DNA from: Fodinicurvata sediminis DSM 21159
GTDB lineage: Bacteria; Pseudomonadota; Alphaproteobacteria; Kiloniellales; DSM-21159
Direction: 5' to 3'
Length of the DNA stretch: 64,000 bases
NCBI RefSeq assembly: GCF_000420625.1
Contig: NZ_ATVH01000016.1
Location: forward strand, 1 to 64,000
Shown: positions 1 to 64,000 of the stretch, one piece after another
Layout: each line of letters begins with the position of its first letter
Position numbering within the stretch: the first letter of the stretch is position 1
The notes under the pieces: generated by a model
What the model saw: only the letters and a program-made list of their open reading frames with translations
Told to the model about the DNA's origin: nothing
Databases searched by the model: none
Translations under genes and position numbers: made by a program

Positions 1-93
1 AGAGCCGTCGTAGACCACGACGTCGATAGGAAGCATGTGGAAGCGCGGCAACGCGTGAAGCTGAGCTTTACTAATCGCTCGATTGGCTTGATC
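1..93 (+). rRNA. rrl: 23S rRNA, 3' end (partial)
   Basis: The window opens inside the large-subunit rRNA. The stretch around 37-90 (GTGGAAGCGCGGCAACGCGT, then GAAGCTGAGC and CTAATCGCTCGATTGGCTTG) matches the conserved helix and tail that close bacterial 23S rRNA. The exact 3' end is estimated at about 90-95. The 5S gene follows after about 140 bp, the normal order of an rRNA operon. Only the last part of the gene is present. Confidence 0.93.
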
Positions 94-235
94 AATCAAA
101 AGCTACCGACCGGCCCCACCGCGCACAGCAGCAAGGCAAAAGCTGCCAGGCGCGCGAAGGCCCCAACAAAAGGCTCCAAAGCCCGAGTGACGAAAAGATC
201 CAAAACGAAACGTGCACAACCTTGCGGTTTTCGAC

Positions 236-354
236 GACCTGGTGGTTAGGGCGGGGGTCCAAACACCCGATCCCATCCCGAACTCGGCCGTGAAAACCCC
301 CAGCGCCGATGGTACTGCGTCTCAAGACGTGGGAGAGTAGGTCGCCGCCAGGTC
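236..354 (+). rRNA. rrf: 5S rRNA
   Basis: A 119-nt segment whose ends pair (GACCTGGTGG with CCGCCAGGTC). It holds the conserved 5S core CCCGATCCCATCCCGAACTC and the GGGAGAGTAGGTCGCCGCC loop near the 3' end. It lies downstream of the 23S gene and upstream of tRNA-fMet. Ends are set from the terminal stem and may be off by one or two bases. Confidence 0.95.
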
Positions 355-430
355 TTCCAAAACCGCAAGAAACAAAAAGAACCCTCACCGCAATAAACCA
401 ACACCACACATACCTAAACACACCCACTAA

Positions 431-510
<80 letters not shown>

Positions 511-512
511 AC

Positions 513-548
513 ACAAAGCCCCGCAGGCGCCAAGCCGCGGGGCTTTGT
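513..548 (+). terminator. Rho-independent terminator of the rRNA operon
   Basis: Perfect 12-bp stem ACAAAGCCCCGC / GCGGGGCTTTGT with a 12-nt loop, followed by a T-rich stretch (GTGTTTTGGGTGTTTGTTTT). It starts six bases after the tRNA CCA and should end the rrn-tRNA transcript. Confidence 0.9.
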
Positions 549-735
549 GTGTTTTGGGTGTTTGTTTTGACTGACATAAAGCAGAAAATTGGCCTGCTTG
601 AAGGGGCGGAATTGGATCGGTTCGGCATGCCAATTCTATGGTAATGCTCGGTCTTATCACTTCTGAGGGGCTGTCCCTCATCATCTTTGAGGAAAGTGTT
701 TTGGTGAATATAAGTAAGCTGCGGCCCGGCTATGA

Positions 736-1710
736 ATGCTGGCTGTGCCCCAACAATTTCGTTGCGGCAGGAGGTCAGTTGCGCCGGCTGACGTTCGAGC
801 GGTGAGTGCCGGTCTCGAGTCCCGCGCAGATACGGCCGAGCCGCTGGGCGCCCGCGCCCTGCTGCTGTTGGTCGCGCTCGTGTGGGGCGTGAACTTCGTG
901 GCGACCAGCTTCGCGCTGCAGGGCTTTTCTCTCTGGACCTTCCGCACGCTTTCCTTCCTTGTCGGTGGGCTCCTGCTGCTGCCCCTGGCGCGCATACTCG
1001 GCGCTGACCTGCGTGTCCCCTCTGCGCGCGACAAGCTGCACCTGATCGTCTCGGGCATGTTTGCCTGCGGCGGGTTCGGCGCGCTGTCGGCCCTTGCGAT
1101 CCAGCTGACCGCGACCGGCCGGGTCGCGATCTGCATCTATACCATGCCCATATGGGTCGTCCTGCTGGCGCGCATCGCGCTGAAAGAGGCGCTGACGCCG
1201 GCACGTACCTTGTCCCTGACGCTCTGTTGTCTGGGGCTGCTCATTCTGCTTTGGCCACTGTTGCAGGCCGGGGTCTCCCTGGGGGCACTGGCTGCCATCG
1301 GCGGCGCCATAAGCTGGGCGATCGGCATCGTCTATCTGAAATGGGCGCGAATCGCGGCGCATCCCCTGACCGTCGCCGTCTATCAGATCTTTGCCGGTGC
1401 CTTGGTGTCCGCCTTGGGTATGCTCGTGGCCGGAGAAGGTTTCGAGGGCCCTATCGGCCTTCAGTCCTGGTTCGGCCTGCTCTACGGTGTCGTGTGCGGC
1501 ACCGCGCTGGGGTATCTGTTGTGGTTCCGGGTCCTGGGGCGCCTGCCGGCCGGGACGGCCGGTCTTGGCGTGCTGCTGGTGCCGGTCTTTGGCGTGGTGG
1601 CTTCGGCCATTCTGTTGGGCGAGCGGCCCACACCGGCGGACCTGGTGGGCTTCGTGCTGATCCTGGCGGCTGCCCTGGTGGCCCTACGGGCACCGGTTCG
1701 CACTGCATGA
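736..1710 (+). CDS. EamA-family (DMT superfamily) transporter
   Basis: Inner-membrane permease of the drug/metabolite transporter superfamily, about 300 residues of very hydrophobic sequence compatible with ten helices in two EamA repeats (about residues 35-165 and 180-320). The opening helix contains LVWGVNF, and the second repeat ends with LLGERPTPADLVGFVLI, the usual close of an EamA domain. The substrate cannot be read from sequence. The start is uncertain: GTG at 802 would remove 22 non-membrane residues, and the AGGAGG at 769-774 fits neither start well. It is the first protein gene after the rRNA terminator and is followed by the lyase at 1775 on the same strand. Confidence 0.85.
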   Translation: MLAVPQQFRCGRRSVAPADVRAVSAGLESRADTAEPLGARALLLLVALVWGVNFVATSFALQGFSLWTFRTLSFLVGGLLLLPLARILGADLRVPSARDKLHLIVSGMFACGGFGALSALAIQLTATGRVAICIYTMPIWVVLLARIALKEALTPARTLSLTLCCLGLLILLWPLLQAGVSLGALAAIGGAISWAIGIVYLKWARIAAHPLTVAVYQIFAGALVSALGMLVAGEGFEGPIGLQSWFGLLYGVVCGTALGYLLWFRVLGRLPAGTAGLGVLLVPVFGVVASAILLGERPTPADLVGFVLILAAALVALRAPVRTA

Positions 1711-1735
1711 AATGAGGACCTGCATGAGTTCAGGG

Positions 1736-1765
1736 CCCCATGACTTCCCGCCCCATGACTTCAGG
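1736..1765 (+). repeat. Tandem 15-bp repeat before the lyase start
   Basis: CCCCATGACTTC occurs at 1736-1747 and again at 1751-1762, a 15-bp tandem period. The repeat lies between the DMT stop and the ribosome binding site AGGGAGAG (1763-1770) of the next gene. It creates extra ATG codons, but the real start at 1775 is the one with the ribosome site. It may be simple replication slippage. Confidence 0.7.
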
Positions 1766-1774
1766 GAGAGACAA

Positions 1775-2617
1775 ATGACAGACCAGCGAAGCAAGTTCGA
1801 GCAGTTCAGGACGTTGCATCAGCGCCCATCCAGCTTCGTCATCCCCAATCCCTGGGATGCAGGTTCGGCGCGCCTTCTGACCAGCCTGGGGTTCGAGGCG
1901 CTCGCCACCACAAGTGCGGGCTATGCTTTCGCTAAAGGCAAGCGGGATTCGCTGTCAGCGCTCGGCCGGTCCGAGATGCTGGACAACGCCGCCGAGATCG
2001 TTGCAGCCACCCATCTTCCGGTTTCGGCCGATCTGGGCGACGGCTTCGGCGCAGATCCGGAGACCTGCGCCGAGACGATCCGGCGTGCCGCCGACGTCGG
2101 CCTTGTCGGCGGGTCGATCGAGGATGCGACGGGCAATCCAGACGAGCCGGTGTATGAATTTTCGCAGGCCGTCGATCGCGTTCGCGCCGCGGCGGACGCG
2201 GCGCAGGGGCTGCCCTTCCTTCTGACCGCGCGCGCCGAGAATCATCTCTATGGACGCGACGACCTGGACGAAACGATCTGGCGCCTCCAGGCCTTCGAGG
2301 CGGCGGGGGCGGATGTCCTCTATGCGCCCGGCCTTCCCGACCTCGACGCGATTCGGAGCGTTTGCGCCTCGGTCTCGAAGCCGGTCAATGTCGTGATGGG
2401 ACTCAAGGGCTCGGTCTATTCGGTGGCGGAGCTGGAGGAGGCAGGGGTGCGCCGCATCAGCGTGGGCGGGTCGATGGCGCGGGCGGCCTTTGGTGCCCTG
2501 ATGCGGGCGGCACGAGAGGTGAAGGAGGCCGGGACCTTCACCTATGCGGCCGATGCCCTGCCCGGTGGGGAGATCGCCGCGCTGATGACGGACAGCCCGC
2601 TGGACAGCCGGACATGA
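1775..2617 (+). CDS. Isocitrate lyase/PEP mutase family protein
   Basis: Cytoplasmic TIM-barrel enzyme of the PEP mutase/isocitrate lyase superfamily, which makes or breaks C-C or C-P bonds next to a carboxylate with Mg2+. About 280 aa. It begins FVIPNPWDAGSARLL, a family opening, and has the Mg-binding strand DLGDGFG and the barrel strand SIEDATG. The KKCGH catalytic loop of true isocitrate lyase is not seen, so it belongs to the broad group annotated as oxaloacetate decarboxylase or carboxy-PEP mutase-like. ATG 1775 is preferred over 1712 because AGGGAGAG lies just upstream. The reaction is unknown. Confidence 0.85.
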   Translation: MTDQRSKFEQFRTLHQRPSSFVIPNPWDAGSARLLTSLGFEALATTSAGYAFAKGKRDSLSALGRSEMLDNAAEIVAATHLPVSADLGDGFGADPETCAETIRRAADVGLVGGSIEDATGNPDEPVYEFSQAVDRVRAAADAAQGLPFLLTARAENHLYGRDDLDETIWRLQAFEAAGADVLYAPGLPDLDAIRSVCASVSKPVNVVMGLKGSVYSVAELEEAGVRRISVGGSMARAAFGALMRAAREVKEAGTFTYAADALPGGEIAALMTDSPLDSRT

Positions 2618-2621
2618 CCTG

Positions 2622-2698
2622 CTTGCGCGCAGCCCTTCATCGCTAAAGCGCGGGATATTGCCGCCGACCCGGCTTCACCCTGCTGGGGTGCGCGCAAG
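2622..2698. repeat. Long-loop inverted repeat between convergent genes
   Basis: CTTGCGCGCA at 2622-2631 is the exact reverse complement of TGCGCGCAAG at 2689-2698, and flanking C/G runs extend the pairing. It lies between the plus-strand lyase stop (2617) and the minus-strand stop at 2722. It could form a stem that ends both transcripts, but there is no T tract and the loop is 57 nt. Confidence 0.4.
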
Positions 2699-2721
2699 GG
2701 GCATGCGCAGGGCAAGACGGC

Positions 2722-4215
2722 CTACTCGCGCTGTTGGACCGTGACGTTGTGCAGAGTCCATTCGCCGCCGGCATTGATCAGCGAGAAGCCGTCGAAGCCG
2801 CCGGAGAAGGCCCTGTCCCTGGCCTGAAGCACGACGTTGCCGTTGGCGGTAATCGTCATCAGGCCGTTATCCTGACGTTCCCAATCCAGGGACAGCGTCT
2901 GGTCATCGGACAGGGGGAGGTCCGTGCTGTCCAGCACCACTTGGTCGTCATCCGTTATGCGCAGCAGCGCCAGGGGTTCGGCATTGCCCTGGAGATAGGC
3001 CAGGCGGTAGCCATGCCCGAGCTGTCTTCCGCGATAGGGCCCGATATTGATCTGGCCGCCGGCGAAGTCACGCCCGGAGAGTTCCGCTGTGATCCGGAAG
3101 CTGTCGGACATGGAGACCGAAGTCTGGGCCGCGGCCACCTCGTTCTGGGATGGCAGGCGGAGGCCCAGTTCCCGTTCCAGAACCGTCCCCAGAATGTCCA
3201 GGCCGGTTCCCTGGACGGTTTCCCGGCGAGGCTGGGCCATTCGGCTGGTCAATCCGCCATTGCTGACCGAAAAGTCGCCGCGGGCGATCTGCCAGCGCGG
3301 ATTGGCGGTGTAATTGCCGTCCTGGAAATCATCGGACAGCAGGGTGGTAAACGCGGTCTGGCCTTCATCCTGGTCATCCTGGCTGTCCCTGTCCTCGCTC
3401 CAGTCACTGTCCTCGTCCCGGTCGCTGTCCTCGTCGCGGGGGTCTTCCTGCAGGCGGGCGAGCAGTTCGGCCGAGACACGCCCGGTCGGTTCCATGCCGG
3501 CATCGGATTGATAGGTGCGGATGGCGGTTCGGGTCTTCGGCCCAAGGACGCCATCGGCGGGGCCGGCGTCGTAGCCGCGGTCATTCAAGCCCTGCTGCAC
3601 ATCGGCAATGTCCCGGCTGGTCAGGTCATCGCTGTCCTCGCGCTCGCCCGTGGCACGCAGGTCCTCGAGCAGTTCGGAAGAGGGGCGGCCGGTGACGAGG
3701 TAACCGCGGTCGCTTTCATAGGCCCGGATCGCCTCGCGTGTCGCTTGGTCCATCTCGCCCGAAACCGCGGGAATGCGATAATCGCGCTGACGCAGTTCGG
3801 ACTGGATGGCGGCGATCATCTCCGCATCGTCGTTGCTGGCTGTGTCGTCCTCTTCTTCGGGCTGCTCGACGCGGCCGAAACGCTCCTCGACGCTTTCATT
3901 GATATGGTTCAGCAAGGATCGCGAGGGCTGCCCCGTCACAAGCAGGCCTTCATCGTCCTGATAGGTCTCGATCGCGGCCCGAGTCCGCGATCCCATAAGG
4001 CCATCCTCCGGACCGGCATTGTAACCCAGTCGGTTGAGCTTGGTCTGGATCTCCCTGACATCGCGCGATTGCGCGATCTGCACGGCACCTGCCTGGCTTG
4101 AAGCCGGCTGTACCAACAGGGAGCTGCGCTCGGAAGCCGCTGAGGCCGCCCCAGGCATTGCCGTGGTGGCCAAAAGAATGGCGACGAGTGCTGTTGAATG
4201 CCGCTTGGGGATCAT
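2722..4215 (-). CDS. Exported protein with three peptidoglycan-binding (PG_binding_1) repeats
   Basis: A 497-aa secreted protein. The start ATG at 4215 follows a perfect AGGAGG (4225-4230, nine bases away), and a Sec signal peptide follows (residues 1-26, ending GAASA). Three PG_binding_1 domains lie at about 50-105, 132-190 and 200-255, each with an IQxxLxxRGY motif, a G-x-x-D/M-G turn and TRxAIxxYQ. An extremely acidic linker (about 257-285, nearly all D/E/S/R) joins them to a C-terminal domain of about 200 aa rich in beta structure (DDFQDGNYTANPRW), which resembles a LamG/concanavalin-like carbohydrate fold. The likely role is envelope or wall binding; no catalytic site was recognised. Reading the gene up to 4599 would add 128 residues with no coding character. 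Confidence 0.85.
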   Translation of the reverse strand: MIPKRHSTALVAILLATTAMPGAASAASERSSLLVQPASSQAGAVQIAQSRDVREIQTKLNRLGYNAGPEDGLMGSRTRAAIETYQDDEGLLVTGQPSRSLLNHINESVEERFGRVEQPEEEDDTASNDDAEMIAAIQSELRQRDYRIPAVSGEMDQATREAIRAYESDRGYLVTGRPSSELLEDLRATGEREDSDDLTSRDIADVQQGLNDRGYDAGPADGVLGPKTRTAIRTYQSDAGMEPTGRVSAELLARLQEDPRDEDSDRDEDSDWSEDRDSQDDQDEGQTAFTTLLSDDFQDGNYTANPRWQIARGDFSVSNGGLTSRMAQPRRETVQGTGLDILGTVLERELGLRLPSQNEVAAAQTSVSMSDSFRITAELSGRDFAGGQINIGPYRGRQLGHGYRLAYLQGNAEPLALLRITDDDQVVLDSTDLPLSDDQTLSLDWERQDNGLMTITANGNVVLQARDRAFSGGFDGFSLINAGGEWTLHNVTVQQRE

Positions 4216-4242
4216 TGCCGAATTCCTCCTTATTATATCAAA

Positions 4243-4274
4243 TGTACAGGCATGAATATCGCAACTGTACAGGC
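4243..4274 (-). promoter_or_regulatory. Two direct GCCTGTACA boxes upstream of the PG-binding protein
   Basis: TGTACAGGC occurs at 4243-4251 and 4266-4274 (GCCTGTACA read toward the gene). Spacing is 23 bp, about two helical turns, and the boxes sit directly upstream of the ribosome binding site. Each contains the palindrome TGTACA. Tandem placement suggests an activator or repressor binding as two dimers. The binding protein is unknown. Confidence 0.45.
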
Positions 4275-4510
4275 CTACAGATGACCATTCTTGGCTCAAA
4301 TACAATGAGGAAGGCTGGTCGCTTCCCAGCCGATGCAGTGTGATATCTTCGTGACTGAATGAGTACTTGTTCGGTCTTGTTGCGATATTGGCCGGAGGAT
4401 TCCGGTTTTGTTGCTGTTTTGTGTCCGTGAAGGTGCGCCTTGCGAAAGGGAAGATAGGCTTTCTTGCGTTTGTGCGTGCTATACAGGAGGCAAAGGGAAA
4501 TATCCTGGCG

Positions 4511-4858
4511 TCACCAGTCAGACGGCTTCCCGCTTGCCTCTTGCCGCTCCTGAGCCCAATGCTCCATGGCCTGCAGAATAGGTTCGAGGCTGCGCCCAAG
4601 CGGTGTGAGTGAATAATCCACGCGGGGCGGGATCTCGACGTAGTCGTGTCGAATCACGAGGCCGTCCGCCTCCATCTCCCGGAGCGTTTTTGCCAGGGTG
4701 CGGTGGGTTATCGCGCCGAGCCGCCGCTGCAACTCATTGAATCGCATTGGGCCTTCGAGCAGCCAGTATATGATCATCGGACGCCATTTTCCGCCGAGGA
4801 ACTCCAGCGTGGTCTCGGCTGGACAGCTGGGCCGGTTGGATGCGCGCTGTTCGCCCAT
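4511..4858 (-). CDS. HxlR-family winged-helix transcriptional regulator
   Basis: A 115-aa DNA-binding protein that fills the single HxlR domain. It has the signature LEFLGGKWRPMIIYWLLEGPM followed by RFNELQR, THRTLAKTLREMEADGLV and the wing ending VDYSLTPLGRSL. It is divergent from the pirin gene with about 115 bp between them. HxlR regulators often control a divergent redox or detoxification gene, so pirin is the likely target. Only one cysteine (CPAE, residue 12) is near the N terminus, the position used as a redox switch in several relatives. Confidence 0.9.
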   Translation of the reverse strand: MGEQRASNRPSCPAETTLEFLGGKWRPMIIYWLLEGPMRFNELQRRLGAITHRTLAKTLREMEADGLVIRHDYVEIPPRVDYSLTPLGRSLEPILQAMEHWAQERQEASGKPSDW

Positions 4859-4974
4859 TTCCAGTATCCTTTGGGAGCGTACTTGCAGAAGGTTTATAGG
4901 ACCCCATTGTTAAGGCAACTGTAAAGACTGTCTGGCAAGCAAAGAGGCGCTTGCTTGAGTTGAGAGGTATACCC

Positions 4975-5838
4975 ATGAAGACTCTACGCAACACCATCCA
5001 ACCCCCGGCCGGCCATTGGGTCGGTGACGGGTTTCCCGTGCGATCGCTCTTCAGCTATCATGGCGATACGGAAGCCATCAGTCCTTTCCTGCTGTTCGAC
5101 TATGCTGGCCCTCATGTCTTCGAGCCGAAGGCCGGGCCGCCACGTGGCGTGGGCGCGCATCCGCACCGCGGCTTCGAGACCGTGACCATCGTCTATGACG
5201 GCGAGGTCAGCCACCAGGATTCGAGTGGCGGCGGCGGTACGATCGGCCCGGGCGATGTGCAGTGGATGACCGCCGGTGGAGGCATCATCCACGAAGAGTT
5301 CCATTCGAAAGGCTATTCGAAAAGCGGCGGTCCGTTCCGCATGGTCCAGCTGTGGGTCAACCTGCCGGCAAAGGACAAGGGTGTGGCGCCAGCCTATCAG
5401 GCGATCACCGACGATACCATTCCGGCTGTCCCCCTTGATGGCGGAAAAGCACGGATCATCGCGGGGATGTTTGGTGAGACGGATGGCCCGGCACGGACCT
5501 TTACGCCGATCAACCTGTGGGATGTAAGGCTCGACGCCGGTTCCGAGACTTTCTTGCCCTTGCCGGACGGTCACAACAGCATGATCGCGGTCCTGTCCGG
5601 CCATGTCATGATCGAGGGAAAAGCTTTCGGTGAAGCCGAGATCGCGCATCTCTCGACGGAGGGCGAGGGCGTTCGGTTGCAGGCCGATGGCGAGTCCATG
5701 ATCCTGGTCCTGACCGGTGCGCCGATCGACGAACCTGTCTTCGGTTACGGCCCTTTCGTGATGACCAGCAAGGCCGAGATCCGTGAAGCGATCGAGGATT
5801 TCCAGAGCGGCCGCTTCGGCCAGATGCCCGCCAACTGA
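4975..5838 (+). CDS. Pirin family protein
   Basis: A 287-aa bicupin. The N-terminal cupin carries the metal-site motifs HPHRGFETVT (about residues 56-65) and GGIIHEE (about 102-108), which supply the His and Glu ligands of pirin iron sites. The C-terminal cupin spans about 175-280. Some bacterial pirins act as quercetin 2,3-dioxygenases and others bind proteins; the sequence does not decide. ATG 4975 follows a GAGAGG ribosome site; a TTG at 4951 is a less likely start. It is divergent from the HxlR regulator. Confidence 0.92.
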   Translation: MKTLRNTIQPPAGHWVGDGFPVRSLFSYHGDTEAISPFLLFDYAGPHVFEPKAGPPRGVGAHPHRGFETVTIVYDGEVSHQDSSGGGGTIGPGDVQWMTAGGGIIHEEFHSKGYSKSGGPFRMVQLWVNLPAKDKGVAPAYQAITDDTIPAVPLDGGKARIIAGMFGETDGPARTFTPINLWDVRLDAGSETFLPLPDGHNSMIAVLSGHVMIEGKAFGEAEIAHLSTEGEGVRLQADGESMILVLTGAPIDEPVFGYGPFVMTSKAEIREAIEDFQSGRFGQMPAN

Positions 5839-5951
5839 GGGCCGAGGGGCACAGCCGGGTTTCGGATGCGCGGAGCCTGGCTGCGCTTTCTGCTCCATTC
5901 CTGTGCGGCGGGGGGCAGGGGCGAAAATCGCGTGCTGGTCCAGATATGACT

Positions 5952-6012
5952 GGGGCTTCGACGTACGGCTTGTAGCAAGCTTGTCTTGACGCTCTGTCGA
6001 GACCGGAGCCCC
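5952..6012. ncRNA. Candidate structured RNA, compact three-way junction
   Basis: An outer stem GGGGCT (5952-5957) / AGCCCC (6007-6012) encloses two adjacent hairpins: GCTTG-TAG-CAAGC (5968-5980) and GTCTTGAC-GCTCT-GTCGAGAC (5983-6003, one U.G wobble on the plus strand). The 61-nt element lies in the 285-bp gap between pirin and hipB, away from both genes, and no ORF covers it convincingly. It has no T tract, so a plain terminator is unlikely. I do not recognise the family; it could equally be a tRNA-like relic or chance pairing. Confidence 0.3.
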
Positions 6013-6081
6013 AAATTCCGATTATTTCATACCCTCGACTATCTCGGATGGGCTCTTCTAGTGTTTGCTAAAATAGCGTTC

Positions 6082-6143
6082 ATGGTATGGGAATTCATGA
6101 TCCATACCATAAAGGCTATTTAGATGCGTGATGGTATGATACC
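6082..6143 (+). promoter_or_regulatory. hipBA operator region (GGTAT palindromes)
   Basis: ATGGTATGG (6082-6090) and CCATACCAT (6102-6110) form a perfect 9-bp inverted repeat with an 11-bp spacer. A second palindrome, GGTAT-G-ATACC, lies at 6133-6143 just inside the hipB reading frame. HipB dimers are known to bind paired palindromes in their own promoter, so these are the likely autoregulatory sites. The second one overlapping the coding start would block initiation. Confidence 0.6.
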
Positions 6144-6543
6144 CTTTAATGCATGGATTCTGGAATTTGATGAATTAAAAGCTATGCAACCCCTTCGCTT
6201 GAAGAGCCTGCCGGAAACGATCCGGCGCGAAATCAGACGCGCACGGCTTGAGCACGCGTGGAGCCAGCTTGAGCTCGGAGAGAAAGTGGGGCTCGCCCAG
6301 CGCCATATTTCCGGTATAGAGACCGGCAAGATTGCGCCGCGCTACGACACGCTGATCGAGATTCTTCGCATGCTCGATCTGGATCTGGTGCTTGTTCCCA
6401 GAGAGCTTGTGCCTGCGGTGCAAGCGCTCATCCGGGATTATCGCAATCAAGAGGGCCAGGACATCACCGGCGAGCGCTCACTTTATGCCGTCAGTGATCA
6501 CGATGATGAGCAAGAGCATCAGCAAGGCTTCCGCGATGAATGA
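6124..6543 (+). CDS. hipB: HipB-type antitoxin / XRE transcriptional regulator
   Basis: A 139-aa helix-turn-helix protein. The XRE domain is at about residues 30-85, with SQLELGEKVGLAQRHISGIE as the HTH and APRYDTLIEILRMLDLDL as the closing helices. The protein should bind the palindromes upstream and hold the HipA kinase inactive. Start 6124 has AAAGG eight bases upstream; ATG 6184 is an alternative that would free the second palindrome from the coding region. It overlaps hipA by 8 bp, so the two are translationally coupled. The tail after residue 95 is longer than in E. coli HipB. Confidence 0.85.
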   Translation: MRDGMIPFNAWILEFDELKAMQPLRLKSLPETIRREIRRARLEHAWSQLELGEKVGLAQRHISGIETGKIAPRYDTLIEILRMLDLDLVLVPRELVPAVQALIRDYRNQEGQDITGERSLYAVSDHDDEQEHQQGFRDE

Positions 6544-7789
6544 GCGGAGAAAGCATGAGCCGTCAGCTCTGGTTGTTTATCTGTACGGCCGGCGCGTCGG
6601 CATCATCACCCGCCTGGCAGGTGAGCGGAATCTCTTCGCCTTCGATGAAGACTATATCGAGGATCCTGAGCGATCGACCTTGAGTCTGTCTTTCAAGACT
6701 CCATCCGACGGTGTTGTGACGGAGATACGCCCGGTCAACACGCGCGTGCCACCATTCTTTTCCAATCTACTTCCTGAAGGCCATCTCAGGGAGTACCTGT
6801 CTGCTCGTGCCGAGGTGAATCCGGAGCGTGAGTTCTTCCTTCTGAATGCTCTCGGCACCGACCTTCCAGGTGCCGTGACAATCGCCCCGACAGATGTCGA
6901 AGCTGCCCGGGGTGGTCATGGGCAAGTCGAGGCAACCGCTTACAAGCAAGCTGCCCATACCATGCGGTTTTCCCTCGCCGGCGTTCAGTTGAAATTCTCG
7001 GCCATCATGGAGGCTGCTGGCGGGCTTACGGTGCCCGCAAATGGAACCGGTGGTTCCTGGATCGTCAAGCTGCCGTCCGCACGATTCCCGGCCGTGCCGG
7101 TGAATGAATTCGTGATGATGGAGCTTGCCCGCCGTATCGGTATCCCTGTGCCGGAGGTAAAGCTGATCCCCCTTTCGGAGATTGCAGGTTTGCCGGCGGA
7201 TATCGGTGACATGGAAGGGCACGCGCTTGCGGTCGAGCGTTTTGATCGGCTGCCGGACGGCCGGCGGATTCACATTGAGGACTTTGCCCAGGTCTTCGGG
7301 TTGTTCCCGGAGCGCAAGTACGAACGCCGAAACTATGCCAACATTGCTGCCGTTCTCTGGGCGGAAGCAGGCGGGGAAGCCGTGAATGATTTCCTGCGCC
7401 GCCTGGTGTTTTCCGTGTTGATCGGAAATGCCGACATGCACCTGAAGAATTGGTCCCTGATGTACGCGGATGGCCGCACGCCAACGCTATCACCGGCTTA
7501 CGACTTCGTTGCCACACTGCCTTATCTGCCGAACGACAAGCTGGCTCTGAGCTTTGGCGGAAGCAAGGATATCCATGGTATCAGCCAGGAGCAGATACGT
7601 CGCTTTGCAGATCGCGCAGGTTTGGCTGTCAGTCCCTTGTGGCGTCTGGTCGAAGAGACGGTTCAGGAAACCATGGAGACTTGGCGCGAACACAGTGCCA
7701 AAGACCTGCTGCCGGACAGACTCCGAAGCAGCATCGATACGCACCTGCAGACAGTCGCCAAGTCCGTGGAGCCCACAGCGCGTGGGTGA
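6536..7789 (+). CDS. hipA: HipA-family serine/threonine kinase toxin
   Basis: 417-aa toxin kinase. The N-terminal subdomain (about 10-110) has VYLYGRRVGIITR and the FFSNLLPEG motif of HipA. The C-terminal kinase core contains GSWIVKLPS (ATP-binding lysine), VPVNEFVMMELARRIGI, the catalytic loop GNADMHLKNWSL with its Asp and Asn, and SPAYDFV as the metal-binding Asp. All catalytic motifs appear intact. HipA enzymes phosphorylate aminoacyl-tRNA synthetases (GltX in E. coli) and cause growth arrest; the substrate here is unknown. ATG 6536 overlaps the end of hipB. Confidence 0.92.
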   Translation: MNERRKHEPSALVVYLYGRRVGIITRLAGERNLFAFDEDYIEDPERSTLSLSFKTPSDGVVTEIRPVNTRVPPFFSNLLPEGHLREYLSARAEVNPEREFFLLNALGTDLPGAVTIAPTDVEAARGGHGQVEATAYKQAAHTMRFSLAGVQLKFSAIMEAAGGLTVPANGTGGSWIVKLPSARFPAVPVNEFVMMELARRIGIPVPEVKLIPLSEIAGLPADIGDMEGHALAVERFDRLPDGRRIHIEDFAQVFGLFPERKYERRNYANIAAVLWAEAGGEAVNDFLRRLVFSVLIGNADMHLKNWSLMYADGRTPTLSPAYDFVATLPYLPNDKLALSFGGSKDIHGISQEQIRRFADRAGLAVSPLWRLVEETVQETMETWREHSAKDLLPDRLRSSIDTHLQTVAKSVEPTARG

Positions 7790-8132
7790 GTTTCAGACTT
7801 GCTTCGTTCGGGGGTTCGGACTTGGCCAAGTCGTTAGCAGCAGGCATCCGATCCATTCTTGAGACTGGATTTATATCCTATGGTTGTCTCAGTTCGCTAT
7901 CGATGCTTCGATATGGTTTCATGAAGGTCTGCATTCGTTGCCGTTCCTTTCGCCCACTGGAGCCCTCATGAACTGCTTGTTTGAAGTGTGCATATCCACC
8001 TGTTTTTGGTTATGCTGGAATTCACCAAGTCATTGATGAATAGCCCACAAAGGCAAGCTGGTACTTGCATTAGTGGACCAGATTATCTGGTCCTTTGCAG
8101 AGGCCACTCACCAGAGTACAGGGAGGTCATTC
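7790..8132. other. Intergenic region between hipA and the sugar-acid island
   Basis: 343 bp without a convincing gene. It is more AT-rich than its surroundings. The only strong element is the 19-bp palindrome at 8075-8093 (separate entry). Short open frames here have no ribosome site or family resemblance. Confidence 0.6.
8075..8093 (+). promoter_or_regulatory. 19-bp perfect palindrome, probable GntR/FCD operator
   Basis: GGACCAGATTATCTGGTCC has perfect 9-bp arms around one T. It lies 39 bp before the start of the reductase gene at 8133, where a repressor would block transcription. FCD-type GntR regulators bind short palindromes of this kind, and one is encoded at 9999-10730. I did not find a second copy in the window, so assignment to that regulator is inference. 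Confidence 0.6.
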
Positions 8133-9017
8133 ATGACAAAGCGTATCGGATTCATCGGGGTCGGGCTGATGGGCTATGGGCCCGCGCGCCTGTTGCTGGA
8201 GGCGGGCTATCCCCTGACGCTGCTGGGACATCGCAACCGGGAGCCTGTGGACGACCTGGTGGGACGCGGCGCGCAGGAAGTGGCTAACGCCGCGGAGCTG
8301 GCGCGCGGCGTGGATGTGATCATCACCTGCGTTTCCTCCTCGGCCATCATGGAAAGCCTGGTCGAGGGCGCGCAGGGAATCCTGGACGGCGCACGCGAGG
8401 GGCAGATCCTGATCGACATGACGACGGCCGACCCACAGTCCACCTTGTCCCTGGCGGGCAAGCTGGCGGAGAAGGGGGTGCGCATGATCGACGCGCCCAT
8501 GAGCCGGACGCCGCGGGAGGCCCGGGAAGGACGCCTGAACCTGCTGCTGGGGGGCGAGGCGGCCGATCTCGACGAGGTCGAGCCCATCCTGTCGGTCTAT
8601 TCCGAAAATCGCTTCCGGGCCGGACCGCTGGGCAGCGGTCATACCGTGAAACTGATCAACAATGCGCTCTCGCTGGGACATGCCGCCCTGGCTGCGGAAG
8701 CTGCGGCAAGCTGTGAGGCCGCCGGGGTCGATCCTCAGGTGCTCTACGATATCGTCACCGCTGGCGGTGCCGACAGCAAGATGTTCCGCATGGTCATGCC
8801 GGCGGCCCTGGAGGGGCGTACGGACGGGCTGGAGTTCACGCTGCAGAACGCGCGCAAGGACTATGGCTATTACCTGAAATCCGCCCGCGATGCCGGCTGC
8901 GTTCCCATGACGACCCAAGCCATTCACCAGCTGTTAGAGCTGGCCCTGGCCCAGGGCAAGGGTAACGAGTATGTGCCCTATCTCTATCGGGTGATGCAGG
9001 GCTGGCGCACCAAGTGA
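8133..9017 (+). CDS. NAD(P)-dependent oxidoreductase, 3-hydroxyisobutyrate/tartronate-semialdehyde reductase family
   Basis: 294-aa cytosolic beta-hydroxyacid dehydrogenase. The N-terminal Rossmann fold starts GFIGVGLMGYGPARLLLEAG. DAPMSRTPREAREGRL matches the substrate-binding motif of the family, and the catalytic-lysine helix GHTVKLINNALSLGHAA is intact. In sugar-acid pathways this family (GarR) reduces tartronate semialdehyde to glycerate, which would fit the UxaA/GarD-type dehydratase nearby, but the substrate is not certain. ATG 8133 has GGGAGG seven bases upstream; a longer frame from 8073 would run through the operator and is rejected. Confidence 0.88.
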   Translation: MTKRIGFIGVGLMGYGPARLLLEAGYPLTLLGHRNREPVDDLVGRGAQEVANAAELARGVDVIITCVSSSAIMESLVEGAQGILDGAREGQILIDMTTADPQSTLSLAGKLAEKGVRMIDAPMSRTPREAREGRLNLLLGGEAADLDEVEPILSVYSENRFRAGPLGSGHTVKLINNALSLGHAALAAEAAASCEAAGVDPQVLYDIVTAGGADSKMFRMVMPAALEGRTDGLEFTLQNARKDYGYYLKSARDAGCVPMTTQAIHQLLELALAQGKGNEYVPYLYRVMQGWRTK

Positions 9018-9048
9018 TCCAGGACCCCTTACGCGGATAGGAGAATAC

Positions 9049-9993
9049 ATGTCCAAGTTTCCTCTTCTTGCCCTGTCCCCCCTGGGACCGTCGGATATCC
9101 AGGAGCAGCTCGATGCGGAATTCGAGTGCCACCTGGTCGGCCGCGACGGATCGCTGGAGGAGCTGCTCGAACGGGTGGGCGGCCAGGTCACGGCCCTGGT
9201 CACGACCGGCGGACGCGGCGCCGAGGCGGAGCTGATCGAGGCCCTGCCGAAGCTGCGCGTGATCGCCTGCTACGGTGTGGGGGTCGACGCGATCGATCAC
9301 GCGGCTGCTGGACGGCAGGGCGTGACTGTCACCAATACCCCGGATGTCCTGACCGACGATGTTGCGGACCTGGCGGTCTTCCTGTTGGGGAGTCTGCACC
9401 GCCTGCTCGTGCGTGGTGATCACTGGGTCCGTTCCGGCGCGTGGTCCCGTTCAGGTGATCTTCCCCTTGGGCGCAGCCTGCGCGGACGCCGTGCCGGCAT
9501 TCTGGGGCTGGGCCGCATTGGAGAGGCCACGGCGCGGCGCCTGGAGGTCTTCGGGATGGAGATCCTCTATCACAAGCGCAGCCCCAAGCCGGACTCGCGC
9601 TGGACCTACATGGACAGTCCCCAGGCGCTGGCCCGTCAGTGTGATGACCTCATGGTCTGCTGCAGCGGAGGGGCCGCGACCCGTCACCTGGTCGATGACA
9701 AGGTCCTGGAGGCCCTTGGGCCCACCGGAACGCTGGTGAACGTCGCGCGCGGCAGTGTGGTAGATGAAGGGGCGCTGATCGCCGCGCTGCAGGACGGGCG
9801 GGTCGCAGGTGCGGCACTGGATGTCTTCGAGAACGAACCGCAGGTGCCAGAAGCGCTCAGCGGCCGCGACAATGTGGTGCTGGCCCCGCATATCGGCAGC
9901 GCCACCTGGGAGACGCGGCGCGCGATGGGCAACCTGGTGCTGGACAATCTACGTGCGCACCGGGACGGGCGCGCATTGCTGACGCCTGTATAG
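9049..9993 (+). CDS. D-isomer-specific 2-hydroxyacid dehydrogenase
   Basis: 314-aa NAD(P)-dependent dehydrogenase acting on 2-hydroxy or 2-oxo acids (glyoxylate/hydroxypyruvate reductase type). The nucleotide-binding motif GLGRIGEATARRLEVFG, the catalytic arginine in NVARGSVVDEGALI, the Glu in ENEP and the catalytic His in LAPHIGSAT are all in order. It follows the reductase by 31 bp behind a TAGGAGAAT ribosome site, so the two form an operon. It ends 5 bp from the convergent GntR gene. Possibly it handles a keto-acid product of sugar-acid breakdown. Confidence 0.9.
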   Translation: MSKFPLLALSPLGPSDIQEQLDAEFECHLVGRDGSLEELLERVGGQVTALVTTGGRGAEAELIEALPKLRVIACYGVGVDAIDHAAAGRQGVTVTNTPDVLTDDVADLAVFLLGSLHRLLVRGDHWVRSGAWSRSGDLPLGRSLRGRRAGILGLGRIGEATARRLEVFGMEILYHKRSPKPDSRWTYMDSPQALARQCDDLMVCCSGGAATRHLVDDKVLEALGPTGTLVNVARGSVVDEGALIAALQDGRVAGAALDVFENEPQVPEALSGRDNVVLAPHIGSATWETRRAMGNLVLDNLRAHRDGRALLTPV

Positions 9994-9998
9994 CAGGG

Positions 9999-10730
9999 TC
10001 AGCCGGCAGCACCGCGTCCGGGGCCACTTTCCTTCAGGGTCCTGTACGAGCCGTAGTGCTGTTCCAGGTGCCGACGCATCGCCTCTTCGGCCGCATCCGG
10101 ACTGCCGCTCTCAATGGCCTCGACGATCTGGCGGTGCGCCTCGGAGGCGATCCTGTCCTCGCCGGGCCGTTGCAGGACGTGCGCGCGCCGATCGTCCAGC
10201 AGGGTGGACAGCGCCTCGTGCACGGCCATGATGATGGAATTGCCGCTTATCTCCGCAAGGGCGGCGTGAAAGGCCACATCCGAACGCTTGAAGGCTGGTT
10301 CGTCGCCAATGGTGCGCAGGTTGCTTTCCAGGGCCTCGCGCAGCAGGCGGTGGTCCTCCGGTGTTCCCTGTTCAGCGGCGTGGCGCGCAATGGCCACCTC
10401 GAACAGGACGCGCGCGTCCTGCAGTGAGGTTTGACCCTCGGGGTCTTCCAAAAGGCTGCGCACGGCGCCGGACAGGCGGGGCAGCACGCTTTCCAGCGTG
10501 GGCTTTATCACCCGTGGCCGGGTACCGCTGCTGATCGCGACAAATCCGAGTTTCTGCAGGTAGAACAGAGCCTCGCGAATGGCGGGGCGCCCAACGCCAA
10601 ACTGCTCCATCATCTCGCGTTCCGCCGGCAACTGGTCGCCTGCCTGGTAGTGGCCGTCGCGGATGTCCTGTTCCAGGCGTTCCGCCACCTGTTCCGACAG
10701 CGTCTTGCGTTCAATCTTGTAGGTTTTCAT
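9999..10730 (-). CDS. GntR-family (FCD/FadR subfamily) transcriptional regulator
   Basis: 243 aa. The N-terminal winged helix (about 1-75) reads LSEQVAERLEQDIRDGHYQ, GDQLPAEREMMEQFGVGRP and AIREALFYLQKLGFV. The C-terminal FCD domain (about 95-230) has the metal-site residues typical of this ligand-binding fold (FEVAIARHAAEQ, DVAFHAALAEISGN, EAHRQIVEAI). FCD regulators sense sugar acids or carboxylates and usually repress neighbouring catabolic genes. The start at 10730 follows AGGAACTGAA. Likely targets are the palindrome at 8075 or the repeats near 14060-14293. Confidence 0.9.
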   Translation of the reverse strand: MKTYKIERKTLSEQVAERLEQDIRDGHYQAGDQLPAEREMMEQFGVGRPAIREALFYLQKLGFVAISSGTRPRVIKPTLESVLPRLSGAVRSLLEDPEGQTSLQDARVLFEVAIARHAAEQGTPEDHRLLREALESNLRTIGDEPAFKRSDVAFHAALAEISGNSIIMAVHEALSTLLDDRRAHVLQRPGEDRIASEAHRQIVEAIESGSPDAAEEAMRRHLEQHYGSYRTLKESGPGRGAAG

Positions 10731-10927
10731 TTCAGTTCCTGCGCCGTGAAGCATGCGCTTTCACGGCCATGCCCCATGGATCACCAGCGTCCTTGCGGTT
10801 GACCCCGCACGCTTTTCCCAGAGGCGGAAATCCTTGTCATGAGAAAAAGTCTCCGAATGTTCGCCCCCAAACGCTCGCCCCTGGCGGCGTGGGGATGCGT
10901 GGGTGCCCCATGAGACCAGACTCGCTG

Positions 10928-12310
10928 TCAGCGGTAGAGCAGGCTGGGCAGCCACATGGAAATCGCCGGAATGAAGGTGATGAGCAGCAGAGAAATGACC
11001 AGAGGCACCAGGAACGGCAGGGTGCCGCGCATGCAGCGCTCGAACGAGACGCCGGACACGCGGGACAGGACGTAGAGAACCATGCCGACGGGCGGTGTCA
11101 GCAGGCCAATCATCAGGTTCAGCACCATGATCACGCCGAAATGGACCGGGTCGACGCCCACCTGGACCGCGACCGGCAGCAGCACCGGGACCAGAATGGT
11201 GATGGCGGCCACCGTCTCCATGAAACAGCCGACCACCAGCATGATGAGGGTCATGATCAGCAGGATGACCGCCTGGTTGTCCGTGTAGGCGGTGAGCAGG
11301 CCAGCAAAATGGTTGGTGAACTGGTTGCTGATCAGGATCCACGAGAAGATCGAGGCTGCCGCCACGACAAGCAGGATGATCGCAGTGGTCTCGATCGTCT
11401 CCATGCTGATGCGAAGCAGCCGCCGCGGCGGCAAGGTGCGATAGACGACGGTGCCGAGGAACAGCGCATAGACGACGGCTGCGATCGCGGCTTCGGTCGG
11501 CGTGAAGGCGCCGGAAATGATGCCGCCGATGATGATGAGCGGGGTCAAGAGCGACAGGAACGCTTTGCTAAAGGTTGACCACAGGCGGCGGAGATCGAAA
11601 CGGGTGTCGCGTGGATAGCCGCGGCGGCGGGCGATCCAGGCCACCATGATCATCAGGGTCGCGGCCATCAGCAGGCCCGGGATCAGGCCGGCGACGAACA
11701 GCTGGCCGATCGAGGCCGAGGCCATCACGCCATAGATCACCATGGGCAGGCTGGGGGGAATGATGGGGCCGATGGTCGAGGAGGCGGCGGTGATTCCGAT
11801 CGCGAAGTCGGAATCATAGCCGCGTTCGCGCATCGCCTTGATCTCGATGGTGCCAAGCCCGCCGGCATCCGCGACCGCAGCGCCGGACATGCCCGAGAAG
11901 ATGATGCTGGCGCCGATGTTGACGTGTCCCAGCCCGCCGCGCATCCAGCCCATCAGGGCGTTGGCGAAATTGAACAGCCGGTAGGTGATCCCCGCGCCGT
12001 TCATCAGCGTGCCGGCCAGGATGAAGAAGGGAATGGCGAGCAGCGGGAAACTGTCGACCCCGTTGATCATCCGGTGGGCGACGACGAAATCGGGAACCTG
12101 CCCGGTGACATAGACGAACAGAAGGCTGGAGCCGCCGAGGGACACCGCAACGGGAATACCTGCGAGCAGCATCGTGAAGAGAACGGCGAAGAGGAAGCCG
12201 AGGTCCTGTTCGGTCCAGGCCAGCCAGACGGAAAGCAGTGTACCGATGGCGAGAATGACAGGCGCAAAGATCCTGGGCCGCTGGCCCTGTGCCATGGGGG
12301 TCGCGGTCAT
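10928..12310 (-). CDS. TRAP transporter large permease (DctM subunit)
   Basis: 460-aa integral membrane protein, the ion-coupled channel subunit of a TRAP importer. Hydrophobic segments run along the whole length; family stretches include PFFILAGTLMNGAGI, GGLGHVNIGASIIFSGMSG, PPSLPMVIYG and LLTPPVGMVLYV. It works with the DctQ protein, overlapping it by 4 bp (ATGA), and receives substrate from the periplasmic DctP at 12977. Start 12310 is chosen from AGGAAAG upstream and the overlap; reading from 12391 would intrude deep into dctQ. Confidence 0.93.
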   Translation of the reverse strand: MTATPMAQGQRPRIFAPVILAIGTLLSVWLAWTEQDLGFLFAVLFTMLLAGIPVAVSLGGSSLLFVYVTGQVPDFVVAHRMINGVDSFPLLAIPFFILAGTLMNGAGITYRLFNFANALMGWMRGGLGHVNIGASIIFSGMSGAAVADAGGLGTIEIKAMRERGYDSDFAIGITAASSTIGPIIPPSLPMVIYGVMASASIGQLFVAGLIPGLLMAATLMIMVAWIARRRGYPRDTRFDLRRLWSTFSKAFLSLLTPLIIIGGIISGAFTPTEAAIAAVVYALFLGTVVYRTLPPRRLLRISMETIETTAIILLVVAAASIFSWILISNQFTNHFAGLLTAYTDNQAVILLIMTLIMLVVGCFMETVAAITILVPVLLPVAVQVGVDPVHFGVIMVLNLMIGLLTPPVGMVLYVLSRVSGVSFERCMRGTLPFLVPLVISLLLITFIPAISMWLPSLLYR

Positions 12311-12885
12311 CGGGTGCTTTCCTCGCTGTCTCGAGTCCCGGAATTGTGCTGGGGTCGGGTGGTGCTGAACCTCTGCGGCCAGACGCTCCACATACGATGG
12401 GCCATCCGAAGGGCCATGAGGGCGAATCCTGCACAGGCCATGTAATAGATGATGCTCTTGGGGATATCGACGGAGGCCATGTAGGAGCCTGTGCGTCCCG
12501 CCACTTCATAGCAAAGCCAGGCAAGGATGACGAAGAACACAAGGCATACAAGGTCGACGAACGAGGCCAGCAGCCGCCCGACAGGCGCGGACATGTATCG
12601 GTAGAGGAACTCCATCATGATATGGCTGTTCCGGCGCACCGCCATGGCGCCGCCCAGGAAGCCAACCCCAATCAGGAGGTAGCGCGCCATCTCCTCGGTC
12701 CAGCCAATCGAGTCGCCAAGTACAAAGCGCGTGAAAAATTGCGCAAAAACGTCGACGGCAAGCAGCCAGAAGACCAGAAGGACGATGTAGTCTTCCGGCG
12801 CAAATTCGGTGCGGTCAAATGGGGGTTCAGCCTCGAGCTCGAACGATTCTGATTCGGATGCGTCTTCCGGATGCGGATCGGTCAT
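12307..12885 (-). CDS. TRAP transporter small permease (DctQ subunit)
   Basis: 192-aa four-helix membrane protein. A long acidic cytoplasmic N terminus (residues 1-40, rich in E/D/S) precedes the first helix YIVLLVFWLLAVDVFAQFF. The family motifs WTEEMARYLLIGVGFLGGAMAVRRNSHI and the C-terminal helix are present. The start at 12885 has TTGGAG seven bases upstream. It overlaps dctM and is separated from dctP by a strong hairpin. Confidence 0.9.
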   Translation of the reverse strand: MTDPHPEDASESESFELEAEPPFDRTEFAPEDYIVLLVFWLLAVDVFAQFFTRFVLGDSIGWTEEMARYLLIGVGFLGGAMAVRRNSHIMMEFLYRYMSAPVGRLLASFVDLVCLVFFVILAWLCYEVAGRTGSYMASVDIPKSIIYYMACAGFALMALRMAHRMWSVWPQRFSTTRPQHNSGTRDSEESTR

Positions 12886-12925
12886 CTTCAACTCCAAGGC
12901 TGTGGGAGCAAACGCAAGGGCACGG

Positions 12926-12962
12926 CTCCCCGCCTGCCATGCTCGATCCGGCAGGCGGGGAG
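12926..12962 (-). promoter_or_regulatory. Intra-operon hairpin between dctP and dctQ
   Basis: CTCCCCGCCTGCC (12926-12938) pairs perfectly with GGCAGGCGGGGAG (12950-12962), a 13-bp GC-rich stem with an 11-nt loop and no T tract. It lies directly after the dctP stop in the transcription direction. Such hairpins protect the upstream mRNA or partly terminate, giving many copies of the binding protein per membrane complex. Confidence 0.75.
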
Positions 12963-12976
12963 AGCGTTAAGCGTGA

Positions 12977-13960
12977 TCAGAGGTTCTGGAGGCGATCGAA
13001 GGTTTCCTGGGACCAGTCGACGTCTTCACCTGTCAGGTGCGGACGCACGGTCTCGCGGAAGGCTTCGCGGTCCACATCCTGATTGACCGTCGTTCCTTCG
13101 TCCTCGAACCAGGCGACCAGTTCCTGCTCGGACTCGATGATATCCTGGGTGGCGCCCTGGGCCGCTTCCTCTAGGACGTTGGTGAGGATCTCCTGGTCCT
13201 CCTCGGAAAGCGCATTCCAGGTCATTCCGCTGACGATGGTCAGCAGCGAGTCCGTGATGTGGCCGGTCAGGTTGATGTAATCCTGGACTTCATAGAACTT
13301 CTTCGCCCGGATGGTGTTGAGCGGGTTTTCCTGGGCATCGACCGTGCCCTGCTGCAAGGCCAGGTAGACCTCGGCAAAGGCGATCGGCGTCGGGTTGGCG
13401 CCGACGGCTTCCGGCATCATCATGTACAGTGGCGCATTGGGTGTGCGGATCTTCAGCCCTTCCATGTCGGAGGGCGTGTCGACTTCCGTGTTCGAGGTGA
13501 CATGGCGCTGGCCGTAATAGGTCTGGGTTATGACCTTGTTGTCGGTCTCGTCCCGATAGCCCTGGGCCAGTTCGCGAAACAGGTCGCTCTCGCGGTATGC
13601 CTTCCAGTGATCGACATCGCGGAACATGTAGGGCGCGCCGGCAATGCCGATCGGGCCATAGGAGCGAGCGGCAAACTGGTTGCCGGTGTAGATCACGTCG
13701 ACCGTGCCCAGGCCGAGCCCTTCGTTGATGTCCACTTCCTTGCCCAGCGAAGAGGCCGGAAAGACCTCCATCGTATGCCGGCCGTCGGTGCGTTTCTCGA
13801 GTTCGTCCGCGGCCCAGACTGCCCATTCGTGAAAGGGCTCCGAGGTCTCGTAGACATGGGCGAACTTCATGTCCTTGGCAGATGCGGTGTTCGCTGTCGC
13901 CACGGCCCCGACTGCGAGGGCCATCAATCCACATTTTCCCAGAAACGTAAGCTTGGTCAT
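12977..13960 (-). CDS. TRAP transporter substrate-binding protein (DctP family)
   Basis: 327-aa periplasmic protein with a signal peptide (residues 1-27, cleavage near TASA). After the leader come KFAHVYETSEPFHEWAVWAADELE, the KTDGRHTMEVFP-like strand (RTDGRHTMEVFP), DVIYTGNQFAA, LKIRTPNAPLYMMMPEAVGA and the carboxylate-recognition segment with EVYLALQQGTVDAQENPL. The Arg in KIRTPN forms the salt bridge to the carboxylate of ligands in this family. The linked dehydratase suggests a sugar acid (hexuronate or aldarate). Start 13960 follows GGAGGAAAACAGCTC. It is first in the operon dctP-dctQ-dctM. Confidence 0.93.
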   Translation of the reverse strand: MTKLTFLGKCGLMALAVGAVATANTASAKDMKFAHVYETSEPFHEWAVWAADELEKRTDGRHTMEVFPASSLGKEVDINEGLGLGTVDVIYTGNQFAARSYGPIGIAGAPYMFRDVDHWKAYRESDLFRELAQGYRDETDNKVITQTYYGQRHVTSNTEVDTPSDMEGLKIRTPNAPLYMMMPEAVGANPTPIAFAEVYLALQQGTVDAQENPLNTIRAKKFYEVQDYINLTGHITDSLLTIVSGMTWNALSEEDQEILTNVLEEAAQGATQDIIESEQELVAWFEDEGTTVNQDVDREAFRETVRPHLTGEDVDWSQETFDRLQNL

Positions 13961-14374
13961 GAGCTGTTTTCCTCCGTGTACAGGTCTTGTTCTGCTTTTC
14001 AGTCTTGTTCGCGATACAACCGCGACAGACATGCACCATTCTTCTTTTTGCCGCGGGATATTATACCTTTCATACCAACATACCAAATAATTTTGCGTGA
14101 CTTTACATGACTATGAAGGCAAGCGCCGTGAGTGAAGGGCTCCGTAAGTCCAGCCAGGGTCGGCCCCTGAAGTTGTATGCTGGCCAGGTGGCATAGCTTT
14201 GCATCAAATGTTCCCGGGCATGACAGCAACCAGCGTTTGCAAGCCTGAGGCAAGGGCCTTGCACAGGATTTGCCATAGTCGAACCTTTCATACTGGTATA
14301 CAGTTATCGGCAACCTGGTGCGAGATCGGACCTATTGGTTCGGGCGGAAACCAGGACAGGAACGGAGGACCCTC
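13961..14374. promoter_or_regulatory. Divergent promoter/operator region between dctP and uxaA
   Basis: A 414-bp gap with AT-rich islands. Toward dctP, a -10 box TATAAT lies at 14060-14065 (minus strand), with tandem TTGGTATG TTGGTATG at 14071-14086 overlapping the -35 position. Toward uxaA, TACTGGTATACAG lies at 14291-14303. CCTTTCATAC occurs at both sites (14066-14075 and 14284-14293). TTGGTATACCAA-like elements are the known operators of hexuronate GntR regulators such as UxuR/ExuR, so the GntR protein at 9999 may act here. Confidence 0.6.
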
Positions 14375-15955
14375 ATGGCACAGACCGAAACCCAGTTGGC
14401 AGAGGCGGAACGGACTCCGAGTGTGCAGGCCGTGTCTGCGCCGGCCGTGGTGCGCCTGAACCCGGACGACAATGTCATGGTGGCCTGTCGCCGCTTGACG
14501 GCGGGGAGCGAACCGTCTGCGCTCGGTGTGAAATGTCTCGATGATATTCCATCAGGCCACAAGGTGGCGGCCCGCGCGATTGCGCATGGTGAGGCCGTTC
14601 GCAAATATGGCCAGATCATCGGTTTCGCCACTCAGGACATTGACGCCGGCCAGCACGTGCATACGCACAACTGTGGCATGGGCGACTTCGAGCGCGATTA
14701 TGCCTACGGCGCCGAGGCACGCCCCACCGACTATGTGCCCGAGGCGGAGCGCGCGACTTTCCAGGGAATCGTGCGCCCTGACGGCCGTATTGCGACCCGC
14801 AATTACATAGGTGTCCTGACTACGGTGAACTGTTCCGCGACGGTCGCTCGCGCGGTGGCGGACTCCTTTCGCGGACCAGCGCTCGATGCCTATCCCAATG
14901 TGGACGGAGTCGTGGCTTTTGCACACGGAACCGGCTGCGGTATGGCCGGCTCGGGCGAAGGCATGGAACTGCTGCAGCGCACCCTGCACGGCTACCTGAC
15001 GCATCCGAACTTTGCCGGTGTCCTGCTGATCGGACTTGGCTGCGAGATGAACCAGATCAATCGCATCGTGGAGCGCTTCGGGCTCGAGCGCGGCAGCAGC
15101 TTCGACTACATGAAGATCCAGGAGGCCGGCGGTACGCGCGCCGCGGTCCAGGATGGCGTGGAGCGTGTCCAGGCCATGCTTCCTGCCGCCAACGAGGTGA
15201 AACGCCAGCCGGTTTCCGCCAGCCATATCAAACTGGCGCTGCAGTGCGGCGGTTCGGATGGTTATTCCGGTATCACGGCAAATCCGGCGCTCGGCGCCGC
15301 CGTTGACAAGCTGGTACGCCATGGCGGTACGGCAATCCTCAGCGAGACACCGGAGATCTATGGCGCCGAACATCTGCTGACGCGGCGCGCCGCCAGTCGC
15401 GAGGTAGGTGAGAAGCTGATCGAGCGTATCCACTGGTGGGAGGATTACACCGCGAAGAATTCCGGTTCCATGGACAACAACCCCTCTCCCGGGAACAAGG
15501 AAGGCGGCCTGACCACGATTCTGGAGAAATCCCTGGGGGCGGCCGCCAAGGGCGGCACGACTCGGTTGGAGAATGTCCATGGTTATGCCGAGCCCATCGC
15601 GGGGCCGGGCTTCGTGTTCATGGATTCACCCGGTTACGACCCCTGTTCGATCACCGGTCAGATCGCCAGCGGCGCGAATATCGTCTGTTTTACCACCGGC
15701 CGCGGCTCGGTGTCCGGCTTCAAGCCGTCGCCCTCCTTGAAGCTCTGCACGAACTCGACGACCTACCAGCGCATGTCCGAGGACATGGACATCAACTGCG
15801 GGCCCGTACTGGATGAAGGCATTTCCATCGAGGAGATGGGGGACAAGATCTTCGATCTGATCCTGCGTACCGCTTCGGGCCAGCAGAGCTGCAGCGAGGC
15901 GCTCGACTTCGGTGACAATGAGTTCGTTCCCTGGCAGATCGGCGCGGTGATGTAG
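14375..15955 (+). CDS. UxaA/GarD-family altronate or galactarate dehydratase
   Basis: 526-aa iron-dependent sugar-acid dehydratase, full length for the fused form. The N-terminal SAF-like domain (about 25-110) contains DNVMVACRRL and IPSGHKVAARAI. The large domain has YPNVDGVVAFAHGTGCGMA, LLIGLGCEMNQ, LALQCGGSDGYSGITANPALG, NPSPGNKEGGL, CFTTGRGS and MDINCGP, all lining up with GarD/UxaA motifs, including cysteines that could bind iron. It removes water from an altronate- or galactarate-like acid to give a 2-keto-3-deoxy acid. Start 14375 has GGAGGA five bases upstream. It is divergent from the TRAP operon, which probably imports its substrate. Confidence 0.92.
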   Translation: MAQTETQLAEAERTPSVQAVSAPAVVRLNPDDNVMVACRRLTAGSEPSALGVKCLDDIPSGHKVAARAIAHGEAVRKYGQIIGFATQDIDAGQHVHTHNCGMGDFERDYAYGAEARPTDYVPEAERATFQGIVRPDGRIATRNYIGVLTTVNCSATVARAVADSFRGPALDAYPNVDGVVAFAHGTGCGMAGSGEGMELLQRTLHGYLTHPNFAGVLLIGLGCEMNQINRIVERFGLERGSSFDYMKIQEAGGTRAAVQDGVERVQAMLPAANEVKRQPVSASHIKLALQCGGSDGYSGITANPALGAAVDKLVRHGGTAILSETPEIYGAEHLLTRRAASREVGEKLIERIHWWEDYTAKNSGSMDNNPSPGNKEGGLTTILEKSLGAAAKGGTTRLENVHGYAEPIAGPGFVFMDSPGYDPCSITGQIASGANIVCFTTGRGSVSGFKPSPSLKLCTNSTTYQRMSEDMDINCGPVLDEGISIEEMGDKIFDLILRTASGQQSCSEALDFGDNEFVPWQIGAVM

Positions 15956-16269
15956 GGCGTTGCCGCAGTCAATTCGCGCAACTCTTTACCTTCCTGGGCG
16001 GTGATCGCGCTCAGGCTCGCAAGCACGAGGACACTGCCGGGAAAAGCTCGCTTTCAAGGGGTTGTGTGCGGTTATCCAGCTTGCAATTTGCTGGTTTGCT
16101 GTCTAAGGTCAGATCCAACAAACAGGGCTTGCAAAGGAAATTCCGACAAGAGAATTCCAGCAGGTGCCGAAACAGGAAGCTGGGCCTGCCATAGCCATAC
16201 TGGGAATGCCGAAAAGGCGTGGAAGGCAAGGTCGGGGTTGAACAGGGAATAGGGGAGTGCCGGACAGGT
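15956..16269 (+). other. Leader region of the LIV ABC operon
   Basis: 314 bp between uxaA and livG. I see no gene, no strong terminator for uxaA and no clear sigma-70 promoter. GGGGAG at 16252-16257 is the nearest ribosome-like sequence to the livG start. Confidence 0.5.
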
Positions 16270-17028
16270 ATGACCGGGTCCGAGTATGTGCTGGAAGCCG
16301 AAGGGCTGACCAAACAGTTTCGCGGCTTCTATGCCGTGAACGGTGTGAATCTAAAAGTCCGGCGGGGGAGCATCCATGCGCTGATTGGTCCCAACGGCGC
16401 CGGAAAGACCACTGTCTTCAATCTTCTGACAAAATTCCTGGAGCCCACCTCAGGGCGCATTCTCTATAACGGGGAAGACATCACGCGCAGCGGCTCGGCG
16501 GCCATTGCACGCAAGGGCATGGTGCGCTCTTTCCAGATTTCGGCCGTTTTTCCGCAACTAACCACCTTGGAGAATGTACGGGTGGCCTTGCAGCGGCCAA
16601 CGGGCCTGACCCACAAGTTCTGGAAAGCCGAAAAGGTGCTCGATTCCATGAACGAGCAGGCCATGGAACTGCTGGAAGCGGTGGGGCTCAACGATTTTGC
16701 GCAGGTGCATGCTGGCGAGCTGCCTTATGGGCGCAAGCGCTCGCTCGAGATTGCAACGACCCTGGCGCTCGATCCGGAGTTCATGCTGCTGGACGAACCG
16801 ACCGCCGGCATGGCGCACGAAGATGTCAGCAGGGTATCGGCCCTGATCAAGCGGGTGTCGAAGGACAGAACGATCCTGTTAGTCGAGCATAATCTGAGTG
16901 TTGTGTCCGATCTTTCCGACACAATTACGGTTCTCCAGCGCGGAGAGGTCCTGGTCGAGGGCGATTACGAGACGCTGACGAACAACCCCGACGTGCGCGA
17001 GGCTTATATGGGAACCGGTCATGCCTGA
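16270..17028 (+). CDS. ABC transporter ATP-binding protein, LivG type
   Basis: 252-aa cytoplasmic ATPase of a branched-chain-amino-acid-type importer (HAAT family). Walker A is GPNGAGKTT, the signature region is the degenerate GELPYGRKRSLEIA, Walker B is FMLLDEPTAGM, and the H-loop is LLVEHNL. LivG-specific features are TKQFRGFYAVNGVNL and RSFQISAVFPQLT. It overlaps livF by 8 bp. ATG 16270 is chosen because the domain begins a few residues later. Substrate of the system is unknown; see the binding protein at 17792. Confidence 0.92.
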   Translation: MTGSEYVLEAEGLTKQFRGFYAVNGVNLKVRRGSIHALIGPNGAGKTTVFNLLTKFLEPTSGRILYNGEDITRSGSAAIARKGMVRSFQISAVFPQLTTLENVRVALQRPTGLTHKFWKAEKVLDSMNEQAMELLEAVGLNDFAQVHAGELPYGRKRSLEIATTLALDPEFMLLDEPTAGMAHEDVSRVSALIKRVSKDRTILLVEHNLSVVSDLSDTITVLQRGEVLVEGDYETLTNNPDVREAYMGTGHA

Positions 17029-17746
17029 GAGTAAAGCGACAGAGGGAATGCCGCTTCTCGAGGTCTCGGACCTGCATGCCTACTACGGGGAATCCCACAT
17101 CCTGCATGGCAGCAGCTTTGTCGTTTCCGAAGGACAGGTCGTAGCCCTGCTTGGCCGAAATGGGGCGGGGAAGACGACCACGTTGCGCGCCATCATGGGC
17201 ATGGTTCGTGATCGGCGTGGCTCGATTCGTTTCCGGGGGCAGGAGCTGATCAAGCTGTCCTCGGACAAGATTGCCAACCTTGGAATCGGTTATTGTCCCG
17301 AAGAGCGCGGCATCTTTGCCAGCCTGGATGTCGAGGAAAACCTGCTGCTGCCGCCGACCGTGGCCGATGGCGGCATGAGTCTTGAGGAGATCTACAGCCT
17401 TTTCCCCAACCTGAAGGAACGCCGGCGGAGTTCGGGCACACGTCTGTCGGGTGGCGAGCAGCAGATGCTGGCCATCGGGCGCATACTGCGTACGGGCGCG
17501 CGCCTCCTGTTGCTCGACGAGCCGACGGAAGGTCTGGCGCCTGTGATCGTCCAGCAGATTCACGATGTCATCACCCAGCTGAAGAGCCGGGGCTATACGA
17601 TCCTGCTTGTCGAACAGAACTACCATTTCGCCGCCACAGTCGCCGACCATCACTTCATCATGGAACAAGGCAAGGTCGCCGAGGAGGTGCGCAAGGACGA
17701 GCTGAAAGAAAAACAGGATTTGATCGAGACTTATCTGGGGGTCTAG
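17021..17746 (+). CDS. ABC transporter ATP-binding protein, LivF type
   Basis: 241-aa second ATPase of the same importer. Walker A is GRNGAGKTT, the signature is LSGGEQQMLAIGR, Walker B is LLLLDEPTEGLAP and the H-loop is LLVEQNYHFA. DEPTEGLAP is the usual LivF form. It starts inside the last codons of livG, so the two ATPases are made together. Confidence 0.94.
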   Translation: MPESKATEGMPLLEVSDLHAYYGESHILHGSSFVVSEGQVVALLGRNGAGKTTTLRAIMGMVRDRRGSIRFRGQELIKLSSDKIANLGIGYCPEERGIFASLDVEENLLLPPTVADGGMSLEEIYSLFPNLKERRRSSGTRLSGGEQQMLAIGRILRTGARLLLLDEPTEGLAPVIVQQIHDVITQLKSRGYTILLVEQNYHFAATVADHHFIMEQGKVAEEVRKDELKEKQDLIETYLGV

Positions 17747-17791
17747 CTGTCCCGAGGACAGAGAGCCCCCCGAAACCACAGGGAGGAACGT

Positions 17792-19003
17792 ATGAAACGT
17801 ACAACAACAGCAACTTTTGGCGCCCTTGCGGCGTTGACACTGGCCCTGCCGGCGCAGGCCGAAATTTCCGACGATGTCCTGAAGATCGGCGTGCTCAATG
17901 ACCAGTCCGGACTTTATACCGATCTGGCCGGACCGGGGTCCGTCGAGGCCGCGCGCATGGCGGTCGAAGACTTCGGTGGCACCATCAATGGCAAGGAAAT
18001 CGAAATCCTGTCAGCGGATCACCAGAATAAACCCGACGTCGGTTCCAGCATCGTGCGCGAGTGGATCGACGAGGAAGGCGTGGACGTGATCGTTGACGTC
18101 CCTACCTCTTCGGTCGCTCTGGCCGTCAATGAGATCACGCGCGAGAAGGATACGGCCCTGCTGGTCAACGGTGGCGGCACCACGCGGCTGACCAACGATG
18201 ACTGCTCACCCACCACCGTGCACTATGCCTATGACACCTATTCCCTGGCCAAGGGCACGGGCCAGGCCATTGTGCAGGAAGGCGGCGACAGCTGGTTCTT
18301 CATCACGGCCGACTATGCCTTCGGGCATTCGCTCGAGCAGGATACGGCGGCCGTGGTTGAAGCAAACGGCGGCGAGGTCCTCGATACCATCCGCCATCCG
18401 CTGGATACCTCGGACTTCTCGTCCTATCTGCTCCAGGCCCAGGGCTCTGGTGCGAAGGTTATCGGCCTGGCCAATGCCGGTTCGGACACCACCAACGCCA
18501 TCAAGCAGGCCAACGAGTTCGGGATTGTGCAGGGCGGCCAGTCCTTGGCAGCCCTGTTGATGTTCATCACCGACGTGCATGCGCTTGGTCTCGAAACGGC
18601 CCAGGGACTGCAACTGACCACCGGTTTCCTCTGGAACATGAATGATGATACGAAGGCCTTTTCCGAACGCTTTGCGGAGCGTCGGGATGGGCAGTATCCC
18701 ACCATGGTGCACGCCGGCGTCTATTCCTCTGTGGGCCATTATCTTAAGGCCGTTGCCGAGATCGATGACGATGGCGGCGAAGCTGCGGTCTCTCAGATGA
18801 AGAAGATGCCTGTCGATGATTTCTTCGCGCCGAACGGCAAGGTGCGTGAGGACGGCCGCATGGTGCACGACATGTACCTGGTCGAGGTCAAGTCGCCGGA
18901 CGCGTCCGAGGGCGAATGGGACTACTACAACCTGGTAGCCACCATTCCGGGCGACGAGGCTTACAAGCCGCTCTCCGAGAGCACCTGCTCGCTGGTGAAG
19001 TGA
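17792..19003 (+). CDS. ABC transporter substrate-binding protein (LivJ/peripla_BP_6 family)
   Basis: 403-aa periplasmic receptor. The signal peptide covers residues 1-23 (ALTLALPAQA). The mature chain starts EISDDVLKIGVLNDQSGLYTDLAGPGSVEAA and has the fold repeats VDVIVDVPTSSVALAVN and WFFITADYAFGHSLE. It belongs to the subgroup linked to aromatic or short carboxylate uptake rather than a plain amino-acid receptor, but the ligand is not readable. It follows livF by 45 bp behind GGGAGGAACGT. The malonyl-CoA synthetase downstream makes a dicarboxylate ligand possible. Confidence 0.9.
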   Translation: MKRTTTATFGALAALTLALPAQAEISDDVLKIGVLNDQSGLYTDLAGPGSVEAARMAVEDFGGTINGKEIEILSADHQNKPDVGSSIVREWIDEEGVDVIVDVPTSSVALAVNEITREKDTALLVNGGGTTRLTNDDCSPTTVHYAYDTYSLAKGTGQAIVQEGGDSWFFITADYAFGHSLEQDTAAVVEANGGEVLDTIRHPLDTSDFSSYLLQAQGSGAKVIGLANAGSDTTNAIKQANEFGIVQGGQSLAALLMFITDVHALGLETAQGLQLTTGFLWNMNDDTKAFSERFAERRDGQYPTMVHAGVYSSVGHYLKAVAEIDDDGGEAAVSQMKKMPVDDFFAPNGKVREDGRMVHDMYLVEVKSPDASEGEWDYYNLVATIPGDEAYKPLSESTCSLVK

Positions 19004-19060
19004 CGCCAGGGTGACAGCAACAAACGGGGCCGGAACAACCGGTCGGGAGAGGAGGCATCG

Positions 19061-19951
19061 ATGACGGAACTGCTGGGGATACCGCCTCAGGTCCTGTTCG
19101 GCCAGGTCATGCTCGGGCTGATCAACGGGTCCTTCTACGCCTTGTTGAGCCTGGGTCTGGCCGTGATCTTCGGCATGCTCAACGTCATCAATTTCGCCCA
19201 CGGCGCACTCTATATGGTGGGTGCTTTCGTGGCCTGGATGATGCTTAATTATCTGGGCATCGGCTACTGGCCGTCCTTGATTCTGGCTCCGCTTGTTGTC
19301 GGAGCGCTTGGCGTGGTGCTGGAGCGCACCATGCTGGCGCGCCTCTATCATCTGGATCACCTCTATGGACTGCTATTGACCTTCGGCTTGGCGCTGATCA
19401 TCGAGGGTCTGTTCCGCAATGCCTACGGCGTATCCGGAACACCCTACCCAATACCCCAGGCGCTTTCGGGTGGGCAGAACCTGGGCTTCATGTTCCTGCC
19501 CAACTACCGGGCCTGGGTTGTTGTCGCTGCAGTGATCGTCTGTTTCGGGACTTGGTTCCTGATCGAGCGGACCCGGATTGGTTCATATCTGCGGGCCGCT
19601 GTTGAGAATCAGGAACTGGTGCGCGCCTTCGGTGTCAATGTGCCGCTGTTGATGACCCTGGCCTATGGCGGAGCCGTGGCCCTTGCCGGATTTGCAGGCG
19701 TCATGGCGGCGCCGATCTATCAGGTCAGTCCGCTGATGGGGCAGGACATTATCATTAAGGTCTTTGCCATCGTCGTGATCGGCGGGTTGGGCTCGATCTT
19801 CGGCTCGATGGTCACCGGTCTGGGCGTGGGAGTCATCGAAGGCATGACCAAGGTGTTCTATCCCGAGGCATCCAGTGTTGTCGTATTTGTCCTGATGGCC
19901 ATAGTCCTGCTGGTCCGGCCACATGGACTGTTTGGCAGGCCACGCACATGA
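19061..19951 (+). CDS. ABC transporter permease, LivH type
   Basis: 296-aa inner-membrane permease with about eight helices. Family segments are LINGSFYALLSLGLAVIFGMLNVINFAHGALYMVGA at the N terminus and VFAIVVIGGLGSIFGSMVTGL near the C terminus, the coupling region of HAAT permeases. A ribosome site GGGAGAGGAGG precedes the start. It overlaps livM by 4 bp. Confidence 0.94.
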   Translation: MTELLGIPPQVLFGQVMLGLINGSFYALLSLGLAVIFGMLNVINFAHGALYMVGAFVAWMMLNYLGIGYWPSLILAPLVVGALGVVLERTMLARLYHLDHLYGLLLTFGLALIIEGLFRNAYGVSGTPYPIPQALSGGQNLGFMFLPNYRAWVVVAAVIVCFGTWFLIERTRIGSYLRAAVENQELVRAFGVNVPLLMTLAYGGAVALAGFAGVMAAPIYQVSPLMGQDIIIKVFAIVVIGGLGSIFGSMVTGLGVGVIEGMTKVFYPEASSVVVFVLMAIVLLVRPHGLFGRPRT

Positions 19952-20940
19952 CGATCGCAAAGGAAGACACGGGAAACATGTCGACGGGACAGAAGCTTTC
20001 ACACGTACTGTCCGACCGCCGGGTACAGTTGGCGGGATTTGGGCTTGGGATCGTTCTGATCGCGATTGCGCCCTTTCTGGGATTCTATCCCATCTATCTC
20101 ATGAAGCTGCTCTGTTTTGCCCTGTTCGCCTTCGCCTTCAACCTGCTGCTCGGTTTTGTCGGGTTGCTGTCCTTCGGGCATGCAGCCTTCTTCGGCATGG
20201 CATCCTATATTTCGGCCCATGCGATCAAGGTCTGGGGATTCAATCCCGAGCTGGGGGTTGCGGCGGGCACCCTGATGGCCTGCGTGTTGGGGGCGGTCTT
20301 CGGCTCGCTGGCCATCCGCCAGCGCGGGATCTATTTCGCCATGATCACCCTGGCCCTGGCGCAGATGGTCTATTTCTTTGCCGTGCAGGCGCCCTTCACG
20401 CACGGTGAGGACGGGATCCAGGGTGTGCCGCGCGGCGAGCTGTTCGGCTTCATCGACCTGTCCCAGACGATGAACCTCTATTACTTCGTGATGGCCGTCT
20501 TCATCCTGGGATTCTTCATCATCTACCGCGCCATCCATTCGCCCTTCGGGCAGATCCTGAAGGCCGTCCGCGAGAACGAGAGCCGGGTCACCTCCCTGGG
20601 CTACAACGTCACCGCCCTGAAGGTCGGAGCCTTCACCCTGTCGGCCACCATAACCGGTCTGGCAGGAGCCACGAAGGCCGTAGTCTTCCAGTCGGCGACC
20701 CTGACCGATGTCCACTGGTCCATGTCGGGCGAAGTGGTTCTGATGACCCTTCTGGGAGGCATGGGAACCGTCCTGGGGCCTCTGTTCGGGGCGGGCATTA
20801 TCGTGACGCTTCAGGACTATCTGGCGGGGATGGGATCCTGGGTGACGGTTATCACGGGCTCGATCTTCGTGATCTGCGTCCTGACCTTCCGCCGCGGGGT
20901 CGTGGGTGAACTGGCGCGTATCCTGAAGATCCAGTCATAA
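19948..20940 (+). CDS. ABC transporter permease, LivM type
   Basis: 330-aa inner-membrane permease pairing with the LivH protein. Typical LivM features are FNLLLGFVGLLSFGHAAFFG, AIRQRGIYFAMITLALAQM, SPFGQILKAVRENESRV and LLGGMGTVLGPLFGAGI. The start ATG at 19948 overlaps the livH stop. An internal ATG at 19978 is possible. It closes the ABC genes; matB follows after 133 bp. Confidence 0.93.
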   Translation: MTIAKEDTGNMSTGQKLSHVLSDRRVQLAGFGLGIVLIAIAPFLGFYPIYLMKLLCFALFAFAFNLLLGFVGLLSFGHAAFFGMASYISAHAIKVWGFNPELGVAAGTLMACVLGAVFGSLAIRQRGIYFAMITLALAQMVYFFAVQAPFTHGEDGIQGVPRGELFGFIDLSQTMNLYYFVMAVFILGFFIIYRAIHSPFGQILKAVRENESRVTSLGYNVTALKVGAFTLSATITGLAGATKAVVFQSATLTDVHWSMSGEVVLMTLLGGMGTVLGPLFGAGIIVTLQDYLAGMGSWVTVITGSIFVICVLTFRRGVVGELARILKIQS

Positions 20941-21073
20941 GGCTCACTCTTTGTGAAAGACCCTGCAGGGGATTTGACCAGATGCCAGCGCATGGGTCAC
21001 CTTGCCAGGATCTGCGCCTCGATTCCTGCGCGCAGGGAAGCTTCCTGCCCGTTCTCAAGACAAGACAAGCGTG

Positions 21074-22612
21074 ATGGCGATGACTGACGAAACACTCTAC
21101 ACACGCCTTTTCAGCAACCAGCCTGATGCGGACAAGGTCTTCCTGGAGACCGCTGAGGGGCGCGCCCTGACCTATGCCGAAATCCAGGCCGGCGCGGGCC
21201 GCGTGGCCAATGCCCTGGTGCGCCTGGGTGTCAAGCCGGGGGATCGAGTTGCGGTCCAGGTTGAGAAGTCGCCCGAAGCGCTTCTGCTCTATCTGGGGAC
21301 AATACGGGCCGGGGCTGTCTACCTGCCACTCAATACAGGTTATACCCTGGCCGAATTGGCCTATTTTCTGGGAGATGCGGAGCCTACCGTGGTGGTCTGT
21401 GACCCGGAAGTGCGTGATGAGATCGCGCGTCTGCCGGAGGCAAAGGCGGTTGCGTCGGTGGAGACCCTGGATGCAGCCGGGCAGGGCAGCCTGGCCGATC
21501 GCATGGAAAAGGAAAGTGAGGCTTTCCAAACCGTCCCGCGTGCAGGGGATGATCTGGCTGCCATTCTCTATACCTCGGGCACGACAGGCCGCTCGAAGGG
21601 CGCCATGCTCACCCAGTCCAATCTGACATCGAATGCTGAAACCCTGGTTGAGAGCTGGCACTTCACGGCTGACGATGTGCTGATCCATGCCTTGCCCTTC
21701 TTCCATACCCATGGCCTCTTCGTGGCCACGAACACCCTGCTGATGGCTGGGGGCAGCCTGTTCTTCCTGCCGAAATTCGATGCCGGGACGGTGATCGACC
21801 TGATGCCGCGTGCCACGGCCCTGATGGGGGTGCCGACCTATTACACGCGCCTGCTGGCCCAGGAGTTCTTTACCCATGATGTGACAGAAGGAATGCGGCT
21901 GTTCATATCCGGCTCGGCACCGTTGCTGGCCGAGACGCACCAGGCCTTCTCTGCACGCACGGGCCATGCCATCCTGGAACGCTATGGCATGACCGAGATC
22001 AACATGACCACGTCCAATCCTTACGAGGGTGAGCGCCGGCCGGGCACGGTCGGCTTCCCCTTGCCGGGCACCGAGCTGCGCGTGGTCGACCTTGAAACCG
22101 GCAACCCGGTCGCGACGGACGAGGTTGGTGTCATCGAGGTGCGCGGCCCGCATGTCTTCAAGGGCTATTGGAATATGCCTGAGAAGACAGCCACGGAGTT
22201 CCGCGCGGATGGCTTCTTCATCACAGGGGATCTCGGCAAGATCGACGGGGATGGCTATGTCCACATCGTGGGGCGCGACAAGGACCTGATCATTTCCGGT
22301 GGCTTCAACGTCTATCCCAAGGAAGTGGAGTCGGAAATCGATGCGCTTGAGGGCGTTGCCGAATCCGCTGTCTTCGGTGTGCCGCATCCCGACTTCGGGG
22401 AAGGCGTGACCGCTGTTGTCGTCAGGAATACAGGCGCTCATGTGAGCGAGGAGCAGGTGCTGAACGCCCTCAAGGACAGGCTTGCACGTTACAAGCAGCC
22501 CAAGCGGGCCTTCTTCGTCGATGAACTGCCGCGCAACACGATGGGTAAGATACAGAAGAACATCCTTAGGGAGACCTATGACAGGCTTTACCAGCCTGCG
22601 GGTCAGGACTGA
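21074..22612 (+). CDS. matB: Malonyl-CoA synthetase (MatB-type acyl-CoA ligase)
   Basis: 512-aa AMP-forming enzyme that converts malonate, CoA and ATP to malonyl-CoA. It has the ligase motifs ILYTSGTTGRSKGAML, ERYGMTE, GDLGKID and the catalytic Lys region RNTMGKIQKN. Runs such as RVAVQVEKSPEALLLYLG, AVYLPLNTGYTLAELAYFLGDAEP, LIHALPFFHTHGLFVATN and HPDFGEGVTAVVVR are those I recall from rhizobial MatB, so substrate assignment is strong for this family. ATG 21074 or 21080 are both possible; the ribosome site is weak. In rhizobia matB sits with decarboxylase matA and carrier matC; here neither is present and a LIV importer takes the place of the carrier. Confidence 0.9.
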   Translation: MAMTDETLYTRLFSNQPDADKVFLETAEGRALTYAEIQAGAGRVANALVRLGVKPGDRVAVQVEKSPEALLLYLGTIRAGAVYLPLNTGYTLAELAYFLGDAEPTVVVCDPEVRDEIARLPEAKAVASVETLDAAGQGSLADRMEKESEAFQTVPRAGDDLAAILYTSGTTGRSKGAMLTQSNLTSNAETLVESWHFTADDVLIHALPFFHTHGLFVATNTLLMAGGSLFFLPKFDAGTVIDLMPRATALMGVPTYYTRLLAQEFFTHDVTEGMRLFISGSAPLLAETHQAFSARTGHAILERYGMTEINMTTSNPYEGERRPGTVGFPLPGTELRVVDLETGNPVATDEVGVIEVRGPHVFKGYWNMPEKTATEFRADGFFITGDLGKIDGDGYVHIVGRDKDLIISGGFNVYPKEVESEIDALEGVAESAVFGVPHPDFGEGVTAVVVRNTGAHVSEEQVLNALKDRLARYKQPKRAFFVDELPRNTMGKIQKNILRETYDRLYQPAGQD

Positions 22613-22637
22613 GGATCGCCCACCCTTTGAATGACCG

Positions 22638-23639
22638 TCACTCAGCGGCCTGTAGTGCGAGCGGGGGTTTGTGATTTTCGGACACAGCCAACGCGGCTGC
22701 AGGAGGTGGGATGCGCCCGCGCATGCGTCTGGCCTCGCCCGGAGACTTGCCGCAGAATTTGCCGAAGCGCCGGTAGAAGGTCGAGAGGTCGTTGAAACCT
22801 GAGTAAAAAGCGATTTCCGCGATGGACAGCTGGTCCGAGGCGGGGTCGCTAAATCGGGCCAGGCTGACTTCGACGCGTCGGCGTGCAACCAGTTCCGTGA
22901 AACCTTCCGACAGGTCTTCCAGCAGGGTGTGGAGCCATCGCGTGGACATACCCAGGTCAGCGGCGGCGCGTCGGGCGTTCAGCTCCGGATCGCGCAGGTG
23001 CGCCTCGATATAGGCCAGGACCCGCTGGCGCTGGAAGCTGCGATAGTTGTGGCGGCGCTCTCCGCCGGACCTGTTGGCCGTTTCGATCGCCAGGCCCAGC
23101 AGCCCGCAGAGGTGTGTGAGCAGACCCTGTTGTACGCAGCAGTCGAGCCTGTCGGCTTCGCGTGCCAACTGGCACATGTGCTGGGCCAGAATATGGATCA
23201 AGCCGTCGCCGGCGGGCAGGTGCACGACCGGATTGCTTTCCGACAGTGGCAGGAAGGGGTGCACCAGAGATTGGGGCAGGCACCAGCGGGCAAGGCGTGC
23301 CGGCGTGTGGGAGATCACCTGGGAGGACATGGAGGTGTCCAGGAGCACGATATCGCCCGGCTTTTGTTGCTGACGGCCGTTCGCCCAGTGGTAGGTGCCC
23401 TCGCCCTCGAATACGAGAACCAGATGATAGTGCTGCTCTTCGCTATCCACGCCGGTCAGGCAGTCCTGCGTCACGATGACGGGCGGTGTGGTAATCTCGG
23501 ACAGTGTGACATTGGCAACCTGACGGCTGCGGATATCGAGTTGCGATGTATCACCGCCGAGAAGCTCGACGGTCTTGTCCACCAGCTGTGTGCAGGCGAT
23601 CTGCTTGCCGTCGCCGCCGTCCTTTCGCGCCTGTCTCAT
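22638..23639 (-). CDS. AraC-family transcriptional regulator
   Basis: 333 aa. The N-terminal AraC-binding-like cupin domain (about 40-190) includes HYHLVLVFEGEGTYHW and KPGDIVLLDTSMSS, as in the TfdR/FeaR-like ligand-sensing group. The C-terminal double HTH (about 220-320) has LGMSTRWLHTLLED and IAEIAFYSGFNDLSTFYRRFGKFCGKSPGEAR. Start 23639 follows AGGAGGGACTATC. It converges on matB with 25 bp between stops and faces the ECF operon. Four TTCAGG boxes in its promoter are the likely binding sites. Confidence 0.9.
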   Translation of the reverse strand: MRQARKDGGDGKQIACTQLVDKTVELLGGDTSQLDIRSRQVANVTLSEITTPPVIVTQDCLTGVDSEEQHYHLVLVFEGEGTYHWANGRQQQKPGDIVLLDTSMSSQVISHTPARLARWCLPQSLVHPFLPLSESNPVVHLPAGDGLIHILAQHMCQLAREADRLDCCVQQGLLTHLCGLLGLAIETANRSGGERRHNYRSFQRQRVLAYIEAHLRDPELNARRAAADLGMSTRWLHTLLEDLSEGFTELVARRRVEVSLARFSDPASDQLSIAEIAFYSGFNDLSTFYRRFGKFCGKSPGEARRMRGRIPPPAAALAVSENHKPPLALQAAE

Positions 23640-23673
23640 GATAGTCCCTCCTGTTCCATTGCCCTGTTGTCCC

Positions 23674-23744
23674 TTCAGGACGCAATCCCCTGCCGGAAAG
23701 TTCCCGAAACAAGAATTCAGGGATAATTTCCTGAACCTTTCAGG
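23674..23744. promoter_or_regulatory. TTCAGG/CCTGAA box cluster upstream of the AraC regulator
   Basis: TTCAGG occurs at 23674, 23716 and 23739, and its complement CCTGAA at 23730. The last three give TTCAGG-N8-CCTGAA-N3-TTCAGG. The cluster lies 35-105 bp upstream of the AraC start and in the gap shared with the divergent ECF gene. AraC proteins bind repeated half-sites, so autoregulation is the simplest reading; control of the ECF gene is possible. Confidence 0.5.
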
Positions 23745-23875
23745 TGAGACTGCCCGGAATGCCAAGCCTTGCTTCGCGGGTTGCGAAGACAGGGTTCGGG
23801 GCAGCTGCTATCCTTAAGCCGTGTAGGTCCCAAGCATACCGGTTCTTTGGGCTGCGGCCTGGAAGGTCATGAAAC

Positions 23876-24490
23876 ATGACTGGCGACAAGGAAAATGAGA
23901 TATGGCGGCACTCGGCCCGGGCCTTTTTCCAGGCTGAAGTGGAGCACCTGATGGACCGCCTCTACGGCACGGCGCTGCGCCTGACGGGCAATCGCAGCGA
24001 CGCCGAGGATCTGGTGGCCGACAGTCTGGCCAAGGCCTGGAACGGACTTTCCGGATTAGAGGACCGCCAGGCTTTCGAGAAATGGGTCTTTCGCATCCTG
24101 GTCAATGGCTTCGTAAGTGATCGCCGGCGGCAGAAAGCCCGCCCGTGTGAAGTGGAGGCGGACAGGGAGGGAGAGTTTTCCCTGTTCGAGAAGCTGCACC
24201 AGCCGTTCCTCCTGTGGTGGGGCACGCCCGAGCAGGAGCTTCTCGACAAGCTCTTGCGCGCGGATATCGAAAATGCCCTGGATGCATTGCCGGAAGAATT
24301 TCGGCTTGCCGTCGTCATGGTTGAGCTGTGGGGGCTCAGCTATGCGGAGACGGCGGAGATGCTCGATGTTCCGGTGGGAACGGTACGTTCCCGGCTTAGT
24401 CGTGGTCGCAGCCTGCTGCAGAGTGCGCTGTGGCATCAGGCCCGTGAAGCCGGACTTCTTAAGGGCGAAGCGAAAGGGACCGCCAGATGA
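23876..24490 (+). CDS. ECF-family RNA polymerase sigma factor
   Basis: 204-aa sigma-70 family protein. Region 2 (about 20-95) reads VEHLMDRLYGTALRLTGNRSDAEDLVADSLAKAW, then FEKWVFRILVNGFVSDRRR. Region 4 (about 130-190) reads ALDALPEEFRLAVVMVELWGLSYAETAEML and VPVGTVRSRLSRGR. The linker of about 35 residues is longer than usual. It overlaps by 4 bp the zinc-finger protein at 24487, the standard sigma/anti-sigma layout. No clear ECF-type promoter was identified by eye. Confidence 0.93.
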   Translation: MTGDKENEIWRHSARAFFQAEVEHLMDRLYGTALRLTGNRSDAEDLVADSLAKAWNGLSGLEDRQAFEKWVFRILVNGFVSDRRRQKARPCEVEADREGEFSLFEKLHQPFLLWWGTPEQELLDKLLRADIENALDALPEEFRLAVVMVELWGLSYAETAEMLDVPVGTVRSRLSRGRSLLQSALWHQAREAGLLKGEAKGTAR

Positions 24491-24720
24491 CACAGGATCT
24501 GCGCTGCGAAGAGGTCATCGACAAGCTGCTGGAGTACCTTGATCGTGAGCTCGACCGCGACACGGAAGATGCCCTGGCACAACATATGGAAACCTGCCGC
24601 GCCTGTTTTTCCCGTGCGGAATTCGAGCGCCGGCTGCGCGCCAGGGTGCGCGATATCAGTGAAGCCAAGGCTCCCGACTCACTCCGACAACGGATTCATG
24701 CTATCATGGAGCGCTATTAG
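24487..24720 (+). CDS. Zinc-finger (zf-HC2) anti-sigma factor
   Basis: 77-aa protein made of a single zf-HC2 domain. CEEVIDKLLEYLDREL at the start and HMETCRACFSRAEFE carry the His-x3-Cys-x2-Cys zinc ligands. It has no membrane segment, so it is a cytoplasmic anti-sigma factor of the ZAS type, often thiol- or metal-responsive. It overlaps the sigma gene by 4 bp and should bind its product. Confidence 0.9.
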   Translation: MTQDLRCEEVIDKLLEYLDRELDRDTEDALAQHMETCRACFSRAEFERRLRARVRDISEAKAPDSLRQRIHAIMERY

Positions 24721-24759
24721 GGCGCGCTCAATCACGCAAGACTTGTTCGAGAGGCCTCA

Positions 24760-26001
24760 ATGGTTGCTATCCTGGGATTTTCCAAGGATCAGGTCACAGC
24801 CGCCGTGCAGGCCATGTATGCGGATTTGGCGGGCGATCCTCGACAGCATTTCCACTTTCCAGTTGGGCGTTCGGCCGCACGGGCGGTGGGCTATCCCGAA
24901 GAAACGCTCGAGCAGCTGCCAGAGGCGGCCGTCACGCGCTTCGTCGGTGTAGGTTTCCCATTCCGCGCCGGCGTGGTCCGCGAGGGAGATACCGTGCTCG
25001 ATATCGGGGCAGGGGCCGGGTGCGATACCCTGATTGCCAGTTCCCTGGTTGGCGAGAACGGCAAGGTCTGGGCGCTCGATATCACCACGGAAATGCTGGA
25101 TCAGTTGCAAACGACACTCACGCAAGCCGGCATCCGCAATGTCGAACTGGTGGAAGCCGATGCCGAGCGTATTCCCTTGCCCAATCATTCCGTCGATGTG
25201 GTGACCAGCAATGGCGTCCTGAATCTGATACCGGATAAGCGCAGAGTGCTGTCCGAGATCTTCCGCGTGCTCAAGCCCGAGGGGCGGGTGCAACTGTCCG
25301 ATATTGTCATCGACAGGCCCGTTCCGCTGGGCGGGCGAAGTGATCCCGAACTCTGGGCTGAATGCGTGGTGGGCGCCTCGATCAAGGAGGACTACCTGGC
25401 CCTGTTTCAGGAAGCCGGCTTTACCGACATTTCCGAGTTGCGCGAGTTCGACTACTTTGCCGAAAGCCCCAGTGCGGATACGCGGCGCATCGCCAATGGC
25501 CTGGGCGCACGTTCCATCGATATCTCTATGCAGAGGCCCGCACAGGCCCTCTCGCCAGGATATCTTGGACAGCTCGCCCGCCGTTTGCACCCAAGGCGAC
25601 TGACACGAATCGGCGCACGGGGCCTGTGGGGTGCAGTGGCCGCCGCTGCCGCCGTGTTCGCTTGCTACGGCCTCGTGGCACTGTTCGGGCTGTTGTCGCT
25701 CATGGGGCTCAGCCTCACCCTTCCCGAAGGTCTGTGGGCGTTTGCCATCCTTGCCGCTGCAGTTCTTGCCGTCGCCGCCACGGCTTTGAATTTGCCCCGA
25801 CATGGCCGACCCTGGCCCCTGCTGGCAACGGGGATTGGTGCTGTACTTATCGCATATGCGCTGTTTGTCAGTTATGACCCCCTGCTCGAGGCGTTGGGTT
25901 TCGTCGTTCTTGTCGGTGCAATCGGATGGGATCTCTATCAGGTTTACCTTGCCGAGTGCATTCCGGAGCACCGCAGGCGGTTGCGCCAGGCCAAGGCTTG
26001 A
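24760..26001 (+). CDS. ArsM-like SAM methyltransferase fused to a C-terminal membrane domain
   Basis: 413 aa. Residues about 10-235 are a class I SAM methyltransferase close to arsenite methyltransferases: YPEETLEQLPEAA, SAM motif VLDIGAGAGCDT, VTSNGVLNLIPDK, and AECVVGASIKEDYL, which keeps one of the conserved ArsM cysteines. The GCGNP cysteine of ArsM is replaced (VGVGFP), so arsenic as substrate is uncertain. Residues about 285-400 contain four hydrophobic helices ending VLVGAIGWDLYQVYL, resembling the MerC mercury-transport fold but without its Cys pair. It lies 39 bp after the sigma/anti-sigma pair, so it is probably the effector of that regulon, handling a metal(loid) or lipid at the membrane. 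Confidence 0.75.
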   Translation: MVAILGFSKDQVTAAVQAMYADLAGDPRQHFHFPVGRSAARAVGYPEETLEQLPEAAVTRFVGVGFPFRAGVVREGDTVLDIGAGAGCDTLIASSLVGENGKVWALDITTEMLDQLQTTLTQAGIRNVELVEADAERIPLPNHSVDVVTSNGVLNLIPDKRRVLSEIFRVLKPEGRVQLSDIVIDRPVPLGGRSDPELWAECVVGASIKEDYLALFQEAGFTDISELREFDYFAESPSADTRRIANGLGARSIDISMQRPAQALSPGYLGQLARRLHPRRLTRIGARGLWGAVAAAAAVFACYGLVALFGLLSLMGLSLTLPEGLWAFAILAAAVLAVAATALNLPRHGRPWPLLATGIGAVLIAYALFVSYDPLLEALGFVVLVGAIGWDLYQVYLAECIPEHRRRLRQAKA

Positions 26002-26146
26002 TGATGCGACCCTCCAGATTCTGGAAATAACCGACTTTTCTTCGCTTGTTATCAGAAATCCTGGCATTCTGGCTTCAAGGAGCAAGGTTCATGTGTATGG
26101 TGGGGCCCAATAGGGACCAAGGGCCAGCTATGTGAGACGGGGTGGA

Positions 26147-26716
26147 ATGCTACAGGCGCTTGAAGAGGAATATCGCCATCTGATCGGTCTCTGGAAGGAG
26201 GCGCGCAGAGGGCAGGGCGTGCCCACACGCGAGCATTTTGACCCCATGACCTTGCGCGGCCTCGTCTCCCGGGTTCACTTGCTGGAATTCGAGGGCCAGG
26301 ACAAGTTGATCTTTCGTCTTTCGGGCACAAACGAACAGGCGCGTTTGGGAGAGGATCCAAAAGGGGAAGATTACCTGGCTATAGTTGATGCTCCAGCACG
26401 CGCTTACCTGCTACAGAACATGCACACTACGCTGTTTCATCCGGCTGGCCTGGTCGTCACGACGGAAGAGATCCATGCAGACGGAAGCCGTATACCCACG
26501 CGCTTCATTGCCTTGCCCCTGCGGGATGCGAGACGCGGGCGCGACCAGGTGATTGCGCTGGTGAGCGAAAAGGGTCCCAAGCAGTATCTCCAGGTTACGT
26601 TTCCGGTGCCGCGCGATCGTGAGTGGCACGATGAGGTGATTGCCGTTGAAACCGTGGATCTGGGCAACGGAATACCGGACATCCCCATTTACAAGCGTGA
26701 AGCCCTATCCTCTTGA
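26147..26716 (+). CDS. PAS-domain protein (PAS_5 / DUF1238 type)
   Basis: 189-aa soluble protein. A PAS-like fold spans about residues 5-140, with the opening YRHLIGLWKEARRGQGVPTREHFDP, then LLEFEGQDKLIFRLSGT and the strand TRFIALPLRD. This family is common in alphaproteobacteria as single-domain proteins with no output module. The role is unknown. ATG 26147 with GGGGTGGA upstream is preferred; GTG 26132 would add five residues. Confidence 0.7.
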   Translation: MLQALEEEYRHLIGLWKEARRGQGVPTREHFDPMTLRGLVSRVHLLEFEGQDKLIFRLSGTNEQARLGEDPKGEDYLAIVDAPARAYLLQNMHTTLFHPAGLVVTTEEIHADGSRIPTRFIALPLRDARRGRDQVIALVSEKGPKQYLQVTFPVPRDREWHDEVIAVETVDLGNGIPDIPIYKREALSS

Positions 26717-26785
26717 GCGGATCTCGGCAGCGCGGCACAGTCGCGGACGGGCTTGGGGGACAGACGGAGGTGTGCAGGAGGTGGA

Positions 26786-27262
26786 ATGATTGATGCAACT
26801 GACCATGCGCACCTGAAGCGCTGCATTGAACTTGCGACAGAGGCGCTTGAGGCCGGAGACGAGCCCTTTGGCTCGGTGCTTGTCTCTGGCGAGGGCGAAA
26901 TTCTGGCCGAGGATCACAATCGCGTGTCCTCCGGGGACCAGACTCGCCATCCGGAATTCGCCCTGGCGCGCTGGGCGGCCGCCAACATGACGCCGGAAGC
27001 ACGGGCCGGCGCGACGGTCTATACTTCAGGCGAGCATTGCCCCATGTGTGCAGCGGCGCATGGTTGGGTCGGGCTGGGACGGATCGTCTATGCCAGTTCG
27101 TCCCGGCAACTCAGGTCATGGCTGGCGGAGATGCAGGTTCCACCTGCGCCTGTCCGGGCTTTGTCGATCCAGGAGGTGGTTCCCGGACTGGAGGTCGAAG
27201 GCCCAGTGCCCGATTTGGCTGAGCAGGTTCGCAGCTTGCATCAAAGGCGGCACCAATTCTGA
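26786..27262 (+). CDS. Nucleoside/cytidine deaminase family protein
   Basis: 158-aa zinc hydrolase of the CDA superfamily. The zinc site is HPEFA (about residue 54), where most relatives have H-A-E, and HCPMCAAA (about 84-92), giving His-Glu...Cys-x2-Cys. This proton-shuttling Glu is kept. It resembles guanine/cytosine deaminases and riboflavin-type deaminases; the base acted on cannot be told. ATG 26786 follows AGGAGG. No clear partner: PAS protein upstream, catalase downstream. Confidence 0.85.
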   Translation: MIDATDHAHLKRCIELATEALEAGDEPFGSVLVSGEGEILAEDHNRVSSGDQTRHPEFALARWAAANMTPEARAGATVYTSGEHCPMCAAAHGWVGLGRIVYASSSRQLRSWLAEMQVPPAPVRALSIQEVVPGLEVEGPVPDLAEQVRSLHQRRHQF

Positions 27263-27427
27263 TCTTCCTGGCAGGAGAGGCGTCATGAGGGCTGATCCCT
27301 TGATGACGTTGAACGTTCCCTACAGGGAATAAGTGGACTTTCTTACCACCGATGCCGTGGTGATGACGGCCTGATTCGAGGTCTGTATGCATTGCCCATT
27401 TCTTCAGAAAGGGTCTAAACTCTGTGC

Positions 27428-27447
27428 TAAAGCATATACGTGCTTTA
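27428..27447 (+). promoter_or_regulatory. Inverted repeat upstream of catalase
   Basis: TAAAGCA (27428-27434) and TGCTTTA (27441-27447) form a perfect 7-bp inverted repeat with a 6-bp spacer. It lies about 75 bp before the catalase start in an AT-richer stretch. It could be the operator of a peroxide-responsive regulator; it does not match an OxyR or Fur consensus closely. Confidence 0.45.
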
Positions 27448-27521
27448 ACTCTGGATGTTGCAAGCCCACGTTCTAATTAGAGCAATTCATTCAATGCAGA
27501 TTTTGAACCAGGGAGAGAAAC

Positions 27522-28976
27522 ATGGCGGGCAAGGACCAAAAGCCGACAACAACGGATGCGGGGATACCGGTTTCCAGTGATGAACATTCGCTGACGGTTG
27601 GGCCGGATGGCCCGATCCTGTTGCAGGATCACTACCTGATCGAACAGATGGCGAACTTCAATCGGGAGCGGATCCCGGAACGTCAGCCACATGCCAAGGG
27701 TGGCGGCGCCTTCGGTCGCTTCGAAGTGACCCAGGATGTCAGCAAATACACCAAGGCGGCGGTGTTCCAGCCAGGCACGAAAACCGAGACGCTTATCCGC
27801 TTCTCGACGGTTGCCGGCGAACGCGGCAGTCCGGATACCTGGCGCGATCCGCGCGGCTTTTCGCTGAAATTCTATACCAGCGAAGGCAACTATGACATGG
27901 TCGGCAACAACACGCCGGTCTTTTTCCTGCGCGACCCACTTAAGTTCCAGCACTTCATCCGCTCGCAGAAGCGCCGGGCAGATACCAACCTGCGCGACCA
28001 TGACATGCAGTGGGATTTCTGGACCCTCTCGCCCGAGTCTGCCCACCAGGTGGCCTGGCTGATGGGGGATCGCGGTATCCCCAAGACCTGGCGCCACATG
28101 AATGGCTATTCCAGCCACACCTACATGTGGGTGAACGCCAAGGGCGAGAAGTTCTGGGTGAAGTATCACTTCAAGACCGACCAGGGTGTCGACCACCTGA
28201 CCCAGGAGGAGGCCGACCGCCTGGCCGGCGAGGATGGTGATTACCACATGCGCGATCTCTATAATGCGATCGAGCGCAAGGAGTATCCGAGCTGGACGCT
28301 CTACATGCAGATCATGCCGTTCCACGAGGCCGAGACCTACCGCTTCAATCCCTTCGATCTTACCAAGGTCTGGCCGCATGCTGACTATCCCTTGATCGAA
28401 GTGGGCCGGTTGACGCTGGACCGCAATCCGACCGACTACCACACCGAGATCGAGCAGGCGGCCTTCGAGCCCAACAACCTGGTGCCGGGTATCGGGGTCA
28501 GCCCGGACAAGATGCTTTTGGGGCGTCTCTTCTCCTATACTGATGCGCATCGGGCGCGCATGGGCGTCAACTACAAGCAGATTCCGGTGAATCGTCCCAA
28601 GGCGCCTGTCCACAGCTATAGCAAGGATGGTGCGATGCGGGTCGAGAACGTTTCCGATCCCGTATATGCGCCAAACTCGAAGGGCGGGCCGGCGGCCGAT
28701 CCTGAACGCTATCCCGAGGACACGACCTGGGAGGCCAGTGGAGAGTTCGTGCGTGCGCCCTACAGCAAGCGCAAGGACGACGACGATTTCGGCCAGGCCG
28801 GGACACTGGTACGTGAGGTCATGGACGATGCCGCGCGCGACCGACTGGTCTCCAACGTTGTGGGACATCTGAAGGGTGGCGTGTCCGAACCGGTCCTGGA
28901 ACGTGCCTTCGAGTATTGGCGCAACATCGACCAGGATATTGGCGAGCGCATCAAGAAGGGCGTGAAGGGCGGCTGA
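27522..28976 (+). CDS. katA: Catalase (monofunctional haem, clade 3)
   Basis: 484-aa small-subunit catalase converting hydrogen peroxide to water and oxygen. The catalytic His lies in [18 protein letters not shown] (about residue 56), the distal Asn region in [15 protein letters not shown], and the haem-ligand Tyr in [14 protein letters not shown] (about 340). The length fits clade 3. ATG 27522 follows GGGAGAGAAAC. It is monocistronic, ended by the hairpin at 29008. Confidence 0.97.
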
Positions 28977-29007
28977 CCGCCTTCACGCGTCCGCTTGTCA
29001 GGAGGAC

Positions 29008-29045
29008 AAGCTCCGGGGGGCGAAGCCGGCTCCCCGGAGCTTTTT
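29008..29045. terminator. Rho-independent terminator after catalase
   Basis: AAGCTCCGGGG pairs with CCCCGGAGCTTT across a loop of about 11 nt, followed by TTTTTG. It lies between the convergent catalase and LivM genes and works best in the catalase direction. Confidence 0.88.
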
Positions 29046-29065
29046 GTGCGATTCGGATACCTCTC

Positions 29066-30124
29066 CTATCGACCCGCCCGCAGGCGCCCGACGATGCCGG
29101 TGGGGAAGAAGTAGACGCTGAGGATGAACAGAACGCCGAGCCAGAGCAGCCAGCGGTCGGGATCGATGAGACCCGGCAGCAGCGGCACATCGCCCAGCGC
29201 TGTAGCACCGATGTCCATCAGGTTCTGCAGATAGTTGCGGGCCAGGATGAACAGTGTGGCGCCCAAAACGGCGCCGTAGATGGAGCCCATGCCGCCGATC
29301 ACCAGCATTAGCAGGATATCGATCATGATGGTCAGACTGAGCGTGGTGTCGGGGCCGGTGTATTTCAGCCAGATCGCCATCAGAGATCCGGCCAGGGAGG
29401 CCACGCCGGCGGATAGGCATACCGCGATGGTGCGGTAGATGACCGTGCGGTAGCCGATCGCCTCGGCGCGGAAGGTGTTCTCACGGATCGCCTGCAGGAC
29501 CCGGCCGAAGGGCGCGTTGACGAAGCGCAGCAGCAGCAGGACGAGACCGGCGGAGGCGAGGAAGACCAGGTAGTAGTTGAGCAGCCGGCCGTCGATCTTG
29601 ACGCCGAGGACCTCCGTGTCGATCAGCTTGAAGGCGGGCCCCAGTTCCCGTGGCACACGGTAACTGAGGCCGTCCTCGCCGCCGGTCAGCCCCGAAAGCT
29701 GCGAGGCAAGAATCATGAAGGCACTGGCGACTGCCAGTGTCACCATGGCAAAGAAGATCGCCCGCACGCGCAGCGAGAACAGTGCGATGATGAAAGCAAG
29801 GGCGATCGAAACCGCCAATCCCGCCAAACTGCCAAGGACCATGCCGCCCCAGCTTGTCGGCCAGACGTCGAGCACGATAGCAACACCATAGGCGCCGATG
29901 CCATAGAACATGGTATGGGCGAAGGAGACCACGCCGGTATAGCCGAGCAGCAGGTCATAGCTGGCCACCAGAACGATGAAGACACAGATCGTCGCTGCGG
30001 TGTTGAGCGAGCGCGTGCCCGGGAACAGGAAAGGCGCGAAGGCGAGGCCGATCAGGATCGCCAGCAGGATGAGCGTCAGCGCACGGCTGCGTGGCAGGTC
30101 GCCGGAGAGAAGAGCGTTCAGCAT
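29066..30124 (-). CDS. ABC transporter permease, LivM type (second system)
   Basis: 352-aa inner-membrane permease with LivM hallmarks: LLLGYTGVVSFAHTMFYGIGAY, RVRAIFFAMVTLAVAS, NAPFGRVLQAIRENTFRAEAIGY and LMLVIGGMGSIYGAVLG. It is the last gene of the minus-strand operon that starts at tetR (37747). GGGAG precedes the start, 19 bp after the livH stop. Confidence 0.93.
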   Translation of the reverse strand: MLNALLSGDLPRSRALTLILLAILIGLAFAPFLFPGTRSLNTAATICVFIVLVASYDLLLGYTGVVSFAHTMFYGIGAYGVAIVLDVWPTSWGGMVLGSLAGLAVSIALAFIIALFSLRVRAIFFAMVTLAVASAFMILASQLSGLTGGEDGLSYRVPRELGPAFKLIDTEVLGVKIDGRLLNYYLVFLASAGLVLLLLRFVNAPFGRVLQAIRENTFRAEAIGYRTVIYRTIAVCLSAGVASLAGSLMAIWLKYTGPDTTLSLTIMIDILLMLVIGGMGSIYGAVLGATLFILARNYLQNLMDIGATALGDVPLLPGLIDPDRWLLWLGVLFILSVYFFPTGIVGRLRAGR

Positions 30125-30143
30125 GACCTTGATTCTCCCGCGC

Positions 30144-31178
30144 TCAATGCTTGTTGACCGGCAGCAGGCCTTGCGGCCGCCACATCAGCACCGCCACCAT
30201 CAGCAGGATGTTGGAGCCGAGCGCCACCTTGGGCACCAGGTAGCCGGTGTAGTTGGCCATCAGCCCGACCAGCAGTGCGCCGATGAAACAGCCCTGCACC
30301 GAGCCGAGGCCGCCGATGATGACGACGATGAAGACCAGAATCAGGACGTCGAGCCCCATCTGGGCGGTGATGATCTGTTCGTAGAGGCCCCACATCACGC
30401 CGCCCAGGCCGGCCAGCGCCGAGCCGGCGACGAACACCAGGATGAAGAGCAGGCGGATGCGGTAACCGAGCGCCTCGACCATCTCGCCGTTCTCGACCCC
30501 GGCGCGGATCAGCAGGCCGATCCGCGTGCGCCCCAGGACCCAGAGCAGGGCCAGGAAGATGACGAGGCCGAGGATCACGGAATAGACGCGGTATTTTTCG
30601 ATGGCCACCATGCCATACACCCAGGCGCCCGTGAGGGCTTCCGGGCGGGGCAGCGGAATGGCGTCGGGGCCCCAGATCAGGCGGATCAGCTCCTCGGCCA
30701 CGATCAGTCCGCCCATGGTCACCAGGATCTGCTTCAGGTGCGCGCCATAGACCGGCCGCACGATGACCCGCTCGAAGACATAACCGAGGCCGCCGGCGAC
30801 TAACATGGCCGCCAGCATGGCCGGGAGCACCGCACCGAGATTGAGCAACACGGAATCCGCACCCGTCCACCCTGTGGCCTGCAGCAGGACCGTGGCCCCG
30901 ACGAAGGCGCCGATGGAGATGAAGGCGCCGTGTCCGAAATTGAGAATGTCCATCAGGCCGAAGACCAGGGTGAGCCCCGAGGCCATGACGAAGATCATCA
31001 TTCCCATGGCCAGTCCGGCCAGGGTCAACGTGGCCCAGGTCGGGCCGCTGCCGATCAAGACATAGCCGAGGATGAGGAAGGCCGGGACGAGGAGATAGGG
31101 CACCCAGGCCCCGAGCCGTTCGGTAAACGGCGCACGCGGTGTGGCGTTTTCGGTCTGGCTGGCGGTCTGGTCGGTCAT
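30144..31178 (-). CDS. ABC transporter permease, LivH type (second system)
   Basis: 344-aa permease with a longer cytoplasmic N terminus than usual (about 30 polar residues). Motifs include FVMASGLTLVFGLMDILNFGHGAFISIGAFVG, RTRIGLLIRAGVENGEMVEALGYRI and FIVVIIGGLGSVQGCFIGALLVG. It overlaps livF by 4 bp (ATGA). Confidence 0.93.
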   Translation of the reverse strand: MTDQTASQTENATPRAPFTERLGAWVPYLLVPAFLILGYVLIGSGPTWATLTLAGLAMGMMIFVMASGLTLVFGLMDILNFGHGAFISIGAFVGATVLLQATGWTGADSVLLNLGAVLPAMLAAMLVAGGLGYVFERVIVRPVYGAHLKQILVTMGGLIVAEELIRLIWGPDAIPLPRPEALTGAWVYGMVAIEKYRVYSVILGLVIFLALLWVLGRTRIGLLIRAGVENGEMVEALGYRIRLLFILVFVAGSALAGLGGVMWGLYEQIITAQMGLDVLILVFIVVIIGGLGSVQGCFIGALLVGLMANYTGYLVPKVALGSNILLMVAVLMWRPQGLLPVNKH

Positions 31179-31900
31179 GACTCTGTATCCAGGCTGAGGC
31201 CGAGGAGGCGCTGCTGCAGGGCCTCGTCCTCGGCGAGTTCGGCCATGGCCCCGCCATGGACGACGTGGCCGTCGTCCATCACCGCGACGCTGTCGCCGAC
31301 GGCGCAGGCCATGTGGAAGTTCTGCTCGACGAGAAGAATCGTGGTTTTGCTGCGCTTGAGATCCAGAAATGCCTCGATCAGGGCCTCGACGATCGAGGGG
31401 GCGAGGCCCTTGGTCGGTTCGTCGACCAGTAGCAGGCGTCGCGGCTCGGCGATGGCGCGCGCGATCGCCAGCATCTGCTTCTGGCCCCCGGATAGATTCC
31501 CGGCCGGCAGCCGCCAGAATTTCCTAAGCGCCGGGAAGAGCCGGAAGATCCAGTCAAGGCGCGCTTCGTCCATGGGCCCCTTGCGGGCGGCCAGGACCAT
31601 GTTCTCCTGGACCGTCAGGTTGCTGAAGAGACCCATGTTCTCAGGGACATAGGCAATGCCCTGGCGCGCGATGTCCGCTGTTGCCATGCCGCTGATCTCG
31701 GCGCCGTCGAAGACGACCTTCCCCTGAGAGGGCTGCCAGAGACCCATGATGCTGCGCAGTGTGGTGGTCTTGCCGGCGCCGTTGCGGCCCAGCAGCATGG
31801 TGAGGCCCCCGGCCGGCACGGTGAGATCGACACCTTGGAGGATATGGTACTGGCCGATGTGGGTGTGGACGCCCTCGAGGTGCAGCAATGGCTCAGGCAT
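31175..31900 (-). CDS. ABC transporter ATP-binding protein, LivF type (second system)
   Basis: 241-aa ATPase. Walker A GRNGAGKTT, signature NLSGGQKQMLAIARA, Walker B LLLVDEPTKGLAP, H-loop LLVEQNFHMA. GLAP after Walker B marks LivF. It overlaps livG by 8 bp and livH by 4 bp. Confidence 0.94.
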   Translation of the reverse strand: MPEPLLHLEGVHTHIGQYHILQGVDLTVPAGGLTMLLGRNGAGKTTTLRSIMGLWQPSQGKVVFDGAEISGMATADIARQGIAYVPENMGLFSNLTVQENMVLAARKGPMDEARLDWIFRLFPALRKFWRLPAGNLSGGQKQMLAIARAIAEPRRLLLVDEPTKGLAPSIVEALIEAFLDLKRSKTTILLVEQNFHMACAVGDSVAVMDDGHVVHGGAMAELAEDEALQQRLLGLSLDTES

Positions 31901-32666
31901 GGCTCTTCCTCACACCGAGATAGGCTTCCTGGACGATGGGCGAGGCGATGACCTCGTCGGGCGGGCCGTCGGCAACAAGGGCACCGTTGTGCAGCACTAT
32001 GATGCGGTCAGCGAGCGAGCGCACCACGTCCATCTTGTGTTCGACCAGCAGGATGGTCTTGGTCCGGTCGCCCTTGATCTCGCGAATCAGGTCGAGAATG
32101 ACCGGCACCTCGTCGGCGCTCATGCCGGCCGTGGGTTCGTCGAACATCAGAACGTCGGGCTCCAGGGCCAGCAATACGGCGACCTCGAGGCGGCGCTGGC
32201 CGCCGTGCGGCAGGGCCGCGGCCGTTTCGCCGGCGCGTTCGAGCAGGTTGGTGCGGTCCAGCAAGGTTTCGGCCTCCTCGATCAGGCTGCCGAAGGAACT
32301 GGCGCGTGTCAGGAGGTTGAGGCCGATGCCGCGCCGGCTCTGGATCGCCAGGCGCACGTTCTCCAGCACGCTCAGGTTGGGAAACAGGTTGGTCAGCTGG
32401 AAGGCGCGGCCGATTCCGCGATGGGTGCGTGCCGGCGCGCTCAGACCGGTGATGTCTTTCCTGTACAGGCGCACCTGTCCGGTACTCGCCTTCAGCTGGC
32501 CGGAAATCATGTTGAAATAGGTGGTCTTGCCCGCGCCGTTGGGGCCGACAATGGCGGTCAGGCTGCCGCTCTCGTAACGGCAGGAGACGGAATCCACGGC
32601 GACATGGCCGCCGAAGCGGATCGTCAGGTTCTCTGTCTCGAGCACAGGGGGACTGGATGCGGGCAT
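31893..32666 (-). CDS. ABC transporter ATP-binding protein, LivG type (second system)
   Basis: 257-aa ATPase. Walker A GPNGAGKTT, RAFQLTNLFPNLSVLENVRLA, signature ALPHGGQRRLEVAVLLA, Walker B VLMFDEPTAGMS, H-loop LLVEHKMDVV. ATG 32666 is preferred over GTG 32714, which would add 16 residues without family similarity. It follows the binding-protein gene by 73 bp. Confidence 0.93.
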   Translation of the reverse strand: MPASSPPVLETENLTIRFGGHVAVDSVSCRYESGSLTAIVGPNGAGKTTYFNMISGQLKASTGQVRLYRKDITGLSAPARTHRGIGRAFQLTNLFPNLSVLENVRLAIQSRRGIGLNLLTRASSFGSLIEEAETLLDRTNLLERAGETAAALPHGGQRRLEVAVLLALEPDVLMFDEPTAGMSADEVPVILDLIREIKGDRTKTILLVEHKMDVVRSLADRIIVLHNGALVADGPPDEVIASPIVQEAYLGVRKSHA

Positions 32667-32739
32667 TGGCTCTTGCTCTTTGAGGGAGAGAGCTGGCGAG
32701 GCGCGACACTGCACGCCCCGCCAGACTGCTACCGGCCAT

Positions 32740-33942
32740 TCACCGGTCGTTGCGGATGGGGATGTCCATATCCTCGATCTCGAGGGTGCGAACGAGTTCG
32801 GGAATGCCCCAATCCACGTCGTCCTCGACTCGGATCTTGAAGTGGTACATGGCCTGCAGGGCCTGGTGATCCTCCTCGCGGAAGCGCATGGTGCCCTTGG
32901 GCGTCATGAACTCCATGCCCTCCATGGCGGCGATCAGGTCTTCGGTCTCGGTGCTTTCGGCCTGGCGCAGGGCCTCCACGATGGCGACGCCGGCCGACAT
33001 GCCACCGGCCGTGAAGAAGTCCGGCGGTTCGTTGTGGCGCGCGAAGTGCTCCTCGACAAGCCAGTCGTTCATCTCGTTTTCCGGGATCTCGTAGTAGTAA
33101 TAGGTGGCCCCTTCCATGCCCGGAAGTTCCTTGTAGGCTGCCATCGCGGCCAGGATGTTGCCGCCGGAGGCCAACTCGATGTCGAAACGCTCAGGGGCCA
33201 GGGCCTTGATCTTCCCGACGGGATTGCCGCCGCCGGCCCAGACCACCCAGATGATCTTGCGCTCGCAGTTCTCGGCCGCGTTCAGCTCATCGAAGAGGCG
33301 CTGCGCGTGGGCCGTGAAGTCCGTGGCATCCTGCGGGGCATATTCCTCGAAGATCAGGCGCGCGTCCGTGTCGACGAGCGCCTCCTTGAAGGCGGCGACG
33401 CCGTCGCGGCCGAAGGCATAGTCCTGGGCCAGGGTGGCGATACAGTTGCCCTCCTGGCCGAGGGCGACCGCGTTCGCGATGGCGTCCTGGGAGGAGTTGC
33501 GCCCGGTCCTGAAGATGTAACGGTTCCACGCCTCTCCGGTGATGGAATCGGCGACCGCCGGCTCGACCAGCAGGATCTTCTCGTACTCCTGGGCGACCGG
33601 CAGCATGGCGAGCGCGACGCCGGAGGACACGGCGCCCACCGCCAGGGTGACCTCGTCATCTCCGTAGGCCTCGGCCAGTAGGGTCTTGCCGAGGTCCGGC
33701 TTCAGCTGGGTGTCCTTTTCGATCACCTCGATGGGCCGGCCGCCGATCTCCATGGTGCCGTCGGTGGCGTACTCGAGTCCCATCATCAATCCGTTGTGGG
33801 ACTGTTCGGCATAGGCTTCGTAGGCCCCCGTCTTGCCATAGACATGGGCGATCTTGATGGGATCCTGGGCAAGTGCGCTGCCGCTTGCCAAGAGTCCTGC
33901 GGCGGCTGTTGCTGCCGCCAAGCTTGATAGTAGTCTCTGCAT
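32740..33942 (-). CDS. ABC transporter substrate-binding protein (peripla_BP_6, second system)
   Basis: 400-aa periplasmic receptor. Signal peptide about 1-25 (ASGSALA). The mature start is QDPIKIAHVYGKTGAYEAYAEQSHNGLMMGLEYATDG, followed by FRTGRNSSQDAIANAVALGQ and YAFGRDGVAAFKEAL. Unlike amino-acid LivJ it carries features of receptors tied to acyl-CoA ligases, so the ligand is probably a fatty, aromatic or cyclic carboxylate. The start at 33942 follows GGGAGAAAACA. A much longer frame to 34392 runs antisense-free through the MaoC gene in another frame and is not coding. Confidence 0.9.
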   Translation of the reverse strand: MQRLLSSLAAATAAAGLLASGSALAQDPIKIAHVYGKTGAYEAYAEQSHNGLMMGLEYATDGTMEIGGRPIEVIEKDTQLKPDLGKTLLAEAYGDDEVTLAVGAVSSGVALAMLPVAQEYEKILLVEPAVADSITGEAWNRYIFRTGRNSSQDAIANAVALGQEGNCIATLAQDYAFGRDGVAAFKEALVDTDARLIFEEYAPQDATDFTAHAQRLFDELNAAENCERKIIWVVWAGGGNPVGKIKALAPERFDIELASGGNILAAMAAYKELPGMEGATYYYYEIPENEMNDWLVEEHFARHNEPPDFFTAGGMSAGVAIVEALRQAESTETEDLIAAMEGMEFMTPKGTMRFREEDHQALQAMYHFKIRVEDDVDWGIPELVRTLEIEDMDIPIRNDR

Positions 33943-33971
33943 TGTTTTCTCCCTTTCCATGATCGTGGTTC

Positions 33972-34367
33972 TTATTGTTGTTCCGTTTGTCCTGTCGCAC
34001 CGGAGACGCGGTGGCCGACGTCCTTCATCAGCACCAGGGCCCGGCCTTCGCAGATCCTGCGTCCTTCGCCGTCGCGGCAGAGGGTTGCCAGGTCCACAAG
34101 ATCCTTCTCCGGCCGGATGCGCGTGATGGTGACGCTCGCCGTCAGCGGCGTGCCCACCTCTGCTGTGCCGACGAAATCCAGGGTCTGTTTCAGGTAATTC
34201 GTGCCGAATCCGGGCAGTTCGGCACCCAGCAGATAGGAGAACAGGCCGCCGATCAGCGGTTCCGGCACATCGCCTGTGGCGTGTGATGATCCGCTGAGGG
34301 CCTCGTAGCCGGCAATGGCATCGGCATCGAAGATACGGGTGGTGCTGACAGAGTCGCCGGTTTTCAT
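33972..34367 (-). CDS. MaoC-like hotdog-fold protein
   Basis: 131-aa single hotdog domain: DADAIAGYEALSGSSHATGD, LFSYLLGAELPGFGTNYLKQTLDFVGTAEVG, VTITRIRPEKDLVDL. It lacks the GDDNPIH hydratase motif that its neighbour has (SGSSHATGD instead), so it may be a structural partner in a heterodimeric enoyl-CoA hydratase, as seen for some MaoC pairs. ATG 34367 overlaps the upstream stop by one base and has AGGAGG seven bases before it. Confidence 0.82.
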   Translation of the reverse strand: MKTGDSVSTTRIFDADAIAGYEALSGSSHATGDVPEPLIGGLFSYLLGAELPGFGTNYLKQTLDFVGTAEVGTPLTASVTITRIRPEKDLVDLATLCRDGEGRRICEGRALVLMKDVGHRVSGATGQTEQQ

Positions 34368-34783
34368 CACCCTTCCTCCTTACCGCGCACAATGCGCGTT
34401 TCTCCGTCCAGGGTCAGCGTTCCGTCTGTCGTGCGCAGGATCCGCGTGGCGAGACGACACTCCTCCTCTGTGGGATGGTCGAGCACCTCCACTTCCAGTC
34501 GCACGATCTCGCCGGCGAAGGTCGGTGCGGGGAACATGAGGTTCTGCGAAACCTGCTGCATACCCGGAAAGTGGGTTGCGATCAGTCCACGCAGCGCCGT
34601 GTAGAGCAGCATGCCGTGGGCGACCGTGCGCCCAAAGCGGGTTTCCGCCGCGAAGACGGGGTCGACGTGGATCGGGTTGTCGTCGCCGCTGATCACGGCG
34701 AAGCGGTCGAACTCGGCCTGGGTGAATTGGCGTTCGGACGTGAAGAGCGTGCCGGCGGTGGGCAGGGACGTAGCGGCGGTCAT
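34367..34783 (-). CDS. MaoC-family (R)-specific enoyl-CoA hydratase-like protein
   Basis: 138-aa hotdog protein with the hydratase-2 signature FAVISGDDNPIHVDPVFAA and FGRTVAHGMLL, including the catalytic Asp and His. It would hydrate a trans-2-enoyl-CoA, matching the acyl-CoA ligase and enoyl-CoA hydratase of the operon. Start 34783 has AGGAGG upstream and overlaps the ligase stop by 4 bp; a longer frame to 34936 is a shadow of the ligase. Confidence 0.88.
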   Translation of the reverse strand: MTAATSLPTAGTLFTSERQFTQAEFDRFAVISGDDNPIHVDPVFAAETRFGRTVAHGMLLYTALRGLIATHFPGMQQVSQNLMFPAPTFAGEIVRLEVEVLDHPTEEECRLATRILRTTDGTLTLDGETRIVRGKEEG

Positions 34784-36336
34784 TGCGCCCCTCCTGTCCC
34801 GGTGGAAGGGACGCTCTCGCTTTGAAATTGCGCGCGCAGCACGTGCTTCTGTACCTTGCCGGCCGGTGTGCGCGGGAAGTCCTCGACCACGAAGAAGCGC
34901 TTGGGAATGCGGTAGCTGGCAAGATGCTCGCGGCAATAGGCGACGATAGACTCCAGGTTAACCTCTTCGCCAGGACGGGGGCGTAGATAGGCATGGCCGA
35001 CCTCGCCCCACTTCTCGTCGGGCACGCCCACCACGGCAACCTCCAGCAGTTGTGGGTGAGCGCCCAGTATCGCTTCGACCTCGGCCGGATAGACGTTCTC
35101 GCCGCCTGAGATGAACATGTCCTTGATGCGGTCGACCAGGTAGAAATAACCGTCGTTGTCCCGCCGTGCGACGTCGCCGCTGTGCAGCCAGCCCTCGACG
35201 ATGGTCTTGGCGGTGACCTCCGACCGATTCCAGTAGCCGGGTGTGATGTTCGGCCCGCGCAGAAGCAGTTCGCCCGCCTCGCCGTCGGCAACCTCCCTGC
35301 CTTCACTGTTGACGATCCGCGCCTCGACCAGGAGTTGCGGCTTGCCGATGGAGCCGGGCTTGCGGGTGACGTTCTCGGCATCCATCAGGAAGGTCGTTGG
35401 CCCGGACTCGGTCATTCCGAACCCCTGCTGGATGTAGGCGCCGCGCTTGGCGTAGCTGTGGAGGATGTGATCGGGCAGCGGCGCGCCGCCGGCACTCCAG
35501 CTACGCACCCGGGTCAGTTCGATCTCCACGAAGCGCTCATGCAGGCTCAAGGCCTGATAGACGGCCGGCACGGCAAGCAGCGCCGTCAACTCGCCGCCGT
35601 CGATCAGATCGAGTAGCCGGTCGGCGTCGAAACCGGGCAGCACCTTGACGGAGCCGCCGCAGATCAAAGTGGGCAGGGTATGGAGGTTAATGCCGGCTGT
35701 GTGGAAAAGCGGCAGATAGCAGGGCGTGGTGTCGGCACCGGTGAGATGGGTTGGCTGGGCGATGTTGATGTAGTTGGCCAGCGCCATGCCGAAGGTCTGG
35801 ATCACCGCCTTGGGCGTGCCGGTGGTGCCTGAGGTATAGAGCATGTACCAGGGAGCTTCGGGATCGCGTTCCTCGACGCGCGGCGGCCAGCTCGGCGTTT
35901 CCTCGGCGGTGAGCAGGTCTTCGTAGCTGTCCGTACCCTGCGTTTCCTCCAGCGGGATCAACGGCAGGGCGCACCCATCGGCCAGCTTGCCGGCGAGTTC
36001 GGCCGTGGCCGTGTCGTGCAGCAGGAAGCGCGGCGCGCAGTCCTTGACCACTGGCGTCAGTTCGCTTGCGGTCTGGCGCCAGTTGAGTGGCGTCAGGATG
36101 ACTCCGGCCTTGCCGCAGCCGAAGAGGATCTCGAAGAAGGCGATGCAGTTGTGGCAGAGGATGGCAACGCGCTCGCCGGGTTCGACGCCGCAACGGCGCA
36201 GGGCCGCGGCGAAGCGCTCGGCGCGCTCGTTGAGCTGGCGATAGGTGACGCTTCGACCGGTTGCGACCTCGTGCATGGCCATCTTGTCCGGTAGCAGGCT
36301 TGCGCGTTTGGCGGCGAAATCGAAGACTTGGAACAC
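34780..36336 (-). CDS. AMP-forming acyl-CoA synthetase
   Basis: 518-aa class I adenylate-forming ligase that activates a carboxylic acid to its CoA thioester. Motifs: YMLYTSGTTGTPKAVI (P-loop), QQGFGMTESGPT, GWLHSGDVARRDNDGY, DRIKDMFISGGENVYP and the catalytic Lys in PRTPAGKVQKH. It resembles long-/medium-chain fatty acid and cyclohexane/benzoate-type ligases; chain length is not readable. It lies between the enoyl-CoA hydratase and MaoC genes and is probably the first enzyme acting on the imported acid. Confidence 0.9.
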   Translation of the reverse strand: MFQVFDFAAKRASLLPDKMAMHEVATGRSVTYRQLNERAERFAAALRRCGVEPGERVAILCHNCIAFFEILFGCGKAGVILTPLNWRQTASELTPVVKDCAPRFLLHDTATAELAGKLADGCALPLIPLEETQGTDSYEDLLTAEETPSWPPRVEERDPEAPWYMLYTSGTTGTPKAVIQTFGMALANYINIAQPTHLTGADTTPCYLPLFHTAGINLHTLPTLICGGSVKVLPGFDADRLLDLIDGGELTALLAVPAVYQALSLHERFVEIELTRVRSWSAGGAPLPDHILHSYAKRGAYIQQGFGMTESGPTTFLMDAENVTRKPGSIGKPQLLVEARIVNSEGREVADGEAGELLLRGPNITPGYWNRSEVTAKTIVEGWLHSGDVARRDNDGYFYLVDRIKDMFISGGENVYPAEVEAILGAHPQLLEVAVVGVPDEKWGEVGHAYLRPRPGEEVNLESIVAYCREHLASYRIPKRFFVVEDFPRTPAGKVQKHVLRAQFQSESVPSTGTGGAQ

Positions 36337-36350
36337 TGCCTCCTCCTCCG

Positions 36351-37121
36351 CTAGACGGCCCGGCCGAGGAACCGCGCGACACCGGCGCGGGTTTCCGGTC
36401 GGGCGGCCTGTTCAATGAAACCACGGCGCTCAGCCTCGAGGGCCTGAGCGATTGCGGCGCGTCGGGCGGGGGCGAGCAGTCGCGCTTTGGTGGCGTGCAG
36501 GCCGCCCTGAACCTTGCTCGAGAGTATCTCGACCCAGTCATTTACCTGGCTGTCCAGGGTTCCGGCTGGCACCACTGCGTGGGCGAGGCCGAGGCGACCT
36601 GCTTCCTCGGCGTCCACCTGACGGTTCAGCAGCTGGATCTCGGCGGCCCGGGCATGCCCGATCCGTTCGGGCAGCAGCGCGCTCCAGCCGCCGTCGGGAC
36701 TGAAGCCGACCTCGACGTAGTAGGGCGCAATGAAGGCCTCTTCGGCCAGGACGACGAGGTCGGCGGCGAGAACCAGGCCCAGGGAGCCGCCGGTAACCGG
36801 TCCCTGGATGCGGGCGATCACGGGCAGAGGCAGGTCGAGCAGTGCCAGGATCGCTTCGTTCAGCTGGCCAACGATCCGTTCCCCATAGACCGCCATGTCC
36901 TCGGCATCGTGGAAAGTGGCGAGATCGCCGCCGGTGGAGAAGCTTCGGCCTTCCGCGGCCAGCACCACGACACGCACACTGTTGTCCCGGCGGACCTCGG
37001 CAATGGCGTCCAGCAGGTCTTCCAGCAGCTCCGGCACCAGGCTGTTGTGCCGCTCCGGTCGATTGAGGGTCAGGCGGGCGGTGCCGCTGTCGATCTCGCA
37101 GAGGACCAGATTGCCGCTCAT
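36351..37121 (-). CDS. Enoyl-CoA hydratase/isomerase family protein
   Basis: 256-aa crotonase-fold protein. The first oxyanion-hole region is AAEGRSFSTGGDLATF and the second is IQGPVTGGSLGLVLAADLVVLAEEAFI. The catalytic Glu position near FSPDGGWSALLPERIG appears changed (Asp-Gly instead of the usual E...G), so isomerase or other CoA chemistry is possible. Start 37121 follows AAGGAGG. It overlaps the tetR stop by 4 bp. Confidence 0.87.
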   Translation of the reverse strand: MSGNLVLCEIDSGTARLTLNRPERHNSLVPELLEDLLDAIAEVRRDNSVRVVVLAAEGRSFSTGGDLATFHDAEDMAVYGERIVGQLNEAILALLDLPLPVIARIQGPVTGGSLGLVLAADLVVLAEEAFIAPYYVEVGFSPDGGWSALLPERIGHARAAEIQLLNRQVDAEEAGRLGLAHAVVPAGTLDSQVNDWVEILSSKVQGGLHATKARLLAPARRAAIAQALEAERRGFIEQAARPETRAGVARFLGRAV

Positions 37122-37747
37122 GCCGTACCTCCTTCTCCGGGTCGTGGCTTGAGGCCGTGGGCGATCATGTCCATCACGCTGGCGACCACGGGGCCCGGGT
37201 CGCGCTCCGCCTCCCAGATGCCGTAGCGCAGGCCGAGAAAGAGCGAGATGCCCATCAGCGCCCAGCTCTCGGCGTCGGAGTCCTGGACGCGGATCTCGCC
37301 GCGCTCCGCGGCGGCCTCGCAGCGAGCGCGATAGGCCGCACCGAAATCCTGGAAGTAGAGGCGGAAGGCCTCGGGGTCGACGAACTGCGCCTCGAGGACG
37401 ATGCGATAGAGGTCCGGGTAGAGTCGCACGAAGCGGATGAAGGCCTCCATGCCCTGCGCTTCGGCGCTCAGGCGGTCGGTGCCCTCGTCGACATTCTCGG
37501 TCAGGAAGTCGCGCAGCCGCCGGCCGAGATCGAAGACCAGGGTGCGGAACAGCTCTTCCTTGCTGGAGAAGTAGATATAGAAGGTGCCCTGGGCGGTGCC
37601 GGCCGCCGAGGTGATGCCGGCAACCGAGGCCTCGTGGAAGCCCTTGCTGCCGAACTCCTCCTGCGCCGCGTCCAGCAGCTTGCGCACGGTGCGCGCGCCG
37701 CGTCGCGTCTTTGGCGGGTTGTTCAGTTCCGGCAGGGCCTGGTCCAA
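37118..37747 (-). CDS. TetR-family transcriptional regulator
   Basis: 209-aa repressor. The HTH (about 20-65) reads TVRKLLDAAQEEFGSKGFHEASVAGIT and SAAGTAQGTFYIYFSSKEEL. The C-terminal ligand domain has FIRFVRLYPDLYRIVLEAQFVDPEA. TTG 37747 with GGGAG seven bases upstream is preferred: the longer frame to 37882 encodes residues unlike TetR proteins and would run through the palindrome at 37844-37863, the likely operator. It heads the operon of acyl-CoA and LIV transport genes, so it probably senses the substrate or its CoA ester. Confidence 0.88.
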   Translation of the reverse strand: MDQALPELNNPPKTRRGARTVRKLLDAAQEEFGSKGFHEASVAGITSAAGTAQGTFYIYFSSKEELFRTLVFDLGRRLRDFLTENVDEGTDRLSAEAQGMEAFIRFVRLYPDLYRIVLEAQFVDPEAFRLYFQDFGAAYRARCEAAAERGEIRVQDSDAESWALMGISLFLGLRYGIWEAERDPGPVVASVMDMIAHGLKPRPGEGGTA

Positions 37748-37843
37748 GGCGCGACTCCCAAAGTGTTCCGTCCCGTGACAGCGCTTGCCGGCGCAATGGC
37801 CTCGGCTTGCAATTTCCGCTGTCGTGCGTTTTCTTATTATGAG

Positions 37844-37863
37844 ACATGACTCAACTGTCATGT
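37844..37863. promoter_or_regulatory. TetR operator candidate
   Basis: ACATGAC-TCAACT-GTCATGT is a perfect 7-bp inverted repeat with a 6-bp spacer, within the AT-rich gap between tetR and the divergent hydrolase gene. It is placed to repress both promoters. TTATTAT and TTGCAA elements nearby could be promoter boxes. Confidence 0.65.
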
Positions 37864-37945
37864 TTATACTAAGACCGCTCATTAGGTCCTGTCAATTCGC
37901 TCGATTGTTCGTAGGGAGCGAAGGGCGGCAAGCTGGGAGAAGGGT

Positions 37946-38812
37946 TTGAGCGAAACGCCGGGGAAGGCCCTGCCGATGGGTGACGGACCTCCACTGCACT
38001 ATCGCGAGCTGGGGACGGGGTCGCCGCTGCTGCTCCTGCACGGCTTTGGCTGTGACGGCCACAGTTTCGACGGGCTGGCTGACCGCCTGAAGGAGCGATT
38101 TCGCGTCATCATTCCCGACCAGCGCGGGCACGGTCGCTCGGCGGCGTGTGCCTTCCCGGACGTGCGGGAGGCGACGGATCCCCTTGATGATCTTGCCGAT
38201 GATGCGGTGCACCTGATTGATCATACGGCGGGGCAGCCAGTGGTGGCGCTGGGCTGGTCGATGGGGGCGGCGGTGCTCTTTTCCGCCGTCGCGCGCCACG
38301 GCCAGGGGCGTTTCGCCGGCCTGGTCGTCGAGGACATGGCACCGCGGGTTGCGAGAGGGCCCGGCTGGGATCTGGGCCTGATCGGGGCCGGCTCACCGAA
38401 GGAAACGGCTGCGGTCGCCGATCGCATGAGCGAGGACTGGCCGCAGGTGGTCGAGCGCATGGCGCCACGCGTCTTCGCCGATGCGGACACTCCCATGGCG
38501 AAGGATCTGCAGCGCAGCATGCTGGACAGTGATCCCGAGGCGATGGCGCTGCTCTGGCGCGCCTTGGCCACGGCGGATTTCCGCGAGACCTGTTCGGCGA
38601 TCGACATTCCTGTGCTGCTCACACGCGGCGCACACAGCCGGCTCTATCCGGCGGAGACGATGGACTGGCTGGCCGCGCGCATGACGAAGGCGCATAGCCG
38701 GACCTATTCCCAATCGGGCCACGCTCCTCACCTCGAGGAGCCGGCGCGCTTCGCCGCGGACCTGGCCGCGTTCGCAGAGCGATGTGCTCTCGGGCAGGAC
38801 ACGCCAATCTGA
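37946..38812 (+). CDS. Alpha/beta hydrolase
   Basis: 288-aa alpha/beta-hydrolase fold enzyme. The oxyanion strand is LLLLHGFGCDGHSF, then IIPDQRGHGRS, the nucleophile elbow is GWSMGAA, an acidic residue follows at TRGAHSRLYPAET, and the catalytic His is in SGHAPHLEEP. The substrate is unknown; esterase or thioesterase action on a compound linked to the neighbouring acyl-CoA operon is plausible because it shares the promoter region with tetR. Start TTG 37946 has GGGAG upstream; ATG 37976 is an alternative. Confidence 0.88.
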   Translation: MSETPGKALPMGDGPPLHYRELGTGSPLLLLHGFGCDGHSFDGLADRLKERFRVIIPDQRGHGRSAACAFPDVREATDPLDDLADDAVHLIDHTAGQPVVALGWSMGAAVLFSAVARHGQGRFAGLVVEDMAPRVARGPGWDLGLIGAGSPKETAAVADRMSEDWPQVVERMAPRVFADADTPMAKDLQRSMLDSDPEAMALLWRALATADFRETCSAIDIPVLLTRGAHSRLYPAETMDWLAARMTKAHSRTYSQSGHAPHLEEPARFAADLAAFAERCALGQDTPI

Positions 38813-38869
38813 AGCAAACTGAGAGTAGACGATCTCACGTAGATTTGGACTCCCGGCACGCCTGAACCC

Positions 38870-39370
38870 TCACGCTTCGGCCGGACCGCGGTGTGTGTGC
38901 GCGCGGTTGACGAACTGGTGCCAGATGCGCCAATCGCCGGCCGCGTTCTGACGCAATATGGTGACGTAAGCGCCGTGCTGTTGGACGGCACGCTCACCCT
39001 CCCCGAAGGGTTCGACCTCAAACCGTTAGCTCGCCTGGACATAGACAGCCTCGCCGAGCATTTCGGCTCCTTGGATTTCGACGGAGAAACCGGTCAGCCT
39101 GACGCCGCCATCCACGCCGAGCAGCCTGGCCAGAGCGCCGCGGATCGCATCGCGCCCCTCCACGGGCGGGGCATCAGGCAGCAACTGGACAGCCCGTTGG
39201 TGATAGAGTTGCGCTACGGTATCCCAATCCCCGGCGAGCGCACGCTCCACATAGGCCTCGGGGATCGTCGCGATCTGCTGCCGTATCTCAACCCGGAACG
39301 CTTCCGCCGGCACAGCCCGAAAAGGCGTCTTCTGCTGGCGCCGACCGTGCTGGGGTTTGGAAGGCCGCAA
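38870..39370 (-). pseudogene. SnoaL/DUF4440 (SgcJ-like) protein gene with an in-frame stop
   Basis: Residues such as IATIPEAYVERALAGDWDTV, LYHQRAVQLLPDAPPVEGRD and GEAVYVQAS form the N-terminal two-thirds of a nuclear-transport-factor-2-like domain. The frame then meets TAA at 39026-39028 and continues without a shift as RFEVEPFGEGERAVQQHGAY then VTILRQNAAGDWRIWHQFVN, the normal C-terminal strands, stopping at 38870-38872. A single nonsense change therefore splits the gene. The N terminus is also unclear: AGGAG plus ATGATGATG near 39388-39396 is in another frame, so TTG 39370 is only a provisional start. Sequencing error remains possible. Confidence 0.75.
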
Positions 39371-39635
39371 GAAAGTTCCTCTGCATCATCATTCTCCTTG
39401 GAAGGGTTCGCAGCGCCGGCCGCCCCAGTCTGTCGTCGGGGTGGAAGGCCTGCGGGGCTGTTGGTTCGTGGAGGCCGGCAACCTTAAGGAGCACCGTGTC
39501 TGGACGGGGGTGCCAGAGGAATACAGCACCCGGCTGAATCGTGAACTCTACGACCAGCATGTGCGAGGCGTCCTAGATCTCGATCTTCTACGGCGCCAGC
39601 CCCTCGCGGTCCTGCGTGATGTGTATGAGGCGGTC

Positions 39636-40466
39636 TCAGCGCCGGGTCCCCACAATGATCCAGTAGTCGCGGGGCACGCAGATGCCGAGCTCGGTGCCGA
39701 AGCCGTCGTGGAAGGCGATCCAGTCCTGCTGGAGCGCCTTGAGCTGGCCGGCGTCCAGCTTGCCCGCCAGGGTGTGAAGGGGACCGTAACCCTTGAGAAA
39801 GGTCTCCCAGGCGGCTTTACCATTCGGCTCCCGATAGAAGGAGGTGCCGCGCTCGAACTTCAGGTCGAAGGCTTCGCCCAGCAGTTCATTCACGCGCTCC
39901 GGTTTGCCCCAATCAAAGGGCGAGGGTGGCGGCGATCCCGTGGGGGCGGGCATGTAGCCCTTCATGATCTTGAACATCTCGAAGACGTTTCCGTCGGGCG
40001 TCCAGGTGGCCAGCGCTAGTCGGCCGCCGGGCCGGCAGACCCGCGACAGCTCGGCGACGGCGTCCTCCGGCCGCTGCACGAACATGACACCGAAGGTCGA
40101 GATGACCGCGTCGAAGGAGGCGTCCCGATAAGGCAACGCCTCGGCATCGCCATGGTCGAAGGGGATATCGAGATTGCGGGCGGCGGCGATCTCCTGCGCC
40201 GTGGAGAGCATGTCGGGTGCGAAATCGACACCCGTGACATCGAAGCCGCGTTCGGCGAGGCGTCGGGCCGTCCAGCCCGTGCCCGTCGCGACATCCAGGA
40301 TCCGCTCGCTGGTCGTCGGTGCGAAGCGGTTGATGCAGTGCTCGATCGCGTCGAGGATGCCGCGACTGATCTCGTCATAAGTGCGGCCGGCACTCGACCA
40401 GGTGGCCGACGGCGTTTCGTTGTGGCTGCGGATAATAGAGTCGGGATGTTCCGTTGCTGTGGTCAT
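39636..40466 (-). CDS. Class I SAM-dependent methyltransferase
   Basis: 276-aa methyltransferase of the UbiE/methyltransf_11 type. SAM motif I is ILDVATGTGWTARRLAERG, then VTGVDFAPDML and ISTFGVMFVQRPEDAVAEL. The C-terminal part is unusual for UbiE, with aromatic-rich FDWGKPERVNELLG. The substrate is unknown. ATG 40466 is favoured because AAGGAG is six bases upstream, while ATG 40472 touches that site. It is divergent from the HxlR gene with a palindromic operator between, so it is probably that regulator's target. Confidence 0.88.
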   Translation of the reverse strand: MTTATEHPDSIIRSHNETPSATWSSAGRTYDEISRGILDAIEHCINRFAPTTSERILDVATGTGWTARRLAERGFDVTGVDFAPDMLSTAQEIAAARNLDIPFDHGDAEALPYRDASFDAVISTFGVMFVQRPEDAVAELSRVCRPGGRLALATWTPDGNVFEMFKIMKGYMPAPTGSPPPSPFDWGKPERVNELLGEAFDLKFERGTSFYREPNGKAAWETFLKGYGPLHTLAGKLDAGQLKALQQDWIAFHDGFGTELGICVPRDYWIIVGTRR

Positions 40467-40549
40467 CGTCATCTCCTTCGAAAGTCATATACAGCACAGG
40501 AAAACCTGCGATAGGGTGAGAGCATTCCCGAGCCAGCCCGCATCCATCC

Positions 40550-40566
40550 AGTTCACAATGTGAACT
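40550..40566. promoter_or_regulatory. 17-bp palindrome between methyltransferase and HxlR genes
   Basis: AGTTCACAATGTGAACT has perfect 8-bp arms around a central A. It lies 84 bp from the methyltransferase start and 65 bp from the HxlR start. HxlR dimers bind short palindromes at divergent promoters, so it is the likely operator of the regulator at 40631. Confidence 0.65.
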
Positions 40567-40630
40567 TTGGGCGGGTGTCCGCGGCAGTTGCGCCGCTCGG
40601 GAAGCCACGGAGAAGCCGGGAGGCGATCCG

Positions 40631-41341
40631 ATGACCGAGGACAGTGGGTACGGACAGTTCTGTCCTGTCGCGAAAGCCGCCGAGATCCTTGCCACGCGCT
40701 GGACACCGCTGATTCTGCGTGAACTGATCAGTGGCAGTACGCGTTTCAACGACATTCACCGCGGCGTGCCGCTGATGCCCCGGGCCTTGCTGTCGAGGCG
40801 GCTGAAGGAACTCCAGACCGCGGGCATCGTGGAGCGGGTGCCAATGGAGGAGTCGAAGAACGCCAGCTATCTGTTGACTCAGGCGGGCGAGGACCTGCGT
40901 CCGATCATCGTCTCCATGGGCATCTGGGGACAGCGCTGGGTGGAAAGCGCGCTGGAAGGTCCCGACTGGGATGCCGGCGTGTTGATGTGGGATATGCGGC
41001 GCAGGCTCGATACCAGCTATCTGGGGAAGCCACGAACTGTCCTGCAGTTCGAATACCAGGATGCGCCCGCCGAGATGCGACTCTGGTGGCTGTTGATCGA
41101 GGACGGGGCGATCGACCTCTGCCAATCGGATCCGGGTTTCGAGGTCGATCTCTATGTCCTGACCACGGTTCCGGTGATGAGTCAGGTCTGGATCGGCAAG
41201 GCATCACTGGGACGGGCCATGGCAGATGACGAGATCGTTCTGCATGGCGACGCGGACCTGCGCCGGAACTTCAGCCGCCTGTTGCAGCTCTCCGTGATCG
41301 TCGAAGCCGCAAGCCAACCGCCGCGCATGCAGATCACATGA
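40631..41341 (+). CDS. HxlR-family regulator with extra C-terminal domain
   Basis: 236 aa, twice the length of a plain HxlR protein. The winged helix (about 10-110) shows FCPVAKAAEILATRWTPLIL, RELISGSTRFNDIHRGVPLM and LLSRRLKELQTAGIV. Residues about 120-230 form a second domain (TVLQFEYQDAPAEMRLWWLL, VDLYVLTTVPVMSQVWIG) that resembles the SCP-2-like sterol/ligand-binding fold found in some HxlR proteins, suggesting small-molecule sensing. It is divergent from the methyltransferase and followed by the acetyltransferase gene. Confidence 0.87.
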   Translation: MTEDSGYGQFCPVAKAAEILATRWTPLILRELISGSTRFNDIHRGVPLMPRALLSRRLKELQTAGIVERVPMEESKNASYLLTQAGEDLRPIIVSMGIWGQRWVESALEGPDWDAGVLMWDMRRRLDTSYLGKPRTVLQFEYQDAPAEMRLWWLLIEDGAIDLCQSDPGFEVDLYVLTTVPVMSQVWIGKASLGRAMADDEIVLHGDADLRRNFSRLLQLSVIVEAASQPPRMQIT

Positions 41342-41509
41342 TGTGACCTGCTGCCGCCCGGTGCGGATTGATCGTCCGAGATACAAGTTGGCGCCGGGAT
41401 TGGGACGGGGGAGCTGCTCCAGGACTCGGTGTTCGTCCCTGCTTCCCGAACATGCGGCAAGGCCGCTATACTGGACGCCCAGGCCGGATTCAGGGGTGTG
41501 CCGACGATC

Positions 41510-41962
41510 ATGGACTTCTCCATCCGCGAACTTTCAGGCGAGGATACTCACCTCTTTCGGGAGCTTCTCTCGATGTTCGGCGAGGTTTTCGAAGAGGTGG
41601 ATACCTACTCTGCGGCCCAGCCGGGAGAGGCCTATCTATGCGACCTGCTGAAGGGCGAGCAGCTTATCGCACTGGCTGCGGTGCAGGACGATCAGGTGGT
41701 CGGCGGGCTTGCGGCCTATGAACTGAAGAAGTTCGAGCGAGAACGCAGTGAGATCTATATCTACGATCTGGCTGTCGCGGCCGCCCATCGCCGCAAGGGT
41801 ATTGCCACGGCGCTGATCGATTGCGTGAAAGGGATCGCCTCGCGGCGCGGCGCCTATGTGGTCTTCGTGCAGGCCGAGCCGGGCGATGCAGCCGCAATCG
41901 CGCTTTACACGAAGCTGGGTAGGCGGGAGGACGTCCTGCATTTCGATATACCGATCGAGTGA
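41510..41962 (+). CDS. AAC(3)-I-type aminoglycoside 3-N-acetyltransferase (GNAT)
   Basis: 150-aa GNAT enzyme. The chain tracks AAC(3)-I enzymes almost end to end: FGEVFEEVDTYSAAQPGEAY, LIALAAVQDDQVVGGLAAYE, LKKFERERSEIYIYDLAVAA, HRRKGIATALI (acetyl-CoA pyrophosphate loop), GAYVVFVQAEPGD, AIALYTKLGRREDVLHFDI. Known members acetylate gentamicin-type aminoglycosides. No integron, IS or resistance-plasmid marker surrounds it, so it looks like a resident chromosomal gene whose activity is untested. Start 41510 matches family length; a frame from 41429 adds 27 non-conserved residues. Confidence 0.87.
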   Translation: MDFSIRELSGEDTHLFRELLSMFGEVFEEVDTYSAAQPGEAYLCDLLKGEQLIALAAVQDDQVVGGLAAYELKKFERERSEIYIYDLAVAAAHRRKGIATALIDCVKGIASRRGAYVVFVQAEPGDAAAIALYTKLGRREDVLHFDIPIE

Positions 41963-41992
41963 CGAGGGTCCCCCGCCCCTCGCTGCCGGGTT

Positions 41993-43171
41993 TTAGTCCT
42001 TGCCGTAGGTTAGGTAGAGGGTCTTCATGATCTCACCCGCGGCCAGGTTGGCCTGCTCGCCGCCGATGTTTGTGGCGACGACGATTGCCAGATCCTGGTC
42101 CCGGTCGATCAGGATCTTGGCCAGGTTCATGCTGTTGGAGCCATTGTGGGTGTGCAGCGGGCGTTCGGCCCAGTCGAACTGCTCGAAGCCCCAGCCGAGG
42201 GCATAGCCGCCTTCCTCGGGGATGCCGGGTGGGGGATCTGGAATTTTTGCCTGGACTTTGGGTTCCATGATGTAGGCCAGGGTTTCCGGTTCGACCAGAT
42301 CGGGTCCGCGCTCGGCCTGGCCGGCGATCCAGCCGCCCCAGCGTGCGAAGTCCAGGATGGACATGTGGGCCGTTCCGGCTGGTCCCATGATGGGCGGGAT
42401 ATCCGCCGCGGCGCCCCATAGCCTGGGTTCGGGCTGTCCGTCATCATCAGGAAAATGCCCGACCAGAGCATCGATCAATCCTGGTGTGGCGGTGGCGCCC
42501 AGGCCGGCCGTTTCCAGCTCGAGCGGCTGGAAGATCCGTTGCTGTATCAGGGCCTCCCAGGGCTGTCCCATGGCAGTCTCGAGCATGGTGCCGGCGATCA
42601 GATAGCCGAAATTGGCATACTGGAAGGGGGAGTTCTCTGGAATGACCGGTTCATTCTTCTTCCAGGCCTCCAGCGCCATCAATCGCAGATTCGTCAGGTT
42701 GTAGTCGAAGGCATCCGTATTGAAATAAATCTCGATCATTTCCTGCGTGTCGCTGGGGATGCCGCTGGAGTGTGAAAGCAGCTGTTCCAGGCGGACCTTG
42801 GCCAGGGTTTCGTTCATTCCCTGGACCTCGTCTCCCAGCACTTCACCGATGGTGCTGTCCCAGGCCAATCGGCCCTCCTCGACAGCCATGCCGGCAAGAA
42901 GGGCTGTCATGGCCTTGGTGTCGGAGCCGATGTGAATCTGATCCTGGAGCTCTGCCTTTGCATCATGCCCAATCGCTCTCACGCCGCTAGCCCCGGCCGC
43001 AACGATCTTCCCTTCATGGGCAACGGCGGCGACCAGCGCTGGCAGGGCAAATTCCTGGCGTACAGGCTCAAGTTGGTCCTTAAGGTTGTCGCGGGCGGCG
43101 GAATCATTCGCCATGAAGGTTATGAGGAGAAGGGCAAACGCAGGCAGCAGCGCCAACCGGAAGTGCAGCAT
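41993..43171 (-). CDS. Serine beta-lactamase-fold hydrolase (class C/ EstB-like)
   Basis: 392-aa exported protein with signal peptide (about 1-27). The active site motifs are SDTK in IHIGSDTKAMTALL (Ser-x-x-Lys), YAN in FQYANFGYLIAG, and HNG in LHTHNGSNSMN in place of KTG. This pattern is typical of penicillin-binding-protein-like esterases and peptidases rather than proven beta-lactamases. It converges on the acetyltransferase gene. The ribosome site at 43171 is weak. Confidence 0.87.
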   Translation of the reverse strand: MLHFRLALLPAFALLLITFMANDSAARDNLKDQLEPVRQEFALPALVAAVAHEGKIVAAGASGVRAIGHDAKAELQDQIHIGSDTKAMTALLAGMAVEEGRLAWDSTIGEVLGDEVQGMNETLAKVRLEQLLSHSSGIPSDTQEMIEIYFNTDAFDYNLTNLRLMALEAWKKNEPVIPENSPFQYANFGYLIAGTMLETAMGQPWEALIQQRIFQPLELETAGLGATATPGLIDALVGHFPDDDGQPEPRLWGAAADIPPIMGPAGTAHMSILDFARWGGWIAGQAERGPDLVEPETLAYIMEPKVQAKIPDPPPGIPEEGGYALGWGFEQFDWAERPLHTHNGSNSMNLAKILIDRDQDLAIVVATNIGGEQANLAAGEIMKTLYLTYGKD

Positions 43172-43367
43172 GATAGTTTCTTTCTTCTTGGTGGGATCAA
43201 ATCTTCCTGGTTGGGAATAGAGCGATAACAGCATCTGTCCAGCGCGAAGTATGCGCGGAAGTTTTTCGCTGTATCAAGTGCTTAGATCCGGCATGTCCCT
43301 TGCTCTTGCATGGGTTTGTCTCCGAACCGGTCGCGAGTCCAGTCGATTCTGCGTCCAGGTCTCCACC

Positions 43368-45131
43368 CTAGTCTGCCCAGCTGTTCCTGCGCAAAGCACT
43401 GGAGCCAGCGGCCCTGTCCTGACTTTCCTGTAGGTTCAGTCGATGGCGTTCGAGGGCTTTCTCCAGCGAGGGCTCATAGCGAACCAGAGGTGGTTTGAGT
43501 CCGTTCAGGAACAGCTCCTTGCGCAAGGGGCGGGTCGTACCGGTCAGGCTGACTCTTACCCCGCGGCGTTCAGCCTTCCGAGCCAGCCCCTCCAGTGTAT
43601 TGGCCGCCGTTGAATCCAGGAAGGGCACGGCCGAAAGGTCGATCACCAGTGCCTTGTGGGAATCGGAAATTCGCTCCAACATCGCGCCGACGGAGGCCGC
43701 CGCGCCAAAGAAGAACGCGCCTGAAATTCGGTAGACAACGATATCGGGGTTGGCGCCAGCCTGCTTGTCGTAGGGCTGGCGCTCGTTGCGTGGGCCATCC
43801 GCCTTGTCCTCGGCAACAAACGGGACGTGTCGGGCCACAGCGGTGGTTTTCGACATACGGTGAATGAACAGAATGGAGCCCAGTGCCACGCCTACGACTA
43901 TGGCCTCCGTCAGGTCACGGAAGATGGTCAGCAGGAAGGTCGCCAACAAAACCGCAGCGTCGCCGCGAGAGGCGCGCAGGAGGGTGGCAAAGGCCTGCTT
44001 CTCGATCATGTTCCAGGCGACAACAGCCAGCACCCCGGCAAGGCTTGCCAATGGAATATAGCTGGCAAGAGGGGCCACGAAGAGAATGAACAGCAAGAGG
44101 AAACCGGCATGCATCATGCCCGCGACGGGACCGTGAGCCCCGGCCCGGACATTGGTGGCTGTCCGCGCGATCGTCCCGGTCACACAGATCCCACCAAAGA
44201 GGCCGGAGGCCAGGTTCGCAGCACCTTGAGCCACCAGTTCGCAATTGGAGCGATGGCGCCGTCCGGTCATGCCGTCGGCCACCACGGCGGAAAGCAGCGA
44301 TTCGATGGCGCCCAGCAGGGTAAAGGCAAAGGCGCTGGGCAGCACCGCGCGCAGTTTGTCCCAGCCGATATCCGGCAGGTTTGGCCGAGGCAGGCTGCTC
44401 GGAATGCCGCCGAATTTCGTGCCGATGGTCTCGACCGGCAAGGTGAACAGGCCGGCGGCAAGAGAGGTCAGTACCACGGCGATCAACATTCCCGGCCAGT
44501 TGGGGCGCAGCTTCTTCAAGCCCACGATCAGGATGACGGTCGCCAGGGAAAGCACCAGCGTGGTCGTGTTGAAGTTTGGCAGCTTGTCCCAGAGGAAGGG
44601 CAGCTTTTCCAGCATGGGCCCGGGGGCCGTCCGCTCCGGATCAAGCCCCAGCAGTTCCTGTAGTTGGCTTGCGAAGATGATCACGGCAATGCCGGCCGTG
44701 AAGCCCACGGTGACAGGATAGGGAATGAACTTGATGTAGGTCCCAAGGCGCAGGAAACCCGTAAGCATCAGCATCAGGCCGGAAAGCATGGTGGCGAGAA
44801 GCAAGCCATCCATGCCATGGAGCTGGACAGTTGTGGCAACCAGCACGATGAAGGCGCCGGCCGGGCCTCCGATCTGGAAGCGGCTGCCGCCCAGGGCCGA
44901 TACCAGGAAGCCGCCAATTATGGCGGTATAAAGCCCCTGGGCTGGACTGGCGCCGGAGGCAATGGCAATGGCCATGGAGAGCGGCAGTGCAACAATCGCC
45001 ACGGTCAGGCCGGCCGTCATGTCCGAGCGCAGTTGTGTCAGTCCGTAACCTTCCCGCAGCACAGTGATCAGTTTCGGTGTGAAGAGCTCGAGAAAGCTGG
45101 TGGTGGAGGACGCGGATGTTTCTGATGTCAT
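43368..45131 (-). CDS. SulP-family anion permease with STAS domain
   Basis: 587-aa inner-membrane transporter for sulfate, bicarbonate or a related anion. The membrane domain has TAGLTVAIVALPLSMAIAIA, ASPAQGLYTAIIGGF, GGSRFQIGGPAGAFIV and GAIESLLSAVVADGMTG. The C-terminal STAS domain (about 455-565) includes VVYRISGAFFFGAA and VIDLSAVPFLDSTAANTLEG, with the phosphorylatable-type Ser/Thr after Asp. The start at 45131 is judged from the family; M at 45173 is possible. It lies downstream of a small XRE regulator on the same strand, probably co-transcribed. Confidence 0.9.
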   Translation of the reverse strand: MTSETSASSTTSFLELFTPKLITVLREGYGLTQLRSDMTAGLTVAIVALPLSMAIAIASGASPAQGLYTAIIGGFLVSALGGSRFQIGGPAGAFIVLVATTVQLHGMDGLLLATMLSGLMLMLTGFLRLGTYIKFIPYPVTVGFTAGIAVIIFASQLQELLGLDPERTAPGPMLEKLPFLWDKLPNFNTTTLVLSLATVILIVGLKKLRPNWPGMLIAVVLTSLAAGLFTLPVETIGTKFGGIPSSLPRPNLPDIGWDKLRAVLPSAFAFTLLGAIESLLSAVVADGMTGRRHRSNCELVAQGAANLASGLFGGICVTGTIARTATNVRAGAHGPVAGMMHAGFLLLFILFVAPLASYIPLASLAGVLAVVAWNMIEKQAFATLLRASRGDAAVLLATFLLTIFRDLTEAIVVGVALGSILFIHRMSKTTAVARHVPFVAEDKADGPRNERQPYDKQAGANPDIVVYRISGAFFFGAAASVGAMLERISDSHKALVIDLSAVPFLDSTAANTLEGLARKAERRGVRVSLTGTTRPLRKELFLNGLKPPLVRYEPSLEKALERHRLNLQESQDRAAGSSALRRNSWAD

Positions 45132-45222
45132 TCTGTCCGGCTGCCTTGTGAAAGGCGGCGGGATCGTCGGCATGGCTCGGCGGTCGCCGTCGCGGAGGTG
45201 GGGGTGTCGGGGTGGGGACTTT

Positions 45223-45489
45223 TCAGCTGCGCGTCGTTTCGACCGGGGATTTGAGGCGCACCCCACGTCCGCGGGCGTGGCTGGAGGCATTTTCACCAAT
45301 CAGTTCAATGCCGGCGAGATCCAGGGCCTCAACCACCCGGGTCAGGCTTTCCACCACGCCGCGGACATTGCCCTGGCTGGCCTCCATGCGCTGGATGGTG
45401 GGAAGTGAAACACCCGCCAAGTCGGCGAGTGTCCTCTGGTCAATGCCCAGGAGCGCCCTGGCCGCACGCATCTGTGCCGCAGTGATCAT
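45223..45489 (-). CDS. Small XRE-family transcriptional regulator
   Basis: 88-aa protein that is almost only an HTH: MITAAQMRAARALLGIDQRT, LADLAGVSLPTIQRMEASQG, followed by a short helix (LTRVVEALDLAGIELIGENA) and a basic tail. This small type is widespread next to SulP genes in alphaproteobacteria, as I recall. Start 45489 has AGGTGTGAGA upstream. It precedes sulP by 91 bp on the same strand and probably controls it. Confidence 0.87.
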   Translation of the reverse strand: MITAAQMRAARALLGIDQRTLADLAGVSLPTIQRMEASQGNVRGVVESLTRVVEALDLAGIELIGENASSHARGRGVRLKSPVETTRS

Positions 45490-45507
45490 TCTCACACCTG
45501 TATGATA

Positions 45508-45527
45508 TCTATATAAAGATATATAGA
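45508..45527 (-). promoter_or_regulatory. AT-rich inverted repeat in the XRE-sulP promoter
   Basis: TCTATAT-AAAGAT-ATATAGA is a perfect 7-bp inverted repeat with 6-bp spacer, 18 bp upstream of the XRE start. The AT-rich stretch likely includes the -10 box, so binding of the regulator there would repress its own operon. Confidence 0.5.
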
Positions 45528-45660
45528 ATATGCTAAAAGATGTTTCAAACATCAATTATGACGCTGAATCCGGATTTGCCCGCTGCCCGAGGAAACTGCA
45601 GGAGGACAGTCAGCCACTGCTCTGAATGGCGTCCTCCCGCTGCGTTTCACTGCAGGCCCG

Positions 45661-46983
45661 TCAGGCAGGACTTCGCACAGCGGATTGCGTCTTGCTCCGT
45701 GGGTTCAACAACCTGGCGGCCACCAGGTCTCCCGTCACGTTCACCGTGGTGCGGCTCATGTCCAGAAGGCGGTCGACGCCCATGATGATCACCATGCCCT
45801 CGACGGGAATTCCGAAGTTCGTGGCCACGCTGAGCAGGATGGCGATGCTGACGCCGGGTGTGCCTGGCGCACCGATGGAGGAAGCCACCAACGTGCCGGT
45901 GATGAGAAGAGTCTGGGCCAGCGAGAGCTCGATGCCACTCAACTGTGCCAGGAAGAGAATGGCGACGGTCTGGTAAAGCGCGGTGCCGGCCATGTTCATG
46001 GTGGCGCCGAGCGGGACCACCAGGTTTGATACAGCTTCCGCAACACCCAGGCGGCGCGCCGTGGCAATGGTCATCGGCATGATAGCCGAGGAACTGGAAG
46101 TCGAGAAGGCGAGCAGCAGGGTACCGCCGCTGCGTGAAAGGAAATCCCAAGGGCTGAGACGGCTGAACAGCAGCAGGATTCCCATGTAGAGCAGGAAGAG
46201 CAGGACAAGACCAAGCAGCACGGTGCCGACATAACCTGACATGCCGATCACGGTTTCAAGGCCGGCACGCATCACCAGCTGCGCCATCAGCCCGAACACC
46301 GCGAAGGGCGCCAGGAACATCGCCCACTTGACGATGGTCATGGCGATTGCAACCAGGGCATCCATCAGTGCCAGGAAGGGAGCAACCTTCTCGCGACTGA
46401 CCTGGATGGCCGCCAGTCCGAACAGCAAGGCCAGAACCACAACGGCAAGCATGTCGCCCTGGACGATGGAGGCTGTGGGGTTGGTCGGCAGGATAGCGGT
46501 GATTGCCTCGGGAATCCTGGCGCTGTCGAAGTCCTCGCCACTTGGTGTACTGTTTCCCGCGGGCGCTGCAGAAAAGCCGGCCAACCCGCTTCCGGGTGTC
46601 AACCAGCGCGCCAGCCCCACACCGATCCAGGCTGCTGCGAAGGTTGTGGCCAGAATGAAGCCGGCCAGTTTCAGGCCGATGCTGCGCAGATCCTGGCCAG
46701 AGCCCGCACCGGTTATGCCGCCGATGATCGAGCCGAATATCAATGGCACCAGCACCATGGCGATCAGCCCAAGGAAGAGTTGGCCCGGCAGGGCCATCCA
46801 GGCACCAAGCAGTTCTGCTGTGCGGGGGTCGAGCAGTCCCACGTCCGGACTGAGCAACGAGCCTACAGCAAAGCCCAGCAACATCCCGCAGAGGACCTGT
46901 GCCCAGAGGCGCGTGCGGATCCAGGCGCGCAGCTTGTAGCGCTGCTGGACAACTTGAAGGACATCTTTTGTGCTGTCTGCCAT
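45661..46983 (-). CDS. Dicarboxylate/amino acid:cation symporter (DAACS/GltP family)
   Basis: 440-aa secondary transporter. Helices are regular from residue 30. The two hairpin motifs are the serine-rich LLAFSTSSSSAIMPMTIATA and the substrate/Na+ site region VPLGATMNMAGTALYQTVAI, and a further family motif is SIGAPGTPGVSIAILL. It carries out ion-coupled uptake of dicarboxylates, glutamate/aspartate or similar. Start 46983 gives a normal length; a longer TTG-started frame to 47061 is possible. Its divergent neighbour is the HAD phosphatase at 47079. Confidence 0.93.
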   Translation of the reverse strand: MADSTKDVLQVVQQRYKLRAWIRTRLWAQVLCGMLLGFAVGSLLSPDVGLLDPRTAELLGAWMALPGQLFLGLIAMVLVPLIFGSIIGGITGAGSGQDLRSIGLKLAGFILATTFAAAWIGVGLARWLTPGSGLAGFSAAPAGNSTPSGEDFDSARIPEAITAILPTNPTASIVQGDMLAVVVLALLFGLAAIQVSREKVAPFLALMDALVAIAMTIVKWAMFLAPFAVFGLMAQLVMRAGLETVIGMSGYVGTVLLGLVLLFLLYMGILLLFSRLSPWDFLSRSGGTLLLAFSTSSSSAIMPMTIATARRLGVAEAVSNLVVPLGATMNMAGTALYQTVAILFLAQLSGIELSLAQTLLITGTLVASSIGAPGTPGVSIAILLSVATNFGIPVEGMVIIMGVDRLLDMSRTTVNVTGDLVAARLLNPRSKTQSAVRSPA

Positions 46984-47078
46984 GAACCCGCCAATAGACG
47001 TTTTTTCACTTGTCGCTTCAGCTCTCGGAGGCACTATCCCCGAGATGAGTGACGTAGACAAGCTGTGGGGGGATAACA

Positions 47079-48119
47079 GTGGAAGATACCGACAGAGACC
47101 AGAGCATGATTGGTAGTAAGCGAATCTCCGGGATCATCATCGTCTGTTTCCTGCTGGCTCAGTTTGTTTTTGCCGGCCTGACCCTGGCACAGGAGGGTCC
47201 GCTGGCCTCCTGGAACGAAGGGTCTGCCAAGTCCGCCATTCTTGAGTTCGTGGCCGAAACAACCAAGCCGGCTAGCCCGGACTACGTCGCCCCCGAGGAA
47301 CGGATCGCGGTATTCGACAACGACGGCACGCTCTGGTCCGAGAAACCCCTGTACTTCCAGGTGATGATGGCAATCGATCAGCTGCAGGCGATGGCGACAG
47401 AGACTCCCGAGTGGGCGGAAAACCAGCCATTCAAGGCAGCGCTGGAAGAGGATTTCGGGGCTGTTGCGGCCTCTGGCGGCAAGGGGCTCATGAAGCTGCT
47501 TAGCGCAACCCAGAGCGGATCAAGCGACAGGACCTTCACGCGCGAAGTCGAGGCCTGGCTCGACACAGCGCGTCATCCGCGTTTCGGAAAAACCTTCACC
47601 GAACTGGTCTACCAGCCCATGCTGGAGCTGCTCGATTACTTGAGGACGCATGGATTCAGCACCTGGATCGTTTCGGGCAGCGGCATCGATTTCATGCGCG
47701 CCTGGACAGAGGAGGCCTATGGCATTCCGCCCGAGCAGGTGATCGGCTCCCAAGTCGAACTCGACTATGTCATGGATGGCGGGACGCCCAGCTTCCAGCG
47801 CCGGCCCGGGAATTTCTTCTTCAACGACGGACCGAACAAGGCCATCGCCATCAAGCGCCATATGGGGCGCCAGCCTGTCATTGCCTTCGGAAATTCCGAT
47901 GGGGATCTGGAAATGCTCGAATGGACGACAGCGGGCGAAGGCCCGCGCCTCGGAGTGCTCATCCACCACACGGATGCGAAGCGTGAATGGGCTTATGATC
48001 GCAAGAGTGATATCGGACGGTTGGACAAGGCGCTGGACGCGGCCCCGGAGCATGATTGGCTCGTTGTCGACATGGCTGCGGACTGGGCGAGAATCTATCC
48101 CTGGCAGACGGCTCCATGA
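47079..48119 (+). CDS. Exported HAD-family phosphatase
   Basis: 346 aa, with an N-terminal membrane-targeting segment (GIIIVCFLLAQFVFAGLTLA, about 18-37) consistent with a signal peptide or anchor. HAD motif I is IAVFDNDGTLW, motif II IVSGSG, motif III has the Lys in NKAIAIKRH, and motif IV is FGNSDGDLEML, all intact. A cap domain lies between I and II. Relatives are phosphoserine-phosphatase-like exported phosphatases. GTG 47079 follows GGGGGGAT; ATG 47106 is an alternative. It overlaps the Hen1-like gene by 4 bp (ATGA). Confidence 0.85.
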   Translation: MEDTDRDQSMIGSKRISGIIIVCFLLAQFVFAGLTLAQEGPLASWNEGSAKSAILEFVAETTKPASPDYVAPEERIAVFDNDGTLWSEKPLYFQVMMAIDQLQAMATETPEWAENQPFKAALEEDFGAVAASGGKGLMKLLSATQSGSSDRTFTREVEAWLDTARHPRFGKTFTELVYQPMLELLDYLRTHGFSTWIVSGSGIDFMRAWTEEAYGIPPEQVIGSQVELDYVMDGGTPSFQRRPGNFFFNDGPNKAIAIKRHMGRQPVIAFGNSDGDLEMLEWTTAGEGPRLGVLIHHTDAKREWAYDRKSDIGRLDKALDAAPEHDWLVVDMAADWARIYPWQTAP

Positions 48120-48733
48120 CCACCTGGATCCATGAGCAGCGACTGTCCACGGTTTATCAGGCAGTTCTGGATAGCGAGGCGCGCACGGTGCTCGATCTTG
48201 GCTGTGGAGAGGGCGATCTGTTCCTGCGCCTGATGCATGCCCCCGGAGTGGAAAGGCTGGTGGGCGTTGACCTTTCTACCGAGGCCCTGGATTGTCTGCG
48301 CGCCAGATTGGCTGAACAGGAAAAGACACCCAGCGCACAGATCGAACTGATCCAGGCTTCGATGATTGAGCCCGGCCCGGGTCTTTCGGGTTTTGACTGT
48401 GCCGTTCTGTTGGAAACGCTGGAACATCTCGATCCCGGACGCTTGTCTATCCTGGAAACTGCGCTGTTCCACAAGATGCGTCCCGCAAGTGTGATCGTGA
48501 CGACACCCAATGCCGACTATAACGAGTTTCTGGGTGTCCCTTCCCATCGGTTCCGTCATCCCGATCACCGTTTCGAGTGGGGGCGGCGGAAATTCCGGAG
48601 TTGGGCCGAGGGGGTTGCGAAACGCAATGACTGCAGTGTTGTCACGCGCGATCTGGCCGGTGCGCATCCCTTCTATGGGGGCGTGAGCCAGATGGCCGTT
48701 TTTACCAAACAGAGTGAGGCGGCCGCGCGTTGA
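48116..48733 (+). CDS. Hen1-like 3'-terminal RNA 2'-O-methyltransferase domain, stand-alone
   Basis: 205-aa SAM methyltransferase. It opens HEQRLSTVY, then motif I VLDLGCGEGDLFLRL, VGVDLS, and the Hen1-specific metal site E100-x-x-E103-H104 in LETLEHLDPGRL, followed by VIVTTPNADYN and RHPDHRFEWGRRKF with further His ligands. This pattern is diagnostic of bacterial Hen1, which methylates the 2'-OH of 3' ends during RNA repair. The usual N-terminal Hen1 domain and the Pnkp partner gene are absent nearby. The start at 48116 overlaps the HAD stop. Function is inferred only from motifs. Confidence 0.8.
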   Translation: MTTWIHEQRLSTVYQAVLDSEARTVLDLGCGEGDLFLRLMHAPGVERLVGVDLSTEALDCLRARLAEQEKTPSAQIELIQASMIEPGPGLSGFDCAVLLETLEHLDPGRLSILETALFHKMRPASVIVTTPNADYNEFLGVPSHRFRHPDHRFEWGRRKFRSWAEGVAKRNDCSVVTRDLAGAHPFYGGVSQMAVFTKQSEAAAR

Positions 48734-48754
48734 GAGTGTTCCCCGCGCGGCCGC
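48719..48754. terminator. Inverted repeat at the hen1-like/pseudoazurin convergence
   Basis: GCGGCCGCGCG (48719-48729) is the perfect reverse complement of CGCGCGGCCGC (48744-48754), with a 14-nt loop. It covers the last codons and stop of the methyltransferase and faces the convergent pseudoazurin. There is no T run, so it is a processing or Rho-type barrier rather than a classic terminator. Confidence 0.55.
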
Positions 48755-48776
48755 TGCTGTATCGACCAGGCTTGTA

Positions 48777-49247
48777 TTACTGTGCCTGGGCGGTCTGGCT
48801 GGTCTTCAACTGTTCGAAGAGGTCTGCCATCTTCTGGCCGGCACGCCCGGGGTGCTTGACGTCCTCGGCCGCATCGGCGTTGGCCATGTCGTCGCCCACC
48901 TTGATGACGCCAACCATGCCCATGCCGTAGTGTGGCAGGCACTTGTAGCCATAAAGGCCTTCCTGGTCGAAGGTAACGGTGATCTCCTCGTTCATGGCAC
49001 CTTTCCATTCTTCGGCGCCTTCGGGCAGCATGCCGGGAATGATCTCCGCGTTGTGGTTCCTGTCGGTCAGCACGAAGGTCACGCTGTCGCCGGGCTCGAT
49101 CTCGAGATAGGCCGGCTCGAAGGCCATGGGCTGGCCGTCCGCGCCCTTGTTCAGCATCTCGACTTCGTAGTCGGCAGCCAGGGCTGTGCTCGCGAAAAGC
49201 AGGCCCGCTGCAAGTGCCAGGGAGAATGGAATGTTCAGTGCTTTCAT
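48777..49247 (-). CDS. paz: Pseudoazurin (type 1 copper protein)
   Basis: 156-aa periplasmic blue copper protein. The signal peptide is about residues 1-24 (FASTALA). Copper ligands are the His in LTDRNHNAEIIPG and Cys, His and Met in GYKCLPHYGMGMVG. Pseudoazurin passes electrons to copper nitrite reductase or cytochrome partners, and nirK lies 4 kb away. AAGGA precedes the start. A candidate NnrR-like site is 92 bp upstream. The C-terminal tail after residue 125 (ADAAEDVKHPGRAGQKM) is longer than the classical protein. Confidence 0.92.
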   Translation of the reverse strand: MKALNIPFSLALAAGLLFASTALAADYEVEMLNKGADGQPMAFEPAYLEIEPGDSVTFVLTDRNHNAEIIPGMLPEGAEEWKGAMNEEITVTFDQEGLYGYKCLPHYGMGMVGVIKVGDDMANADAAEDVKHPGRAGQKMADLFEQLKTSQTAQAQ

Positions 49248-49559
49248 CAGTCCGGTCCTTATTTCGGCTGTTGCGGTTGCCTGAATGCTCGGCAACCGCG
49301 TCATGCCTGCTCTTATAGGCGTGTTCGGGCTGAGCGACTTTGCGCTGGAACAAATTCATGGATTGAAAATACTGTTTATCGTTCATAGCCTTGCGAAATT
49401 CTTTGCGAGAGCACCAACGGCTTCCTGCAGTTAATTTTGTTTATGCTGCACCGACGGAGTTGCATTGGTGCAAACGATAATCCCGAGGGGGTGGCCAGGA
49501 CGGCGCTGGAAGAGGGCGCAGGGTAGGAAAAGCCCGCTCGGACCGGTGAGGGGATTGTC
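49248..49559. promoter_or_regulatory. Divergent promoter region of pseudoazurin and qNor with two Crp/Fnr-type sites
   Basis: Two sites are seen in the 312-bp gap. TTTGCGCTGGAACAAA (49339-49354) lies 92 bp from the pseudoazurin start; its right half GGAACAAA equals that of the nirK site. TTGCATTGGTGCAA (49460-49473, perfect TTGCA-N4-TGCAA) lies 87 bp from the qNor start. The TTGNN-N4-NNCAA layout is that of Crp/Fnr-family NO regulators (NnrR/Dnr). Another TTGCGA direct repeat is at about 49391-49407, which may be accidental. Confidence 0.72.
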
Positions 49560-51866
49560 ATGACCAATACGAAACAACTCTGGATCTTTCTGGCTGTCCT
49601 GCTTGGGGTTTCCTTTGCGGTACTTCTCTGGAGCGGCAACCAGATCTACCAGGCAGCACCTCCGGTCCCCGAGGAAGTGGTCACCACCGAAGGGGAAACC
49701 GTCTATACGCGTGCGGACATCGAGAAGGGCCGCCGGGTCTGGCAATCCATGGGCGGCATGCAGTTGGGCTCGATCTGGGGGCACGGTGGCTATGTGGCTC
49801 CGGACTGGAGTGCCGACTGGCTGCACCGTGAACTTATGTTCCTGCTCGATCGCTGGGCTCAGGAGGAATACGACACCGCTGGCTACGAGGAGTCGAGCAA
49901 CCAGCAGAAGGCGGCTCTGCGTGGCCGGCTGACCGCACAGATGCGCGAGAACACCTACGATCCCGAAAGCGGCACGATCACGATCAGTCAGGATCGTGCC
50001 GAGGCGATCGAAGCGGTTTCCGCGCACTACGAGAGTCTGTTCGGCAACGATCCGGAAACGGCGGACCTGCGCGAAGCCTACGCGATGAAGAACGACACGG
50101 TGCCGGATCCGGAAAATCGGCAGGTGATGTCGGCCTTCTTCTGGTGGTCCGCCTGGTCAGCGGCCACGGAGCGGCCAAACGACTCGATTACCTATACCAA
50201 CAACTGGCCGAGCGAGCCGCTGATCGAGAACCGGCCGCCCTCAAGCACCTTCCTGTGGTCCGCCTTCAGCGTGATTTTCCTGCTGGGAGGAATAGCCCTG
50301 CTGGGCTGGCACTATGCCGTAAGCCATTCCCGGGAAGAGGAGCCGCACCGCCTACCGGAATTCGATCCCATGCGGCATCTCAAGCCCACGCCCTCCATGA
50401 TGGCGACGGCGAAATACTTCTGGGTCCTGCTGGCCCTGTTCCTGCTGCAGATCCTGCTGGGCGCGATCACGGCCCACTACCAGGTCGAGGGCCAGGTGAT
50501 GTACGGCTTCGAACTGGCCGAGATTCTACCCTATTCAATCACCCGGACCTGGCATACACAGCTGGCAGTGCTGTGGATCGCACTGGCTTGGCTGGGCACC
50601 GGTCTCTACATCGCACCGGCGGTCTCGAATTATGAACCGCCCTACCAGCGCCTGGGTGTCAATCTTCTCTGGCTCTGCCTGCTGATTATCGTGGTGGGTG
50701 CCTTTGTCGGCCAGTGGCTGGCTGTGATGCAGGAACTGGGGCTGGAGAACAATTTCTATTTCGGTCACCAGGGCTGGGAGTACGCCGACATCGGCCGTTT
50801 CTGGCAATACTTCCTGTTCATCGGTCTGCTTCTCTGGTTGTTCCTGGTGGGCCGGGCGCTCTGGCCCACGCTGACCGGCAATTCGGAATCACGCTCTATC
50901 GTCGGCCTGCTGTTCCTGTCGACAGTGGCCATTGGCCTCTTCTTCGGGGCCGCCCTGATGTGGGGCGAGAACACCCACCTCTCCATTGTCGAGTACTGGC
51001 GCTGGTGGCTGGTTCACCTCTGGGTCGAGGGCTTCTTCGAGGTCTTTGCCACCGCAGTGATTGCCTTCCTCTTCACGCGTCTCGGCCTTTTGCCCGTGAG
51101 GACGGCGACCGTGGCGGTCCTGTTCGCCACCATCATCTTCATGGCCGGTGGCGTGCTGGGCACACTGCATCACCTCTACTTCGCCGGTTCGCCGACGCCG
51201 GTACTGGCACTTGGTGCCAGCTTCTCCGCCCTGGAGGTGGTGCCGTTGGCCTATGTCGGTTTCGAGGCCTATCACCACTACCGATTGGGCGTGGCGACCC
51301 GTTGGATGCAACGCTATCGTTGGCCGGTCATGTTCTTCTTGGCGGTGGCCTTCTGGAATCTTGTGGGCGCCGGGCTGTTCGGTTTCCTGATCAATCCGCC
51401 GCTTTCGCTGTATTACATGCAGGGCCTGAATCTGACGCCGCTGCATGGGCATACGGCCCTGTTCGGGGTCTACGGCATGCTGGGCATTGGGTTGGTACTG
51501 TTCTGCCTGCGCGGAATAAAGCCCAATCTTGCCTGGCCGGAAGGCACTCTCAAGGTCAGCTTCTGGTGCCTCAACATCGGACTGGCCCTGATGGCCTTGC
51601 TGACCCTGCTGCCGCTGGGTGTCATGCAGCTGTTTGCATCTCTCGAGCACGGCTATTGGTACGCCCGTTCGGCCGAGTTCATGCAGCAGCCCATCGTCGA
51701 CTTGCTGGTCTGGCTGCGAGTTCCAGGGGATACGATCTTTTCCATCGGTGCCCTGGCGCTGGCGTACTTCGTCATCCGGCTATGGGTGTTTCCGCGCCGC
51801 GAGGACGAACAGCCTGTCGAGCAGGGTGAAGGCGCTTATGCCGGGTCAACGGGGTATCGCCGTTGA
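49560..51866 (+). CDS. norZ: Quinol-dependent nitric oxide reductase (qNor)
   Basis: 768-aa membrane enzyme reducing 2 NO to N2O with electrons from quinol. A fused N-terminal extension (about 1-230) with a first helix, RRVWQSMGGMQLGSIWGHGG and FFWWSAWSA precedes the 12-helix NorB core. Haem and iron ligands are the His in TRTWHTQLAVLWIA, LVHLWVEGFFEV (His with conserved Glu), TLHHLYF (His-His) and LHGHTALFG (His-x-His). The soluble extension replaces NorC, as no norC gene follows. Start 49560 has GAGGGG upstream. It is followed by sirB2 at 38 bp. Confidence 0.95.
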   Translation: MTNTKQLWIFLAVLLGVSFAVLLWSGNQIYQAAPPVPEEVVTTEGETVYTRADIEKGRRVWQSMGGMQLGSIWGHGGYVAPDWSADWLHRELMFLLDRWAQEEYDTAGYEESSNQQKAALRGRLTAQMRENTYDPESGTITISQDRAEAIEAVSAHYESLFGNDPETADLREAYAMKNDTVPDPENRQVMSAFFWWSAWSAATERPNDSITYTNNWPSEPLIENRPPSSTFLWSAFSVIFLLGGIALLGWHYAVSHSREEEPHRLPEFDPMRHLKPTPSMMATAKYFWVLLALFLLQILLGAITAHYQVEGQVMYGFELAEILPYSITRTWHTQLAVLWIALAWLGTGLYIAPAVSNYEPPYQRLGVNLLWLCLLIIVVGAFVGQWLAVMQELGLENNFYFGHQGWEYADIGRFWQYFLFIGLLLWLFLVGRALWPTLTGNSESRSIVGLLFLSTVAIGLFFGAALMWGENTHLSIVEYWRWWLVHLWVEGFFEVFATAVIAFLFTRLGLLPVRTATVAVLFATIIFMAGGVLGTLHHLYFAGSPTPVLALGASFSALEVVPLAYVGFEAYHHYRLGVATRWMQRYRWPVMFFLAVAFWNLVGAGLFGFLINPPLSLYYMQGLNLTPLHGHTALFGVYGMLGIGLVLFCLRGIKPNLAWPEGTLKVSFWCLNIGLALMALLTLLPLGVMQLFASLEHGYWYARSAEFMQQPIVDLLVWLRVPGDTIFSIGALALAYFVIRLWVFPRREDEQPVEQGEGAYAGSTGYRR

Positions 51867-51903
51867 TCCGGCGATCCAGTCAGTACAGCTGGGACCAGCC
51901 TGA

Positions 51904-52305
51904 ATGATCGAATTCTATTCGGAAATCAGGCTGGTCCACATCTGGGCCGTGCTTGCCAGTGGCGGACTTTTCCTGTTGCGGGGGCTTGCGCTCTTCGCCG
52001 GTACGCGCTGGTACATGGCCGCGCTTGTGCGCTATCTCAGCTATACCATCGACACCATACTGCTGACGGCCGCGCTGATACTGATGACAATCGTGCAGCA
52101 GTATCCCGTCTTCGATGACTGGCTGACGGTGAAAGTGCTGCTGTTGGTGGTCTACATCCTGCTGGGCTATTACGCCTTCTGGAAGGCGCGGAGCCGCATG
52201 ATGCAGGTCGGTGCCTGGCTCGCGGCGCTGCTGGTCTACGCGTTCATCTTTTCCATCGCACGCGCACATCATCCTCTGGGGGTCTTCTATACACTTGCGG
52301 GGTGA
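51904..52305 (+). CDS. SirB2-family membrane protein
   Basis: 133-aa protein with four predicted helices: VHIWAVLASGGLFLLRGLAL, IDTILLTAALILMTIVQQYP, LTVKVLLLVVYILLGYYAFW and VGAWLAALLVYAFIFSIARAH. The conserved His near the N terminus and the closing ARAHHP are family features. SirB2 function is unknown, but homologues often lie beside NO or nitrite reductase genes. It follows qNor by 38 bp and is convergent with the alternative-oxidase homologue. Confidence 0.85.
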   Translation: MIEFYSEIRLVHIWAVLASGGLFLLRGLALFAGTRWYMAALVRYLSYTIDTILLTAALILMTIVQQYPVFDDWLTVKVLLLVVYILLGYYAFWKARSRMMQVGAWLAALLVYAFIFSIARAHHPLGVFYTLAG

Positions 52306-52326
52306 AGCGCCCACAAGCGTTTACGC

Positions 52327-52986
52327 CTACAGAAGAGGAGAGGGCGGATCGGGCAGGTCCTGCCCATTTGCCAGGGCGGTCGCGAAGCCGTGATTGATAT
52401 CGCGGTGAATGGCTTCGTCTGCCTGCATGGCAACGATGGCGTCCCTAAGGCGCGCGTCCGGTGCCAGGTTCCAATAGGCGATGGCCACCTCAGGGGCTGG
52501 CGGGTTCTCCCGCTGTTCCTGGTCGATTTCCCGCAGGTACTCTGCGTAACCCTTGACGGCATCCTCGGCAAAATAGCCGGTGAGTCGGTGGGCGGTCCTG
52601 GGGGAGAAGAGGCAGATCAGGAAGTGGGCGTTATAGAACAGGCCCTGGGCCAGGAGGATCAGGATCCGTTCGAAACCGTTCGGTCGGTCGAGGGTGACGA
52701 AAACCATCAGGTGCGTGCGCTGATTCTCGGCTTCGTCCATCAGGCTGCGCACCCAGCCGCGATCGTCCTGGAGGCGCCGCAGGCATTTCAGGTGCAACAG
52801 CGTGGCGGCAACCATACCCGGCACGGCGGCTATGGTTTCAAGGACGATGGTACGGTTTCCATAGCGCCGTCCGAAAAGGCTCCGGGCAAGCGCGCCGAGT
52901 CCGCGTACCAGGGCCAGGGCAAAACGGTCCGAAAGACCGTGGGGGGCGTGATGGTGTGTCAGGTCCGTCTTGTCGATCTGCAACAT
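52327..52986 (-). CDS. Alternative oxidase (AOX) family protein with a changed ligand
   Basis: 219-aa di-iron membrane-associated protein. Strong AOX blocks: VLETIAAVPGMVAATLLHLK (Glu50), WVRSLMDEAENQRTHLMVF, FSPRTAHRLTGYFAEDAVKG and QADEAIHRDINHGFA (Glu191, His194, His198). AOX oxidises ubiquinol and reduces oxygen to water without pumping protons. In the second helix motif the family has E-N-E-R-M-H; here it is E87-N-Q89-R-T-H92, so an iron-binding Glu is Gln. The third block reads FAEDA instead of LEEEA. The protein may be inactive or altered. It is 105 bp after nirK with a hairpin between them. Confidence 0.87.
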   Translation of the reverse strand: MLQIDKTDLTHHHAPHGLSDRFALALVRGLGALARSLFGRRYGNRTIVLETIAAVPGMVAATLLHLKCLRRLQDDRGWVRSLMDEAENQRTHLMVFVTLDRPNGFERILILLAQGLFYNAHFLICLFSPRTAHRLTGYFAEDAVKGYAEYLREIDQEQRENPPAPEVAIAYWNLAPDARLRDAIVAMQADEAIHRDINHGFATALANGQDLPDPPSPLL

Positions 52987-53028
52987 GGAGCGGTCTGCAC
53001 CTGCAAGGGTTGAGGGGCCACTATACAG

Positions 53029-53053
53029 ATCGGCTGCCCAGAGGGCAGCCGAT
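53029..53053 (-). terminator. Hairpin between nirK and the AOX gene
   Basis: ATCGGCTGCCC / GGGCAGCCGAT is an 11-bp perfect stem with a 3-nt loop, between the nirK stop and the AOX start on the minus strand. There is no strong T tract. It likely ends or stabilises the nirK message and lowers AOX expression if the two are co-transcribed. Confidence 0.7.
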
Positions 53054-53091
53054 TCGTTGCAGTTTCTGTACCAGACTTCTCGAGGCGAGGC

Positions 53092-54141
53092 TCAGGACGT
53101 CGGCTCCTTGGCCTCATGCTCCTTGAAGATCTCCGGGTTCTCCGGACCTTCCACCACCAGGTGGCCGGCAAGGCCGCGTTCGGCGCGCGAGAGGGCGTGG
53201 TCCACCAGGACATAGGTGCCCGGTACTTCCATCTCCAGGTCCACAATCGAGGCGCCGCCCGGGGGCACGCTGATGGTCTGGACATCCATCAGGGGTGCGC
53301 TGGTCAGCGAAGCGTCCGAGTAGACCGTGTCGAAGATCTCGCCGATCACGTGGAACGATGAGGTCTTGTTCGGCCCGCCGACCCCGAAGAAGATCCGGAT
53401 GCTTTCCCCGACTTCTGCCGTCAGGGCCTTGTCGCCGGTAAGGGCCTGGGCTGCGCCGTTGAAGACATAGTACTCCGGCTGTTCGGCCGAGAGCTTCTCG
53501 TAGCTCTCCATCAGCTCGCCCCTGGTGCCGAAGGGTTCCTCGGTGTAGAGCTCGCCCTGCATGACGTAGAACTCGCGATCGACTTCCGGCAGGCCGCCTT
53601 CAGGCTCGACCAGGATCATGCCGTACATGCCGTTCGAGATGTGGTGGGCCACGCTCGGCACCGCGCAGTGGTAGACATAAAGCCCGGGCTTGAGGGCCTT
53701 GAAGCTGAAGCCGTTTGACTCTTCTCCCGGATAGGCCATGGTGGCCCCGCCCCCGCCGTGGGGCCCGGTGACTGCATGGAAGTCCACGTTATGCGGCATC
53801 CAGCTGTCCTCGGCATTCTTCATCGAAACCTCGACCGTATCCCCGACGCGGACCCGGACCATGGGGCCCGGTACCTGACCGTTGAAGGTCCAATAACGAT
53901 AGGTGGTTCCATCATCCAGCTGGCCTACCTTCTCGATGGTTTCCAACTCCACCTTGACGGTTTCCGGTTCCGTGCGGTCGATGGCGGGCGGCAGATCGGT
54001 GGGAGCGCGCACGATGTCGGCAACTCCTGCAGTCTGCGCGCTCTCGGGCGCCTTGTCCTCTGCCAGTGCAGATCCGAAACCGCCAAGGGCTATGGCCAGG
54101 GCCAGTGCGCTTGTCGTGGTGACCAGGTTGTTGCGTTTCAT
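53092..54141 (-). CDS. nirK: Copper-containing nitrite reductase (class II NirK)
   Basis: 349-aa periplasmic enzyme reducing nitrite to NO. The signal peptide covers about residues 1-27. Cupredoxin 1 contains MPHNVDFHAVTG with type 1 and type 2 copper His, and YHCAVPSVAHHISNGMYGMI with Cys, His and Met; the AHHISNGMYG form is the AniA-like class II type. Cupredoxin 2 provides the His in SSFHVIGEIFDTV and near VDHALSRAERGLAGH. Start 54141 follows AAGGAGCAAGACG. The NO-regulator palindrome at 54221 is 80 bp upstream. NO it makes would be removed by qNor. Confidence 0.96.
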   Translation of the reverse strand: MKRNNLVTTTSALALAIALGGFGSALAEDKAPESAQTAGVADIVRAPTDLPPAIDRTEPETVKVELETIEKVGQLDDGTTYRYWTFNGQVPGPMVRVRVGDTVEVSMKNAEDSWMPHNVDFHAVTGPHGGGGATMAYPGEESNGFSFKALKPGLYVYHCAVPSVAHHISNGMYGMILVEPEGGLPEVDREFYVMQGELYTEEPFGTRGELMESYEKLSAEQPEYYVFNGAAQALTGDKALTAEVGESIRIFFGVGGPNKTSSFHVIGEIFDTVYSDASLTSAPLMDVQTISVPPGGASIVDLEMEVPGTYVLVDHALSRAERGLAGHLVVEGPENPEIFKEHEAKEPTS

Positions 54142-54220
54142 CGTCTTGCTCCTTGAACGAACGCGTGTCAGGACATCCCGTGATGTCCCGATCCTTATGC
54201 GGCAAAATGCGGACACGAAC

Positions 54221-54236
54221 TTTGTTCCGGAACAAA
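54221..54236. promoter_or_regulatory. 16-bp palindrome between nirK and the Crp/Fnr gene
   Basis: TTTGTTCCGGAACAAA is perfectly palindromic (TTGTT-N4-AACAA, Crp/Fnr-type spacing). It is centred about 88 bp from the starts of both divergent genes, nirK and the regulator at 54318. It matches the half-site near pseudoazurin (49339). Likely the binding site of the regulator itself, activating nirK and its own gene. Confidence 0.78.
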
Positions 54237-54317
54237 CTACGGTGATTTTTATCGCTCGGCCGGGAGGTTGCCGCTAGACTCCGGGCAGACTGCAAGGGGC
54301 TGGGATCGAGATTATCT

Positions 54318-55013
54318 ATGGAGGGGAAAGCCGACCTGGATGTGCTGGCCGGAACGGAGTTGTTTCGTGGCCTGTCCCGTCAGGCATTGGAGGACATCTG
54401 GACCCAGGGCTTCCGCAAGCAGGTGCCGAACGGGACGGCCCTCTTCCTGCAGGACGATCCTGTCACAGCCCTTTACGTTCTGATTGTGGGGCGCTTGCGC
54501 GTCACCCAGACCACCGTCGAGGGGGCGCAAGTCATCCTGCGTTACCTGGGACCCGGCGAACTGGCGGGCTATGTCGCCCTCTCCGGGGCCGGCAGCTATC
54601 CAGGCAGTGTGACGGCTGTCGAGGATTCTCATCTGCTGGGTTGGTCCAGGCAGGCCATACGCGATCTCATGGAACGCCATTCGCAAGTGGCGCTCAACAG
54701 CGTGTCGGTCCTGGGGCGGCGTTACCAGGAGACGCAACTTCGTTTGCGCGAGCTGTCCACGGAGAAGGTGGAACGACGGATCGCTCATACGCTCCTGCGC
54801 CTTGCGGGGCAGGCCGGTCGCCGCACCCCCGAAGGAATCGAGATCGCCTTTCCCCTCTCGCGCCAGGACCTGGCCGAGATGGCCGGCACCACATTGCACA
54901 CCGCAAGTCGTATCCTGAGCAACTGGGAAAAGCAGGGTCTGGTCCTGAGCGGCCGCCGCCGCATCATGGTCCGTTTGCTGGACACGCTGAGCACCATTGC
55001 CGAAAGCGGTTGA
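54318..55013 (+). CDS. Crp/Fnr-family regulator, NnrR/Dnr-like
   Basis: 231 aa. The N-terminal cyclic-nucleotide-binding-like domain (about 1-120) is followed by a dimerisation helix and the winged HTH (about 165-225) with SRQDLAEMAGTTLHTASRIL, then NWEKQGLV. The protein contains no cysteine at all, so it cannot carry an Fnr-type Fe-S cluster, which points to a haem/NO-sensing regulator such as Dnr or NnrR. The recognition helix GTTLHTASRIL is close to NnrR. Targets should be the palindromes at 49339, 49460 and 54221. It is divergent from nirK. Confidence 0.9.
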   Translation: MEGKADLDVLAGTELFRGLSRQALEDIWTQGFRKQVPNGTALFLQDDPVTALYVLIVGRLRVTQTTVEGAQVILRYLGPGELAGYVALSGAGSYPGSVTAVEDSHLLGWSRQAIRDLMERHSQVALNSVSVLGRRYQETQLRLRELSTEKVERRIAHTLLRLAGQAGRRTPEGIEIAFPLSRQDLAEMAGTTLHTASRILSNWEKQGLVLSGRRRIMVRLLDTLSTIAESG

Positions 55014-55460
55014 GCTTCCTGCGATTTTCGTATCCCTGGCGGTGGAGCTCCAGGTTGGTCCGGCCAGGAATGCCGTTCAGCCATCTTGAGCGCACTTGGC
55101 GCCCCATTCGCGAAACTTTTCTTAAAGTTGTATTCCCCATTCTACCAATATTCCGGGCAGATAACCCGACTTGCAGGCGAGGAAACGCGTTAGAGAGAAA
55201 GTGCGTGCGCTAATAAGTTGAGCACAAGAAGAAAGGTGAAGATGACTTCACTTGTGTCCCAGCATGCAAGACGAAGCATTTTTGTTGCGGGAATGGCATA
55301 GTCGTTGACATCTTTGCACGCAGTTTGAAAGACTGATGCCAATCGCAGTCCGGGTTTTGCCGCTTTGGTGTCTGGATCTATAGGCGATTAACGATAGCAA
55401 GCGGATAACCGGCCCCAAGAAGCTGGAAAGCCGCAAAATACATAATTGGGAGGACAGTAA
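55014..55460. other. Intergenic region before the TRAP/HMG-CoA reductase operon
   Basis: 447 bp without a credible gene; reading frames are short and lack ribosome sites. A nested inverted repeat lies at 55223-55256: CACAAG / CTTGTG outside GTGAAG-ATGA-CTTCAC. A TTGACA hexamer occurs at 55305-55310, but no good -10 box follows. The region probably holds the promoter of the TRAP operon. Confidence 0.5.
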
Positions 55461-56522
55461 ATGAAAGTTCCCTTTAAAACCTGTGCGCCTGTCGCTGCGG
55501 CTGCCGCACTGGCCTTTGGCGTCTCCACGTCTGCTGCAGCACAAGGGCCGTCCGAGTTGGACGTAGCCAGTACCTTTCCGAAAAACCTGACTTATCTGGG
55601 CGAGGGCGGTGAGAAGTTCGCTGACCTGCTTGCGGAAGTTACCAATGGCGAAATCACACTGAACATTCATGGTGATGGAGATCTCGTGCCCGCGCTGGAG
55701 GTCTTCAATGCCGTCAGCCAGGGCTCCGTCCAGGCTGGCTGGGACTGGATCGGCTATTGGGGCGGCACCGTTCCTGTGGCCGGTCTGGCCGGGGCCATGC
55801 CGTTCGGGCCCGATCCGGAGCTGTTTCTCGGCTGGATGTGGGAAGGCGGCGGACTGGAGATTCTCCAGAAGGCCTACGACGAATACAACGTCCAGGTTCT
55901 GCCCTGTCACCTGACAGCCCCGGAATCAGGCGGTTGGTTCAATCAGGAGATCAACTCGCCGGAGGATTTCGAGGGCCTGACAATGCGCATCTCGGGACTG
56001 GGCGGTAAGGTCCTGAACAAGCTGGGCGCCTCGACGCAGTTGATTCCGGCCAGTGAGCTCTATGTAGCCCTGGAACGCGGTCGCATCGATGCCACTGAAT
56101 TCTCTCTGCCGATTATCGACGATAGCCTCGGGTTTGCCGAGATCGCCGACTACTACTACTTCCCGGGTTGGCATCAGCCGGCCAGCTGGAACTCCTTCAT
56201 CATCAACCAGGATGTCTGGGACCAGTATACCGAGGAAGAGCAGGCCCAGTTCTGGGCCGCCTGCAAGGCGAACATCGTCTGGTCCATGGGCTCTGCGCCA
56301 GAAGCCCAGGCTGAAGTTCTCGAAAGATTCGAGGCTGAGCATGGCGTCGAGGTGAAGCGCTTCCCCGACGAAGTCCTGGATGCCCTTCGCGAGGCATCCC
56401 GGGAAGTCCTTGAGGAAGAGGCCGAGAACGACCCCTACTTCAAGGAAGCCTATGAATCCCTGCAGGCCTATATGGAAACTGCGGGCCGTTGGCAGGAACT
56501 GCAGACCTTGCCGAAAGAGTGA
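55461..56522 (+). CDS. TRAP transporter substrate-binding protein (TakP-like DctP)
   Basis: 353-aa periplasmic receptor, signal peptide about 1-27 (ASTSAAAQ). The 2-oxo/hydroxy-acid group features are present: LDVASTFPKNLTYLGEGGEKFA, GDLVPALEVFNAVSQGSVQA, YWGGTVPVAGLAGAMPFG, GGWFNQEINSPEDFEGLTMR (carboxylate-binding Arg) and RGRIDATEFSLPIIDD. It resembles keto-acid receptors such as TakP. The following HMG-CoA reductase makes mevalonate, a hydroxy acid, a likely ligand; this is inference. Start 55461 has GGGAGGACAG upstream. Confidence 0.92.
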   Translation: MKVPFKTCAPVAAAAALAFGVSTSAAAQGPSELDVASTFPKNLTYLGEGGEKFADLLAEVTNGEITLNIHGDGDLVPALEVFNAVSQGSVQAGWDWIGYWGGTVPVAGLAGAMPFGPDPELFLGWMWEGGGLEILQKAYDEYNVQVLPCHLTAPESGGWFNQEINSPEDFEGLTMRISGLGGKVLNKLGASTQLIPASELYVALERGRIDATEFSLPIIDDSLGFAEIADYYYFPGWHQPASWNSFIINQDVWDQYTEEEQAQFWAACKANIVWSMGSAPEAQAEVLERFEAEHGVEVKRFPDEVLDALREASREVLEEEAENDPYFKEAYESLQAYMETAGRWQELQTLPKE

Positions 56523-56538
56523 TCAGGGTTCCTGATCC

Positions 56539-57141
56539 ATGTCCTTTTTCAAAGGAATAGAACGAGTGGGCCGCGTGCTGGGAGAAGCCAGCGCGTGGCC
56601 CGGTCGTTTGGCATCCTGGCTGATTCTGCCGGTGATCGTGGCAGCCCTTTGGGTCGTGATCGGAAGTATGCTCGGTGTCGGCACCATCGCTCAATGGGAC
56701 GAAGCTGTTCTGCTGTTCTCCGACCAGTTGACCCTCACCGGTCTGGTTGAACTGCAATGGCATCTTTTCGGCGTGATGATCATGCTGGGCGGTGCTTATG
56801 CCTTGCGGGAGAACAGCCATGTTCGCGTCGACCTGATCTATGCGAACGTTGGGCGGAAATGGCAGCGTATCATAGATATCATCGGCGACCTCGTTCTGCT
56901 GCTGCCCTATTGTGCCCTGATTGCGTGGCTTTCCCTGGGCTTCGTCGATATGGCCTTCCGCTCGGGTGAACAATCGGATTATGGGGGTTTGGCGGATCGC
57001 TACCTGATCAAGGCGATTTTGCCCATCGGGCTTTGCATACTCTTCCTGGCTGGTCTGGGGCGTATCCTCGAGAACCTGGGGGCACTGCTATCGGGCTCGG
57101 ATTCCGAGCAGGATAAAGGAACGCAAGAATACAATGGGTGA
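56539..57141 (+). CDS. TRAP transporter small permease (DctQ subunit)
   Basis: 200-aa four-helix protein: SWLILPVIVAALWVVIGSML, LQWHLFGVMIMLGGAYALRE, WQRIIDIIGDLVLLLPYCAL and ILPIGLCILFLAGLGRIL. The typical ENSHVRVDL sequence after the second helix identifies DctQ. It follows dctP by 16 bp and overlaps dctM by 8 bp. Confidence 0.9.
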   Translation: MSFFKGIERVGRVLGEASAWPGRLASWLILPVIVAALWVVIGSMLGVGTIAQWDEAVLLFSDQLTLTGLVELQWHLFGVMIMLGGAYALRENSHVRVDLIYANVGRKWQRIIDIIGDLVLLLPYCALIAWLSLGFVDMAFRSGEQSDYGGLADRYLIKAILPIGLCILFLAGLGRILENLGALLSGSDSEQDKGTQEYNG

Positions 57142-58477
57142 ATACACACTCCCGCTTCTGATGATCCTGGGGCTGATGTGCGGGATCTTCACGGGCTATC
57201 CCGTCGCGTTTGTTCTGGCTGGTCTTGGTATTCTTTTTACCTTCATTGCGGACCTGCCCTTTCTCTATCTGGGGTCTGTCGTCAATCGAACCTTCACGGG
57301 GGTGATCGGCAACTGGCTTCTGTTGGCGGTGCCCCTTTTCGTGTTCATGGGGCTGATGCTGGAGAAGTCCGGCTTGGCCAAGAACCTGCTTTTGTCCTTG
57401 GAGCGGCTTTTCGTAGGCATGCGTGGCGGTCTGGCCGTTTCCGTGGCGTTGCTCGGCATTGTCATGGCGGCCTCGACCGGGATTATCGGGGCCTCGGTTG
57501 TGATGCTCGCCATGCTGTCGCTTCCGGTCATGATGAAACAGGGATATGACAAGTCTCTGGCCGTCGGGACCGTGTGTGCAGCTGGGACATTGGGAATTCT
57601 CATCCCGCCCAGTATCATGCTGGTACTTGTGGGGGATATTCTGCGCATTTCCGTCGGTGATCTCTTCACGGCTGCAATCCTGCCCGGCCTGCTGCTTGGC
57701 GTGATCTATATCGGCTACATCATTGCTGTTGCCATTCTCCAGCCACACAAGGCTCCGGTGAATGTCATTGAGGACGACAGCGGGCGGCTTTCGGTCATCC
57801 TGCAATTGGTTAAGGATCTGATTGCGCCCATCCTGCTGATCATGGGGGTGCTGGGGTCCATCATCGCCGGCATCGCAACCCCTACGGAGGCTGCGGCTGT
57901 AGGTGCTGCGGGTACGATCCTGCTGGCGGCCATCAACCGGACGCTGAACCTCGATACCCTGCGCAGCTGCGTGTACGAGACAGGAAAAACCTCCGCCATG
58001 ATCCTCTTCGTGGCGATCGGGGCGACCTGTTTCAGTGCTATCTTCAAGCGCATTGGCGGCGAGGACATGATCTTCGATGCCACGACGGCGCTGGGAACCG
58101 GCCCCTATGGCACGCTGATCGTCCTCATGCTGATCATTTTCATTCTCGGCTTCTTCCTGGAATGGATCGAGATCAGCTATGTGGTCCTGCCTCTCTTCGC
58201 ACCGATCGTGGCGGCGCTGGAATTCGGCCTGGATATGCATAGCGGGGAACGTCTGGTGTGGTTTGCCATCCTGGTGGCCGTCAATTTGCAGACTTCCTTC
58301 CTGACACCGCCCTTTGGCTATGCGCTTTTCTACCTGAAAGGCGTGGCGCCGCCGGAAATTTCCATGAAGGACATCTACGGCAGCATACTGCCCTTTGTCC
58401 TGCTGCAGCTTGTCGGGCTGGCGTTCTGTCTGGCATTCCCAAGTGTTATCCTCTGGTTGCCGCGTGTCCTGGGGTAG
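57134..58477 (+). CDS. TRAP transporter large permease (DctM subunit)
   Basis: 447-aa polytopic permease: LMILGLMCGIFTGYPVAFVL, VPLFVFMGLMLEKSGLAKNL, GLAVSVALLGIVMAASTGII, GTLGILIPPSIMLVLVGDIL and LTPPFGYALFYLKGVAPPE. These are standard DctM positions. It is followed by HMG-CoA reductase with a 27-bp gap, so the transporter and the enzyme form one operon. Confidence 0.93.
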   Translation: MGEYTLPLLMILGLMCGIFTGYPVAFVLAGLGILFTFIADLPFLYLGSVVNRTFTGVIGNWLLLAVPLFVFMGLMLEKSGLAKNLLLSLERLFVGMRGGLAVSVALLGIVMAASTGIIGASVVMLAMLSLPVMMKQGYDKSLAVGTVCAAGTLGILIPPSIMLVLVGDILRISVGDLFTAAILPGLLLGVIYIGYIIAVAILQPHKAPVNVIEDDSGRLSVILQLVKDLIAPILLIMGVLGSIIAGIATPTEAAAVGAAGTILLAAINRTLNLDTLRSCVYETGKTSAMILFVAIGATCFSAIFKRIGGEDMIFDATTALGTGPYGTLIVLMLIIFILGFFLEWIEISYVVLPLFAPIVAALEFGLDMHSGERLVWFAILVAVNLQTSFLTPPFGYALFYLKGVAPPEISMKDIYGSILPFVLLQLVGLAFCLAFPSVILWLPRVLG

Positions 58478-58504
58478 CGCTCTATTCAAGAATGAGTTGA
58501 GCCA

Positions 58505-59782
58505 ATGAGTGAAAAGAAATCTTCGCGCATAGGCGGTTTCTATAAGCTTTCCCGTGAAGAAAGACTCGATGCCGTAAAGGATATGGCCGGCCTGGCGCAG
58601 GAAGACATCGACAAGCTGCTGTCCAAGGAAACCCTGCCTTTCGAACTGGCGGACCGTCTGGTCGAGAATGCTGTTTCCAGCTTTGGCGTGCCCCTGGGAA
58701 TCGCCACGAACATGCTGGTAGATGGGCGTGATGTTCTGGTGCCCATGGCCACAGAGGAGTCCTCGGTCATCGCGGCAGCCAGCAACGCGGCCCGCCAATG
58801 CCGGGACAGCGGCGGATTCCACACCTCCCTCAGCGCCACGGAGATGATTGCCCAGATTCAGGTTCTCGGCCTGTCCGATCCCTGGGCAGGACGTGCCAAG
58901 ATCCTGGAGCACAAGGCAGAGATCGAAGAAATCTGCAATGGCTGTGATCCTATGCTGGTCAAGCTGGGCGGCGGTTTTCGTGACCTTCAGGTCCGTGTCC
59001 TGCCGTCTTCCCGAGGCAGCATGGTGGTTACCCATATCATAGTCGACACGAAGGATGCCATGGGCGCCAATGCCGTGAACACCATGGCGGAACGCCTGGC
59101 ACCGACATTGGCTTCCTGGACTGGCGGCCGGCACCATCTGCGCATCCTTTCCAACCTGGCGGATCGGCGCCTGGCGCGTGCACGCGCTGTTTGGCCCAAG
59201 GATGCGATCGGCGGTGAAGAGATCGTCGATGCCATGCTGGATGCAGCCGAGTTTGCTGAAGTGGACCCTTATCGCGCCGCCACCCACAACAAGGGCATCA
59301 TGAACGGCATATCGTCCGTGGCCCTGGCCACCGGAAACGACACTCGGGCGATCGAGGCTGGTGCCCATGCCTATGCGTCGGCCTCCGGCTCCTATCGGCC
59401 GCTCAGCCATTACGAGAAGACGGCCGAGGGCGACCTGGCGGGCAGCATCGAGCTGCCGCTGGCGCTGGGTCTGGTGGGCGGTGCCACCAAGGTTCATCCC
59501 ATGGCCCAGGTCTGCCTGAAGATCCTGGGCGTTGAGAACGTCGTTGAGTTCTCGGGCATCGTGGCGGCTGTCGGACTGGCCCAGAACTTTGCCGCGCTCA
59601 AGGCCCTGGCGACCGTGGGCATCCAGAAGGGGCACATGACCCTGCATGCCCAGAATGTCGCCATTGCCGCGGGTGCCACGGGCGAGGAAATCGCTTCTGT
59701 GGCCTCAGAACTGGCCCGGCGCGGCGAGGTGCGCGGTGATGTGGCCGAGACCGTCCTGGCGGAGATCAGGGCGAAGAAGTAG
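58505..59782 (+). CDS. mvaA: Hydroxymethylglutaryl-CoA reductase, degradative (class II)
   Basis: 425-aa enzyme oxidising mevalonate to HMG-CoA with NAD in catabolism (the class can also run in reverse). Class II residues are kept: catalytic Glu in ATEESSVIAAAS, the NADH motif DAMGANAVNTM, Lys in THNKGIMNG, Asp in GNDTRAIEAGAHAYA and the C-terminal His in KGHMTLHAQN. The opening SRIGGFYKLSREERL is also typical. No HMG-CoA lyase gene is seen in the window. A TRAP importer precedes it, which supports a mevalonate catabolic role. Confidence 0.93.
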   Translation: MSEKKSSRIGGFYKLSREERLDAVKDMAGLAQEDIDKLLSKETLPFELADRLVENAVSSFGVPLGIATNMLVDGRDVLVPMATEESSVIAAASNAARQCRDSGGFHTSLSATEMIAQIQVLGLSDPWAGRAKILEHKAEIEEICNGCDPMLVKLGGGFRDLQVRVLPSSRGSMVVTHIIVDTKDAMGANAVNTMAERLAPTLASWTGGRHHLRILSNLADRRLARARAVWPKDAIGGEEIVDAMLDAAEFAEVDPYRAATHNKGIMNGISSVALATGNDTRAIEAGAHAYASASGSYRPLSHYEKTAEGDLAGSIELPLALGLVGGATKVHPMAQVCLKILGVENVVEFSGIVAAVGLAQNFAALKALATVGIQKGHMTLHAQNVAIAAGATGEEIASVASELARRGEVRGDVAETVLAEIRAKK

Positions 59783-59794
59783 CGCCCACTTGTC

Positions 59795-60568
59795 TCAATT
59801 CTTCAGGTGAGCGGTGTAGCGGCTGCAGTAATCCGCCATCAGCAGCTTGTCGGTTCCGATGGTGAAGGCGCTGACCCCCTGAGCCCGCCATTCCTGCATT
59901 TCACGGCGTGCCTGGTCCATATCCGGTGAGAAGACGGGCATGATGACCGGTAGGTCCGCTTTCCTGGCTTGCGCTGTCATGGTTTCCAGGGCTGACACGA
60001 CGTCAGGATGACGGAAATTGCCCTCCTTGCCCATGGCGACCGACAGGTCGAAGGGGCCGAAGAGAACGGCTTTCAGCCCCTGCGTAGCGGCAATGTCCGA
60101 AAAGGCTTCCACACCAACCGGGCTTTCGACCAGCGCCATGACCCCGCTGGAGCTGTTGGCCTTGGCCGCGTAGTTCGGCCAGTCGCGCACGAATTGATCA
60201 CCTGAGCGCACGCAGGGGCAGGCGCCGCGCCGTCCATGGGGTTCATAACGTGCTGCAGCTACGGCAGCCTGTGCCGCTTCGGGGGATTCGATCTTGGGCA
60301 CCAAAACGGTTCCAGCGCCCGCATCCAGGGCTTTCATGATCATCCAGGATTCGTTCGTGGGCACACGCACGATGGGTTCCAGGCGATTGGCGTTGCAGGC
60401 GCGTATCAGATCGGCTGCCGTTTCCAGCCCGAAGACGCCGTGTTCGGTGTCTATGATTGTAAAGGCGAAACCCGAGGCCGCGATGATGTCGACCACCTCC
60501 GCCGAGGCGATCTGGGACCAGGTGCCGAGGATCGGCGCTGGCGCGTCCAGAAGGTTCTGGAAGCTCAT
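59795..60568 (-). CDS. HpcH/HpaI-family aldolase
   Basis: 257-aa class II (metal-dependent) aldolase. Motifs: IIDTEHGVFG, IVRVPTNESWMIMKALDAGA, TVLVPKIESPEAA, MALVESPVGVEAF (metal Glu) and FGPFDLSVAMGKEG (metal Asp). These enzymes cleave or form hydroxy-keto acids such as 4-hydroxy-2-oxoheptanedioate or 2-keto-3-deoxy acids. It is the last gene of the minus-strand operon and converges on mvaA with 12 bp between. AAGGAG precedes the start. Confidence 0.9.
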   Translation of the reverse strand: MSFQNLLDAPAPILGTWSQIASAEVVDIIAASGFAFTIIDTEHGVFGLETAADLIRACNANRLEPIVRVPTNESWMIMKALDAGAGTVLVPKIESPEAAQAAVAAARYEPHGRRGACPCVRSGDQFVRDWPNYAAKANSSSGVMALVESPVGVEAFSDIAATQGLKAVLFGPFDLSVAMGKEGNFRHPDVVSALETMTAQARKADLPVIMPVFSPDMDQARREMQEWRAQGVSAFTIGTDKLLMADYCSRYTAHLKN

Positions 60569-60583
60569 GAGGATAAGGCTCCT

Positions 60584-61321
60584 TCAGTTCATGAAGACGC
60601 CGCCGTTCACGTCCAGGATGGTTCCGGACATGTAGCTGGCGGCGCCGGTCAGCAGGAAAACGATCGGCCAGGCGATCTCCTCTGGCTCGGCCATGCGGCC
60701 GAGGGGTATGCGGGAGAGGTCAAAGTCCTGGCCGCGCGTCATGGGTGAGGAAGTGGCTCCGGGGGCCACGCCATTGACCAGAACACCATGAGGCGAGGCC
60801 CGCCGGGCCAGCCACTTGACCAGGGTATTCACACCGCCCTTCGAGGCCACGTAGTGCGGGCTGGCATTCAGGCCGCCCATGCGCCCGGCGACAGAACTGA
60901 CGATGACCATCCGCCCATCCTTCTGTTCCTGCATGATGGGCAGGCAGGCGCGGGCACAGTGAATCACGCTCAGAACATTGGTCTGCATGACCTCGTCGAA
61001 CACGGTATCCCAGCCGTCCTCCATCCAATCATCCCAGGGGCACATGGCCGCCAGGGCCACCAGGCCATCAATGCGTCCCGCGTCGCCGATCAGCTGTTCG
61101 ACGCTGCGCCGATCCGATATGTCACAGGCCTGTGCATGGACTTTTGTGCCTTCTGCCTGGAGTTCTTCCTGAAGCGGTTCGAGGCCGCCCTGGTCGGTCA
61201 GGACCAGGTCCGCACCAAGCCGGGCCGTAAGACGCGCAACTGCAGCGCCAATGCCACCGGCCGCGCCCGTGATGACGATCTGCTTGCCCTTGAGGCTAAG
61301 GCCGTTCGGTAGGCCGCCCAT
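60584..61321 (-). CDS. Short-chain dehydrogenase/reductase (SDR)
   Basis: 245-aa classical SDR. Cofactor motif is ITGAAGGIGAAVARL; Asp at VLTDQGG suggests NAD rather than NADP; catalytic residues are Ser in VIVSSVAGRMGGL, with Tyr and Lys in HYVASKGG. The C terminus is the usual SGTILDVNGG. ATG 61321 overlaps the E1 stop by one base, so translation is coupled. It acts between the E1 and aldolase genes, on an unidentified hydroxy or oxo intermediate. Confidence 0.9.
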   Translation of the reverse strand: MGGLPNGLSLKGKQIVITGAAGGIGAAVARLTARLGADLVLTDQGGLEPLQEELQAEGTKVHAQACDISDRRSVEQLIGDAGRIDGLVALAAMCPWDDWMEDGWDTVFDEVMQTNVLSVIHCARACLPIMQEQKDGRMVIVSSVAGRMGGLNASPHYVASKGGVNTLVKWLARRASPHGVLVNGVAPGATSSPMTRGQDFDLSRIPLGRMAEPEEIAWPIVFLLTGAASYMSGTILDVNGGVFMN

Positions 61322-63507
61322 CACGCGGCCGCCTGCTGGGCTGTGTCCGCAAGCATCCCGCGCAGGGTTTCCTCGATATCGCTTTGTCCAGCGACGGCAG
61401 CCTGTTCCAGGACTTTGGAAACCGTGGGGGCCGCCCAGCGCCCGACCACACGCTTGACTGGCTGGTCCAAGTGGTCAAAGCAGCGTCTCTGAATCTCGTC
61501 GGAGAGGAAAGCGCCAATACTGGTGCCGCGTGTGCTCTGTTCGACGATGGCAACGTTGTTCGTCTTCCGGACCGAGGCCTCAATGGCGTCGAAGTCGATA
61601 TCTCGCTGGGACAGGGTGCGCAGGTCCAGGATGTCGGCAGAAACACCCATTTCCTTCGCCGTGTCTCGCGCCAGCTCGCACATGGTCAAGGTGGTGAGCA
61701 GGGTTACCTGGTTGCCGTCCGTCACCTTGCGCGCCTTGCCGATGGGTATGTGGTAGTCGAGTTTCTCGGGAATCGGCCCTGTCTTCTTCTGCAGAGACTG
61801 ATGCTCCACGACCAGGACAGGATCCTGACAGCGCAGGGCCGAATTCATCAGGCCGGCGTAGTCAAAGGGGGTTGCCGGCGCCACGATGCGCCAGCCGGGG
61901 AACATGGCGAAGACCGCCGAGGGGTCCATGGAGTGCTGGGAGCCATAGCCTTCCGTCCCCGGTATCCGGCAGCGCAAGACCAGCGGCACCGGATAGCGTC
62001 CGCCGAAGAGGTGACGCATCTTCGCGATCTGGTTCAGCAGGGCATCGGTCGCGTTGAACATGAAGTCCGAATACATCAACTCGACGATAGGTTTCATGCC
62101 CGCAGACGCCATGCCGGCTGCCATGTTGCAGAAGCCGTTCTCGTTGATCGGCGTGTTGATGACGCGATCCGGAAAACGGTCCATCAGGCCCTTGGTGGCA
62201 CCCACCGTGCCGCCGCCCATGTTTGCGACATCCTCGCCCAGCACATAGATGCTTTCGTCTTCCGCCATGCGCTCGGCCACCACACGGGGCATGACATCGA
62301 TCAGGCGCGCATCGTCCAGTTCATTGGCTGCATAGTCCTCCGGTTCCGCAAAGCGTGCACCCTCAAATTCGCTCAGGTCGCCGGTAATGTCATTGTCGAC
62401 CGTTGCGGGATCGGGCCAGAGGTCGGGTTTGATGCGCGCGGAACTGCCGCGACCTTCGACGCAAGTCTCCACCGCGGCTTCGACTGCTTCCTGTACCAGG
62501 CTTTCGATATGCTGGCTGTCGTCCTTGCCCAGGATCTTGCGCTTGTCCAACTCCGCAATGAGAAACTCCACGGGATCCTTCTTGCGCCAGGATTCTTCCT
62601 CATCCTTGCTGCGGTAGCCGAAGGCGCTGCCCGGATAGGGCGCGCTCTGGTGGTAATAGCGATAGACATCGGCCTGGATGAGAACGGGGCCCTTCTTGTC
62701 GGAGATTTCCTTTGCGGCCCATTCCGCAGCACGGTAGGCGGCAAGCGGGTTCATGCCGTCCAGCTTGATCGAGGGGATACCATGACCCTGGGCCCGGGTC
62801 AGGAGCTCGCCCTCCCGCGTCGACTGTTCGATGGACATGGATACGGAATACTGGTTGTTCTCCATGAAGAAGATCATGGGCAGGTCGTAAAGGGCCGCGA
62901 GGTTCAGGGCCTCGTGGGCAGTTCCCTGGTGGATCGCGCCGTCACCGAAAAAGGCCACTGTCAGGTCGCCGCTGTTTCGTACTTTCTCGGCCCAGGCGAT
63001 GCCGCAGCCAATGGCCATGCCGCTGGCGACGATAGCCTGGGTGCCGACAACGCCGACCGCGTCGTTGCGCAGGTGCATGGAGCCGCCACGGCCTCCGGAC
63101 CAACCTTCCTTTAGCCCCAGGATGTCGGCCAGAAGCGTGCGGGTGATTTCCCGCATGTCGTCAGGCAATTGTTTGGCCTTGGTCGGGTCGAAGTCCTTCG
63201 CCCACAGCGCGTGCAGCATCTTGGCCACGACCTGGTGGTGGGCGCGATGGGTCGCTGTGACCTTCGTCATGGGCGTCAGCGCCGCCAGACAGCCGGCGGT
63301 GGCGCCTTCCTGGCCGATGCTGGAATGGGCGGGGCCGTGAACAAGACCGCGCTTGTCGAGGTCGAGAATGGCCTCCTCGAAGCGGCGGGCACCCAGCAGC
63401 AGGGTGAGCGTGCGCTTGGCCTCTTCCGCCGTGAAAGCCTTCCAGTCCTTTTCCTCAAGGGAGAGTTGATACATCGGAGTCTGGTTGCGAATCTGCTGTG
63501 TCTTCAT
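61321..63507 (-). CDS. Thiamine-dependent 2-oxoacid dehydrogenase E1, alpha and beta fused
   Basis: 728-aa fusion. The alpha part (about 1-330) has LRNDAVGVVGTQAIVASGMA and the thiamine-diphosphate motif GDGAIHQGTAHEALNLAALY followed by MENNQYS. The beta part (about 400-720) has DESIYVLGEDVANMGGGTVG, NTPINENGF, YSDFMFNATDALLNQIAKMR and VVEHQSLQK. Alpha and beta are normally separate genes in acetoin and branched-chain complexes. No E2 or E3 gene is visible, so it may use a distant complex or work on its own. Start 63507 follows GAGGGAAG. Confidence 0.92.
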   Translation of the reverse strand: MKTQQIRNQTPMYQLSLEEKDWKAFTAEEAKRTLTLLLGARRFEEAILDLDKRGLVHGPAHSSIGQEGATAGCLAALTPMTKVTATHRAHHQVVAKMLHALWAKDFDPTKAKQLPDDMREITRTLLADILGLKEGWSGGRGGSMHLRNDAVGVVGTQAIVASGMAIGCGIAWAEKVRNSGDLTVAFFGDGAIHQGTAHEALNLAALYDLPMIFFMENNQYSVSMSIEQSTREGELLTRAQGHGIPSIKLDGMNPLAAYRAAEWAAKEISDKKGPVLIQADVYRYYHQSAPYPGSAFGYRSKDEEESWRKKDPVEFLIAELDKRKILGKDDSQHIESLVQEAVEAAVETCVEGRGSSARIKPDLWPDPATVDNDITGDLSEFEGARFAEPEDYAANELDDARLIDVMPRVVAERMAEDESIYVLGEDVANMGGGTVGATKGLMDRFPDRVINTPINENGFCNMAAGMASAGMKPIVELMYSDFMFNATDALLNQIAKMRHLFGGRYPVPLVLRCRIPGTEGYGSQHSMDPSAVFAMFPGWRIVAPATPFDYAGLMNSALRCQDPVLVVEHQSLQKKTGPIPEKLDYHIPIGKARKVTDGNQVTLLTTLTMCELARDTAKEMGVSADILDLRTLSQRDIDFDAIEASVRKTNNVAIVEQSTRGTSIGAFLSDEIQRRCFDHLDQPVKRVVGRWAAPTVSKVLEQAAVAGQSDIEETLRGMLADTAQQAAA

Positions 63508-63523
63508 GGGTTCGTTTCTTCCC

Positions 63524-64000
63524 TCAGCTTTTGTCGTTCTTTGTGGTTTTTGCCTTTTCCCTGTCCCCGTCTCGAGCAACTGCTTCTTCACGCTGTCGCA
63601 TCCCATCTACGCCTATGAAGTCACTGAACCAGTCGAAGGACGTCATGGCACGCTCCGCGTGATCTGGTGTAACTCGGTCGGCGTCCTTCATCTTCATGTA
63701 GAAATCCTGCATCGCGCGCGCCGCAGTGAAAAGCGATGTGAAAGGATATATAACCAGCACGATCCCGAGCGCGCGATAGGTCGCGCTTGTCTCGAAGGAA
63801 CCCGACCATCCGGGCACGCCGCCGCAGATCGCCAGAGGCCCCTTAACCAGGCGGGAGAGTTCCTGCAGTTCCTCGAATGAATAGTTTTCCGCGGCAAAGC
63901 CCAGGTCTGCCCCAGCGGCGAAGTAGCTGTTCAAGCGCTTGGCTGCCGCCTCCAGCCCTTCGCTGTCCTTGGCATCCGTGCGGGCAATGACCAGAAAATC
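63524..64000 (-). CDS. Isocitrate lyase/PEP mutase family protein (partial)
   Basis: The C-terminal 158 or so residues, running off the window edge. The open frame reads DFLVIARTDAKDSEGLEAAA, then KRLNSYFAAGADLGFAAENY, ELSRLVKGPLAICGGVPGWS and VDGMRQREEAV. VIARTDA is the conserved barrel strand of methylisocitrate lyase and carboxyphosphonoenolpyruvate mutase. It lies 16 bp upstream of the E1 gene, so it is in the same operon. The N-terminal Mg site and catalytic loop are outside the window. Confidence 0.85.
   Translation of the reverse strand, partial: DFLVIARTDAKDSEGLEAAAKRLNSYFAAGADLGFAAENYSFEELQELSRLVKGPLAICGGVPGWSGSFETSATYRALGIVLVIYPFTSLFTAARAMQDFYMKMKDADRVTPDHAERAMTSFDWFSDFIGVDGMRQREEAVARDGDREKAKTTKNDKS

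Follow-up and report, generated by a model that had tools for sequence, protein, structure and literature searches.

The window, that is the whole 64,000-nucleotide stretch of Fodinicurvata sediminis DNA that was analysed, is located on contig C16 of a 3.69 Mb genome that is 100% complete. It contains a forward-strand gene (ATG 48116 to TGA 48733) for a predicted 205-residue stand-alone methyltransferase domain of Hen1, the enzyme that methylates the very end of RNA chains; the assignment is based on TIGR04074, PDB matches, fold and alignment. TTG 48056 gives only the longest possible reading of this gene; most relatives start at the M-T-[ST] position, and most stand-alone Hen1 proteins share a conserved M-T-[ST]-x-x-H-E-x-R-L N-terminus. 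The match to the TIGR04074 (bacter_Hen1) profile, at 203.8 bits, is below the family cut-off of 340 bits and is confined to positions 265-462 of 462, which agrees with the original prediction that only the methyltransferase domain is present; no ligase-activating N-terminal domain was found in the 205 residues. The SAM motif is DLGCG (residues 27-31), the metal ligands are E100, E103, H104 and H151, as assigned in plant and human Hen1 (PMC10781085), and the HRFEW motif is also present. In the PDB, its top sequence matches all come from Hen1 domains (E down to 5e-39), and the AlphaFold model (pLDDT 94.9) was matched to the canonical Hen1 domains of bacteria, plants and humans with Z of 24-28, to the divergent Hen1 of 4xrp and 4xru with Z of 18-19, and to the best non-Hen1 fold with Z of 18.4. 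The protein is 80% identical to that of the nearest named relative, Fodinicurvata fenggangensis, with the same value in a congeneric genome, and dN/dS between the two Fodinicurvata (0.12/0.90) indicates purifying selection rather than a chance open reading frame. Sequence, predicted fold and phylogenetic tree agree in predicting that 48116-48733 encodes a complete Hen1 catalytic domain.

Immediately upstream on the same strand is an open reading frame (47079-48119) for a HAD hydrolase, with a Pfam HAD match and intact DxD and DGD motifs; the solved hydrolase PDB 4ovy is a close relative (347 bits). Translation probably begins at ATG 47106 (residue 10) rather than at the listed GTG 47079, because the F. 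fenggangensis orthologue has its first residue at the equivalent position; the gene is then shorter than the listed open reading frame. HAD and Hen1 overlap by 4 bp (ATGA, 48116-48119) where the one gene ends and the other begins, as originally predicted, and this overlap is kept in both Fodinicurvata species, where a block that runs from a SulP gene through HAD and Hen1 to pseudoazurin is syntenic at approximately 80% nucleotide identity. The HAD protein is probably exported, as had also been proposed, judging by eye from a hydrophobic N-terminus that resembles a signal peptide. Other genes of the window include an AAC(3)-I aminoglycoside N-acetyltransferase (41429-41962, forward strand; 222 bits versus the NCBIfam cut-off of 200), a gene of resistance type on the chromosome of an environmental bacterium, and a gene for a probably secreted serine beta-lactamase/esterase-like protein (41993-43234, reverse strand) with class C-like motifs recognized by eye, for which there was no NCBIfam match at 1e-12. 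On the other side of Hen1, pseudoazurin (48777-49304, reverse strand; TIGR02375) and a 768-residue protein that was identified by eye as a quinol-type nitric oxide reductase (49560-51866, forward strand) may form a denitrification patch directly downstream.

The Hen1 domain was aligned with its relatives and a phylogenetic tree was built from 109 sequences, comprising 82 stand-alone and 27 full-length domains. The metal ligands E100, E103, H104 and H151 are invariant in 82/82 stand-alone and 27/27 full-length proteins, in keeping with the original observation of intact E100/E103/H104 and HRFEW, and the TPN motif, N136 and FEW are likewise invariant in all 109. One branch (SH-aLRT 99) parts stand-alone from full-length Hen1 with a single change of state; the tree being unrooted and a few of its deep stand-alone rows weakly placed, this is a clean split, not necessarily a strict clade. 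Six deep stand-alone rows, from Thiobacillus/Hydrogenophilales, Desulfuromonadales, Bryobacteraceae and a Comamonas plasmid, lie close to the full-length branch but are poorly supported there, so that the rooting of the stand-alone group is tentative. In 93-100% of full-length Hen1, positions 85, 87 and 89 hold Y, D and R as part of a Y-R-D-x-R motif, whereas stand-alone proteins mostly have other residues there; the two groups also differ by V101 -> T and E159 -> R/K, and none of these five positions is a metal ligand. With Y-R-D-x-R mostly lost, the substrate or the partner of stand-alone Hen1 could differ from that of full-length Hen1. Apparently, stand-alone Hen1 is a branch of bacterial Hen1 without earlier description: none was found in the open-licence literature, where an earlier mention is nevertheless possible.

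The genomic context of the two groups differs also. Pnkp was found above its family cut-off in 0 of 11 genomes with stand-alone Hen1 versus 5 of 5 genomes with full-length Hen1. The search for pnkp and RNA ligase genes that had been suggested along with the original prediction was carried out on the F. sediminis genome: the best Pnkp match was 41 bits versus a cut-off of 750, and RNA_ligase (PF09414) had no match. The two Hen1 repair systems described so far both rely on the N-terminal domain of Hen1 to activate the ligase (PMC4411300). Gene and domain content predict that the stand-alone lineage is Pnkp-independent, having lost both the ligase-activating N-terminal domain and the repair context.

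In place of Pnkp, operon structure and co-occurrence predict that the conserved partner of stand-alone Hen1 is a zinc-ribbon class I methyltransferase (ZMT) with two CxxC pairs and a Methyltransf_23 domain, often together with a spermidine-synthase-like protein. ZMT is encoded in 31 of 67 stand-alone Hen1 loci; in 30 it adjoins Hen1 with the same orientation, and in 26 its stop codon overlaps the Hen1 start by exactly 4 bp. The spermidine-synthase-like gene is present in 22 of the 67, which were found by similarity to the F. sediminis Hen1 with heuristic gene calls and are enriched in Rhodobacteraceae, so that these counts are not fully independent. None of 13 full-length loci contains ZMT. 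The adjacency extends to Chromatiaceae (L104, in reversed order) and to Bryobacteraceae of the Acidobacteriota (L093). Across 387 evenly sampled alphaproteobacterial genomes, 8 encode stand-alone Hen1 and 17 encode ZMT, including 8/8 of those with stand-alone Hen1 (Fisher P ~2e-12 with genomes treated as independent; P ~8e-7 when counted by family, on the assumption of 165 families in all). Overall, ZMT was found in 12 of 15 genomes with stand-alone Hen1 (undetected in 3), 0 of 8 with full-length Hen1 and 5 of 68 background genomes, the genomes in these co-occurrence counts being mutually related. F. sediminis itself has a ZMT gene (C16:87997-88647; 66% identity to the query) that lies outside the window, which is why it was invisible to the original prediction; together with neighbouring genes for UppP (C16:87185-88000) and a spermidine-synthase-like protein (C16:86331-87053), it is located approximately 39 kb downstream of Hen1. 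A TGA that was flagged inside this ZMT gene is merely its stop codon. Where ZMT occurs without Hen1, it was seen by eye to adjoin a RecQ-like helicase in two alphaproteobacteria of different families (L169, L174).

A systematic scan of the neighbours of stand-alone Hen1 identified no common biosynthetic cluster; the only other recurrent genes, besides ZMT and the spermidine-synthase-like gene, are those for MFS, universal stress protein (Usp) and SulP. Within approximately 6 kb of Hen1, 10 of 67 loci (L033, L035, L036, L038, L045, L050, L058, L067, L078, L082) encode a SulP anion transporter, in most cases accompanied by a universal stress protein, and SulP is also found near Hen1 on a Comamonas plasmid (L203); the SulP gene of the window (43368-45299) belongs to a different subfamily. 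Arsenic and mercury resistance islands were considered and rejected, the scan having shown no general enrichment: there is an ACR3 match above cut-off in L069, MerT (L045) and ArsD (L088) are below curated cut-offs, and what had been taken for an arsenic cluster in L087 proved to encode a histidine kinase together with a phosphonate-binding protein. RES-domain (toxin-type) genes made up 3 of 104 neighbour proteins scanned (loci L062-L104, alignment A5), and L083:263-1000 matches a RES toxin weakly. A gene for peptide chain release factor 3 (RF3) lies near Hen1 in two Chromatiaceae loci (L074:1253-2830, L104:4307-5884) and on the Comamonas plasmid (L203:13840-15447), where TraR/DksA and cfa adjoin too; a related RF3 open reading frame was clustered in L092. 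This plasmid, NZ_CP101744 of Comamonas sp. C11, carries its stand-alone Hen1 amid IS3 transposases and an integrase, which suggests that the gene is capable of horizontal movement.

The reading favoured here, with a probability of about 0.55, is that Hen1 of F. sediminis belongs to a Pnkp-independent lineage that carries out metal-dependent 2'-O-methylation of RNA 3' ends, its putative substrate, outside ligase-based repair. The unchanged active site favours an acceptor with a ribose 2',3'-diol, most simply the 3' end of RNA. The enzyme would bind SAM and a Mn2+ or Mg2+ ion held by E100, E103, H104 and H151; the metal would grip the 2',3'-diol of the 3'-terminal ribose, and the 2'-OH would be methylated. 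The target would be an RNA that does not go on to ligation by Pnkp, and the 2'-O-methyl mark might protect or terminate the 3' end or stop its further processing, while ZMT may modify the same substrate or work in the same pathway. A broader proposal, put forward tentatively, is that Hen1 and ZMT, often with the spermidine-synthase-like protein, constitute an undescribed and widespread repair-independent pathway of RNA 3'-end modification in Alphaproteobacteria, Gammaproteobacteria and Acidobacteriota.

Alternatively, this could be a Hen1-derived enzyme whose acceptor is a nucleotide or small molecule bearing a ribose 2',3'-diol, and which would catalyse one step of a small pathway shared with ZMT and the spermidine-synthase-like protein. 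This is judged rather unlikely, but it stays a real rival because the closest solved folds to ZMT are those of the sugar C3'-methyltransferases TcaB9, KijD1 and MtmC rather than of RNA enzymes; that the linked genes encode another methyltransferase or aminopropyltransferase-like proteins, that MFS, SulP and universal stress genes recur nearby, and that Y-R-D-x-R of canonical Hen1 is mostly lost would also fit such a pathway. Against it, all 82 stand-alone proteins retain the metal site and core motifs of Hen1 without change, and no consistent biosynthetic cluster extends past ZMT and the spermidine-synthase-like gene. The presence of RF3/prfC near the Chromatiaceae and Comamonas plasmid genes hints at a translation or RNA setting instead, although this is not enough to argue from.

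It is distinctly improbable that stand-alone Hen1 serves a trimmed form of RNA repair, in which it would mark broken RNA that an unlinked kinase, phosphatase or ligase then seals. In favour of such an arrangement, the Pnkp1-Rnl-Hen1 system likewise has its Hen1 gene at a distance from those of the repair partners (PMC4411300), but stand-alone Hen1 does not have the ligase-activating domain common to both known systems, Pnkp is missing from 11/11 of the genomes and PF09414 was not found in that of F. sediminis; furthermore, in structure it is closer to canonical Hen1 than to the Hen1 of 4xrp and 4xru.

The overlap with the HAD gene had been regarded as a functional clue, which the survey of related loci did not sustain. 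Conservation of the HAD-Hen1 pair, a question raised together with that prediction, was seen in 1 of 67 related loci, that of the other Fodinicurvata, and the remaining 66 do not have it. The HAD family is common without Hen1: its homologues are present in 217 plasmid records, versus 18 with any Hen1 in the same collection, and in two contexts examined they adjoin arylsulfatase or MoxR/VWA genes. HAD was rejected as a general functional partner, and it is probably a Fodinicurvata-specific operon neighbour of Hen1 that is coupled to it for expression only; as ZMT is located elsewhere in F. sediminis, HAD fills in Fodinicurvata the slot beside Hen1 that is held by ZMT in other loci. That HAD and Hen1 work together as two enzymes of one unit, the phosphatase readying an end or product that Hen1 then methylates, is highly improbable despite the intact catalytic motifs of HAD and the shared 4-bp overlap in both species, because the pair is so restricted and because direct sharing of a substrate is not expected between a HAD protein that looks exported and a Hen1 without an export signal.

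The known role of bacterial Hen1 is in RNA repair, where it activates a ligase and works with it. A lineage with the whole active site, but without the ligase-activating domain and without Pnkp, would mean that terminal 2'-O-methylation is used beyond the sealing of breaks. The stand-alone architecture is closer to the small-RNA enzymes of animals, and the lineage may bear on the origin of the small-RNA Hen1 of eukaryotes; should it turn out to act on a small molecule, Hen1 would have been put to a new use. ZMT offers an experimental handle in the form of a two-gene operon with Hen1.

Among known systems, the bacterial Hen1 structures 3jwg-3jwj have the same catalytic fold as stand-alone Hen1, approximately 36% identity, the metal ligands and the RH-x-DHRFEW motif, whereas stand-alone Hen1 is on a separate branch, is linked to ZMT, has mostly lost Y-R-D-x-R, and has neither the N-terminal ligase-activating domain nor Pnkp in the genome. 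Hen1 of the Pnkp1-Rnl-Hen1 system (4xrp, 4xru) has the same methyltransferase fold and is likewise not encoded beside Pnkp, but it keeps the ligase-activating domain and is only 18-20% identical to stand-alone Hen1, with Z of 18-19 compared to 26-28 for canonical bacterial Hen1. Animal HENMT1 (4xcx, 5wy0), which acts on piRNAs in an Argonaute pathway, has the Hen1 catalytic domain and metal ligands in common with stand-alone Hen1, and plant HEN1 (3htx), which carries large additional RNA-binding domains, shares with it the catalytic domain and metal site.

Follow-up and report, generated by a model that had tools for sequence, protein, structure and literature searches.

The window (the whole stretch of DNA analysed, 64,000 nucleotides) comes from the salt-loving bacterium Fodinicurvata sediminis DSM 21159. 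Open reading frames and family profiles bear out the run of six contiguous genes described by an initial annotation, namely those for a pseudoazurin (Paz; 48777-49247, minus strand; TIGR02375, 158.6 bits against a cut-off of 109.85), a quinol-dependent nitric oxide reductase (qNor; 49560-51866, plus strand), a SirB2-family membrane protein (51904-52305, plus strand; PF04247), an AOX homologue (52327-52986, minus strand; PF01786, 222.9 bits), the copper nitrite reductase NirK (53092-54141, minus strand; TIGR02376, 360.7 bits against a cut-off of 296.3) and a Crp/Fnr regulator (54318-55013, plus strand). The start codons of Paz and NirK have been shifted to an internal ATG relative to the list of reading frames. 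The qNor protein combines a NorB-type haem-copper subunit with a fused N-terminal cytochrome c-like domain (PF22085 and PF00115), and matches solved quinol-type NO reductases nearly end to end (E 3.6e-251). The SirB2 gene starts 37 bp after qNor, both being probably on the same transcript, and the AOX homologue follows NirK at a distance of 105 bp, on that gene's strand, and is probably co-transcribed with it; pseudoazurin is the likely electron donor to NirK. Measured against the sister species F. fenggangensis, dN/dS is 0.126 for Paz, 0.13 for SirB2, 0.099 for the AOX homologue, 0.103 for NirK and 0.083 for the regulator. To call this island self-contained was too strong, given that a second NirK (C20:161570) and two NnrS genes are encoded elsewhere in the genome; no TTGN8CAA box was found upstream of that NirK or of the nnrS gene on contig C15.

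The three palindromes pointed out initially are all present (TTTGTTCCGGAACAAA at 54221, TTTGCGCTGGAACAAA at 49339 and TTGCATTGGTGCAA at 49460), and, counting along the sequence, the centre of the site lies about 87 bp from the start codon of NirK, 89 from that of the regulator, 99 from that of Paz and 93 from that of qNor. Their grouping into a single family holds for the first two, while the third is weak in score, promoter geometry and conservation. In a scan of the 64-kb window with a matrix of 93 distinct sites from the promoters of relatives (Fodinicurvata loci excluded), the NnrR-type boxes at 49339-49354, between paz and qNor-sirB2 (21.8 bits), and at 54221-54236, between NirK and the regulator (20.5 bits), rank first and second. 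A weaker match, TTTGCGAGAGCACCAA, lies in the same intergenic region as the former (49402-49417; 10.5 bits, rank 3), and the doubtful palindrome before qNor (49460-49473) reaches 8.1 bits and rank 5. As a baseline, 1000 random 300-bp draws from positions 1-47000 gave a best score of 8.6 bits and a 99th percentile of 7.1; it is the matrix scores, set against these draws and against pattern tests, that make 49339 and 54221 strong and 49460 borderline. As for the patterns themselves, TTTGTTCCGGAACAAA with up to three mismatches occurs twice in the window against 0.04 expected, and genome-wide 10 times against 8 for a reversed control, so that this pattern alone proves little, and a genome-wide claim based on it was rejected. 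The exact pattern TTTGYNNNNNNRCAAA has 8 genome-wide sites, of which two fall inside the island, against 2 sites in the control; for the loose core TTGN8CAA, the window shows no enrichment, with 7 occurrences against 11.6 expected. A candidate fourth site, TTGTCGATCTGCAA at 52970, was discarded: it reaches 4.1 bits and falls within the opening codons of the AOX homologue. Both strong 16-mers are identical in F. fenggangensis, that at 54221 within an identical block of 42 bp, whereas the 49460 site is degraded there, the aligned stretch reading CTGCAAAAATGCAG. The published NnrR consensus is ctTTGcgnnnncgCAAag (PMC1274295), and the norC box of B. diazoefficiens is TTGCGCCCTGACAA (PMC6710368); boxes like the former stand before denitrification genes of the island, strong at 49339 and 54221 and weak at 49460.

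At 32 bp from the centre of each strong site there is a -10-like hexamer, TATAAG on the paz side of 49339 and CATAAG on the nirK side of 54221, and in 135 target promoters of relatives (L052 and L055 left out) the -10-like signal peaks at 31-32 bp. The spacing towards nirK and paz is that of a class II activator. Such a hexamer was looked for at 31-32 bp from the 49460 site, and from 54221 towards the regulator gene, and none was seen; from 49339 in the plus direction, towards qNor, the best -10-like hexamer matches 4 of 6 positions at 33 bp. Among relatives (84 loci, Fodinicurvata excluded, L052 and L055 left out as duplicates of L073 and L095), TTGN8CAA occurs within 300 bp upstream of Paz in 21 of 25 cases (shuffle mean 1.95), of NirK in 44 of 52 (3.95), of NnrS in 50 of 63 (5.45) and of the regulator in 62 of 86 (6.5), counts that are not independent, since many Bradyrhizobium loci are near copies.

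The regulator itself has both Crp/Fnr domains above cut-off (PF00027 and PF13545) and lacks the FNR cysteine cluster; the protein contains no Cys at all, as had been stated. Its designation as NnrR-like is supported by a TTLHTxSR recognition helix and by the gene neighbourhood of its relatives, which adjoin nnrS, nirK and paz in Bradyrhizobium, Agrobacterium, Azospirillum and others. In a quick tree (SH-aLRT support only, the same two duplicates left out, and no set member named as an experimentally studied NnrR), it groups with regulators beside nirK, nnrS, paz and nor. By its sequence, then, the regulator is a member of the NnrR clade of alphaproteobacteria, and we infer that it senses NO and binds the island boxes. 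The small regulon originally ascribed to it is backed by the clade and by two NnrR-type boxes, the third box being weak.

The AOX homologue retains the family fold: besides its PF01786 score, a structure model built from 8 sequences and compared at fold level (pLDDT 71.9, pTM 0.75) has trypanosome AOX chains as 14 of its 14 Foldseek matches at E ≤0.001 (TMq 0.74-0.78). Four of the six ligands (E123, E162, H165, E213, E266 and H269 in trypanosome numbering) are kept, as is the equivalent of Y220, but Q89 stands at the position of E162 and A140 at that of E213. The same Gln and Ala are found in 9/9 members of its clade, and Glu at both columns in 31/31 other AOX; in a tree of 40 rows, the ligand-altered homologues form one clade with support 100, whose members have full-length open frames 60-86% identical to the window protein (L053, 70%). 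Fragments (the second hit in G073, G184, G283, G349 and G366) and upstream regions shorter than 150 bp stand outside the ligand and box counts. Neither the ligand loss nor the association of this clade with the regulator appeared in the initial annotation. The AOX homologue is under purifying selection, and its loss of two diiron ligands makes it improbable that it acts as a normal quinol oxidase. Judging from these features, it is most likely a membrane-bound quinone-pocket protein whose metal centre is altered or absent and which works when NO is present, whether by handling NO, by using another acceptor or without any catalysis. A literature search judged by titles found no description of an NnrR-controlled or ligand-altered AOX, which does not prove its absence in print, and one on denitrification in Fodinicurvata gave nothing usable.

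It is possible, albeit on balance unlikely, that the protein instead still works as a quinol:O2 oxidase, its diiron site having been rearranged (the Gln plus a neighbouring Glu), and provides an NO-insensitive bypass as in Vibrio fischeri. The equivalents of E123, H165, E266 and Y220 are retained in 9/9 clade members and that of H269 in 8/9, and bacterial AOX occur in NO regulons elsewhere, one being a member of the V. fischeri NsrR regulon (PMC1274295) and another the NO-induced aox of Sphingopyxis granuli (PMC6472365). Nevertheless, two carboxylate ligands are replaced throughout the clade, with no comparable change in any of the 31 others, and mutants at these sites are reported as inactive or severely impaired (PMC6213860, PMC4682143).

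The preferred reading of the AOX homologue as an altered protein of the NO response draws on its genomic company. Members of its clade adjoin one subclade of NnrR-like regulators, which no other gene accompanies as constantly, and a strong NnrR-type box (17.6-22.0 bits) is found in 5/7 divergent AOX-homologue/regulator pairs (L052 and L055 left out); the intergenic regions of L053 and L077 lack a good box, their top scores being -3.9 and -5.4 bits, and L074 and L076 are near duplicates. For 29 other AOX genes, the best upstream score is 10.6 bits, with TTGN8CAA in 2/29. This association is partly ascertained, since it was the regulator search that brought up 8/9 AOX-homologue members; searches starting from AOX met three clade members only (G000, G006 and G705), 3/3 beside the regulator. 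One regulator of the same subclade (L075) has no AOX homologue beside it, and in Caulobacter sp. RHG1 (L117) an AOX with normal ligands lies some 5 kb away from a regulator of the NnrR clade.

A bolder and rather improbable proposal is that of an NO-dependent quinol enzyme under NnrR-type control, in which E162Q and E213A would have rebuilt the diiron site of the AOX scaffold into a different metal site, one for reducing or otherwise consuming NO or for nitrite reduction. In line with this, NirK scores above cut-off in 8/9 genomes with the AOX homologue and a qNor- or cNor-kind NO reductase was found in 2/9, and F. fenggangensis retains the AOX homologue though its qNor is reduced to a 47-codon C-terminal relic. 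The proposal is weakened by the fact that there is nothing unusual in the presence of NirK where nor is missing (PMC4250227) and that several of the nine genomes are MAGs, whose completeness is not given; as to other NO-removing enzymes, the search covered NnrS in the genome of the window. The qNor deletion in the sister species had gone unmentioned in the initial annotation.

Taken as a whole, we consider it fairly probable, from sequence comparisons, that the island is a local NnrR-type regulon whose AOX homologue is not a conventional quinol oxidase. At low oxygen and in the presence of nitrite, NO would activate the regulator, probably via haem, as proposed for DNR/NnrR. The activated protein would recruit RNA polymerase at nirK-AOX homologue and at paz, with the 54221 box preceding both the former and the regulator gene, and 49339 lying between paz and qNor-sirB2. 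The latter pair might be activated by 49339 acting in the opposite direction or, alternatively, by the weak site at 49460. Pseudoazurin would then feed NirK, NirK would make NO and qNor would remove it to N2O.

Are the boxes bound by some other protein? The genome holds four cNMP-domain regulators, one of them FnrL-like (C15:54083; 199.7 bits, below the model cut-off of 300), and such a Crp/Fnr protein might occupy the island boxes while the local regulator has other targets. This is quite unlikely, as FNR boxes read TTGATnnnnATCAA (PMC1274295) and TTGAT occurs in 0/3 island sites, and in relatives boxes of the same type recur ahead of the gene for the NnrR-clade regulator and of the genes beside it. 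More improbable still is NO control through the Rrf2 protein (NsrR-like or RirA-like) encoded directly before nnrS on C15, the palindromes being incidental: NsrR does control nirK, norB and AOX in other bacteria (PMC1274295), but this protein is below the cut-offs of both the NsrR and RirA models, slightly better as RirA, and in both promoters it is a Crp/Fnr-type box that sits in the middle of the conserved block. Decaying enzymes commonly lose catalytic residues. Decay of the AOX homologue, for which wheat AOX-like proteins missing diiron residues offer a precedent (PMC6213860), is nonetheless scarcely credible and was rejected on its dN/dS of 0.099, like those of NirK (0.103) and the regulator (0.083), the same two replacements recurring in nine genomes in full-length frames.

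In the favoured reading of an NnrR-type regulon with an altered AOX-family member, this protein, with two iron-holding residues swapped, may serve another function than ordinary oxygen respiration. An AOX-fold protein with its structure kept and exactly two metal ligands changed, alongside an NO regulator, amounts to a natural experiment: what can the AOX scaffold do besides O2 reduction? Should it act on NO or nitrite, it would be a new type of NO-metabolising enzyme for bacteria with NirK and no recognised NO reductase, with a bearing on the release of NO and N2O by them; if it is inactive, bacteria would have in it a conserved pseudo-oxidase that serves regulation or protection. Either way, the module of regulator, box and gene is small and can be tested in a harmless halophile.

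Among known systems, the NnrR regulons of Rhodobacter sphaeroides and Bradyrhizobium diazoefficiens are alike in having a Crp/Fnr regulator without the FNR cysteine motif and TTTGcg-type boxes before nir, nor and nnrS genes (PMC1274295, PMC6710368), and the class II promoter geometry is shared in relatives. Unlike in those regulons, the strong boxes of the island serve nirK plus the AOX homologue, and paz; its NO reductase is of the quinol type, with a weak box of its own; and the nnrS genes lie outside, the C15 copy without an upstream TTGN8CAA box. Dunn 2010 is reportedly tied to the NsrR-controlled AOX of Vibrio fischeri. That system likewise places an AOX-family gene within an NO regulon (PMC1274295), but, ligand comparison aside, the regulator there is an Rrf2 repressor and here a Crp/Fnr protein. 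Trypanosome AOX and the PF01786 family agree with the homologue in score, fold and the equivalents of E123, H165, E266, H269 and Y220, and differ at E162 and E213, which are Gln and Ala in the whole clade. Wheat “AOX-like” proteins also miss some diiron-centre residues, residue identity aside (PMC6213860), but are plant paralogues. The NnrR regulon is of a known kind, and the AOX-family member with altered ligands is a new variation on it.

Six genes lie contiguously at 48777-55013, in the order that the initial annotation had claimed: paz (48777-49247, minus strand), qNor (49560-51866, plus), sirB2 (51904-52305, plus), an alternative oxidase (AOX) homologue (52327-52986, minus), nirK (53092-54141, minus) and a Crp/Fnr regulator (54318-55013, plus). 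NirK and the AOX homologue point in the same direction with a gap of 105 bp, and qNor is separated from sirB2 by 37 bp; from these directions and short gaps, four transcription units are likely, i.e., paz, qNor-sirB2, nirK-AOX homologue and the regulator. The window genome belongs to the same genus as Fodinicurvata fenggangensis, whose strain DSM 21160 has a regulator with 90% identity to the window protein; G001, also of this genus, agrees with that strain in gene order and identities and is apparently its genome. Beside the island, a lone protein (48056-48733) scores below the cut-off of the bacterial Hen1 RNA methyltransferase model, its match being confined to the model's C-terminal positions 263-462. 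A SirB2 57% identical to that of the window is encoded near NirK in a Caulobacterales MAG (L149, 14881-15285), and SirB2 may thus recur beside nitrogen-oxide genes.

The AOX homologue is the only AOX of the window genome (222.9 bits against PF01786), and with its structure model, built from an 8-sequence alignment (pLDDT 71.9, pTM 0.75), all 14 Foldseek matches at E <=0.001 were trypanosome AOX (TMq 0.74-0.78). Following the trypanosome numbering, verified on that sequence, the ligand motif NERMHL reads NQRTHL (E162 replaced by Q89) and LEEEA reads FAEDA (E213 replaced by A140), while the equivalents of E123, H165, E266, H269 and Y220 are retained. The same Gln and Ala occur in 9/9 members adjoining the regulator subclade (the window, L073, L053, L074, L076, L077, L078, L079 and L081), one of which, L077, also has Gln for H269, whereas both positions are Glu in all 31 other AOX (30 from a class-wide search plus L117). 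A phylum-wide search gave 16 weaker matches, five of which come from genomes that also contributed to the 31; in these 16, and in five additional AOX, both positions are likewise Glu. No columns other than 89 and 140 are fixed differently between the nine and the 31; column 146, adjoining the Y220 equivalent, comes close (Gly in 8/9, Ser in 31/31). The nine form one clade (support 100), the dN/dS against F. fenggangensis is 0.099, and AOX profile scores are bimodal, with 418, 404 and 388 bits in three genomes and <=291 in the other 16.

The regulator, which lacks cysteine, consists of a cNMP-binding domain and a Crp-type HTH, whose recognition helix TTLHTxSR is invariant except for x in eight aligned relatives. 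A search of genome contigs gave at least 80 loci among 574 passing candidates, to which seven loci from other genomes were added; among the loci listed, relatives adjoin nnrS, nirK and paz in Bradyrhizobium, Agrobacterium, Azospirillum and others. These neighbourhoods and the helix bear out, at the level of sequence, the earlier "NnrR-like" label and place the protein in the NnrR clade; we infer that it senses NO. L138 is an alphaproteobacterial-type NnrR-paz-nnrS locus in a record titled Bacillus subtilis SK6B4, which is probably mislabelled or contaminated. A quick 91-row tree puts the window regulator into a 12-row group (SH-aLRT 99), made up of all nine regulators that adjoin an altered AOX homologue together with L075, L080 and L082. 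In L080 and L082 the contig ends on the side expected to carry the AOX gene, and in L075 a different gene, hemN-like by eye, takes its place. L075 (4228-10792) is the sole uncut member without the homologue, with ubiD-, ubiX- and hemN-like genes (by eye) upstream and nirK downstream. At L079, in Bradyrhizobium elkanii WSM2783, ubiT-, ubiV-, ubiU- and ubiD-like genes (by eye; 8753-11113 and 11725-13266), presumably for oxygen-independent ubiquinone synthesis, adjoin the regulator and the AOX homologue.

Eight of the nine altered members were found through the regulator search, which biases that count; searches starting from AOX, in 385 and 398 genomes, gave three altered members (the window genome, G006 and G705), all adjoining the regulator. 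Within about 1.5 kb on either side of other AOX genes, at 30 loci, nothing matched the island's other proteins, and in Caulobacter sp. RHG1 (L117) an ordinary AOX lies about 5 kb from an NnrR-clade regulator. Seven divergent AOX-homologue/regulator pairs, of which L074 and L076 are near copies, were each scored with a matrix that excluded the pair's own locus: five have a box, at 17.6-22.0 bits, and two, L053 and L077, have none; the best box at 29 other AOX genes reaches 10.6 bits, with TTGN8CAA in 2/29.

The palindromes themselves were scored with a matrix of 93 distinct 16-mers from relatives. Of the three sites previously assigned to one family, 49339 (21.8 bits) and 54221 (20.5) rank first and second in the window, whereas 49460 is weak (8.1 bits at 49459/49460, fifth); 49402 is third (10.5). 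The 49339 14-mer recurs upstream of two Paz genes and one NirK gene of relatives. Within 300 bp upstream, in 84 loci without Fodinicurvata, many of them near copies, TTGN8CAA precedes Paz in 21/25 cases (shuffle mean 1.95), NirK in 44/52 (3.95), NnrS in 50/63 (5.45), regulator genes in 62/86 (6.5), AOX-family genes in 5/8 (0.55) and qNor-query genes, mostly distant matches of 25-28% identity, in 3/11 (0.5). Five genes exceed 45% identity to qNor; those of L056 (20.5 bits) and L057 (22.0) are preceded by a strong box, the other three are not. Outside the window, the top score is 17.2 in the part of the genome covered (166,023 bases including overlaps, in stretches picked by pattern or gene matches). 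TTTGYN6RCAAA has six sites outside the island, one between ruvX-like and gatC/A-like genes (by eye) and five apparently in or beside unrelated reading frames.

Across 135 promoters of relatives, identical stretches counted once, the average similarity to TATAAT is highest at distances of 31 bp (2.17 of 6) and 32 bp (2.01) from the centre of the site, against a mean of 1.24 (sd 0.36). This fits class II activation, given the spacing rule of such activators. In the window, CATAAG (4/6) toward nirK and TATAAG (5/6) toward paz lie 32 bp from the box centres; no fitting hexamer was found at 31-32 bp toward the regulator gene, nor from 49460 toward qNor. For relatives' regulator genes the similarity is highest at 17 bp. 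Boxes 54221, within a 42-bp identical block, and 49339 are identical in F. fenggangensis, where the stretch aligned to 49460 (CTGCAAAAATGCAG) is still palindromic, having lost TTG...CAA, and qNor (a relic in G001) is absent but for a piece matching residues 722-768. This is a single case, compatible either with a connection between the element and qNor or with simple decay.

NirK exceeds the TIGR02376 cut-off in 8/9 altered-AOX genomes (exception: G803, Chelatococcus composti) and in 11/13 with four further genomes, and the qNor query found an NO reductase only in the window genome and, weakly, in B. elkanii WSM2783 (G801; E 9.4e-25, 26% identity). Since NirK without nor is common (excerpt of PMC4250227), NirK without NO reductase in these genomes is suggestive only. 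The window genome has a second NirK (G000:C20:161570-162481, i.e., L238 8559-9740; 351 bits, over the cut-off), with a counterpart in F. fenggangensis (G001:C7) and no TTGN8CAA box upstream in the window genome. Elsewhere (G000:C15, about 52380-54650; L059), an RirA/NsrR-like Rrf2 regulator, below both cut-offs, directly precedes nnrS, and an FnrL-like Crp/Fnr regulator converges on the pair.

Because a change at any of the six AOX ligands is very harmful (PMC6213860) and a Ciona AOX with four ligands changed to Ala is dead (PMC4682143), both as excerpted, we do not regard the homologue as an ordinary quinol oxidase. It may carry out NO or nitrite chemistry at an altered metal site, or have a non-catalytic role. 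An excerpt of PMC12404724 argues that plant AOX acts as a nitrite:NO reductase, and N-oxide chemistry on this scaffold is therefore conceivable. The regulatory wiring of the island is that of the already known NnrR regulon (PMC1274295, PMC6710368), and AOX in NO regulons is also known, from Vibrio fischeri via NsrR (PMC1274295) and Sphingopyxis granuli by NO induction (PMC6472365). As far as literature listings show, two things are new: an AOX-family gene paired with an NnrR-type Crp/Fnr regulator, and the ligand-altered AOX clade.
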